Below, piece after piece: positions 1-32,934 of a stretch of 32,934 nt of DNA. The position numbers were made by a program, and so were the translations under genes. The stretch covers positions 1-32,934 of the IMG/VR virus record IMGVR_UViG_3300043395_000794; one strand, given 5' to 3'. Source of the stretch: a virus. Under the pieces are notes generated by a model that did no database searches, was not told the origin of the DNA, and saw only the letters and a program-made list of their open reading frames with translations. Each line of letters opens with the position of its first letter. Within the stretch, counting starts at the first letter, position 1.

Positions 1-124
1 AGGTTGCCGGAGGTATCCAGCGTTGCTTGTGTTGTCGAGTTAGTTCTCAGCAATAAGGAGTGGTTTGATGTAGTGCCAAATAGCAACGCACCACTGTTTT
101 GCAGCCTTGAAGTTACCGTGCCGT
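1..124. repeat. Terminal overlap, left copy
   Basis: These 124 bases are identical to 32811-32934. The tail-fibre reading frame runs without interruption through the copy at either end. That makes the repeat an assembly overlap of a circular or circularly permuted molecule and not a packaging end repeat. The unique genome is 32,810 bp. Confidence 0.95.
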
Positions 125-1889
125 CAGTGAAATCCACATAAGCGTTAGCCGCGCCAGTAAATCTTGCAACAGGCGTAGATGCACTTGATACATCCAACTT
201 ATACGCAGGCGAACTCGTCCCAATGCCCAACCCGGTAGAGGTCAGGCGCATACCTTCGGCGTTGTTAGTTTCAAACGCCAAAGGCAAATTGTTTGCCGAC
301 CTTACGACACCTGCTGTGGCCGTCCCTGCGCTTGCGTAATAACCAAGTGTTGTCGTGTATCCAAGCCCTGTTTTGCTTACGGCTATAACCGCCGCATCCC
401 CGCTAGATGCGTTCGTTTCCGCTTGAATTTTTGCACCAACAGAAGTAACTCCAACCCCCAAATTCGTCCCATCAAACGTCAGCGCACTCCCCGTGGTCAG
501 CACCTTGCTGCCATTGAGGTAGGCCACTCCGTTGGCGGTTCCTGCGGATAGGATCGGGTTGCTGGCAAACGTTTTGACGCCGGTGATGGTCTGTGCTCCA
601 GTGGTCAAGAATGAGGAGACCCAAGCGCTGCCGCTGTAGACCTTCATCTCGCCCGTGCTGCTGTTGAAATACAGAGCACCCGTCAGCAGCGCATTGCCGT
701 CGTTGTCCAGGGTCGGGTCGCTGGTCTTGGCCCCCAGGTAGCGGTCGTCAAAGCTGTCATAGCTGGCAGCCGCAGACGTGGCGCTGGCAGCAGCTGCGGT
801 CGCGCTCGAGGCCGCGTTGCTCGCACTCGTAGACGCACTGCTGGCGCTTGAGCTCGCCGAGCTGGCCGAGCTTGATGCGCTGCTGGCGCTGTTGGCCGCA
901 TTGGTTGCAGACGTAGAAGCCGAGCTCGCGCTGTTGCTGGCGTTGGTCGCCTGGGTCGTGGCCGTGCTGGCGCTATTGCTCGCACTGGTCGCGCTGTTTG
1001 CGGCATTCGTGGCGCTTGTCGCCGCATTGCTGGCCTGGGTCGAAGCCGTGCTTGCAGAGCTGGCGGCGTTGGTCGCCGACGTGCTGGCATTGCTGGCCGA
1101 CGTAGACGCAGCAGACGCCGAGCTGGCAGCGCTTGAAGCCGAGCTCGACGCATTGCTCGCTGACGTCGAGGCAGCCGAGGCACTCGAGGCCGCGGCCGAT
1201 GCGGAAGCCGCCGCAGCTGAGGCCGATGCGCCAGCCGCAGCGTTGTCGACAATTAGATCCCACTTGGCAGAGTCGGCATTCGAGCTGATCGGCTGCGAGC
1301 CGCTCGACGTGTGCGCCGTATTGGCGTAGTAGATGTTGCCGTTGCTCGTGTCCTTGACAATGTCGCGCTTGTTGTACGCGGTTCCAGCGGCCCAATTGCC
1401 GCGGTTGTCACCGATCACCTCGCCGGTTGTCGGGTTGCCGTTTGCGTCAAATGCCAGCGTCTTGTTGGCGCGGACAGACGCCCGCGGCAGCGTCATATTG
1501 ATGCTGGTCGGGTCAGTCTGCGGGGCCTTCAGTGAACGGTCCAAACCCTCCGCGTTTTGCTGGGCAAAGATGGTCTGCTGGTCAAGCTCGTCATTGATCG
1601 TATTGGCAAACAGGTCGCCGCCCGTCACAAAGTCAGTCAGGCGTTGAATTGTGCGATTGCCCACAATGGCGATCTGCGTGGCGCCAGTTGGCGATGCCGT
1701 CAACGTGATGCTGCCAGTACCGTTGGCGTTGATCGTCACCGTGTAGTCGGTCGTCAGCGTCAGCAGCGTGTCGTCTTTGTAGACCGCAATGTCCGCGGCC
1801 GCCAAGATCTCGAATGTGAACGCATACGGGCCCGTGCCGCTTGCTGCGTATACCACCCGACGGGAGACGTTATTGATTGGCACGCCCAT
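1..1889 (-). CDS. T7-type tail fibre, N-terminal two thirds (gene continues at 31835-32812)
   Basis: This is the receptor-binding fibre attached to the short tail. Joined across the circular junction the gene is 954 codons; this part holds residues 1-629 and part of 630. Residues 1-120 match the T7 gp17 attachment domain, starting MGVPINNVSRRVVYAASGTG. Residues 161-214 (GNWAAGTAYN ... AKWDL) resemble a CBM5/12-like carbohydrate-binding module. Residues about 216-372 are an Ala/Ser/Thr/Asn shaft in seven-residue steps. The distal part carries LGIG(T/V)SSP-type repeats, as in many fibres. The start at 1889 has an AAGGA ribosome site about seven bases upstream. It lies just downstream of the 953-residue virion protein gene. 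GC falls after roughly residue 470, which suggests exchange of the receptor-binding half. The domain calls come from motif reading. Confidence 0.9.
   Translation of the reverse strand, partial: MGVPINNVSRRVVYAASGTGPYAFTFEILAAADIAVYKDDTLLTLTTDYTVTINANGTGSITLTASPTGATQIAIVGNRTIQRLTDFVTGGDLFANTINDELDQQTIFAQQNAEGLDRSLKAPQTDPTSINMTLPRASVRANKTLAFDANGNPTTGEVIGDNRGNWAAGTAYNKRDIVKDTSNGNIYYANTAHTSSGSQPISSNADSAKWDLIVDNAAAGASASAAAASASAAASSASAASTSASNASSSASSAASSASAASTSASNASTSATNAASSASTASTQASNAATSATNAANSATSASNSASTATTQATNASNSASSASTSATNAANSASSASSSASSASSSASSASTSASNAASSATAAAASATSAAASYDSFDDRYLGAKTSDPTLDNDGNALLTGALYFNSSTGEMKVYSGSAWVSSFLTTGAQTITGVKTFASNPILSAGTANGVAYLNGSKVLTTGSALTFDGTNLGVGVTSVGAKIQAETNASSGDAAVIAVSKTGLGYTTTLGYYASAGTATAGVVRSANNLPLAFETNNAEGMRLTSTGLGIGTSSPAYKLDVSSASTPVARFTGAANAYVDFTDGTVTSRLQNSGALLFGTTSNHSLLLRTNSTTQATLDTSGN
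771..1240 (-). repeat. Heptad Ala/Ser-rich repeat in the fibre shaft
   Basis: The fibre frame here encodes about 22 seven-residue units of the form A(S/T/N)xSA(S/T)N, for example ASTSATN and ASNSASS. Only Ala, Ser, Thr, Asn and Gln are common. Such stretches form a thin trimeric shaft in phage fibres. At DNA level the units are degenerate, but they are similar enough to recombine or slip. Confidence 0.75.
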
Positions 1890-1925
1890 GATTCAATCCT
1901 TCCTGATGGAAATTGTACGAATTAG

Positions 1926-4787
1926 CTAGGGTTTGTAGTAGATCCCGTTGGCCCTGCGCAGCTCTTGGAGCTCAAAAATCTTGGCCTGCAATACCGGGTC
2001 TTCAGCGATCAGCTGCTTGCGTGCCACTTCCATGTACTTGGAGTGCACGCCCTGCACCGTCTTCTGTTGCTCGTCCAGAGACAGCACAGCAAAACCAGGC
2101 TGCAGCATGATGTCGCCGATTGATTGCTTGCTGGGCAGCTCTTTGCCGTAGATGGTCAACAGCCGGTTGTACTGGAAGGCATCAAGCTCGACGCCCTGCA
2201 GCTTGCGCTCAGGCATACCGACCGGAGAACCGATGCGCACCAGCGCGTCGTCTACGGGCGAGAACTGGCCAGGGCTCACGCGGGTCGGGAGCACCATCTC
2301 GTAGGCTTTGCCCTGGCTTTGCTGAATCGGGTCTCCCCACAGATTGAGCGATTCGGGCAGACTGTCATTGAAGGCCGGCAGGCGTGAACGGTAGCGGTTG
2401 AAAGCCTCCACAAACCCGCGCAGCCCCATGGGCAGCTCAGGGCTGGCACGCACGTCCTTGGCAGTCGGGTCATACAGACGCTCAATGCTGGCCACCAGGG
2501 AGCTGTACGCACCGGCTGGCGAGCCGCCAATCAGGAAGCCGCCAAACTGTTTGACCAGGCCGTCGACCGCTTTCTTGCCGTCCACCTCAGTGCTGCGCCC
2601 CAGGCCCAGCGCGTTGACCACCTCGGCTGCACCCTGCAGATAGGGCTGCTCCTTGAGGTACTCATACAGGCCATAGGTCGCGCCCAGGAACACCTGCTCG
2701 ACCTTGTCGCTGTCGGGCTCGTGCCTGGCGTATTCGGCATAGTCGGCAGCGATGGCCAGCAGCGCAGAGACCGGCTCCAAACCGGCATAGCTGTAGTAGT
2801 TGTCGCCGACCTTGAAGCTGTACGGTTGCCAGCCCGTGCGCATCAGCGCCTCACGGTCTGCCTTGCGGGTTGGGCCGCTGCCTGTCATGTGGCCTTCAGC
2901 CGACAGGGCAGCAAACGTGGCCAGCAGCCCAGAGCCCAGGGTCACCTTGGCCAGGGCCATGTCGCGGTACACGCCACCCTTGGCAATCTCTTCGCGCCAG
3001 ACGCTGGAGATCGGGGCAAACGGCGTGCGCTCAATCACAGACAATCCGATATTCGCCGGTGTTCTGAAGAAAGGCACCACTACCTTGAGGGCCGGGTGAT
3101 TGAACACCCCCTGCAGCGCCTTCAAAGCAGGCGGCAGATCGGACGTGAATGTGCCCTTCTGCGCGAACTGCATGGCCATGTCGTCCAGATCCCGCGGCGG
3201 GTTTGCCAGCAGGCCCTCGACCTCGACCAGCGATTTGGCCATGGCGTCTGTCTCGCTCATGCCAGCCGCGATGCCCTCACGGTACACGGCCTTGCCGCGG
3301 CGCGTCACCTGGGCGTTGAGCTCCATGCGGTACAGCACGCCCTTGAAGAACTCATCCTCGGTCATCAGCGCCCGGCCTGGTACGGTGATGGCCGTGCCGT
3401 AGTAATCCAGCGCCTTGCCCAGCCACTTGTCCGGGGCAATATCAAAGGCAGCCGATGAGATGCTGGGAGTATCCATCCCGCGCTGCATCTCGATCTTGCT
3501 CATCAGGTCGCTGGGCTGGCCAGTTTTCCACGCACGCGAGGCCAGCTGCAGGCCCTCAACCAGACCGTTGCGCAGCGACTGCACCATGGTCAGGGCCTCG
3601 TCCATGCCGACCCTTTCGGCCTCAGACCCCGGCACCAGCGAGCGCCAGCTGCGCACCGACTGCGGCAGCACATTGCCATAGAAAGCAGCGACCAACCGCT
3701 CGGGGATCTGGTACAGACCAAAGGCCGAATTGCCGATGATGTTCTTGGCGTGAGAGACCGGCGACGACAACAGGCCGTTGATGTACGTGGAAAACCAGAC
3801 GTCCTTGATCCCGCTCATCATGGACTGTTCCATGAGCTGGTTCTGGGCAGCACGCGACTCCAGCGTCAGATAGCTGCGCGCCAAGTCTTGCAGCGCATTG
3901 TCGCCACCGTACTCGTCAAGCACCTGGCGCACAATCTGTGCGCTGCCATCACGCGGGATGCGGAAGACAGCCAGGGCGCGGGCGGTCTCGGTCTGCATAC
4001 CCTTGACGCCCTTTTGCACCAGGCCATGGAAAGCTATCTGCTGGCGCAGCCTCAGCTTATCCACATCGGTCGCTTCCCCACCGGCCACCAGCTTGAAGAG
4101 ACTGTCGAGCTCTTTGGCAGAGCTTTCCAGCACTTCGAGCGCTTTGTAGGTCTCAACCGCGGTTGGCAGCATCTTGCCGTCGTTGCCAACCAAGCGCGAC
4201 AAGAAGGCCTCGGAGATACCGCTCTCCGCAGCTTTTGCCTTGATCTCATCAAACGTGACCGCTTTCGTTTTGATGTTCAATGCGTCGGCCACGCCGGCCA
4301 CCACGCCCGCCGCGTCTTGCGTCTGATAGCGCGCCAGGTTGAAAGGCTCGACCTTGACGTCTTCGCCAGGCCGCGGGCTGGGCTTACCAGTCAGGGCGCC
4401 TTGCTTTTGACGGCGGGAGACAGCAGCCTCGACCTGGGTGGCCACAGCCTCGGGCACTTCGGGGATGAGCTTGAACCGACCAGCCTTGGTGGCCTCGCCC
4501 ATGGCGTCGTCGGCCAGGCCAGGGATCAGCCTGCGCTCAGCCTGTGGCGCCTGCCGGGTGACCGTCTTGCGCACCAAGCCACCGATCACCTTCTCACCCA
4601 CGCTGGCCATAAGCGTTGGGTCGCCGCCCATGTCGGGCGTGCCCGGCTCAAAATCTGGCTGTTCCTCGGCCGGGGGCATCTGCTCGGCCGGCATAGGCTC
4701 CAGCGCAGGCGGCTCGATCGGACCCGCGTCTGCCGGGGTGGCAGGCAGTATGGAATTGAGGCGCTGCTCGAGGGAAGGGATGGCCAT
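1926..4787 (-). CDS. Large internal virion / DNA ejection protein (953 aa)
   Basis: By position, just before the tail fibre and after two other large virion proteins, this is probably the largest DNA ejection protein, analogous in place to T7 gp16. The N-terminal 70 residues are Pro/Glu-rich. The middle is helical. A conserved-looking stretch, LSSPVSHAKNIIGNSAFG followed by VVPFFRTPANIG, resembles a domain of large polyvalent phage proteins. A hydrophobic segment (LGSGLLATFAALSA) lies near residues 625-640. I see no lysozyme or transglycosylase motif, unlike T7 gp16. The ATG at 4787 overlaps the upstream stop as TGATG and has a GGAG site seven bases upstream; a GTG one codon earlier is possible. 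The exact function is inferred. Confidence 0.8.
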   Translation of the reverse strand: MAIPSLEQRLNSILPATPADAGPIEPPALEPMPAEQMPPAEEQPDFEPGTPDMGGDPTLMASVGEKVIGGLVRKTVTRQAPQAERRLIPGLADDAMGEATKAGRFKLIPEVPEAVATQVEAAVSRRQKQGALTGKPSPRPGEDVKVEPFNLARYQTQDAAGVVAGVADALNIKTKAVTFDEIKAKAAESGISEAFLSRLVGNDGKMLPTAVETYKALEVLESSAKELDSLFKLVAGGEATDVDKLRLRQQIAFHGLVQKGVKGMQTETARALAVFRIPRDGSAQIVRQVLDEYGGDNALQDLARSYLTLESRAAQNQLMEQSMMSGIKDVWFSTYINGLLSSPVSHAKNIIGNSAFGLYQIPERLVAAFYGNVLPQSVRSWRSLVPGSEAERVGMDEALTMVQSLRNGLVEGLQLASRAWKTGQPSDLMSKIEMQRGMDTPSISSAAFDIAPDKWLGKALDYYGTAITVPGRALMTEDEFFKGVLYRMELNAQVTRRGKAVYREGIAAGMSETDAMAKSLVEVEGLLANPPRDLDDMAMQFAQKGTFTSDLPPALKALQGVFNHPALKVVVPFFRTPANIGLSVIERTPFAPISSVWREEIAKGGVYRDMALAKVTLGSGLLATFAALSAEGHMTGSGPTRKADREALMRTGWQPYSFKVGDNYYSYAGLEPVSALLAIAADYAEYARHEPDSDKVEQVFLGATYGLYEYLKEQPYLQGAAEVVNALGLGRSTEVDGKKAVDGLVKQFGGFLIGGSPAGAYSSLVASIERLYDPTAKDVRASPELPMGLRGFVEAFNRYRSRLPAFNDSLPESLNLWGDPIQQSQGKAYEMVLPTRVSPGQFSPVDDALVRIGSPVGMPERKLQGVELDAFQYNRLLTIYGKELPSKQSIGDIMLQPGFAVLSLDEQQKTVQGVHSKYMEVARKQLIAEDPVLQAKIFELQELRRANGIYYKP

Positions 4788-6811
4788 CACTTAGCTCCAG
4801 ACTGCGGAGCGCGACGGCCCCGGCTCAGGCTTGTTGAATCTCCGGCGGCAGGCTGGTCTCGTCCAGGTCCGGCGGCGCCCCGTCCGGGTACGCCAGCCCC
4901 AGGTAGTTGTCCCTGGTCAGCGGCAGGTTGAACTGCTTGAGGAGATTGAGGACGTAGTCCGGCCCGCTCCCATTCGGGGGCATCGATTCCACCTGCTGCT
5001 CTGAGGACCTCATTGCGCGCCTCCTCCAGGGAGATTTGACCCTTCCGGTATTGTAGCCAAATGCCGTCGATCTTCTCGACATTTTTGGCCTGGCTCTTGA
5101 ACGTATCGGGGAACAGGCCGCGCACCGCCTCCCAGGTGATCGACTGCATCTCGCGGGGCAGAATGCCGCGCTCTGCAGCGGCCCGGCGATAGGCCTCGGC
5201 ATAGAGGCCATATGTGCCCTGCACCCCGGTGATCGAGCTGTTCTTCGGGCCGACCTCGCCCAACACGCCGGAGCCAAAGTTGTGCATCACCTCTCGGCTG
5301 TTGCCAGATAGCGGGCGCAGCAGGCCGGCGGCCACGGCATGGGTGTCAATGGTGACGTGGCCAGCCGGGTCAATGGGGTCGTAGATGTTGTTGTAGAAGT
5401 TGCGCACCTTGTGCTGACCGCCCAGGTTGGCACTGATGGTCGACAGCTGCGGGTCATCCAGGATCACAACAGCCTTGCCGATTTCGTTGAGCGAGCCCCA
5501 GCCAGTCTTCGTCGGCGAACCGTTGGCGTTGAGTCTGGTCCCGGCAAACGTGCCCTCGGGCGTGACGATCTGGTGCTCACGCGGCAGGTAGGCCTGGTCA
5601 TACGTGCGCAGCCACATGGCCTTGAGGCCAGGGTCTTGGATTTCGGCCAGGGTCTTGCCCTTGATTGCGTCGAGCATCGGCGCGTACTGCGGCTTGTCCC
5701 AAATGACCTTGGCCATCTGCGTCATGCCTTCATCCCAGCGATGCGCCTGCTGGCCGGTCATAATGTCGAGCACCCGCTGGCCCAGGCTCACGTTCATAAA
5801 CCAATCTTTTTGCGGCGACAGCACGGCCAGCACGCCAGCGATAGCCTGGTCGGGCACGTTGTACTGCGGCGACCACGTGTCCACAATGTTGCGGGCGCCG
5901 TCATACCAGAGCTTGCTGCGGTCGCGGGTGGCCTGCGGCACCTGGTCGTACAGGAACAGCAGGTTGTTCTTCACCTCGTCGATGAAGTCGTTGGCCGCCT
6001 TGTCCGGGCTGCGGGACTTTGACGCGAAGTTGGGGTACTGGCGCACCAGGTTGACGTTGTGGGCAAAGGCCTCTGGGTCGGTCTTCGATGCTGCCAGGTC
6101 AATCACTAGCTTGTTAGCCAGCGGATCTTCGGTCGCCTTCTTGGCGGTCGGCAGCCGAGTGCTCACAACATTGGGGCGCTGCATCACAGCAAGCGGGCCC
6201 ATGCGGCTGGCCTCGTCAATAACACCTACTGCTGTGGCCGCAGGGTTGCCAGTGATGGCTCGCACTGCCGCGTCTCCGACAGCGCCTGCTGTCCGGTTCA
6301 CCACGCGCCCGGCCGTGCGCGCAGCCTGGCCCGCCGGGATGATATCGAAGGCGGCCATCTTGGCGTCTTCGGTCATCTGCCTGGCAAAGCCGGTGCCACG
6401 GGTCAGATCCAAGCCTCGGCCCTTTTGCTGCATCGCCATGGGCGTGCCCTGCCAGGTCGTGCCCAGCACGCTGCGGTCTTTGGCGCTGCCCACGAAGGGC
6501 ACCAGGTCGGCCAGGCTGATCTTGATATCAGTGCCCGGGATCTGCACTTGGCCAAGCCCGTCCAAGAAACGGCCGGCCTGCTCGAGAGTCATGCCAGCGC
6601 CCTCCAGCGCTTTTTCGAATCCGGTTTGTTGGATGGGCGTGATCTGCCCGGTGATCTTCACGCCCTCCGGCAGCCCGGCACCCGCCGAGGCCAGCAACAC
6701 AGGCCGCTCGGGCTCTGTGGCCGCCAGGGCTTGCTCCTCAACCGGAGTAGCTGGGAACTGGACGGCGGTCAGCGCGTCCATGAACTTGTTCTCGATTGGG
6801 CTGTAGGCCAT
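4787..6811 (-). CDS. Internal virion protein with HhH-glycosylase-like motifs (674 aa)
   Basis: This is a probable ejected or internal virion protein lying between two others. Residues 1-200 are low in recognisable features. Residues about 250-600 form a compact conserved-looking domain. Within it VLSPQKDWF (about 330-338), LGGQHKVRNF (463-471) and VTIDTHAV (486-493) recall, in order, the LLSAQ, hairpin GxGxK and VDTH motifs of endonuclease III-type DNA glycosylases. The Lys-Asp pair would be K468 and D489. That parallel is my inference. The last 75 residues are Pro/Gly/Arg-rich, because the DNA there also encodes a separate small protein in another frame (4825-5013). The ATG at 6811 forms TGATG with the upstream stop. 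Confidence 0.75.
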   Translation of the reverse strand: MAYSPIENKFMDALTAVQFPATPVEEQALAATEPERPVLLASAGAGLPEGVKITGQITPIQQTGFEKALEGAGMTLEQAGRFLDGLGQVQIPGTDIKISLADLVPFVGSAKDRSVLGTTWQGTPMAMQQKGRGLDLTRGTGFARQMTEDAKMAAFDIIPAGQAARTAGRVVNRTAGAVGDAAVRAITGNPAATAVGVIDEASRMGPLAVMQRPNVVSTRLPTAKKATEDPLANKLVIDLAASKTDPEAFAHNVNLVRQYPNFASKSRSPDKAANDFIDEVKNNLLFLYDQVPQATRDRSKLWYDGARNIVDTWSPQYNVPDQAIAGVLAVLSPQKDWFMNVSLGQRVLDIMTGQQAHRWDEGMTQMAKVIWDKPQYAPMLDAIKGKTLAEIQDPGLKAMWLRTYDQAYLPREHQIVTPEGTFAGTRLNANGSPTKTGWGSLNEIGKAVVILDDPQLSTISANLGGQHKVRNFYNNIYDPIDPAGHVTIDTHAVAAGLLRPLSGNSREVMHNFGSGVLGEVGPKNSSITGVQGTYGLYAEAYRRAAAERGILPREMQSITWEAVRGLFPDTFKSQAKNVEKIDGIWLQYRKGQISLEEARNEVLRAAGGIDAPEWERAGLRPQSPQAVQPAADQGQLPGAGVPGRGAAGPGRDQPAAGDSTSLSRGRRAPQSGAK
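4825..5013 (-). CDS. Small conserved-looking phage protein overprinted on a virion gene (62 aa)
   Basis: A 62-residue frame lies wholly inside the 3' end of the 674-codon gene, in a different frame. Its start at 5013 has an excellent GGAGGAG site seven bases upstream. The sequence NLLKQFNLPLTRDNYLGLAY followed by acidic PDLDETSLPPEIQ is protein-like. It resembles small proteins I recall in other podoviruses with an LTRENYL-type motif. The overlapping host frame looks like low-complexity filler here, which supports this frame as the selected one. A second start at 4983 is possible. The function is unknown; its place suggests a virion or tail-assembly accessory. Confidence 0.7.
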   Translation of the reverse strand: MRSSEQQVESMPPNGSGPDYVLNLLKQFNLPLTRDNYLGLAYPDGAPPDLDETSLPPEIQQA

Positions 6812-8541
6812 CACTGCATCCCTTGCGATTGGTTGAGCAGCTGTTTGATGCGCGTGATCTCGTTGGGCTTGAATGTGCCCTTGCGCTCAAGCGCTGGCAG
6901 CGAGTCAGCCGTAATCGGGCCTCCCGCTTTCTTCTCGTATACCTCAAGCTGCGTGCGTGCTGCCTTGGCCGCCTCGCTGTTACGGCGGGCCTCGAGATTT
7001 TTCTCGACCTCGGCTAGCACCTGGCGCGGCTGCAGGATCTTGCCCTCGCGGGTGGCCTGGGCCTGGATCTGCTGGGCGTCTGCGCGCAGGCTCAGCAGGC
7101 GCTGGAACTCCGCACCCTTGGGGTCGATCACCGTGATCTGGCCGGGCATCGTCGGGATGCCAGCCAGGCGGGCCAGCCCGTTGTCGAGCTCGCGCACGTC
7201 GCGGCGGTCTTCGGTCGTCAGCGTCTTGAGCAGCGACACGGCCTGCGGGCCAGTCAGGCCCTTGCCGACAGCACCCCAAATCTGGGCTGGCTCTGTCACC
7301 GTGCCGCTGTAGATGCCCTGCAGCAGATTGAACTCAACCGCAGGGTTGCCCTTCGTATCCGGCGATAGCAGGTCTTTGAGCGTACCAATTGGCACAGAGC
7401 CCTCGGGCAACTGCGTCAGCTGCTGAATCAATTGTTTGCGCTTGGGGTCGGTCTCTTGCAATGGGTAGATCTGCTCGAGCAGGTTGACAGCCTGCGCCTC
7501 ACCCTGCCGCTTGGCGTCATCTCGTGCGCGCTGTTGCAAAGTGGCGCGGGCATTTGCGGCCGTCATAAAGTTGGCCTGCACCTTAGCAACAGCATCAAAG
7601 TCGGTGGCCAGCATCTGCTTGACCACGTCTGACATCTTACCCACGTTGCCAGCGTTGAGTTGGCGCAGCGTGGTCTCGGGGTCTGCCAGGCGCGCCTCAT
7701 CAGTCACCAGGAACTTGGTCACCGAATTGATCTTGGCGTCGCGGAAGGCCCTCTCGAACTTGTCGCTGTACTGGCGCTGCAGATTCACGTCACCCAGCAA
7801 CAAGGCGCCGGTGGTAATGCTCTGCCGGTACACGTCGGCGAGCTCATCCACGCTGCGCTTGGTGTTGGTTGTCGGGTCCAGCCAGAACCCTTGCGAGACG
7901 GCAGCCTCAAGCAGCTTGGTGCTGTTGTCAAAGTCGCGGTCGAAGTTGACCAGGCGCTGCGCCTTGACGCGCTTGAGCTCGTTTTCCGCTGCCTTGGCCA
8001 GGACCGTGTTGCCCATGGTCGCCGTCGTGGCGCGGAACTTGAGCGAGGCCTCGGGGTCAACTTGGGCCAGGCTCTTGCTGTAGCCGTTCATCAGCGAGCC
8101 GATGGCCGTCGAGATCTGCTCGCTGGTGACCTTGCCCTCTTCGGCAGCCTGCAGCATCCCGGTCAGCCGGGTGCGGGCCTCGATCTCAAAGTTGCTGGAC
8201 AGCTCAAAAGAACGCGCCTTGCGCACAGCCTGGTCATAGATGCTGCCGCCCTGCCCCATCCCCAGCTGCGTTGTGTCGCCCTTCTTGGCGGCCTCCAACT
8301 GTTGCGGCGTGATCGGATTGTCGGCCACGTATTGGTAGCCGGCCTCCTGGGCAGCCGTCCTGGCGATGCCAAACAGCTGCTGGCTGAGGCGGTCCAGGGT
8401 CTGCGCCACCGTCTGCTGATAGCCGACCGCGGCCCTGGTTCCAACGTAGTCCACCGTCGGGGCGTTGACCTGGGGCGTGACGGCAGCGGGAACCCCCGCA
8501 AACTCGACGCGACCCGGCTGAAGGAGAGGTAGATCTGCCAT
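6811..8541 (-). CDS. Internal virion protein (576 aa)
   Basis: This is a helical, Gln/Ala/Leu-rich protein beginning MADLPLLQPGRVEFAGVPAA. Its length and place match the second ejection protein of T7-like phages (the gp15 position). N-terminal lines such as TVAQTLDRLSQQLFGIA resemble other podovirus internal virion proteins. The rest is alpha-helical, with many predicted helix caps and no cysteine. It would leave the head with the DNA and line the channel through the envelope. This rests on synteny and general composition, not on a catalytic motif. Confidence 0.75.
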   Translation of the reverse strand: MADLPLLQPGRVEFAGVPAAVTPQVNAPTVDYVGTRAAVGYQQTVAQTLDRLSQQLFGIARTAAQEAGYQYVADNPITPQQLEAAKKGDTTQLGMGQGGSIYDQAVRKARSFELSSNFEIEARTRLTGMLQAAEEGKVTSEQISTAIGSLMNGYSKSLAQVDPEASLKFRATTATMGNTVLAKAAENELKRVKAQRLVNFDRDFDNSTKLLEAAVSQGFWLDPTTNTKRSVDELADVYRQSITTGALLLGDVNLQRQYSDKFERAFRDAKINSVTKFLVTDEARLADPETTLRQLNAGNVGKMSDVVKQMLATDFDAVAKVQANFMTAANARATLQQRARDDAKRQGEAQAVNLLEQIYPLQETDPKRKQLIQQLTQLPEGSVPIGTLKDLLSPDTKGNPAVEFNLLQGIYSGTVTEPAQIWGAVGKGLTGPQAVSLLKTLTTEDRRDVRELDNGLARLAGIPTMPGQITVIDPKGAEFQRLLSLRADAQQIQAQATREGKILQPRQVLAEVEKNLEARRNSEAAKAARTQLEVYEKKAGGPITADSLPALERKGTFKPNEITRIKQLLNQSQGMQ

Positions 8542-8544
8542 GGC

Positions 8545-9318
8545 TTAGGGCCCAAACGGGCGAACGGTTTGCGCGAAGTTGGTCAGCCCACTGACCAGGG
8601 AAGCCCCCGACAGCAGGCCACCGCTCTTGACAGCGAACTCCCCGGCAAGCTCCAGCTGGCGCGCCTGGGTCTCGGCCGCTTCCATCGTCAGGTTTGCTTG
8701 CTGCTCAGCAGCCAGCAACATGGCCGAGGCGTCTTCGTAGCCCATGATCCGGGCCGTCAGCGCGTTGAGATCTGACACGCCCACGTCGCGGTACGTGGCC
8801 CCCACATTGGCGGCCTGCACTGCCATCGCACTGCCCTCGCCATACGCCACGCCATTGGCAGCAGCCCTGGCCCGCACAGCCGCATTGGCGCGCTCCATGT
8901 TGCGCAGCAAACTGTTGCCCTGGATCTGGTAATTCATGGACAACATCTCTGCGGCCTTGAGCTTGCGGCCGGCCTGCAGCGCTGCGTACTTGCGGTCCTG
9001 GTCTGTGCGCAGCTGCGCCAGGCGCATCGTGTCGGCAGCCTGCACCTGCAGCAGGCCCTGCTGGTAATACGATGCGGCCTCCTGGGCGCCAGCGGCCGTG
9101 ATGCTCGAGGCCAGGCCCAGGAATGGCGCGGCCATGTTGAGCCCACTGACGGCCACGTTTGCAGCGCCACCAATGAGCCTGGAGGCGCCACCGATGATCG
9201 ACGCCCAGTCAATTGAGGTGTATGCGGGGTCGAATGTCCCGCCAGCGTTGATGAATGCCTGATCCCATGCCGGAACCCCTGACGGCACTCCCTCGCCGAG
9301 CCATGCTCCATCAGACAT
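8545..9318 (-). CDS. Internal virion protein, T7 gp14-like position (257 aa)
   Basis: This is probably the smallest ejection protein, thought in T7 to form a pore in the outer membrane. A hydrophobic, glycine-rich segment at residues about 39-78 (IIGGASRLIGGAANVAVSG and following) precedes long helices. YYQQGLLQVQAADTMRLAQL and NGVAYGEGSAMAVQAANVG are typical of this podovirus family as I know it. A second Gly/Ser/Leu segment lies at the C-terminus (GGLLSGASLVSGL). The start ATG at 9318 overlaps the stop of the tail tubular B gene as TGATG. Confidence 0.8.
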   Translation of the reverse strand: MSDGAWLGEGVPSGVPAWDQAFINAGGTFDPAYTSIDWASIIGGASRLIGGAANVAVSGLNMAAPFLGLASSITAAGAQEAASYYQQGLLQVQAADTMRLAQLRTDQDRKYAALQAGRKLKAAEMLSMNYQIQGNSLLRNMERANAAVRARAAANGVAYGEGSAMAVQAANVGATYRDVGVSDLNALTARIMGYEDASAMLLAAEQQANLTMEAAETQARQLELAGEFAVKSGGLLSGASLVSGLTNFAQTVRPFGP

Positions 9319-11534
9319 CAGGTGCCTCCAGTTACCGCGACCTTGTACTCAAGGCCGAGCAGTGTCAGTTTCAATGGCAGGCTTTGCGCGATCTCAATGG
9401 CCTGCTCCCGGCTGTACCCCAGCGCACCCGTCACCCGCTTGACGCCAGTGAACTCAGGGACAGGGTCATCCAGAATCGGGTTGTCAAAGCTGCGGAAGGG
9501 CACCGGGTTGTTGTTCAGAGTCACGTGCTGCGAGTCGTCAACGAATGCGTTGATCTCCACAATCCGCTTCTTGAAGCCCAGCCGCGTGCCCGTCTGCAAC
9601 CGGATCTCAACCGGCATCGTCTTGGCGTACACCGAGAACGGCAGGCCGACCTCGTAGCTGGTCGTGCTCGCCCGGTCAAACGTGACCGACCCGCCGCCGC
9701 TCACCGTCTCATTGTTTTGCGGCACCCCGTCGCAGATCACATTCAGACTCTTGCCAATGTGCGGCAACCCGCTGGCGCTGGCCGCAGCCCCGCCAGTGAA
9801 GGCGCAATCGGTGAACCGGTCAAAGCTGAACAGCTCGACAAAGAACCTGGCCGTGCCGTTGAATGTGCGCTTGACCACCGCATAAATGTCGGTCACGTCC
9901 ACAGCCACGTCTTTGAACTCGCCATCAGTGATGAACTCCGACGGCGCCGTGATCTGCTGCGAACGCATGATCGAGAACGCGGCCACGCTACCGTCCTGGT
10001 CGTTGACCATGAGCAGCAAATCGCCCTCGTCTGTCGATGTCGCCCGGCGCAGCCCCATGCGGTTTGGCGTCTTGAGCAGATGGCCAGACATCAGCGAAAT
10101 GCGCTGGGTCACGTACGTCAGCTGCGCGTCAGAGAACAAGAACTCGTTGAGGCTCTTGCCCTGGCGCTGAATGTAGACCGTGCCGCTCTCAAGCGATTGA
10201 ACCCGCGTGCCAGGCTTTGTGCCGTTGCGGCTCACGCCCTTGAAGTTAAGGGTCAGCGGCGTGATCGGCTCGGTGCCCGTTTGCGGCACGAAGAACTCGC
10301 CGCCCGTGGTGAACACCTGCAGGTCGCGGCCAGAGATCATGTCGACGATCACATTGAGCGAGCTGGTATCCAGAGTCGCCTCGACAGCATCGTCGTCCAA
10401 GGACTCTGTCGGCACAAAGTCGAAGAAGATGCCGATCTTGGAGCCCCAGATCGTCGACGGCCGGCTCTTGCTGCCACCGAAATACAGACGGCCCTCGTGG
10501 AATGTCACAGTGCGCGGCCAGCCCTTGGTGCTCGACCACACGTCCTCATAGCCGTGTTCAATCTCCCAGCGGCCAGCGTCAATCACAGCGGTGCTGAAGA
10601 ACGGGTATTCGACAACCGCCTCGACCACCGTGGCCGACACGTAGCGGATGATGCGGGCCCGGCCTTGCGGCTGCACATTGATGTATTGATTAACCGACTC
10701 AGTCGTCCAGCTGGTGATGCTATACGTGCTGGTGCTGTTGGGCGCCGTTGTCCAGGCTCTGTCAACCGTGGCCACCTTGGTAGAGCCGTCATAGTCCTCG
10801 ATGATGCGGATCTGGCCAGCGCCGGTGCCGCCAGTGATCGTGATATACAGGCCGTTGAAATAGTCGTTTGTCGAGCTCGAGGCCGACTTCAGCGTGATCG
10901 TCGTCGACGTGCCGCCCTGCGCCGTGCCGGTGTCATGCTTGGAGCTGGTCGTCGTCAGCGTGATGTTTCCGCTAACGGCCGACGGGGTCAGCGTTTCCGA
11001 ATTGTTTGTATGCGCGTCCAGGTTGAATGCGTACTTCGGGATGCTGTCGAATGTGATCGTCGTGATCGTCCACGTCGCATCAGTCCCGCCGCGCACCAGC
11101 TTGATCGGCTGCAGATCGGGGTGAACGACAATCATCGTGTCGGCCGACTGGGTCCAGCACATATCGTCGACCATGTCAGACGTGATGCTGGTCGTGGCAT
11201 ACGGGTTGCCGCTGCCGTTGATGTTGGTCACCGGGGCGCCGTCTTTGAAGACGTACATCCGCTGGTGCGTGAAGCACAGCATATAGCTGTCGTCCACGCT
11301 GAACTCGAATGGCACCAGGCGCACGCCATTGGCCGCGCTGGGCGTTGAACTGTTTGGCAACTCGGCCAGGTACTTCAGACCAGGCCGGCGCCGCATACCG
11401 CCCTGCGGCTGAATCAGCACATTGGTGGCCTTGGCCAGCGCGTTGTTGTACTGCTGCAGATCCACGCGGGCCCGCAGCAACGGGTCGAGCTCGCCCGTAC
11501 TGAAGTTGGTTTGGATGTCGACAAACCGCGGCAT
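9318..11534 (-). CDS. Tail tubular protein B / nozzle (738 aa)
   Basis: This forms the nozzle of the short tail, onto which the fibres attach. The N-terminus (MPRFVDIQTNFSTGELDPLL, then RVDLQQYNNALAKATNVLIQ, PQGGMRRRPG) is the well-known start of this family. WTQSADTMIVVHPDLQP and ENGWPRTVTFHEGRLYFGGS-type beta-propeller lines also fit (here STKGWPRTVTFHEGRLYFGG). The length is normal for T7 gp12-like proteins. The ATG at 11534 has a GAGG site about seven bases upstream and lies two bases after the tail tubular A stop. Confidence in the family is high. Confidence 0.93.
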   Translation of the reverse strand: MPRFVDIQTNFSTGELDPLLRARVDLQQYNNALAKATNVLIQPQGGMRRRPGLKYLAELPNSSTPSAANGVRLVPFEFSVDDSYMLCFTHQRMYVFKDGAPVTNINGSGNPYATTSITSDMVDDMCWTQSADTMIVVHPDLQPIKLVRGGTDATWTITTITFDSIPKYAFNLDAHTNNSETLTPSAVSGNITLTTTSSKHDTGTAQGGTSTTITLKSASSSTNDYFNGLYITITGGTGAGQIRIIEDYDGSTKVATVDRAWTTAPNSTSTYSITSWTTESVNQYINVQPQGRARIIRYVSATVVEAVVEYPFFSTAVIDAGRWEIEHGYEDVWSSTKGWPRTVTFHEGRLYFGGSKSRPSTIWGSKIGIFFDFVPTESLDDDAVEATLDTSSLNVIVDMISGRDLQVFTTGGEFFVPQTGTEPITPLTLNFKGVSRNGTKPGTRVQSLESGTVYIQRQGKSLNEFLFSDAQLTYVTQRISLMSGHLLKTPNRMGLRRATSTDEGDLLLMVNDQDGSVAAFSIMRSQQITAPSEFITDGEFKDVAVDVTDIYAVVKRTFNGTARFFVELFSFDRFTDCAFTGGAAASASGLPHIGKSLNVICDGVPQNNETVSGGGSVTFDRASTTSYEVGLPFSVYAKTMPVEIRLQTGTRLGFKKRIVEINAFVDDSQHVTLNNNPVPFRSFDNPILDDPVPEFTGVKRVTGALGYSREQAIEIAQSLPLKLTLLGLEYKVAVTGGT

Positions 11535-11535
11535 C

Positions 11536-12150
11536 TCAGAACCTCACAGCCACCAGCGAGAAGTCTTCGATCACCCGCGACGGTTGGCCCTGGCCATCAA
11601 TGTTGGCCGCCGTGCGGAAGAACCCACCGCGGCCATTCTCAGCCGCAGACCCGACAGCAACCCCCTGCCAATATGTCGATTTCTCGCGCTGCTCAGTAAT
11701 GGGCTCAGCCAGATGCCAGGCCATCATGTACTTCATCAGCTGCACAAAATACTTTGGGAAGGCGAACTCCTGCAGCTCGTACTGGTAGTCCACGTACACG
11801 GCAGGCAGATTGGTCAGCAGCTTGTCTTGCTGGATCTCGTAGTCCTTTTGCACCGGTGCGCCAACAGCGCTTGAGGCATAGACTGCACGCGGGCTGGCCA
11901 GGCGGTCACCAGGCAGCTGGTACGCATAGCGCCAGACAGACCCGGGAGCGGTCAGCAGCTGCGCAAGCTGCACCTTCTTGGTGTTGAAACTCCACGGGTG
12001 CATGGTCAGCGTGGAGTCGCGGATATCCGGGTACAGGCGGTCGCACACCGAGCTCTCGTCGGTGCCGTCGTTGAAGCTCGAGATGGCCTTCGCGCCGAGC
12101 ATCAGCAGCGCGTCGGAGCAGATGGTCACGCCGGTATCGCCTGCAGCCAT
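11536..12150 (-). CDS. Tail tubular protein A / adaptor (204 aa)
   Basis: This is the adaptor ring between portal and nozzle, T7 gp11-like. Characteristic parts are DALLMLGAKAISSFNDGTDE, VCDRLYPDIRDSTLTMHPWS and W(R)YAYQLPGDRLASPRAVYA, followed by YWQGVAVGSAAENGR near the end. The length fits the family. The ATG at 12150 is preceded by a GAGAGG site, which lies at the foot of a strong hairpin (12172-12203). It precedes the nozzle gene, as in T7-like phages. Confidence 0.92.
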   Translation of the reverse strand: MAAGDTGVTICSDALLMLGAKAISSFNDGTDESSVCDRLYPDIRDSTLTMHPWSFNTKKVQLAQLLTAPGSVWRYAYQLPGDRLASPRAVYASSAVGAPVQKDYEIQQDKLLTNLPAVYVDYQYELQEFAFPKYFVQLMKYMMAWHLAEPITEQREKSTYWQGVAVGSAAENGRGGFFRTAANIDGQGQPSRVIEDFSLVAVRF

Positions 12151-12171
12151 GGAAACCTCTCAATGTGAGAA

Positions 12172-12203
12172 GGGCCAGCCTCCGATTGCTCAGCGGCTGG
12201 CCC
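12172..12203 (-). other. Strong stem-loop between minor head gene and tail adaptor gene
   Basis: Perfect 9-bp arms GGGCCAGCC and GGCTGGCCC flank a 14-base loop. No T-run follows on the minus strand (TTCTCACATT), so a classical terminator is unlikely. A second small hairpin (TCTCA/TGAGA) follows and abuts the ribosome site of the next gene. It could be an mRNA 3'-end stabiliser, a processing site or an attenuator that lowers tail expression relative to capsid. Confidence 0.6.
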
Positions 12204-12222
12204 GGTCCGATACCTCGCCGAA

Positions 12223-12513
12223 TTAGTCGGTGTTGGTGCCGGTGTTGATGGCCGTGGCATCGGCCACATCGACCACGCCCGCAGCAGAGATCGACATCAC
12301 CACGTGCATACCGGCGGTCGAGACAGAGCCCGAGCTGGTGGTCACGCGGAAGATGATGTCGCCCACCTTGAGGATGGATGCGATGGCGTTGAAATAACCG
12401 CTGGTGTCAACCGTGGCGGCAGCGTCGGTGGTGGTGTACGTCCACAGCTGCGGGGCATTGCCCGCCTTGGACTGAGCACCTGCGGCGTTAAGGCCGGCTG
12501 AGTCGAAAGCCAT
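12223..12513 (-). CDS. Probable minor head / decoration protein (96 aa)
   Basis: This small beta-rich protein lies immediately downstream of the major capsid gene. It begins MAFDSAGLNAAGAQSKAGNA, followed by PQLWTYTTTDAAATVDTSGYF and KVGDIIFRV. Proteins of this size, place and WTY ... GYF pattern occur after the capsid gene in other podoviruses, where they are taken to be head decoration or head-fibre proteins. There are no cysteines and no membrane segment. The ATG at 12513 has a strong GGAGGG site. The assignment is from position and appearance only. Confidence 0.6.
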   Translation of the reverse strand: MAFDSAGLNAAGAQSKAGNAPQLWTYTTTDAAATVDTSGYFNAIASILKVGDIIFRVTTSSGSVSTAGMHVVMSISAAGVVDVADATAINTGTNTD

Positions 12514-12528
12514 TTTCAGACCCTCCTA

Positions 12529-13383
12529 TTAAGCCGCGGCCGCGGTATCGCGTGCGGTGATCTTGACGATACCCTCGCTGTCGATCGACACAGCACCGGC
12601 AGAGAACAGGGCATTGACAAGCCAGCTGGTCTTCTCGGGGATGTAGTTGATCTCAGTGCGAGGAGCGATGCCTTCCGCATAGCCGATGGCGTCCTTATGG
12701 AACGCATACAGCGTGCGGTCGTTCGAGCCGTCGATCGGCAGGCCACCCTCAGAACGGTCGCCCAGCACATGGAATGTGAAGCCCATGAACTGGTTGATCT
12801 CGCCCTGCACCAGCGCCTTGACCGTGTTGAAGTCCGAGCTGGTCACCGAGGTCTGCTCCAACATCGCGGCCAGGGAATTGGCGTGGATGATGATGTTGCG
12901 GCCATCGGCGGGCACGTTCTTCTGGTTCAAGATCTTGGCAGCTTCGCGCAGCTTGGAGATGTTCATATTGGTGTTCGCGCCACCAATACTGTTGGCCACC
13001 GTGCCAGTGCCGGAAGCAGCGTTCAGCGCATCGAGAATCAGCTGATCCTGACGACGGCCGATAGCCGCGCCCACCACTTGCACCAGCTCCTGGCGCTCGT
13101 CGAAGTTGACCTTCTGCTGGGAGAAGATGTCGCTGTACTCGGCGGCATTCCAGTCCTGCAGCGTGCAGGTCACGTTGCTGAACCCGACGTTCATCGGGGT
13201 CACATCGGTCTGCGACACGCGAGCAGTGGCAACACCACGGCCGACCTTGGGGAACTTGACGGTTGCACCTTCGACTCCACGACGCTGACGCACAGCACCC
13301 ACCAGCATGGCCTTGCCCTGGTAAGCCTGTTTGACCTCAGCGTCGAATAGGGTCACGAAGGCGTTCGAGAGAGAAACGCTCAT
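12529..13383 (-). CDS. Major capsid protein (284 aa)
   Basis: This is the main shell protein. The start MSVSLSNAFVTLFDAEVKQA, then GATVKFPKVGRGVA, DRTLYAFHKDAIGYA and the C-terminal SAGAVSIDSEGIVKI are typical of the short podovirus capsid family with an HK97-type fold. The length fits. It lies directly downstream of the scaffold gene but is separated from it by a rho-independent terminator and a possible promoter, which suggests separately tuned, high expression. The ATG at 13383 has a GAGGT ribosome site. Confidence 0.92.
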   Translation of the reverse strand: MSVSLSNAFVTLFDAEVKQAYQGKAMLVGAVRQRRGVEGATVKFPKVGRGVATARVSQTDVTPMNVGFSNVTCTLQDWNAAEYSDIFSQQKVNFDERQELVQVVGAAIGRRQDQLILDALNAASGTGTVANSIGGANTNMNISKLREAAKILNQKNVPADGRNIIIHANSLAAMLEQTSVTSSDFNTVKALVQGEINQFMGFTFHVLGDRSEGGLPIDGSNDRTLYAFHKDAIGYAEGIAPRTEINYIPEKTSWLVNALFSAGAVSIDSEGIVKITARDTAAAA

Positions 13384-13522
13384 TTGATTACCTCATTCGG
13401 TTGTTTAGGGTCAGGTTTGTCGCGTCGGTGAGCCAGTTGCCTGGGCCTTTGCTTGCTGATTGCGTCAGCCAGTCGTCAGCATCCGCTGCGGTCAGGGCCG
13501 GTTTCCCGGTTAGCCTGCAGCG

Positions 13523-13550
13523 ATTGTATTGCCACTTGACAAATATGCAA
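13523..13550 (-). promoter_or_regulatory. Possible promoter for the capsid gene
   Basis: On the minus strand TTGCAT and TACAAT are separated by 16 bases, just downstream of the terminator and about 140 bases before the capsid start. The -10 matches consensus at five of six positions. The -35 is weak, with three of six. The location between a terminator and a highly expressed gene is the main support. Confidence 0.35.
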
Positions 13551-13572
13551 GCGCCCCGTATGGCGTTTGGAC

Positions 13573-13599
13573 AAAAAAAGCCCGGCACTCAGGCCGGGC
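13573..13599 (-). terminator. Rho-independent terminator between scaffold and capsid genes
   Basis: On the minus strand a perfect 7-bp stem GCCCGGC/GCCGGGC with a six-base loop is followed directly by seven T residues. It sits about 30 bases after the scaffold stop codon. It would end part of the upstream transcript and leave the capsid region to read-through, antitermination or its own promoter. Confidence 0.88.
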
Positions 13600-13632
13600 A
13601 AGGCAACTGCCTGCGAAGGCAGCAGGAGAGAA

Positions 13633-14409
13633 TCAGTTCGCGTACTGCTGGAAGAGGCGCTCGACCTTTTGCCGGTACGCGGCGTCGGTCTTGTACTTGG
13701 GGTCGCCCACCATTTGGTAGAGCTCCTCCTTGCTGGGCGCTCCCTCAACGGGCGCATTCTCAATGGGCACCCGGCCTTCATAAGCCTCGCGGATCTTCAT
13801 CAGAGCCCGCAGGCCCTTGGCCGTGCCGCCCATGATCTTGAACTCCTCAAAGTCGTCCTTGCTCCAGACGCCCTTGGATACCAAGCCCCGGGCCCAGTCC
13901 ACCATGCCGCTGACAACCGCCTGGCCATTGGGGCCCAGCTGTTTGAGCTCGACGCCAGGATCAACCGGCTCAGGCATCATCGACTGCGCGATCTCATTGA
14001 ACTGGGTGGCCATCTCGTCAAAGGCCGCCTGGCTGATGCCCCACTTGGCCGCCCAGGCCACATAGCCCTTGGACAACGGGTCGTTCTCGATGTCCTTGCT
14101 CAGTAGCGCGCTGGTGTCGTACTTGCCGCCCTCGGGCGCCTTGTGTTTACCCTGAGAGACCATCTTGCGCAGGTCGCCCCAGCTCTTGGCCATGGCCTCG
14201 TAGTTGGCTTCGCCCTTCTCAGCATCCCAGAAGTTGTCGGGCAGATATTCGGGTTTTACCTTGGGCGCGCCGGTATCCTGGCCGGCCGGCGTTGCGCCTC
14301 GGTGTTCAATCTCAGCCTTTGCAGGCTCTGCGGGTTTGTCGGGTGATTCGACGGTCGCCGAGTCCAATAGGCCAGTGTCGCCACTGGGTTGGTCGTTGTT
14401 GTCGCTCAA
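13633..14409 (-). CDS. Scaffolding / capsid assembly protein (258 aa)
   Basis: This is an acidic, helical protein placed between portal and capsid genes, as for T7 gp9. It begins MSDNNDQPSGDTGLLDSATV. The middle has YLPDNFWDAEKGEANYEAMA and KSWGDLRKMVSQGKHKAPEG, which are family hallmarks. The C-terminal 40 residues are basic/aromatic helical (YKTDAAYRQKVERLFQQYA), as in scaffold tails that contact the capsid. Translation must start at TTG (14409): no ATG or GTG is available before the conserved part, and a GAGGA site lies five bases upstream. The TTG overlaps the upstream stop as TTGA. Confidence 0.88.
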   Translation of the reverse strand: MSDNNDQPSGDTGLLDSATVESPDKPAEPAKAEIEHRGATPAGQDTGAPKVKPEYLPDNFWDAEKGEANYEAMAKSWGDLRKMVSQGKHKAPEGGKYDTSALLSKDIENDPLSKGYVAWAAKWGISQAAFDEMATQFNEIAQSMMPEPVDPGVELKQLGPNGQAVVSGMVDWARGLVSKGVWSKDDFEEFKIMGGTAKGLRALMKIREAYEGRVPIENAPVEGAPSKEELYQMVGDPKYKTDAAYRQKVERLFQQYAN

Positions 14410-14669
14410 AGTTTCCTCGCTTGGTTGATGCGCGCCATCAGATCCCGCACGACGTTTCTCTGCCCCTCGGCGAAGAAGGCGTGCGATACGTCAACGCCCG
14501 GCGCGGCGATGGTGACATTGACGTACATATCGACCAGCCAGCGCATGAGCTTCTGGCCGTCTTCATCTCCAAACACCCGCAGGCACAGCCGCGCCAGGTC
14601 GTCGCGCTGTTGGGCCACGTCCCTGACGTCGAGCGGCAGCGGCGCCTCTAAATCATCCCAGCCGCTCAT
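14406..14669 (-). CDS. Bbp19-like phage protein (87 aa)
   Basis: This small helical protein sits between portal and scaffold genes. The pattern LARLCLRVFGDEDGQKLMRW then AFFAEGQRNVVRDLMARI matches the Bbp19-type proteins, named after Bordetella phage BPP-1, which sit downstream of portals in podoviruses. Their role is unknown, perhaps in head completion. ATG at 14669 overlaps the portal stop as ATGA. Confidence 0.75.
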   Translation of the reverse strand: MSGWDDLEAPLPLDVRDVAQQRDDLARLCLRVFGDEDGQKLMRWLVDMYVNVTIAAPGVDVSHAFFAEGQRNVVRDLMARINQARKL

Positions 14670-16270
14670 GCCATCGCCCCCTGCGGCGCAGCGGCCGGGC
14701 CGCCAGCCGCTTGCTGGGCTTGCATCTGCATGGCCATCATCTGGGCCTGCTGCGCAGCCTGCTGCTCAATCAGGAAGGCCCGCTCGCTTTGGTCGTTGCG
14801 CAGGGCCTGCGGCACTCCCAGCTTGTCGCCCAGATAGTCGATCATGTCGCTGAACTTGACGGCTACAGCGCCCTCGGGACCCATCTGCTGGGCCAGCTGC
14901 GAGAACTGCAGCGCGGCGTTGATCTCGTCCATGGCCTGGGCGTTTGCCAGTGGAGCCACCGGCGTGACCTTGATCTCCAAGCCGTTGACGCGCAAGGGCA
15001 ACTCGATCGTGCCGCGCTCGTCCATGACCTCGAGGATCTTGGAGACCAGCGGGATCATGGTCTCGTTGACCAGGCGGCCAAATGCCGAGCCCAGATTTTG
15101 CGAAAGCTCCTTCATGCGCTCCACAATCTCTGTGGCCGAGCGGGCGCTCATGTTCTCCGGCGGCAGAGACTCGTCCAGCAATATGCGCTTGACCGATTGC
15201 ACCAGGTCGTTGATGACCAGCTGCGTGACGTTGAAATCGCCAGCCCGCGGCAGGGGCAGCAAAGCCGGGCCCTGGGGTCCACCGTTGCGCGCCACCGGGA
15301 TGATGGCGCCCGGGGTGATCTTGACCGTGTTGGGGTTGAGCACGCCATCGTCGGCTGCGGTGTAGACCCCGGAGACCGCCAGGCTGGCGTTCTTGAGCAG
15401 CAGCTCCTTGGTCTTGTTCAGCGTCTTGATGTCCGGCAGCGCCGTAATGAGCGGGCCGCGGCCATAGATCTCACCGGCCACCTTCATGTAGCGCGATATC
15501 ACCCAGGGGCTGTATTTCTTGCGACGGTAGACCAGCTCCTCTTTGGAGTGCTTGTCGATGACGTGGTAGCAGTAGTCGCCGCGCTTGTGGTCGAAGATCG
15601 TGGCTTCGAGCAGCTCAATGTCGTCGGTCGGCTTGTCCTCGATACGGCGCTTGAGCTCGTCTGGGATCTTGGCATCCGGCCACTGGCGTTGGATGCTCTC
15701 GCCCTTCATGCGCAGCCTGCGGTAGACGTTGTCCACCTGGCCATTGGCACCCTCTTCATAGGAGACCAGGAACAGCGGCACCGGGATGAAGTTGATCGGC
15801 GAGATATCATCGCCGGGCTGCACCATCATGCAAGCCGTGCCCACCGCCAGGTCGAGCAGGAACTCGCCCATGGCGATGTCGAAGTTGCTCTGCCGCAGCA
15901 CGGCGAACATCTTCTCGCCGTACAGGTCGAGGATGGCCTGAGCCTGTGGCTTGCGCTCGACGGGAATATCCAGGCCGGGCTCAAGCTTGCACCAAACGCG
16001 CTGGGGCGGGAATACGACCGACTGCAGCCGATTTGCAAAGCGCTGCGTGGAATTGATGGCCGTCGAGTCAAACACCCGCTGCATCTTTTTGGTGCCGGTG
16101 CTGCCACCTTCCCATACCCCATACAGCTGGCGCTGCGGCAGGGCGAACTCATAGGCATCCTGGTAGATGCTTTGAAATTCATCCTTCTTGGTCTGCGCGA
16201 GCGCCTGGCGCTTGATGATCTCGTCCGGGGTCAGGCGTTTGCCGCCCGGCGCGTCTTTGCGGTATTCCAT
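14666..16270 (-). CDS. Portal / head-tail connector protein (534 aa)
   Basis: This is the dodecameric portal through which DNA is packaged and ejected, T7 gp8-like. Motifs include YQDAYEFALPQRQLYG, VFDSTAINSTQRFANRLQSV, FPPQRVWCKLEPG, GRGPLITALPDIKTLNKTKE and SLPPENMSARSATEIVERMK, all typical for this family. The C-terminal 40 residues are Gln/Ala/Met-rich, as often seen in podovirus portals. The length is normal. The ATG at 16270 has a GAGGA site about five bases upstream. Confidence 0.95.
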   Translation of the reverse strand: MEYRKDAPGGKRLTPDEIIKRQALAQTKKDEFQSIYQDAYEFALPQRQLYGVWEGGSTGTKKMQRVFDSTAINSTQRFANRLQSVVFPPQRVWCKLEPGLDIPVERKPQAQAILDLYGEKMFAVLRQSNFDIAMGEFLLDLAVGTACMMVQPGDDISPINFIPVPLFLVSYEEGANGQVDNVYRRLRMKGESIQRQWPDAKIPDELKRRIEDKPTDDIELLEATIFDHKRGDYCYHVIDKHSKEELVYRRKKYSPWVISRYMKVAGEIYGRGPLITALPDIKTLNKTKELLLKNASLAVSGVYTAADDGVLNPNTVKITPGAIIPVARNGGPQGPALLPLPRAGDFNVTQLVINDLVQSVKRILLDESLPPENMSARSATEIVERMKELSQNLGSAFGRLVNETMIPLVSKILEVMDERGTIELPLRVNGLEIKVTPVAPLANAQAMDEINAALQFSQLAQQMGPEGAVAVKFSDMIDYLGDKLGVPQALRNDQSERAFLIEQQAAQQAQMMAMQMQAQQAAGGPAAAPQGAMA

Positions 16271-16271
16271 A

Positions 16272-16460
16272 TCAGTCCTCGCTCAGGAGGTAGTTGGCCA
16301 GCATGGTGCGCTCAGCCCGGGACAGCATTGCGCTGCTCTTGAGCTTGGCGGCCATCTTTGCAATCTGCTCGGGCGTGAGCTCTTCCTCGGGCATCTCCAT
16401 GTCTTGGCCCTCTTCTTTTTCTTTGTCCTCGCCCTTTTCGATGCTGATCTCGATCTTCAT
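16272..16460 (-). CDS. Small acidic protein upstream of portal (62 aa)
   Basis: A 62-residue protein with a highly charged N-terminal half (KGEDKEKEEGQDMEMPEEEL) and a helical C-terminal half (LTPEQIAKMAAKLKSSAMLS, then ERTMLANYLLSED). The start at 16460 overlaps the upstream stop as ATGA, and the portal start follows within a few bases, so it is coupled on both sides. No family is recognised. It may be a packaging or portal-assembly accessory, judged by place only. Confidence 0.6.
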   Translation of the reverse strand: MKIEISIEKGEDKEKEEGQDMEMPEEELTPEQIAKMAAKLKSSAMLSRAERTMLANYLLSED

Positions 16461-16783
16461 TTGTCATTCTCCAGCTTGTATTTCTCGAGCAAATTGCGAC
16501 CCTTTGCCGCCAGGCGGGCGGCGGCGCCAGCCGTGCGCGGGACCGGCTCACCCCACGCATTGGCCGCTTTGGCCAGGCGCGTGGGCTCACCCTTGTCATT
16601 GACCAGCGGCCCGCTTGGGTTCGTGTAGAACCGGGTCAAGAATGAGCCCTTGCGGCGCGCACGCTCACCCGTTGGGCTGCCCTCCTTGACGCCAGGCTGC
16701 AGGTTCTTGCTCTCACCAGAGCGCTCGAACTTGCGCCGGCCCGCCTCGGTCAGCCCGCCCTCGGGGTCCTCGTACTTGCTCAC
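16457..16783 (-). CDS. Small basic protein, DUF6321-like (108 aa)
   Basis: A basic protein starting with GTG at 16783 (GTGA overlap with the upstream stop). EGGLTEAGRRKFERSGESKN near the N-terminus, then RRKGSFLTRFYTNPSGPLVN and EPTRLAKAANAWGEPVP, resemble a widespread small phage family annotated DUF6321, where GLT..GR, RRKSF and PTR.A...W are the constant parts. The function is unknown. It sits in a run of four small genes upstream of the portal gene. The family call is from memory of its pattern. Confidence 0.65.
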   Translation of the reverse strand: MSKYEDPEGGLTEAGRRKFERSGESKNLQPGVKEGSPTGERARRKGSFLTRFYTNPSGPLVNDKGEPTRLAKAANAWGEPVPRTAGAAARLAAKGRNLLEKYKLENDK

Positions 16784-16938
16784 TTGTTGCCCTTGGCCGC
16801 GTTCATGTTGTCGATGAGATTGGGGTACGGGCGCCCAGCCTTTTGAGCCCGGCGCATAGCCTGGGCTTTCTGCGCCGACGTCAGTTCCTTGGGCTCTCCA
16901 AGTTTCTTGGGCCGGGGCTTGTCCCAGACTTCTTTCAT
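16780..16938 (-). CDS. Small basic protein (52 aa)
   Basis: A 52-residue Lys/Arg/Pro-rich protein starting MKEVWDKPRPKKLGEPKELT. The middle, SAQKAQAMRRAQKAGRPYPN, is helical and basic. Both ends overlap neighbours (ATGA at the start, GTGA at the stop), which supports a real gene. A GGAGG site lies upstream. Similar K/R-rich GRPYPN-type small proteins occur beside DUF6496 and DUF6321 genes in podoviruses. The function is unknown; nucleic-acid or scaffold binding is possible because of its charge. Confidence 0.65.
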   Translation of the reverse strand: MKEVWDKPRPKKLGEPKELTSAQKAQAMRRAQKAGRPYPNLIDNMNAAKGNK

Positions 16939-17099
16939 ACCGTGGCCTCCTTCATAAGCCCGCCCTTCTTGCGGGCGGCGCGTTGCTCAGACAGCGCAAT
17001 GGCGATGGCCTGCTTGCGACTGGTGACCTTGTCCCCGCTTGAGCTCTTGAGCTTGCCGGTCTTGTACTCGTGCATGACCTTTTCGACCTTGTCTTTCAT
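16935..17099 (-). CDS. DUF6496-like small protein (54 aa)
   Basis: The sequence KVMHEYKTGKLKSSSGDKVT followed by SRKQAIAIALSEQRAARKKG matches a very common phage small-protein pattern (VMHEFKEGxLKSGSGxKVTN.KQAIAIALSEA), annotated DUF6496. It is basic and mostly helical. Its role is unknown although it is often found near structural genes. Start 17099 and stop both overlap neighbours as ATGA. Confidence 0.8.
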   Translation of the reverse strand: MKDKVEKVMHEYKTGKLKSSSGDKVTSRKQAIAIALSEQRAARKKGGLMKEATV

Positions 17100-18307
17100 C
17101 TCAGACCCCCAGCGACGCCCAGCGTGCCCATTGCACCCAGACTTCCGATTGAACCCAATGCGCCGCCAACACCGAGCGATCGGCCCGGCTGCGCGACTCC
17201 CATGTCAGCCCCGGCCAGCAACGGCCGAGCCCCAGCCGTGCGACCAGCCCTTTGCGCGGCCAACTCTCGCATTGCCGACGTGCGCTGGATTTCCTCCCGG
17301 CGCCCGCGCAACGCAGCCTCATTGGCCAAGCGCTGGGCCTCAATCTCACGGCTGGAGCGCTCCGACGCGGCAGCTGCGGCAGCCTGCTCAGACTCCAGGC
17401 CCGCTTTGATTCGCGCCTGCTCCTGGCGTTGGGCCTCGACCTGCTGCGCCAGCGACGCCTGCTCAGCCTGTTGCTGCACTTGAATCTGCAGCAGCTCCTC
17501 GGCTCTGGCCTTTGCCATGGCATCCAGACGGGCCTGCTCATCTGCACGCAGCTTTTCCAGTGCCGCCGTCTCGCGGGCACGTAGGGCCTCAATCTCGCTG
17601 CGGGCGGTGGTGATATCGGTCTCAAGCGCTTTTCGACCGGCTGCCAGTTCGCCCTCAAACGCAGCGCGACTAGCAGCCACCTCGGCGTCAATGTCAGCCT
17701 GGCGGCGCGCTGCAGCTGCCGCCGCCTCCTCGTTGAGCCTGGCCTGCTCTTCGTCATACAGCCGCTTGCGCTCAGCCTCCGCAGCTGCAGCCTCGCGGTC
17801 TAGCCGCTCCTGCTCAGCCAAGGCCTCAGCATCCAACCTGGCTTGCGCAGCAGCCAGCGCAGCGTCCAGATCCGCGGTTAGGTCGCCCTCCGGCGGGATG
17901 TCTTTGTAGCCATAGAAAGTGCCTTCGCCCGGATCAGTATTGGGCTCGGGCTGTATCCGCGTCAGGTTCGTGATTGACGTGTCAGTCACCACCTGGTTTG
18001 TGGTGTCATCTGTTGCGGCAGCAGCTGCCGCAGGCGTGAACCCGGCAAGCTCCTGCAGCTTATTCCAGTCGGCGTCGAGCTGTTTTATGCCGTCAGCTTC
18101 GACCTTCTTGCGAATGGCGGCATCTGTGAAGCCGTCGTCTCGCATACTCTTGTAGAGCGCTGCTTTTTCCGCTGGAGTCTTCGACCCAATGGTCTTGAGC
18201 AGGGCGTCGTATTCGGCCTCTGTTTTCCCCGACTTGAGCGTTTTGACAACGGCGGCCGCCTCTGCAGCCTCCTTTGGCGCTGTCGGTTTTGCTGGCAAGA
18301 TGGCCAT
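17096..18307 (-). CDS. Hendecad coiled-coil protein with glycine-rich tail (403 aa)
   Basis: I recognise no family. Residues 1-85 form a small helical domain (AEYDALLKTIGSKTPAEKAA). Residues 95-145 are a linker. Residues about 151-345 are one long Ala/Glu/Arg/Gln helix that can be read in steps of eleven, for example DAEVAASRAAF, EGELAAGRKAL and ETDITTARSEI. Eleven-residue steps favour a straight or slightly right-handed coiled coil. Residues 378-403 are a Gly/Leu/Ala tail (GVGGALGSIGSLGAMGTLG) that could act like a glycine zipper or membrane-active segment. It directly follows another hendecad protein (18308-19171), with the stop and the next start adjacent (TAA ATG). A virion or ejection role is an inference. 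Confidence 0.7.
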   Translation of the reverse strand: MAILPAKPTAPKEAAEAAAVVKTLKSGKTEAEYDALLKTIGSKTPAEKAALYKSMRDDGFTDAAIRKKVEADGIKQLDADWNKLQELAGFTPAAAAAATDDTTNQVVTDTSITNLTRIQPEPNTDPGEGTFYGYKDIPPEGDLTADLDAALAAAQARLDAEALAEQERLDREAAAAEAERKRLYDEEQARLNEEAAAAAARRQADIDAEVAASRAAFEGELAAGRKALETDITTARSEIEALRARETAALEKLRADEQARLDAMAKARAEELLQIQVQQQAEQASLAQQVEAQRQEQARIKAGLESEQAAAAAASERSSREIEAQRLANEAALRGRREEIQRTSAMRELAAQRAGRTAGARPLLAGADMGVAQPGRSLGVGGALGSIGSLGAMGTLGVAGGLR

Positions 18308-19171
18308 TTAGCGCCCCGCCACCACGGCCTTGTTGGTGTACTCCTCAGCCGTCGCTGCCAGCCCGGTCTCGGGCGTCAGCCGGGCCTGGGACAGCAAAGC
18401 CCGGCGGCCAGATCGGCGCCGCGCTGTTAACTGCGAGGATTCGCGCTGGGCAATCTTGCGGCGCTCTTCTTCCAGCGCCTTGCGCTGGTCAGCCGCCTGC
18501 TGCTCCATGGCCAGCTTCTGCTCTGCGTACTGCTGTTGCTGCAGGAAGAGTTGCGCCTTAGCCCGCTCCGCGTTCATCTGCTGTTCGCGGGTCAGGTTGG
18601 CCATGAGCTCCTTCTGCTGCTCAGAAGATAGCCGGAACTGCTCGAGCTGCTGCATGGCCAGTTCGCGGCGCTGATTGGCCTGCTCGTCCATCCCGGCGCG
18701 CTGCAGTGCCAGCTGTTGCTCGGATGCGTAACGGGTGCCCTCAAGCTGCTTGAGCGTGAGCTCACGTTGCTGCGCCAGTTGCGCCGCGGTCAGCTCTCGC
18801 TGTTGCGCAAGCTCAGCCGCACTCAGTTCGCGCTGCTGCGTCAGCCCCGTCAGAGATGCAGCCCGCTGGGCTTCGATGGCCCTGAGCGAAATATCGCGCT
18901 GCTCGGCCGCTGCCGCCGCCGCGGCATCCCGCGCCCTTTGCGCCTCAGCCGCAGCGGTCTCTCGGCTTTTCTGCGCCTCAGCTGATGCCGACTCCCGCGC
19001 CAAGCGGGCTTGCTCTGCAGCAGACTCTCGGGCTTTTTGCGCTTCGGCCAGGGCTTTGGCCGCATTGGCAGCGGCCTCCTCGCGGGCTTTGCTGGCCGCA
19101 GCCTGCGAGCGGTTGACCGCATACCCTGTTGCGGCCGCTCCAATCAAAGCCGCGACGATTGGTGCTGGCAT
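18308..19171 (-). CDS. Regular hendecad-repeat coiled-coil protein (287 aa)
   Basis: I recognise no family. The N-terminus (PIVAALIGAAATGYAVN) is a short hydrophobic, small-residue segment that could insert in a membrane or pack in a channel. From residue 41 to 183 there are thirteen consecutive 11-residue units with arginine always at position 8, for example LAEAQKARESA, AAELAQQRELT and AAQLAQQRELT. The pattern then fades to about residue 240. A basic stretch, ARRRSGRR, follows. The start at 19171 is preferred over a longer frame because of an AAGGA site seven bases upstream. It overlaps the end of the GNAT-like gene by 28 bases. Confidence 0.75.
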   Translation of the reverse strand: MPAPIVAALIGAAATGYAVNRSQAAASKAREEAAANAAKALAEAQKARESAAEQARLARESASAEAQKSRETAAAEAQRARDAAAAAAAEQRDISLRAIEAQRAASLTGLTQQRELSAAELAQQRELTAAQLAQQRELTLKQLEGTRYASEQQLALQRAGMDEQANQRRELAMQQLEQFRLSSEQQKELMANLTREQQMNAERAKAQLFLQQQQYAEQKLAMEQQAADQRKALEEERRKIAQRESSQLTARRRSGRRALLSQARLTPETGLAATAEEYTNKAVVAGR

Positions 19172-19647
19172 GGTCTTATCCTTCCAAACAAGAGGTAATC
19201 GGAGCCGTCCGCGCCAAAACGCTGCATCTCGCCCTCGAGCTTGAAACCCAGCGCCAGCGGCCAGCTCCCCGCATACTCTGCCGACGATTCTATGGCCAGC
19301 TGTACCCGGGTCAAACAAAGCGATTGCTGCGCGATATCTAATGCCGTGCGGACCGATATCACCAGCTGGCGCTTGCGTTGATGTTTGAGACTGTCATCGA
19401 GGATTGTCCAGACCTCACCGCACCCTGGCCAGAGCACTGCGATACCGATAATCCCCAGCAGCTGGTCGCCGAAATACAGGGCGCCGTTGGGGCCTCGTCC
19501 GATATTGAATCGGACGGTCTCGATCGGATCAACAGGCCAAGGCGTTTTGATCCATTCCTGCAGCTGCTCAATGTGAGAGTCGGCAATGGGCTCAAGGCGG
19601 CAGTCGATGCCAGCCAGGGCTTCGTTGATCTGGGCGATGACGTCCAT
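19144..19647 (-). CDS. GNAT-fold protein, acetyltransferase-like (167 aa)
   Basis: A 167-residue protein between terminase and head genes. The order of elements resembles the GNAT fold: helix (SHIEQLQEWIK), strand with GDQLLGIIGIAVLWPG, a central helix (RKRQLVISVRTALDIAQQ), then the C-terminal signature SWPLALGFKLEGEMQRFGAD. The usual acetyl-CoA loop (Q/RxxGxG/A) is not clear, so it may be a structural relative without catalysis, as seen in several podovirus virion modules. The ATG at 19647 forms TGATG with the terL stop. Confidence 0.65.
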   Translation of the reverse strand: MDVIAQINEALAGIDCRLEPIADSHIEQLQEWIKTPWPVDPIETVRFNIGRGPNGALYFGDQLLGIIGIAVLWPGCGEVWTILDDSLKHQRKRQLVISVRTALDIAQQSLCLTRVQLAIESSAEYAGSWPLALGFKLEGEMQRFGADGSDYLLFGRIRPCQHQSSRL

Positions 19648-21200
19648 CAGGCAAAGATGTCGAAGTCGGTCGAGGCCGTGGTCTGCATTGGGGCCCGGCC
19701 GCCAAGCTGGTGCGTGCGCGTCATGCGGTTGTACTCGCCGCCGCCCAGCAACAGGTAGCCGAATGAGTCGCCGATGTGCGAATGCTCGTTCTTATTCGGG
19801 GCATCCCGGAAGCGCTCTTGGCCTGCTCCGACCGATACTCGCTTGAAGTGATAGCCGCCGCCCAGCGCCTTGCGGAGGAGCTTACATTCTCTGCTCACAA
19901 TCAGGCCGGGCTTGCCCTGCACCAGGCGCTGCATGGGAGCGGCCGCTGCCTCACGCCGCACTTTGAAGTCGTTGCTGGCGGTCGGCTGGGCCTTGAGTCC
20001 TAGCGTGCGCAGGAAGTCGAAGCTGGTCACCTCATAGATGGCATCACGCGCCATGCCGGCCGGGTCCCCCCACAGCAGCACCTGGTGATTGGGAAAGTGG
20101 GTATTGAGCAGCGCCAGCAGTTCCATGCCAAAGCGCTCGAGGCCCATGTCGAACGTCACCAGCTCCTTGTGGATAAGCCAGCGGCCGTTGGGCAAGCGCT
20201 GGCCAATGGTGGCTGCAGGCGTCAGGCCAAAGTCCAGGCCGACCTGGATGGGCACACTGGGGTCCACCTCTGTGTCTCCAGACATCAGGCTGTCGTCGTA
20301 CTCTGGCCAGACCGGCCGGCCCTCCTGGACATAGGTATAGAGCCCACCGGCATAGCAGCGGATCCAGTCCACGTTCTTGCCCAGCAACATCTGGGGGTAG
20401 TACCCCGCGGGCAAGTTGTTGATGTTCTCAGCCTGGGGGTTGACCTTCCACCACTTACCGGCAGAGAAGATATGGTCGTTGGCCTCGGGGTTGTCGGGCA
20501 GGTTGCCAGGGTCAACCTCAAGCACGCCGCCTGGCTGCTTCCAGAACTTCCACGCATAGGGCCCGGTCATGCGTTCTTTTTCGGCCATGTTGTGCCACCA
20601 ATGGTCGTCGTCCATTGGGTTGGTGTCCATCCAGATCCCGTGCCAGGTCGCGCCCCCGTCGCGCTTGGTCGGGTAGCGGCCAACCCGGTGCGTCAGGCCG
20701 TCGATCACGGCCTTGGGCAGTTCTCGGGCCTCGTTGACCCAGGCGCCGGTGAGCTCAAGCGAAAGCAGCTTCCTCACGTCCTTGGGCTGGTCCAGAGCCA
20801 GGAAGATGACCTCGCAGTCCAGGCCAGCCGCCCCGTCACGCGCAGGCAGCCGAATGTGATGCGTGATCGGCGGCGTCCACAGCATCGGGCCAAACGTGGA
20901 CTCAGGGAAGAGATCCAGCCAGGTCTTGATGGTGGTGGTCTTGAGCATCGGGTAGCTGTTGCGCACAACTGCCCAGCGCGAATACCGGATGTTGTCAATG
21001 GGAGATGGTTTCTGCTGCACCGCCTTGATGAAGATTTTGGAGGCGCACCCGTAGCTCTTGCCAGAGCCCACCGGCCCCATCAGCCCCTGCACGAAGGCAT
21101 TGGAGCGGATGAAGTCGTAGATCACGGGAGACCGAGAGAAATCCAGGTTGAGCCCCGTGGCCGCCACAGCTTTCTCGGATTGCTCTTTGGTTCTCGCCAT
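19647..21200 (-). CDS. terL: Terminase large subunit (517 aa)
   Basis: This is the ATP-driven packaging motor and nuclease. The Walker A loop is GPVGSGKS at residues 42-49. The probable Walker B/acidic region is GAWVNEARE at 152-160, and the coupling-like motif DTNP is at about 192-195. The nuclease domain shows VGLDFG (D323), WGDPAG (D379) and HIGDSFGY (D478) as likely metal-binding acids. The length is normal. The ATG at 21200 is chosen because it has GGAGG eight bases upstream; a longer in-frame start nine codons earlier lacks this. The gene is preceded by a 36-codon ORF that overlaps it as TAATG and by terS. Confidence 0.95.
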   Translation of the reverse strand: MARTKEQSEKAVAATGLNLDFSRSPVIYDFIRSNAFVQGLMGPVGSGKSYGCASKIFIKAVQQKPSPIDNIRYSRWAVVRNSYPMLKTTTIKTWLDLFPESTFGPMLWTPPITHHIRLPARDGAAGLDCEVIFLALDQPKDVRKLLSLELTGAWVNEARELPKAVIDGLTHRVGRYPTKRDGGATWHGIWMDTNPMDDDHWWHNMAEKERMTGPYAWKFWKQPGGVLEVDPGNLPDNPEANDHIFSAGKWWKVNPQAENINNLPAGYYPQMLLGKNVDWIRCYAGGLYTYVQEGRPVWPEYDDSLMSGDTEVDPSVPIQVGLDFGLTPAATIGQRLPNGRWLIHKELVTFDMGLERFGMELLALLNTHFPNHQVLLWGDPAGMARDAIYEVTSFDFLRTLGLKAQPTASNDFKVRREAAAAPMQRLVQGKPGLIVSRECKLLRKALGGGYHFKRVSVGAGQERFRDAPNKNEHSHIGDSFGYLLLGGGEYNRMTRTHQLGGRAPMQTTASTDFDIFA

Positions 21201-21310
21201 TACAGGAACCTCCCGCACCGCTTGCAATAAATCTGCAGCCTCGCGCCTCGAGGCCGGGAGCTCCTAAGATGCAGGCGCAGCCCGCACAGAATCCGATCCC
21301 ATAGTCTCAT
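21200..21310 (-). CDS. 36-residue ORF bridging terS and terL
   Basis: The frame MRLWDRILCGLRLHLRSSRP ... YCKRCGRFL fills the 106-base space between the two terminase genes exactly. Its ATG overlaps the terS stop as ATGA and its TAA overlaps the terL start as TAATG. Three cysteines (C9, C29 and C32) could include part of a metal site. The double overlap is the main evidence that it is translated. It may act mainly to couple terL translation to terS. Confidence 0.6.
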   Translation of the reverse strand: MRLWDRILCGLRLHLRSSRPRGARLQIYCKRCGRFL

Positions 21311-21738
21311 GTCTGACCCTCCGATGGCGGCGCCACCACGTTCACGTCAATCACACTGGGCTTGTCACCCTCGTCTGGATTGTCCAGTAGCCCACTGGCC
21401 TTGGCCAGCAGCCTCAGCACCCCAACCTTGTCATACAGCTCAACCTCAAGATGCGAATTGCCATCCTTGTCAGTGCGCACCTTGATGCTCTTGATAGCCT
21501 GCAGCGCGTGCTCAGGAATGTCCGAGGCCCTCTTGACCGTGACATTCCCCCGCTCATCCCAATCCATGATGTCGGTGATCTTCGTGTTGGCCATGCACAG
21601 CAGCGTGTAAGCCACAGCCTCCCGGTTGGCCACAATCGTCGAAGACCTCTCCAGCCTCCTTTGCACCGAGCGGATCCCGCCCCAGTTCTTGAGGCTGGGA
21701 ATCTGCTCCGACATCTTGGGCTTGCCCCTGCTCACCAT
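21307..21738 (-). CDS. terS: Terminase small subunit (143 aa)
   Basis: This is the DNA-recognition subunit of the packaging enzyme, directly upstream of terL. The N-terminal half is helical and could hold the DNA-binding domain. The pattern ITDIMDWDERGNVTVKRASD then IPEHALQAIKSIK and YDKVGVLRLLAKASGLLDNP is typical of phage small terminases of this group. The tail is acidic. The start at 21738 overlaps the upstream gene by seven bases; an internal ATG at 21714 is an alternative. Confidence 0.85.
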   Translation of the reverse strand: MVSRGKPKMSEQIPSLKNWGGIRSVQRRLERSSTIVANREAVAYTLLCMANTKITDIMDWDERGNVTVKRASDIPEHALQAIKSIKVRTDKDGNSHLEVELYDKVGVLRLLAKASGLLDNPDEGDKPSVIDVNVVAPPSEGQT

Positions 21739-22001
21739 GGGATATCGTCTTCAACAGGCTGCGGCTGGAACCCATTTCCCTTCGCTTGGGAATGCGCAGA
21801 TACCTGACCCTGCACCGGGTTTCCAATCTTGCAGCTGATGAACTTCTCTCCAGCCGCCGTGGTATTAGCCCACCCATCAAAATAATGCAGCGTCCCATCA
21901 GGCAACATAATCTTGCCCCTCAAATCAGGATCTTGCTTGTCCGGCCTCTTGTCCTTGTTGCGAAATAAATTCCCGCTGCCAGGCTTTTGTTGGTATGCCA
22001 T
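21732..22001 (-). CDS. Small protein with SSB-like acidic tip (89 aa)
   Basis: An 89-residue protein starting MAYQQKPGSGNLFRNKDKRP. The central part DLRGKIMLPDGTLHYFDGWA then GEKFISCKIG reads as a few beta strands. The last seven residues, VEDDIPW, closely resemble the DDDIPF tip by which bacterial SSB recruits DNA repair and replication proteins. The body is too short and lacks the aromatic pattern of a full SSB, so an OB-fold is not shown. An AAGGAAG ribosome site precedes the ATG. It is the first gene after the hairpin-rich region and is coupled to terS. A role in DNA replication or repair is likely but inferred. Confidence 0.7.
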   Translation of the reverse strand: MAYQQKPGSGNLFRNKDKRPDKQDPDLRGKIMLPDGTLHYFDGWANTTAAGEKFISCKIGNPVQGQVSAHSQAKGNGFQPQPVEDDIPW

Positions 22002-22347
22002 AAGATCTTCCTTTTCAATGAAATGTTGAGAAAAAATTGAGGATGGCCCCCGCAGCGCTACCGGTAGGGGGGAGGGGGAAAGGGTCGCGTTCTGCGCCCG
22101 TCGTCGGGCGGGTGTCGCGTGATCGGCTGCGGGCGGGCGTCGTCGTGCGCGTTATGGCCTGCCAGGACACGGCTGCCGTCCCCCTGGCTGCTACACCGTC
22201 CAAACACCAGACGAACGTTTGGATTTTGAACAGGCCGCATAGAACGGCCTACAAGCCTTCGGGAAGCCGTCAGGCTACCCATGTACCACCCGGCCTGCGT
22301 TCGCGCCTCCTGCGGCCTTCTGGGGGTCTTCTTGGGGCATCGGCAGA
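22002..22347. other. Hairpin-rich intergenic region
   Basis: Besides the three stem-loops above, this gap holds a 10-bp palindrome CTACCGGTAG (22058-22067) followed by a G-rich tract, and a CGCCCG-TCGT-CGGGCG hairpin (22095-22110). I found no convincing sigma-70 promoter in it. Possible roles are a regulatory RNA, an attenuator before the packaging operon, or a cis site for packaging or replication. Confidence 0.55.
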
Positions 22348-22351
22348 TCAC
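22058..22351 (-). CDS. Doubtful Arg/Pro-rich ORF over a structured region (97 aa)
   Basis: A GTG-start frame overlaps the initiator stop as GTGA, the same junction style as real genes here. It reads GSLTASRRLVGRSMRPVQNP then VRLVFGRCSSQGDGSRVLAG. Very similar short peptides recur in my memory in phage and prophage regions where Ash or Icd-like ORFs overlap C4-type antisense RNAs. The composition is otherwise non-globular, and the DNA below it folds into several hairpins. The conserved element may therefore be the RNA and not the peptide. Confidence 0.3.
   Translation of the reverse strand: MICRCPKKTPRRPQEARTQAGWYMGSLTASRRLVGRSMRPVQNPNVRLVFGRCSSQGDGSRVLAGHNAHDDARPQPITRHPPDDGRRTRPFPPPPYR
22199..22280 (-). 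ncRNA. Candidate structured RNA, perhaps C4 antisense-like
   Basis: Three successive stem-loops are visible: TCCAAAC/GTTTGGA (arms 22199-22205 and 22217-22223), AGGCCG/CGGCCT (22232-22237 and 22245-22250), and a stem with one mismatch at 22261-22280 (GGGAAGCC/GGCTACCC). They lie in the 346-base gap between the initiator gene and the SSB-tipped gene. The loop sequences recall the C4 antisense RNA family of P1-like phages, but I cannot run a covariance search. Strand assignment follows the surrounding transcript. Confidence 0.4.
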
Positions 22352-23268
22352 AGCAACCCCCGGCTGGCAGCTGTCAGGGCTCGGAGCTCGGCGGCCAGGC
22401 GCTCGGGATCTGCTGGCAGCTCGAGGCCTTCAGCCGCGTAAGCCGCGCACAAATGTTCGAAAGCGTTTTGTATTTCTTCAGTTTTAATTTCTTCTTTAAA
22501 CCTTTCTTTCAAATACTCTAATACCTTTCTTATAACTACTGTGTTCTTCTCGTTCGGTACAACTTCTGAGGTTGTCGTGGGAAGCTCTCCAGGTTGTGAA
22601 TGCACAACAACCTCTGAGGTTGTGAATGGCTGCTGGTTATCCACAGCCTGGCCGGCTTGCTTTCGCTTGCGTTTGGCCTGGTGTTCTGCGATCTCTTGCT
22701 TCATCTTGCGTGTGGTGATCGTGTCGCCTTGTGGGTTGGTTCTGTTCATGGCTTTGTGCTTCTCCTGGTTGTTGCCCTTGAGTGCGTTGGCCAGCAGCTG
22801 GGCGATGCGTTGCTGGTTTGCTTGGTTTGCTTGCTCTTCCTGTTCTTGTTTCATGTACGGTGGCCTCGTGTCTTCGATTGCACTGGTCAGTGATATTGCG
22901 GTCTCTGCGTCAACTGTTGGGTCAAATATCACCCGCCAGGTTGTGCTGCGCTCGCCTCTGAAATGCTTCTTCATCACCTGCACATAACCCAGCGCCTGGA
23001 GTTTCACCAGGTGCTTGCTGACGGCTTGCTGCGACATTCCAATGGCTGCTGCAAGGGTTTTCTGGCTGACCCAGGTTATTCCTGCGCGGTTTGAATAACT
23101 GGCAATCAGCGCCAGCGCTCGGAAACTCGCATCGGATACCTGCTTGTCCGCGATGGCGCGAATGGGCACCACGGCCATCCTGCGCATATCGGGCGGTGCG
23201 TCCTGCTGCTTGATGCGCGGCTTCTTGGGCAGCTCAAACGGGACAATGTTGTCTGGCATGGCGCTCAT
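22348..23268 (-). CDS. Winged-helix replication initiator-like protein (306 aa)
   Basis: This is the probable origin-binding initiator. Residues about 43-115 form a winged helix-turn-helix: SDASFRALALIASYSN, then TLAAAIGMSQQAVSKHLVKL as the recognition region, then a wing with WRVIFD. Residues 140-210 are a Gln/Lys-rich linker. Residues about 216-237 contain TTSEVV twice, encoded by palindromic DNA iterons. Residues 240-275 are Lys/Glu/Ile-rich because the DNA is very AT-rich. Having origin DNA inside the initiator gene is the arrangement of lambda O. The ATG at 23268 overlaps the upstream stop as ATGA. A transcriptional regulator is the alternative. Confidence 0.75.
   Translation of the reverse strand: MSAMPDNIVPFELPKKPRIKQQDAPPDMRRMAVVPIRAIADKQVSDASFRALALIASYSNRAGITWVSQKTLAAAIGMSQQAVSKHLVKLQALGYVQVMKKHFRGERSTTWRVIFDPTVDAETAISLTSAIEDTRPPYMKQEQEEQANQANQQRIAQLLANALKGNNQEKHKAMNRTNPQGDTITTRKMKQEIAEHQAKRKRKQAGQAVDNQQPFTTSEVVVHSQPGELPTTTSEVVPNEKNTVVIRKVLEYLKERFKEEIKTEEIQNAFEHLCAAYAAEGLELPADPERLAAELRALTAASRGLL
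22451..22550. other. AT-rich unwinding-type element
   Basis: Only 27 of 100 bases are G or C, in a genome that is otherwise GC-rich. The strand shown is pyrimidine-rich, with TTTCTT recurring at about 22473, 22488, 22504 and 22526. This is the expected character of a DNA unwinding element beside iterons. Confidence 0.7.
22559..22629. repeat. Palindromic iterons
   Basis: Two 17-bp near-identical palindromes, ACAACTTCTGAGGTTGT (22559-22575) and ACAACCTCTGAGGTTGT (22607-22623), start 48 bases apart. Between them lies GTTGTG-AATG-CACAAC (22593-22608). AGGTTGTGAATG occurs twice (22591-22602 and 22618-22629). A further CCAGGTTGTG copy is at 22936-22945. These look like binding sites for the initiator encoded by the same DNA. 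Confidence 0.75.
22637..22645 (+). other. DnaA box
   Basis: TTATCCACA is the exact consensus bacterial DnaA-binding nonamer. It stands eight bases from the last iteron-like repeat. Confidence 0.75.
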
Positions 23269-23579
23269 GGCTTACTGGTGCGCTTTGCGTGGTAGTGAAT
23301 CCGCAGCATCTCTTCGCGCAGCTCGTCGCGGGCCTGGCGGCCCCTTCGGCGCTCAATGGCCTGCAGGTATCTAAACTTGGTCATGCGTGACGGGTCTCTG
23401 TGCTTGTCTGGCAGGTTCTTGAGTACCCAGGCTGCCTCGGTGTAGCGCCGGTACTCCTCGCTGTAACTGCCCACCTCGCGGCCGTCTGGCAGCGTGATGA
23501 GCCGGGCTTGTGGGTGCAGCTGGCCGCATCCATGGCACCTAAGCTGGTTTGGGCGCAAACAAAGCCCCCAGGCGGCCAC
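23265..23579 (-). CDS. Hypothetical Cys-pair protein (104 aa)
   Basis: A basic protein with a single CHGCG pair near residue 15 and a helical remainder (EEYRRYTEAAWVLKNLPDKH, then FRYLQAIERRRGRQARDELR). The stop overlaps the initiator start as ATGA. The reported start is GTG at 23579 and overlaps the upstream zinc-ribbon-like gene by 41 bases without a clear ribosome site, so the true start may lie further in. No family is recognised. Lying just upstream of the initiator, it may belong to the replication functions. Confidence 0.55.
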   Translation of the reverse strand: MAAWGLCLRPNQLRCHGCGQLHPQARLITLPDGREVGSYSEEYRRYTEAAWVLKNLPDKHRDPSRMTKFRYLQAIERRRGRQARDELREEMLRIHYHAKRTSKP

Positions 23580-23772
23580 ACTTGCCGCTGTAGCGCATCT
23601 CGATGCACGTGCCGTGATCCACGCCGCGGCCGCTCTTTCTGCTCAACGCGCAGCGCATCACCACTACCTGGCCGCTGTACTTGGTGCCCGTGACCCGCTC
23701 GCGGTAATGCGCGCATTGCTTGCACAGCTCTCGTTCGTGTCCCCACGTGTACTCGGGCAGCTTCCACGTCAT
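23539..23772 (-). CDS. Small Cys-rich (zinc-ribbon-like) protein (77 aa)
   Basis: The frame MTWKLPEYTWGHERELCKQC then AHYRERVTGTKYSGQVVVMR, CALSRKSGRGVDHGTCIEMR and YSGKCGRLGALF has cysteines spaced CxxC ... C ... C ... C, compatible with one metal site. The ATG at 23772 overlaps the stop of the membrane protein gene upstream as ATGA. The longer open frame upstream is a shadow of that gene. The function is unknown; DNA or RNA binding is possible. Confidence 0.65.
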   Translation of the reverse strand: MTWKLPEYTWGHERELCKQCAHYRERVTGTKYSGQVVVMRCALSRKSGRGVDHGTCIEMRYSGKCGRLGALFAPKPA

Positions 23773-23921
23773 GGCAGCCACATGAGAAAGCCCAGCAGCG
23801 ACAAACACAGCAGGCAAAACACGACGACAAACAGCAGCACCTCGCTTGGGGAGGTGGCCTGGCACGCGCCAGGCGTTGGGCACGGCTGCCGACCCTGCCG
23901 GCATACACCGCTGCAGCTCAT
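23769..23921 (-). CDS. Small single-pass membrane protein (50 aa)
   Basis: The N-terminal half holds four cysteines (MSCSGVCRQGRQPCPTPGAC). The C-terminal half is one strong transmembrane helix (VLLFVVVFCLLCLSLLGFLM). Start and stop both overlap neighbours as ATGA. No family is recognised. In an early operon such proteins may affect the host membrane or superinfection, but nothing here shows that. Confidence 0.6.
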   Translation of the reverse strand: MSCSGVCRQGRQPCPTPGACQATSPSEVLLFVVVFCLLCLSLLGFLMWLP

Positions 23922-24097
23922 TGCCGGCCCTCCAACAGCTTGCGGTCGAGCTCGTACGCAATCTGGCGCACGTAGGCCAGCAGTTCCTTGAGCATGAGCA
24001 CCTGGCCCTGCAGCTGCCGGATCTCCGGCGTCACGTCTTTGCGCTCGCATTCGACCCCGTCGTCGTCAATCATTATTCGCAGGTAATGAGCATTCAT
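23918..24097 (-). CDS. Small hypothetical protein (59 aa)
   Basis: A 59-residue acidic, mainly helical protein: MNAHYLRIMIDDDGVECERK, then DVTPEIRQLQGQVLMLKELL and AYVRQIAYELDRKLLEGRQ, the last forming a probable coiled coil. Both ends overlap neighbours as ATGA. No family is recognised. Confidence 0.65.
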   Translation of the reverse strand: MNAHYLRIMIDDDGVECERKDVTPEIRQLQGQVLMLKELLAYVRQIAYELDRKLLEGRQ

Positions 24098-24519
24098 GGC
24101 AGTACCTCGTGAGCGTAGATTTCAATGCGGCCAGTCTGGCCGTACCACTTTTGCACGCGCAGCGCGCAAACTTGCTTGTCGTCGTCGTACAGCACCCCGT
24201 TGACAGCGTCCATCACCGCTTTGGCGATGTTGTCCAGGTCCGGCTTGCCCGGCACCAACAGACCCTCAAGCGCCTCCTGGCGGCGCTTCTTGCTCCAGCT
24301 GGCCGGCACTGGCAGCCAGGCCTCAATGCGCAGGCTAACCGGTCCGGCCATCGGCGGGCTGTCACCCATGGCATCCTGACAGGCCTGGCGTACCTGGGCC
24401 TCATAGGCCAGCGTCTTGGCGTCTGTGTACGTGCGCACAAAGCCGCCCCGCTTGCTGAACCGCGGCCGGCCCTTGCCCACGGGCACCGCCTCGAGGCTGA
24501 AGTGCACCGCAAACGCCAT
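24094..24519 (-). CDS. rusA: RusA-like Holliday junction resolvase (141 aa)
   Basis: This endonuclease cuts Holliday junctions and branched DNA. The motif KPDLDNIAKAVMDAVNGVLY followed by DDDKQV carries the family's acidic residues (D94, D96, D104 and the D112-D114 cluster). The N-terminus VPVGKGRPRFSKRGGFVRTY is also typical of RusA proteins. The length is slightly above that of E. coli RusA. The start overlaps the upstream stop as TGATG. It would clear recombination intermediates made by the YqaJ/RecT pair before packaging. Confidence 0.93.
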   Translation of the reverse strand: MAFAVHFSLEAVPVGKGRPRFSKRGGFVRTYTDAKTLAYEAQVRQACQDAMGDSPPMAGPVSLRIEAWLPVPASWSKKRRQEALEGLLVPGKPDLDNIAKAVMDAVNGVLYDDDKQVCALRVQKWYGQTGRIEIYAHEVLP

Positions 24520-24695
24520 CAGAGTAGGCCTTCCTGGCGCAGGGCCGCGACGAACTCTTCAATGTCCGGGTCGGGGATGCCGCCAGGGCAGGGCCCGTCT
24601 CCTGTCAGGAACAGGGCCTCCTCGATCACGGGTCCAGGGACGTCGGCGCCGTCTCGCACCAGCTGCAGCAGCCGCACAGCCTCGGCATAGTTCAC
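24519..24695 (-). CDS. Small acidic hypothetical protein (58 aa)
   Basis: A GTG-start gene (GTGA overlap with the upstream stop) encoding MNYAEAVRLLQLVRDGADVP, then GPVIEEALFLTGDGPCPGGI and PDPDIEEFVAALRQEGLL. It is acidic and helical with a Pro/Gly-rich centre. It overlaps the rusA start as TGATG. No family is recognised. Confidence 0.6.
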   Translation of the reverse strand: MNYAEAVRLLQLVRDGADVPGPVIEEALFLTGDGPCPGGIPDPDIEEFVAALRQEGLL

Positions 24696-24880
24696 TGCTT
24701 CACCCCCATCAGGAACCGCTGCAGACGGGGCTCAAGCGTGCCGTAGCGGGCCTGCAGGGCGTCCCGCACCAGCTCGTCAATGATGCTGGCCCGGCTGCGC
24801 CGCTGGTCTTCGGCCGCCTTGTCCAGCAGCTCCCGCGTCTCAGCCCGCAGGCGAATCAGGAAGGGTCGGGTCTTGTTCAT
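24692..24880 (-). CDS. Ribbon-helix-helix regulator (62 aa)
   Basis: The sequence MNKTRPFLIRLRAETRELLD then KAAEDQRRSRASIIDELVRD is a classic Arc/CopG-type ribbon-helix-helix: beta strand (PFLIRL), helix one, the turn (RSRAS) and helix two (IIDELVRDAL). It is the first gene of the leftward chain. The ATG at 24880 has only a poor ribosome site. A perfect 15-bp palindrome lies 12 bases upstream of the start and is a natural operator for autoregulation. It may control the divergent early promoters or copy number. Confidence 0.85.
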   Translation of the reverse strand: MNKTRPFLIRLRAETRELLDKAAEDQRRSRASIIDELVRDALQARYGTLEPRLQRFLMGVKQ

Positions 24881-24891
24881 GCCGCGAGTGT

Positions 24892-24906
24892 ATTGCGCCG
24901 CGCAAT
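24892..24906. promoter_or_regulatory. Operator-like palindrome
   Basis: ATTGCGC-C-GCGCAAT is a perfect inverted repeat with 7-bp arms around one base. It sits directly upstream of the ribbon-helix-helix gene start. Position and size suit autorepression by that protein. Confidence 0.6.
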
Positions 24907-24970
24907 GCGCGAACAGTAGAAAAAGCAACACCCAAGGGTTTCCCCTAGTGTTTTGCCCCCGTTTGGGTAG

Positions 24971-25000
24971 TTGACAGCGATATACAAACGCATCGACATT
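24971..25000 (+). promoter_or_regulatory. Possible rightward promoter
   Basis: A perfect TTGACA (24971-24976) is followed after 18 bases by GACATT, a weak -10 with three of six matches. It lies 45-75 bases upstream of the first rightward gene. The weak -10 suggests that an activator may be needed, or that the -10 is misjudged. Confidence 0.4.
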
Positions 25001-25044
25001 ATCGGTATCGCAACCGGGCAGATGAGGCCCACAGGAGATTGACG

Positions 25045-25251
25045 ATGATCCGCAAAACCCACCTCAAGCACACAGTCACCGGCGGCCCGACCTGTCAGAA
25101 GGGCCGCAGCGGCGGCCAGCTGCGAGGCGAGCACATCACCTTCGCCTTTGCCGAGTTTGTGGCCGAAGACCAGGCCGTGCGCTGCGAGCGTTGCGCCAGC
25201 AGCAAGCTCTTTGCCTTTTTGCAGCGTCGCGCCGCGACCGCAGGAGTCTGA
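25045..25251 (+). CDS. Small Cys-containing phage protein (68 aa)
   Basis: MIRKTHLKHTVTGGPTCQKG is followed by an HITFAFAEFV strand region and CERCASSKLFAFLQRRAA. The lone Cys plus the CERC pair might bind a metal. I recall similar small proteins with a T-C-x-G and C-x-x-C layout in other phages, with no known function. ATG at 25045 is chosen over the TTG at 25039 because AGGAG lies about eight bases upstream. It is the first gene of the rightward block. Confidence 0.7.
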   Translation: MIRKTHLKHTVTGGPTCQKGRSGGQLRGEHITFAFAEFVAEDQAVRCERCASSKLFAFLQRRAATAGV

Positions 25252-25254
25252 GCC

Positions 25255-25914
25255 ATGGCCACCAAGTTTGTCGCTTACTTCCGGGTTTCGACCGACCGCC
25301 AGGGCCAGTCAGGCCTTGGCCTGGAGGCCCAACGCGAGGCTGTCGCCCGCTATGTCGGCCAGGCCGAGCTGCTCGCCGAGTTCACCGAGGTCGAATCCGG
25401 CCGCAACAACAACCGAGCCCAGCTGGCTGCCGCCCTGGCCGCAGCCAAGCGCGCCAAGGCCACCCTGGTGATTGCCAAGCTCGACCGCCTGGCGCGCAAT
25501 GTGCACTTCATCAGCGGCCTGCTCGAGTCCAACGTGCCGTTTGTCTGCGCCGACGCGCCCGAGGCCGACCGCACATTCCTGCAGATGATGGCCGTGTTTG
25601 CCGAATGGGAAGCCCGCAAAATCAGCGAGCGCACCAAGGCAGCCCTGGCCCAGGTCAAAGCCCAGGGTCGCACTCTCGGCTGTCCCAAGCCCGAGATCGG
25701 CAGCGCCGCAGGCGTGGCCGTGCTCAAGGCCAAGGCATCAGCGTATGCCGAGCGGGTTGGCCCAATCGTGCGTGAGATCCAGGCCAAGGCCGGCGCCAGC
25801 ACCCTGCGCGAGATCGGCCAGGCCCTCGAGGCCCGCGGCGTGGCCACTCCCCGCGGCGGCATGGCCTGGGGTCCGGCACAAGTTTCCAACCTGCTGCAGA
25901 GGCTCGCAATATGA
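25255..25914 (+). CDS. Small serine recombinase, resolvase/invertase family (219 aa)
   Basis: The catalytic domain begins AYFRVSTDRQGQSGLGLEAQ with nucleophile S12. IAKLDRLARNVHFISGLL (K75, D77, R78, R81) is the arginine-bearing active-site motif, and EWEARKISERTKAALAQVKA is the long E helix. The C-terminal part, STLREIGQALEARGVATPRG then WGPAQVSNLLQRL, is a helix-turn-helix DNA-binding region. It lacks the large domains of serine integrases, so it should act like a resolvase or invertase. AGGAG lies eight bases before the ATG. Roles could be multimer resolution of the circular genome, inversion or integration. Confidence 0.93.
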   Translation: MATKFVAYFRVSTDRQGQSGLGLEAQREAVARYVGQAELLAEFTEVESGRNNNRAQLAAALAAAKRAKATLVIAKLDRLARNVHFISGLLESNVPFVCADAPEADRTFLQMMAVFAEWEARKISERTKAALAQVKAQGRTLGCPKPEIGSAAGVAVLKAKASAYAERVGPIVREIQAKAGASTLREIGQALEARGVATPRGGMAWGPAQVSNLLQRLAI

Positions 25915-26072
25915 GCCTGGCCCTGGGCATATTGGTGGCGCTGGCCATCATCGGCCAGGCCGGGTTTATCGCCTGGGCTCACCGCCAGGCATCCAAGCGC
26001 AGCGCCGAGACTGCCAAACGGCGCGCAGATCTGATCGAAAACGAAGCAACCAAACAGGAGATGACCAAGTGA
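25911..26072 (+). CDS. Small membrane protein (53 aa)
   Basis: One N-terminal transmembrane helix (SLALGILVALAIIGQAGFIA) is followed by a basic cytoplasmic-type tail (HRQASKRSAETAKRRADLIE). The ATG overlaps the recombinase stop as ATGA, and the next gene starts at a GTG overlapping its stop as GTGA. No family is recognised. Confidence 0.6.
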   Translation: MSLALGILVALAIIGQAGFIAWAHRQASKRSAETAKRRADLIENEATKQEMTK

Positions 26073-26179
26073 ATCAGCCCTTCATTCCCGAGACCGAATC
26101 CCTGGCCGACAAGCTCTGCGCAGCTGCGGCCATCCTGCTCCTGGTGGCAGCCCTGCCGCTGGTCATGCTGCTGGGGTGA
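26069..26179 (+). CDS. Tiny membrane protein (36 aa)
   Basis: GTG start with AGGAG eight bases upstream. MNQPFIPETESLADKLC is followed by a hydrophobic helix AAAAILLLVAALPLVMLLG. The coupled arrangement and good ribosome site support a real gene. No family is recognised. Confidence 0.55.
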   Translation: MNQPFIPETESLADKLCAAAAILLLVAALPLVMLLG

Positions 26180-26182
26180 GCT

Positions 26183-26377
26183 ATGCAAACCAATACACCC
26201 ATCATCCCCGACCACCTGCTCATCAACGGCAGGCCATACGTGATTGCCGCGGCCACCGACGTGCAGCAAACCTGGCTGCGCCACGGCTGGGTCCCGCCAG
26301 ACCGCAGGCGCCAGCAAGAGATGCGCGAACAGCTCAACAAGCTGCAGCCTCTCATCGATGAGGCCACCCATGTCTAA
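26183..26377 (+). CDS. Hypothetical protein (64 aa)
   Basis: MQTNTPIIPDHLLINGRPYV then IAAATDVQQTWLRHGWVPPD and a helical Arg/Gln-rich tail (RRRQQEMREQLNKLQPLIDE). Its stop overlaps the next gene by eight bases. WLRHGWVPP recalls small phage proteins of unknown role. Confidence 0.6.
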   Translation: MQTNTPIIPDHLLINGRPYVIAAATDVQQTWLRHGWVPPDRRRQQEMREQLNKLQPLIDEATHV

Positions 26378-26657
26378 GGGGCGCGAGATCAAGCAGCAGC
26401 AGCTGGCCATGTTCGAGGAGCGCGATCACTTATTCTTGGCGCGCTGCCGGGCGTATGCCGCAACTGTGGCCAGGGACCGCGGCCAGGTCTGCATCAACGA
26501 CGTGCGGGAGGCCATTGAAGTGCCGCCCGGCGTGCACCCATCAGTGCTGGGCGCGGTCTTCCGCACCAGGCTGTTCACGGCCATCGGGTTCACCGAGGCC
26601 ACCCACCCCGCTGCGCACGCTCGCGTCGTGCGCGTCTACACACTCAGAAAGGATTGA
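26370..26657 (+). CDS. Hypothetical protein, possible winged-helix-like (95 aa)
   Basis: MSKGREIKQQQLAMFEERDH then LFLARCRAYAATVARDRGQV, CINDVREAIEVPPGVHPSVL and GAVFRTRLFTAIGFTEATHP. The helix-turn-helix-like spacing (VCINDVREAI ... HPSVLGAVF) followed by a strand suggests a small winged-helix fold; similar proteins occur beside phage recombination genes. ATG at 26370 is preferred over longer frames that lie in the previous gene. The fold is an inference. Confidence 0.6.
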   Translation: MSKGREIKQQQLAMFEERDHLFLARCRAYAATVARDRGQVCINDVREAIEVPPGVHPSVLGAVFRTRLFTAIGFTEATHPAAHARVVRVYTLRKD

Positions 26658-26660
26658 CCA

Positions 26661-27617
26661 ATGGCCGGGAAACTGACCGACGACAGAGAGATGAGCGCCA
26701 GCCGCCTGCCAGGGCTTATGGGGTTCAGCAAGTACAGCACGCCAAATGATGAGCTGCAGTTCAGCATCAACGCGATCGACGGCAAAGAGCGCCCCGATAT
26801 CGGCAACGAAGCGATGGCCTGGGGCAACACCCTCGAGCCCGTGATCCTGACCGAGGCAGCCAAACGCCTGGGCCTGGACCGTGTCGAGACCGTGATTGAC
26901 AAACCCTATCGGCACGACGCCATCCCGCTGCAGTGCTCGCTCGACGGTGTTGGCTACGGCAGCGGCCAGGAAATTGTCAGCGACCCAGACAAGGGCATCG
27001 TTGTAGTTGGCCAGGAAAAAATATTTCTCGACGGGCCGGGCGTGCTTGAGGCCAAGCTGACAAAGGTCGCCCCGGAGGAGACCCCGCACCTGGCGCGTGG
27101 GCCCGTGCAACTGCAGGGCCAGCTGCTGGTGACCGGCCACAAGTGGGGCGCCGTCTGCGTGCTCTACGAAGGGATTGCGCTGCGGGTGTTCCTGTTCGCG
27201 CCGCACATGGAAACCCAGAAGGCCATCATCAAGGCCGTGACCGAGTTCCAGCACAAGCTGGACAAGTACACGCGGGACGGCGAGATCGAATGGTATGCGC
27301 CGCAGTCCACCGATGAGCTCAATCGGATCTACCCGACAGCCCAGGACCGCACCGTCGATCTGTCTGCCGGCCTTGAGGCACTGGTGGCTAGCATCCAGGC
27401 CAGCAAGGCCACCATTAAGGCCGCGGAGAAGTCGATCGGCGAATGCGAGAAGCAGATCAAGGAGGCCATGGGAACCGCCGAGCGCGGCAGGGCTGGCAAG
27501 TGGATGGTGGCCTGGCCGATGCGCCACTATCAGGCACAGCCCGCCAAGACGGTGCCAGCCAAGGAAGCCTACAGCATTCGACAGTCGACGCTGACGATTA
27601 AGGAGGCCAAGCCGTGA
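26661..27617 (+). CDS. YqaJ-type viral recombinase exonuclease (318 aa)
   Basis: This is probably a 5'-3' double-strand exonuclease of the PD-(D/E)xK superfamily that makes single strands for the RecT-like partner. Motifs are SRLPGLMGFSKYSTP (N-terminal), AMAWGNTLEPVILTEA (E59), QCSLDG (D95), GVLEAKLTK (E130, K132) and PVQLQGQLLVTGHKWGAV, in the order of the lambda-exonuclease fold. Residues about 230-275 form a coiled coil, common in YqaJ proteins. It is placed 5' of recT, as is usual for such pairs. Confidence 0.92.
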   Translation: MAGKLTDDREMSASRLPGLMGFSKYSTPNDELQFSINAIDGKERPDIGNEAMAWGNTLEPVILTEAAKRLGLDRVETVIDKPYRHDAIPLQCSLDGVGYGSGQEIVSDPDKGIVVVGQEKIFLDGPGVLEAKLTKVAPEETPHLARGPVQLQGQLLVTGHKWGAVCVLYEGIALRVFLFAPHMETQKAIIKAVTEFQHKLDKYTRDGEIEWYAPQSTDELNRIYPTAQDRTVDLSAGLEALVASIQASKATIKAAEKSIGECEKQIKEAMGTAERGRAGKWMVAWPMRHYQAQPAKTVPAKEAYSIRQSTLTIKEAKP

Positions 27618-27790
27618 ACGTAGCCGCCCTCGAGCAGGCATACGAAAAGGCCGTCTTGGCCTTTCTCAATGCCGTGCCAACCGCATCAGAAAAGCAGGCC
27701 GAGGCCTGCGTCGAAGCAATCGCCGAGATGGTGCTCGCCACCCTCGCATCACAACTGACAGAGGATTCTCATGCAACTGACCACCACTAA
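27614..27790 (+). CDS. Small hypothetical protein between exonuclease and annealing protein (58 aa)
   Basis: GTG start with a full AAGGAGG site seven bases upstream. It overlaps the exonuclease stop as GTGA. It encodes a helical protein: MNVAALEQAYEKAVLAFLNA then VPTASEKQAEACVEAIAEMV. The last 20 bases overlap the recT start. No family is recognised. Confidence 0.6.
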   Translation: MNVAALEQAYEKAVLAFLNAVPTASEKQAEACVEAIAEMVLATLASQLTEDSHATDHH

Positions 27791-28811
27791 CCAACGCGGC
27801 TTTGCGCCCGCCACAATCACCGAGGCCATCCACTTCAGCGAGATGCTGGCTGGCAGCAACATGGTCCCAAAGGCCTACCAGGGCAAGCCGCAGGACATTC
27901 TCGTCTGCGTCCAGTGGGGCTATGAAATCGGCCTGGCGCCCATGCAAGCGCTGCAAAACATCGCCGTGATTAACGGCAAGCCCAGCGTGTACGGTGACGC
28001 GGCGCTGGCCTTGGTGCAGGCCTCGCCCGTCTGCGAGGATATCGAGGAGCGCTTCGAGGGCGAGGAGGGCACCGGCAAGTTCATGGCCGTCTGCGTGGCC
28101 AAGCGCCGCGGCCGCCAGCCGGTCGTTTGCACGTTCTCTGTCGAGGATGCCAGGCGTGCCGGTCTGTGGGGCAAGCAAGGGCCCTGGCAGGCCTACCCCA
28201 AGCGGATGCTGCAGATGCGCGCCCGCGGCTTCGCCCTGCGCGACGCCTTCCCCGACGTGCTCAAGGGCCTCATCACGGCCGAGGAGGCGCAGGACTACCC
28301 CGAGGAGCGCGAGCGCCCCATCAAGGACATCACCCCGCGCAAGGCGGCCAACCCGCTGGATGCCATTGCGCCGCCAGAGCCGCCGCCCCTGGAGCTCGAG
28401 GCCCCGTCGGTGACCGAGGCCGAGATCATGGGCGTCGAGCTGCCGGTCGTGGAGATGGAGTTCTCAACCCAGGAGAACTACCCAGACCCCCAGGTCAGCG
28501 ACCCGGAGCCCGTGGACATTGACGGCCAGGCCTTCGACCCTCCCGCGCCGTCAGGGTTCCAGCTGCTGGCGCCCGGCCAGGACAAGCCGCTGGCCGTGCT
28601 CCAGACCCTCGACGCCTGGCAGGATGCCTACGAACAGATGGCCGACAAAATCGCCCGTTCACGCAAGCATGAGCCCCGCGAGCGCATGACCAAGCTGCGG
28701 GAGTTCCGCGAGGCCAATGAGTCAATCATGCGCAGCATTGACAGCACCAAGCGGCTGCGGCACACGGCAGCGCAGTCCCAGCGCTTAGCCGCCCTGGGCG
28801 CTGCTCAGTAG
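27771..28811 (+). CDS. recT: RecT-family single-strand annealing protein (346 aa)
   Basis: This anneals complementary single strands and pairs with the upstream exonuclease. The core at residues 15-170 matches the family: ITEAIHFSEMLAGSNMVPKA, YQGKPQDILVCVQWGYEIGL, APMQALQNIAVINGKPSVYG, and later PKRMLQMRARGFALRDAFPD. The C-terminal half is an acidic Pro-rich linker followed by a short helical domain, longer than in E. coli RecT. It is the last rightward gene; its stop overlaps the endolysin stop on the other strand by seven bases. Confidence 0.92.
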   Translation: MQLTTTNQRGFAPATITEAIHFSEMLAGSNMVPKAYQGKPQDILVCVQWGYEIGLAPMQALQNIAVINGKPSVYGDAALALVQASPVCEDIEERFEGEEGTGKFMAVCVAKRRGRQPVVCTFSVEDARRAGLWGKQGPWQAYPKRMLQMRARGFALRDAFPDVLKGLITAEEAQDYPEERERPIKDITPRKAANPLDAIAPPEPPPLELEAPSVTEAEIMGVELPVVEMEFSTQENYPDPQVSDPEPVDIDGQAFDPPAPSGFQLLAPGQDKPLAVLQTLDAWQDAYEQMADKIARSRKHEPRERMTKLREFREANESIMRSIDSTKRLRHTAAQSQRLAALGAAQ

Positions 28812-29470
28812 ACCAGGCCGGCGAGCACCGCCCGATACCGGCGCTCACGGTCTGCCAGGCCGATCGTGCCCCCGTTGATCTTCTTGGTCAGCGCCACGAA
28901 GTCGTCGGCATCAGCCAGGGGCCCGCACTTGTTGACCGACCAAAACCAGGCGGCCGACAGTGCGGCGCCCTCGGGCTCCAGCAGCAGGTCAGGCTGGGCC
29001 ACCAGATCCAGCCCAAGCGCCTGGCCGCAGCGCGTGTAGTTGTCCTTGCCGGTCAGCTGCTTGAGGCCGCGCCCGCGATACTTCCAGCCCTCGCCAGACT
29101 CAATAGGGCCGTTGCCCATGCGCGAGGCATAGACCACGTTGGCGATCATCTCGGGCTTGCGGTGCAGCGCCAGCGCGAACTTGTTGGGGCTGTTCTTCCC
29201 CTCCTTGGTCTTGACCGGTTTTTTGTCCTCGCCCAGCACCGCAAACCGGTTGGGCCAGATGGCCGCCATGCCGTCTGCCGAATAGTTCAGATTCTCGGAC
29301 AGCAATGTGTAGTTGCCAGACTCGTGCGCGGTCTGCGCCAGCCAGCCAGCGACCTGGCGCACCGAGGCAATGCCAAACCTGGCCATGGCCGCCTGCACAT
29401 GAGGCAGCCAGCGCTCGGCCACCTCTCGCTTGAGGCCGGCCGCCGTCAGCTGGTCAATGCCAGGCGTCAC
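28805..29470 (-). CDS. Endolysin, glycoside hydrolase family 19 (221 aa)
   Basis: This muramidase/chitinase-like lysin degrades peptidoglycan. Family motifs are WLAQTAHESGNYTLLSENLN with E50 as likely catalytic acid and E59 as the second, YRGRGLKQLTGKDNYTRCGQ, and the C-terminal LTKKINGGTIGLADRERRYR. No signal peptide is visible, so a holin should be required. The GTG start at 29470 overlaps the holin stop as GTGA. It is the last gene of the leftward chain. Confidence 0.93.
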   Translation of the reverse strand: MTPGIDQLTAAGLKREVAERWLPHVQAAMARFGIASVRQVAGWLAQTAHESGNYTLLSENLNYSADGMAAIWPNRFAVLGEDKKPVKTKEGKNSPNKFALALHRKPEMIANVVYASRMGNGPIESGEGWKYRGRGLKQLTGKDNYTRCGQALGLDLVAQPDLLLEPEGAALSAAWFWSVNKCGPLADADDFVALTKKINGGTIGLADRERRYRAVLAGLVY

Positions 29471-29946
29471 TTCTTCTCGTCCTTCTTGCGGCTGCCAATG
29501 CTCGAACCAAGCAGGAACTGGAACATCGAGGCCACCATCGTGCCCAGCACGAAGCCCAGGATGGTGTCAGCAAACCGGATGTTGTCTTCGGGTATCTGGC
29601 CGAATGTGATGAAGCCGATATACGTCGCAGCCAGGATCGACCAGAAGCTGATGAAGTAGTAGACAAAGCGCCGCACCAGCGGGTCGTCAGACTCCATGGC
29701 CTTGAGCTGCATATCCCGAGCGCCCTGCATATTCTTGAGGTCGATCTCGGCCATGAACTCCTCATGCTTCATGGCAGCTTCTTTGAGCTTGGCCACGTCG
29801 TCGGGCTTCATGTCGCCTTCTGGCTTGAGCTCCACGCCCAGCTTCTGCTGGACGTAATCGACACCCTTCTCCATGACGGCGTCGGCCACCTTGGGCAGGC
29901 CGTTGGAGATGAGACCAGAGACGATTGAGGCGACGATAGGCAGCAT
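29467..29946 (-). CDS. Holin-like membrane protein (159 aa)
   Basis: A protein with an N-terminal hydrophobic segment (LPIVASIVSGLISNGLP), a charged helical middle (residues 30-90), and two strong transmembrane helices (about 94-116 and 124-147), ending in a basic tail SRKKDEKK. Size and layout resemble three-helix holins of the gene-transfer-agent type. It is directly upstream of, and coupled to, the endolysin gene. The ATG at 29946 forms TGATG with the upstream stop. The holin role is inferred from topology and position. Confidence 0.75.
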   Translation of the reverse strand: MLPIVASIVSGLISNGLPKVADAVMEKGVDYVQQKLGVELKPEGDMKPDDVAKLKEAAMKHEEFMAEIDLKNMQGARDMQLKAMESDDPLVRRFVYYFISFWSILAATYIGFITFGQIPEDNIRFADTILGFVLGTMVASMFQFLLGSSIGSRKKDEKK

Positions 29947-30419
29947 CAGATCACCATGGCGTAGAAGAACAGAGACAGACCCGCACCGCCGACGGCGATG
30001 CTGGCCCACAGCAGGGGCATCATCACAGCCAGGATGGCCGCGGAGCTGAGCACAATGGCCAACTGCAGCGCCATGCCCGCATAGGAGAACCAGGGGCTGC
30101 GCTGCTTGGCCAGGTCGCGTTGGGCCTCAGCATCCCGCGCTTTGGCCGAGATCTCCTCCATGTCGGCGCGCTGCTTGGCAGCCTTCTCCTCGTGGCCGGC
30201 CGTCTCGTAGATCGTGGCCCTGACGTTCTTCGCCTGGAACCAAGCCCAATAGTTGTTGGCCGCAATCGTGCCGTTGAGCACCTTGCTCGAGTTGCTGCCG
30301 CCGAACATCCCGTTGACGGCCAGCAGCAGGGCGAAGATGGAGATCGTCAGAGCAGCCCATTGCTTGACGTAGGCCTCGCGCTCCGAGCGCGACGCGGTGG
30401 AGGGTGGTGCTTTAAACAT
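29946..30419 (-). CDS. DUF4337-like membrane protein (157 aa)
   Basis: A three-pass membrane protein: helix at about 20-38 (WAALTISIFALLLAVNGMF), then NNYWAWFQAKNVRATIYETA, which is the hallmark of DUF4337, a coiled middle, and two C-terminal helices (about 114-156). DUF4337 proteins are known from bacteria, with no established function. It is unusual to see one in a phage lysis cassette, where it may serve as an accessory or antiholin. The ATG at 30419 forms TGATG with the upstream stop. Confidence 0.75.
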   Translation of the reverse strand: MFKAPPSTASRSEREAYVKQWAALTISIFALLLAVNGMFGGSNSSKVLNGTIAANNYWAWFQAKNVRATIYETAGHEEKAAKQRADMEEISAKARDAEAQRDLAKQRSPWFSYAGMALQLAIVLSSAAILAVMMPLLWASIAVGGAGLSLFFYAMVI

Positions 30420-30913
30420 CAGAATCCACATTCCTTGGTTTGCTTGCAGTGCTGATACCCCAGCACCGCCATGTAAGCCATGCCAGCCAGGGCGGCGACG
30501 ATCAGCACCACGCCGATGCCGGTCTCGATTGCCTGCGCCATGGCCTTGCGGCGGCGCTCGGCGGCTTCCTTCTCGCGCTTGGCATCCAGCGCATCGTCGC
30601 GGTTCATCTGTGCCACGCGGATCTGGATGTTCTGCCAGATGTCAGCGTTTCCGCTCTGGAAGAAAAGCATCTTCAGCTCTTCTTCGAACTGCCGCTGCTG
30701 CATGAGCTCCATCTCGGCCTGGATGGCCGCGCCCATGTTGCTGCCGCCCTTCTTCTTGGCCTGGTTGACGGCCTTGGTAGCCTCATGCTTGGCGTCGAAA
30801 TACTTGCCCAGCAGCGGACCCAGCGAGCGGACATCGTCGACAGTCTTGCTGGCCTTCTTGATAAGGTTGACCGCCGTGCTGACGGCCGCCATTGCGGTGA
30901 TCGGGTCGATCAC
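30419..30913 (-). CDS. Tail-anchored membrane protein in lysis cassette (164 aa)
   Basis: GTG start. A helical, charged protein (MIDPITAMAAVSTAVNLIKK at the N-terminus; DALDAKREKEAAERRRKAMA before the membrane) with one transmembrane helix at about 131-153 and a short Cys-containing tail (HCKQTKECGF). Similar MIDPI-starting proteins lie near lysis genes in other podoviruses, as I recall. The role is unknown; the topology does not fit an i-spanin, whose helix is N-terminal. Confidence 0.65.
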   Translation of the reverse strand: MIDPITAMAAVSTAVNLIKKASKTVDDVRSLGPLLGKYFDAKHEATKAVNQAKKKGGSNMGAAIQAEMELMQQRQFEEELKMLFFQSGNADIWQNIQIRVAQMNRDDALDAKREKEAAERRRKAMAQAIETGIGVVLIVAALAGMAYMAVLGYQHCKQTKECGF

Positions 30914-30921
30914 AGCAGCAC

Positions 30922-31080
30922 CTAGATTTTCAGCACCAGCCCCAAAAGCAGCAGGATAATGGCGCCTGCACTGCCAATGAGTATGGTCTCAAGGCGCTTC
31001 AGCCTCGCGTTAATGCCAGCATATCGCTCGGCACACACAGCCTCGTGCGTGGTGAGGCGGCTGTCCACATCGGCACTCAT
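30922..31080 (-). CDS. XhlA-like small membrane protein (52 aa)
   Basis: An amphipathic N-terminal helix (MSADVDSRLTTHEAVCAERY, then NARLKRLE) is followed by one transmembrane helix (TILIGSAGAIILLLLGLVL). This is the layout of hemolysin XhlA-type proteins and of some small holins. An AAGGGG site precedes the ATG. It opens the lysis cassette. Confidence 0.65.
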   Translation of the reverse strand: MSADVDSRLTTHEAVCAERYAGINARLKRLETILIGSAGAIILLLLGLVLKI

Positions 31081-31106
31081 CGTCGACCCCTTCTAATTCG
31101 ACCAGG

Positions 31107-31262
31107 TTACTGCTTGTCAGGCGCCGGCTCATCCGGCTTGGCCTGCTCTTTGAACTGCTGCACCAGCTTCTGCCACAGCGGGTGCGCATTGCTTTGCGTC
31201 GGCAGGTTGCCGATCACTTGCATGATGAAAGCGGCTTCGTTTTCCTCGAGCTCGAATTTCAT
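31107..31262 (-). CDS. Small hypothetical protein (51 aa)
   Basis: MKFELEENEAAFIMQVIGNL, then PTQSNAHPLWQKLVQQFKEQ and an acidic/Pro tail. Similar short proteins (MKFELTVEEANLILxALG-like start, LxxKLxxQ end) are common in phages and of unknown function. ATG at 31262 overlaps the upstream stop as ATGA. Confidence 0.7.
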   Translation of the reverse strand: MKFELEENEAAFIMQVIGNLPTQSNAHPLWQKLVQQFKEQAKPDEPAPDKQ

Positions 31263-31567
31263 GCCTGCCCCCAGGGAGTGCCAGAGATCACGGGCGGGTT
31301 GGCCAACGCGGCCAGCTGCGCGTCCAGGGCGGCCTCTTTGGCTGCCACGCCATCAGTTCCCCAACGGTCGGTGAGCCAGCCAGTCACGTCGGCCTGGGTC
31401 AGCTGCTCGTAGGGCTTAAAGCCAGGCGCTGCCGCATCTGGCTCAAAGCTCTCGGTGCCGTACTGAGAAGCAGTGAATTCACCAGATGTCTTGGTAACAG
31501 TCCAGTGAACCACGGTCACGAATCCGTCTACGGACAAGCGATCCATTTGGTTGATGATGATGTTCAT
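31259..31567 (-). CDS. Conserved-looking small tail-region protein (102 aa)
   Basis: A beta-rich N-terminal half (VTVVHWTVTKTSGEF) is followed by FKPYEQLTQADVTGWLTDRW, then a helix (EAALDAQLAALANPP) and the ending SGTPWGQ. This order recalls the family with F.PYE.LTE..V..W and a terminal NPP....G.PW that often lies next to tail genes in phages (DUF7936-like). The function is unknown. GGAG lies upstream of the ATG. Confidence 0.7.
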   Translation of the reverse strand: MNIIINQMDRLSVDGFVTVVHWTVTKTSGEFTASQYGTESFEPDAAAPGFKPYEQLTQADVTGWLTDRWGTDGVAAKEAALDAQLAALANPPVISGTPWGQA

Positions 31568-31569
31568 TC

Positions 31570-31821
31570 TTATGCTCCTGCGGGTGGGTTATACGGCACG
31601 GGCGACGGTTGGCTCCAAGCGTAATTGGCGATGTTGAGGTAGTAAGCCTCATTCAGCACTTCTGCAGCCTGCGGGTCGTTGGGCACAAGGACGCAGCGCC
31701 AATAGGTCGATGAGATAACCTCGCCGTCCTTGAGCACTTCGGTGGTCTTGCGAACTCCGATACATCCATTGCGTTGGATGTTGAACTCGCTGATGTATGT
31801 GACTTCGGTGTAAGTTGCCAT
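31570..31821 (-). CDS. Hypothetical protein downstream of tail fibre (83 aa)
   Basis: MATYTEVTYISEFNIQRNGC then IGVRKTTEVLKDGEVISSTY and WRCVLVPNDPQAAEVLNEAY, ending in a Pro-rich tail. Similar small proteins with RKTTEV...DG.....YWR occur beside tail-fibre genes; they may be fibre chaperones or bind the fibre. AAGGAGG is perfectly placed before the ATG. It is separated from the fibre stop by 13 bases. Confidence 0.7.
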   Translation of the reverse strand: MATYTEVTYISEFNIQRNGCIGVRKTTEVLKDGEVISSTYWRCVLVPNDPQAAEVLNEAYYLNIANYAWSQPSPVPYNPPAGA

Positions 31822-31834
31822 GATGGCCTCCTTT

Positions 31835-32934
31835 TTAAACTCGATAGAACCCGGTTAATCCTTCAATTTCTCCAGCCGTGTCCATTGGCACATTCGTGGC
31901 AGCCCCTCCACCCGTAGGCAACTGACGCAAATTGATTTCGGATGTTCCTTGATCTTGCAGTGCTGCCGGAACATTATTTGCGGTCAAAGCAATGTTTGCA
32001 AAGTACGATGTGTAAGTTGCAGGATTTGTCGTTGCATTGTTAGAAGTGAACGGCAAACCAGTTATTTTCATGTTTCCAGTGCCTGTGTGGGCAGTCCACC
32101 GAATTGTGATGGTAATAAATACTTGATTGCCGATTTTCGTGTACCAACCCGCTTGAAGTGTGTAAGTTCCAGTTCCGGCGCTTGTTGTCCCCACAATTAC
32201 AGGCGTGAACGTGCCTTCCTCATAGTCATCCAACGTGTTGGCGTCGGACGATGCGGATTGGGCTGAGGGGAAGGTGATGCCTACGCCGGATGAATTTGGC
32301 GCAGTGCCGCCAAGACCGATAGATTTGACCATCTGCAAACCATCGGTAACTATCCGAGCGCGTTCGGTGGAGTTAGTGCGAATTCGTAAATCGGTGTTGG
32401 TTATAGTTTCAAGGATTGCCAACCCCGACTGCGCGTTAATACGCATAGCCGAAGTTGCATCAGCAGACTCTACCGTCGCAGATGCGTCTGTACCTTTAAC
32501 GTGCAGTTGATAACCGGGAGAGCTTACGCCAATACCGAGGCTACCCGCAGCACTCAGCGTCATCACCTGACTGAACGAGATGGCGTTTCCTGCGGTGCCA
32601 GAGGCGGCGTTGAACCAGCGGTGTTGTCCAAGAACTTGTGAGTAATACGATGCCTGTGCAGAGTTCTTGTAAATCCAGTTGGTGCCATTGTTGTATGCGT
32701 TAGCAGCAATTACCGGATACAAACCAGCGATTGCCTGTCCTGCGGACGAATACTGCATCTCAAGAACGCGCCAATCCGCTCCCCAAGCACTCGGCGTCAC
32801 CCCCAGACCGAGGTTGCCGGAGGTATCCAGCGTTGCTTGTGTTGTCGAGTTAGTTCTCAGCAATAAGGAGTGGTTTGATGTAGTGCCAAATAGCAACGCA
32901 CCACTGTTTTGCAGCCTTGAAGTTACCGTGCCGT
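31835..32934 (-). CDS. T7-type tail fibre, C-terminal third (gene begins at 1889)
   Basis: This holds residues 630-954 of the fibre; bases 32811-32934 repeat window positions 1-124. Fibre-type repeats are visible: GNLGLGVTPSAWGADWRVLE and GSLGIGVSSPGYQLHVKGTD. The C-terminal domain starts LDDYEEGTFTPVIVG and contains GWYTKIGNQVFITITIRW and GNMKITGLPF, a receptor-binding tip shared by many unrelated phages. No S74 chaperone domain is present, so no self-cleavage is expected. Local GC is much lower than in the structural genes (54 of 120 bases at 31981-32100), which suggests acquisition from another phage. Confidence 0.9.
   Translation of the reverse strand, partial: GTVTSRLQNSGALLFGTTSNHSLLLRTNSTTQATLDTSGNLGLGVTPSAWGADWRVLEMQYSSAGQAIAGLYPVIAANAYNNGTNWIYKNSAQASYYSQVLGQHRWFNAASGTAGNAISFSQVMTLSAAGSLGIGVSSPGYQLHVKGTDASATVESADATSAMRINAQSGLAILETITNTDLRIRTNSTERARIVTDGLQMVKSIGLGGTAPNSSGVGITFPSAQSASSDANTLDDYEEGTFTPVIVGTTSAGTGTYTLQAGWYTKIGNQVFITITIRWTAHTGTGNMKITGLPFTSNNATTNPATYTSYFANIALTANNVPAALQDQGTSEINLRQLPTGGGAATNVPMDTAGEIEGLTGFYRV
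32811..32934. repeat. Terminal overlap, right copy
   Basis: Identical to 1-124. See the left copy. Confidence 0.95.

Follow-up and report, generated by a model that had tools for sequence, protein, structure and literature searches.

The origin of phage lambda has four direct iterons and no DnaA boxes. This origin lies inside gene O, so the initiator gene itself holds the iterons and then an A+T tract (PMC7466680). In the Rep protein of staphylococcal pSK41, an N-terminal winged helix-turn-helix (HTH) and a conserved C-terminal domain are joined by a dispensable central linker, which the ori itself encodes, and the hybrid Rep of pPR9 has an N-terminal HTH of family PF13730 (PMC5703833). In the PLE of V. 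cholerae, the origin-binding domain of RepA and the semi-palindromic iterons of the ori co-vary as interchangeable modules, and a phage nuclease attacks such origins (PMC8263062). The closest cultured phage to the virus analysed here is MEP301 (a Methylophilales phage of a marine methylotroph; 72% identity in the large terminase subunit, TerL, and 66% in the small one, TerS), in which its authors found neither a DNA nor an RNA polymerase (PMC8024684); in the open-access literature we came across no origin described for this phage group.

The DNA studied here (hereafter, the window) is the IMG/VR virus record IMGVR_UViG_3300043395_000794, positions 1 to 32,934. The ends of the contig overlap exactly over 124 bases (1-124 = 32811-32934), which suggests that the genome is circular or permuted and 32,810 bp long. 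A first-pass annotation, made from the sequence alone, had described a T7-plan podovirus with no DNA polymerase, primase or helicase, and both points hold: PHROGs recognize a T7-like connector, tail tube A/B and internal virion proteins (phrog_332, 394, 376, 6651), and neither the domain search of the record (DnaB_C, DNA_pol_A, DnaG zinc ribbon) nor the PHROG comparison (DNA polymerase, helicase, primase) gave a match. A helicase-loader gene (P or DnaC-like) is likewise missing among the PHROG and Pfam matches of the record. The DNA-metabolism genes found are those for the initiator, an SSB-like protein, RusA, a YqaJ exonuclease with RecT, and a serine recombinase. The recombinase has its N-terminal domain at 25255-25914 (plus strand; PF00239, E 6.5e-28) and a weakly matched Recombinase domain, as does MEP301 ORF4; it is an integrase-like protein, and no prophage relatives of the phage are known. 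The YqaJ-type exonuclease (26661-27617, plus strand) adjoins the RecT annealing protein (27771-28811, plus strand) as a recombination pair on the strand opposite most genes, and the minus-strand ORFs at 25350-25982 and 26541-27641, which face the resolvase and YqaJ genes, are apparently antisense ORFs. With the genome circularised, no significant switch is seen in its cumulative G-C skew (p=0.11 by block shuffle), a result that neither supports nor refutes an origin.

We consider it highly likely that positions 22449-22645 are a theta-type origin located in the gene of its own initiator, at which initiator dimers bind, the DNA is melted and the host replisome is recruited. The use of an origin inside the initiator gene appears, from the comparison of relatives, to extend across a widespread group of uncultivated bacterial viruses. 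The features concerned are the following (positions in the window):

22348-23268, minus strand: initiator gene, 306 aa (PF13730, E 6e-8; PHROGs match; AlphaFold2 mean pLDDT 80)
22930-23163, minus strand: winged-helix DNA-binding domain, residues 36-113 (Pfam, AlphaFold2)
22990-23031, minus strand: recognition helix, residues 80-93 (AlphaFold2 model)
23029-23031 and 23014-23016, minus strand: specificity positions Gln80 and Lys85, respectively (from helix/iteron co-variation)
22552-22662, minus strand: predicted disordered linker, residues 203-239 (pLDDT < 50), whose codons hold all iterons and the DnaA box
22637-22645, minus strand: DnaA box, TGTGGATAA on the gene strand, TTATCCACA on the plus strand
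22607-22623, no strand: iteron palindrome ACAACCTCTGAGGTTGT, 17 bp, perfect arms (ACAACCTCAGAGGTTGT on the gene strand)
22591-22597, no strand: iteron half-site AGGTTGT
22559-22575, no strand: iteron palindrome ACAACTTCTGAGGTTGT, 17 bp, one mismatch between arms
22449-22550, no strand: A+T-rich block, 27 G/C per 100 bp, position conserved in relatives
22363-22551, minus strand: C-terminal three-helix domain, residues 240-302 (predicted structure)
21732-22001, minus strand: SSB-like gene that comes next after the initiator, related to MEP301 gp50
21307-21738, minus strand: terminase small subunit, TerS (PF03592, E 6.6e-6; 66% identical to MEP301 gp49)

In the AlphaFold2 model, the initiator is formed by a winged helix, a long helix, the disordered linker and the C-terminal three-helix domain, in this order. 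PHROGs place it with "replication initiation protein/O-like" families (E 1.5e-8 to 2.2e-8, including phrog_678 with E 1.6e-8 and phrog_391 with E 2.2e-8). The best PDB fold matches of the winged-helix domain, which are weak (E 0.0035-0.006), include the initiator chains 4pt7 and 4pql, which we take to be RepA_N proteins. The search of PDB and viral folds returned winged-helix matches only, with nothing decisive for the C-terminal domain. Neither the RepA_N domain (PF06970, to E 0.1) nor Rep_3 (PF01051) is among the Pfam matches of the initiator, and no DnaD-type C-terminal domain was detected in it.

Read on the gene strand, the elements follow one another as winged-helix codons, DnaA box, palindrome, half-site, second palindrome, A+T block and stop codon, the palindromes being repeats of the form ACAACCT-N3-AGGTTGT. 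The first-pass annotation had seen a perfect DnaA box, two 17-bp palindromes 48 bases apart with further half-sites, and a 100-bp block with 27 G/C, all inside a winged-helix gene; each of these is present, with the one arm mismatch at 22559-22575 as a refinement. Additionally, AGGTTGTGAATG occurs at 22591-22602 and is repeated at 22617-22628. The 100-bp segments with 27 G/C start at 22449 and 22451 and are the most A+T-rich of the genome (at least 38 G/C everywhere outside this stretch). As a null model for the single gene we used 2000 synonymous-codon shuffles. Since the A+T block was reached in none of them (0/2000), it is not a by-product of the protein sequence. We propose it as a candidate DNA unwinding element. 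Three copies of AGGTTGTG/CACAACCT are also rarely obtained by shuffling (p=0.001), and the values are p=0.02 for the DnaA box alone, p=0.17 for the palindromes alone and p=0.32 for the 12-mer repeats. A single DnaA box means little, because TTATCCACA/TGTGGATAA occurs again at 4057 and 20168. In this sequence alone the repeats are moderately unusual, and it is the comparison with relatives that makes them certain.

Relatives were collected in two ways. A search on DNA only, with the pattern ACAACCTN{3,4}AGGTTGTN{0,30}AGGTTGT and no protein information, matched 36 viral contigs, in 32 of which the array lies inside an initiator homologue and at the same place, between the winged helix and the C-terminal domain. 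A protein-profile search had 504 contigs as matches, and the best 80 of them were taken; at least three exact AGGTTGT/ACAACCT half-sites are present in 55 of the 81 genes read, and the genes without exact half-sites have, on inspection, mostly variant arrays at the same place. Further protein-based scans gave 186 complete genes, reduced to 70 at 95% non-redundancy. The first-pass annotation had named homologues without the repeats and the A+T block as evidence against an origin, and the check speaks for one: the A+T minimum is found 145-257 nt before the stop codon in 70/70 of these genes, with the repeats just upstream of it in nearly all, so that the order winged helix, repeats, A+T block is common to the relatives recruited by protein. 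Against synonymous shuffles, this minimum reaches p<=0.05 in 50/55 genes. The half-sites, whose commonest spacings are 11 and 22 bp, occur across the relatives on either strand and in each of the three codon frames, which means that DNA and not a peptide is conserved. A de novo 7-mer score per gene reached p<=0.05 in 38/55 genes (the gene of the window failed); this score is too blunt, as variants differ within an array, and class counts were used instead. The codon-frame data also refute the reading in which the repeats reflect selection on a repetitive linker peptide (motifs TTSEVV and QPPEVV) and have no function as DNA. Although both palindromes in the window encode TTSEVV, the same 7-mers are found in every frame and on both strands across the relatives, the linker is predicted to be disordered and the repeats track the recognition helix, which leaves this reading with hardly any probability, the smallest of those weighed here.

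The exact DnaA box is present 30 times in the 3' parts of homologous genes (37 kb) and four times in 515 kb of phage DNA flanking them (an enrichment of about 104-fold), with 1.7 expected from codon shuffling. Boxes with one mismatch are found in 41 genes, about twice the expectation (16-24 by shuffle). All sense-strand boxes share one codon frame (x-Val-Asp-Asn/Lys), and their conservation may therefore owe something to a conserved peptide, though the shuffle allows for it. The earlier proposal that host DnaA is recruited is thus sustained in part: 27/70 genes contain an exact box, whereas 43/70 do not, and for this reason the help of DnaA is probably facultative or given through weaker boxes.

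The strongest evidence is a code that relates the recognition helix to the repeats. Arrays were classed by their commonest half-site and the helix was read as S/T-x80-Q-x-x-x-x85. Gln80 is found with ACAACC (35/35), Arg80 (with Lys or Arg at 85) with GCAACC (17/17), Lys80 with TCAACC (5/5) and Arg80 together with Asn85 with GGACAC (9/9), so that all 66 classifiable members of the 70 obey the code (four genes are unclassifiable), a count made on the same data from which the code was read. Contacts of Gln with A and of Arg with G are classical in direct readout. On a tree built without the recognition helix, iteron class and helix state change ten times each; the independent contrasts on well-supported branches agree in 6/6 cases (sign test p=0.031), six being a small number. 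Gln80, which is fully determined by iteron class, is the leading predictor of this class among 273 columns once residues encoded by the iterons are excluded (residue 209 outranks it only because the iteron itself encodes this residue, and was rejected as top predictor). Compared in blocks of 90 nt, two sister genes (L014 and L084) show mostly 81-95% identity, but only 47-66% over the iterons, their helices and all their iterons differing as the code predicts; each array retains a DnaA box, and the two boxes are oppositely oriented. Members outside the 70-gene set mostly obey the code as well. Among the departures, L133, L262 and L264 have Lys80 with mixed ACAACC/TCAACC arrays (L146 is also mixed or unmatched), L160 (2986-3888) and L177 have Arg80 and Asn85 without GGACAC and with GGTCAGCC-like repeats, and L043 and L044 pair His80 with GCAACC; the arrays of the two latter pairs are iteron variants beyond the four-state code.

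The co-variation between recognition helix and iterons indicates that protein and site evolve as lock and key, and it supports the earlier claim that the protein binds its own gene, which is very probably the case (the evidence is strong, short of proof). It speaks for binding, and not for the purpose of binding. The sites could also be an autoregulatory operator, where a winged-helix repressor bound to its own gene would block RNA polymerase during elongation and play no part in replication; the winged helix is MarR/ArsR-like and palindromic sites are typical for dimeric repressors. The sites are, however, about 600 nt inside the gene and not at a promoter, the conserved A+T block and the enriched DnaA boxes would be unneeded by an operator, and PHROGs group the protein with replication initiators. 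We regard an operator without replication role as unlikely; autoregulation may coexist with the role as origin.

The gene order initiator, SSB-like, terS, terL is kept in the 17 longer loci compared. This proximity to terL would favour a different assignment, with the presumed initiator as the small terminase and the repeats as a pac site, as in some headful phages (P22, SPP1), which have their pac site within their own TerS gene. We rejected it because a separate TerS is encoded at 21307-21738, its place before terL being kept in relatives, and the DnaA boxes and A+T block are unfit for packaging; the probability left to it is very small. Across the compared loci, the initiator is 35-54% identical, versus 72-94% for TerL. 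In a subset of contigs (L044, L047, L058, L060-L062, L064, L065, L068, L087, L090 and L106), the initiator is 41-54% identical to that of the window, TerL 85-94% and the capsid and connector genes mostly 73-95%. The initiator/ori cassette seems, from these identities, to diverge or to be exchanged much faster than the packaging genes. A tentative idea, to which we give somewhat less than even chances, is that the initiator/origin cassettes are mutually exclusive replicon identities, in which few helix residues read few iteron bases, and that they diversify far faster than the rest of the genome because a rare specificity offers an escape from incompatibility, from parasitic satellites or from origin-directed nucleases; identity among the contigs compared is 40-54% in the initiator where it is 78-94% in TerL.

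Relatives of the initiator are present in hundreds of viral contigs and in none of 84,980 bacterial and archaeal genomes, which we read as hosts that are unsequenced or phages that are strictly lytic; the hosts are probably Proteobacteria. The same absence gives no sign of a maintained prophage plasmid and bears on whether the array could be a partition or plasmid-maintenance site (a centromere) bound by the winged-helix protein. Repeated palindromes and a DNA-binding protein encoded by the element itself would fit such a site, but no partition ATPase is among the PHROG and Pfam matches, and the A+T block and DnaA box indicate an origin; a centromere is, like the pac site, most improbable.

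The layout, its conservation, the constraint at the DNA level and the helix/iteron co-variation were computed here; origin activity and the recruitment of DnaB are inferred. In the mechanism that we propose, dimers of the winged-helix initiator would bind the palindromic iterons in their own coding sequence, with host DnaA binding beside them where a DnaA box is present, and the resulting nucleoprotein complex would melt the A+T-rich block that lies directly 3' of the iterons. The C-terminal helical domain, for which we propose a contact with the host replisome, would then bring in the host replicative helicase or primase, a step put forward because no helicase, primase or polymerase was detected in the phage. 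The protein can tolerate this requirement on the DNA since the codons that hold the iterons are those of the disordered linker. In hundreds of uncultivated viral contigs the gene is annotated as a helix-turn-helix protein at most; this reading assigns it a function, and would explain how the podoviruses of this group, which lack a polymerase, can replicate. It also yields a natural set of sequences, open to alignment, in which the specificity of an initiator can be read from few residues, with its target in the same gene, making replicon specificity and evolution directly testable and compatible or incompatible replicons predictable from sequence.

The only cultured relative of the initiator that we found is MEP301 gp55 (35% identity over 120 residues), which is annotated as hypothetical and is shorter than the protein of the window; no comparable palindromic iteron array was found in its gene. 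With the PLE the locus shares the co-variation of initiator and iterons, but the origin of PLE is intergenic, with two specificity groups described, while here the proposed origin lies within the gene and at least four states are tied to named helix residues. The lambda-like character claimed in the first-pass annotation applies to layout and not to detectable ancestry. As in lambda ori/O (and the origins of Stx phages), iterons and then an A+T tract lie within the initiator gene; by the same measure, lambda O has iterons at 348-432 of the gene and reaches its A+T minimum at 435. No homology to lambda O was detected (hhalign gave a probability of 0.3%, HMMER stayed below threshold, and the Pfam matches to E 0.1 include no lambda O family), the iterons here are 17-18 bp palindromes plus half-sites, and the next genes are SSB-like and terS, whereas in lambda gene P adjoins O. 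By analogy, the layout is even more like that of the pSK41 and pPR9 Rep proteins than that of ori-lambda: it shares with pSK41 Rep (RepA_N) a length of about 300 aa and, in the predicted fold, the N-terminal winged HTH, a linker that coincides with the iterons and a C-terminal domain, and with pPR9 Rep the HTH of PF13730. It differs from RepA_N in having no RepA_N match and no detected DnaD-type C-terminal domain, in its DnaA boxes and in its hosts, probably Proteobacteria. Given the lack of lambda O homology and of a RepA_N domain, we file the locus with neither, and regard this initiator and its probable origin as a new family, with a mode of working already known from lambda ori/O and pSK41 Rep.
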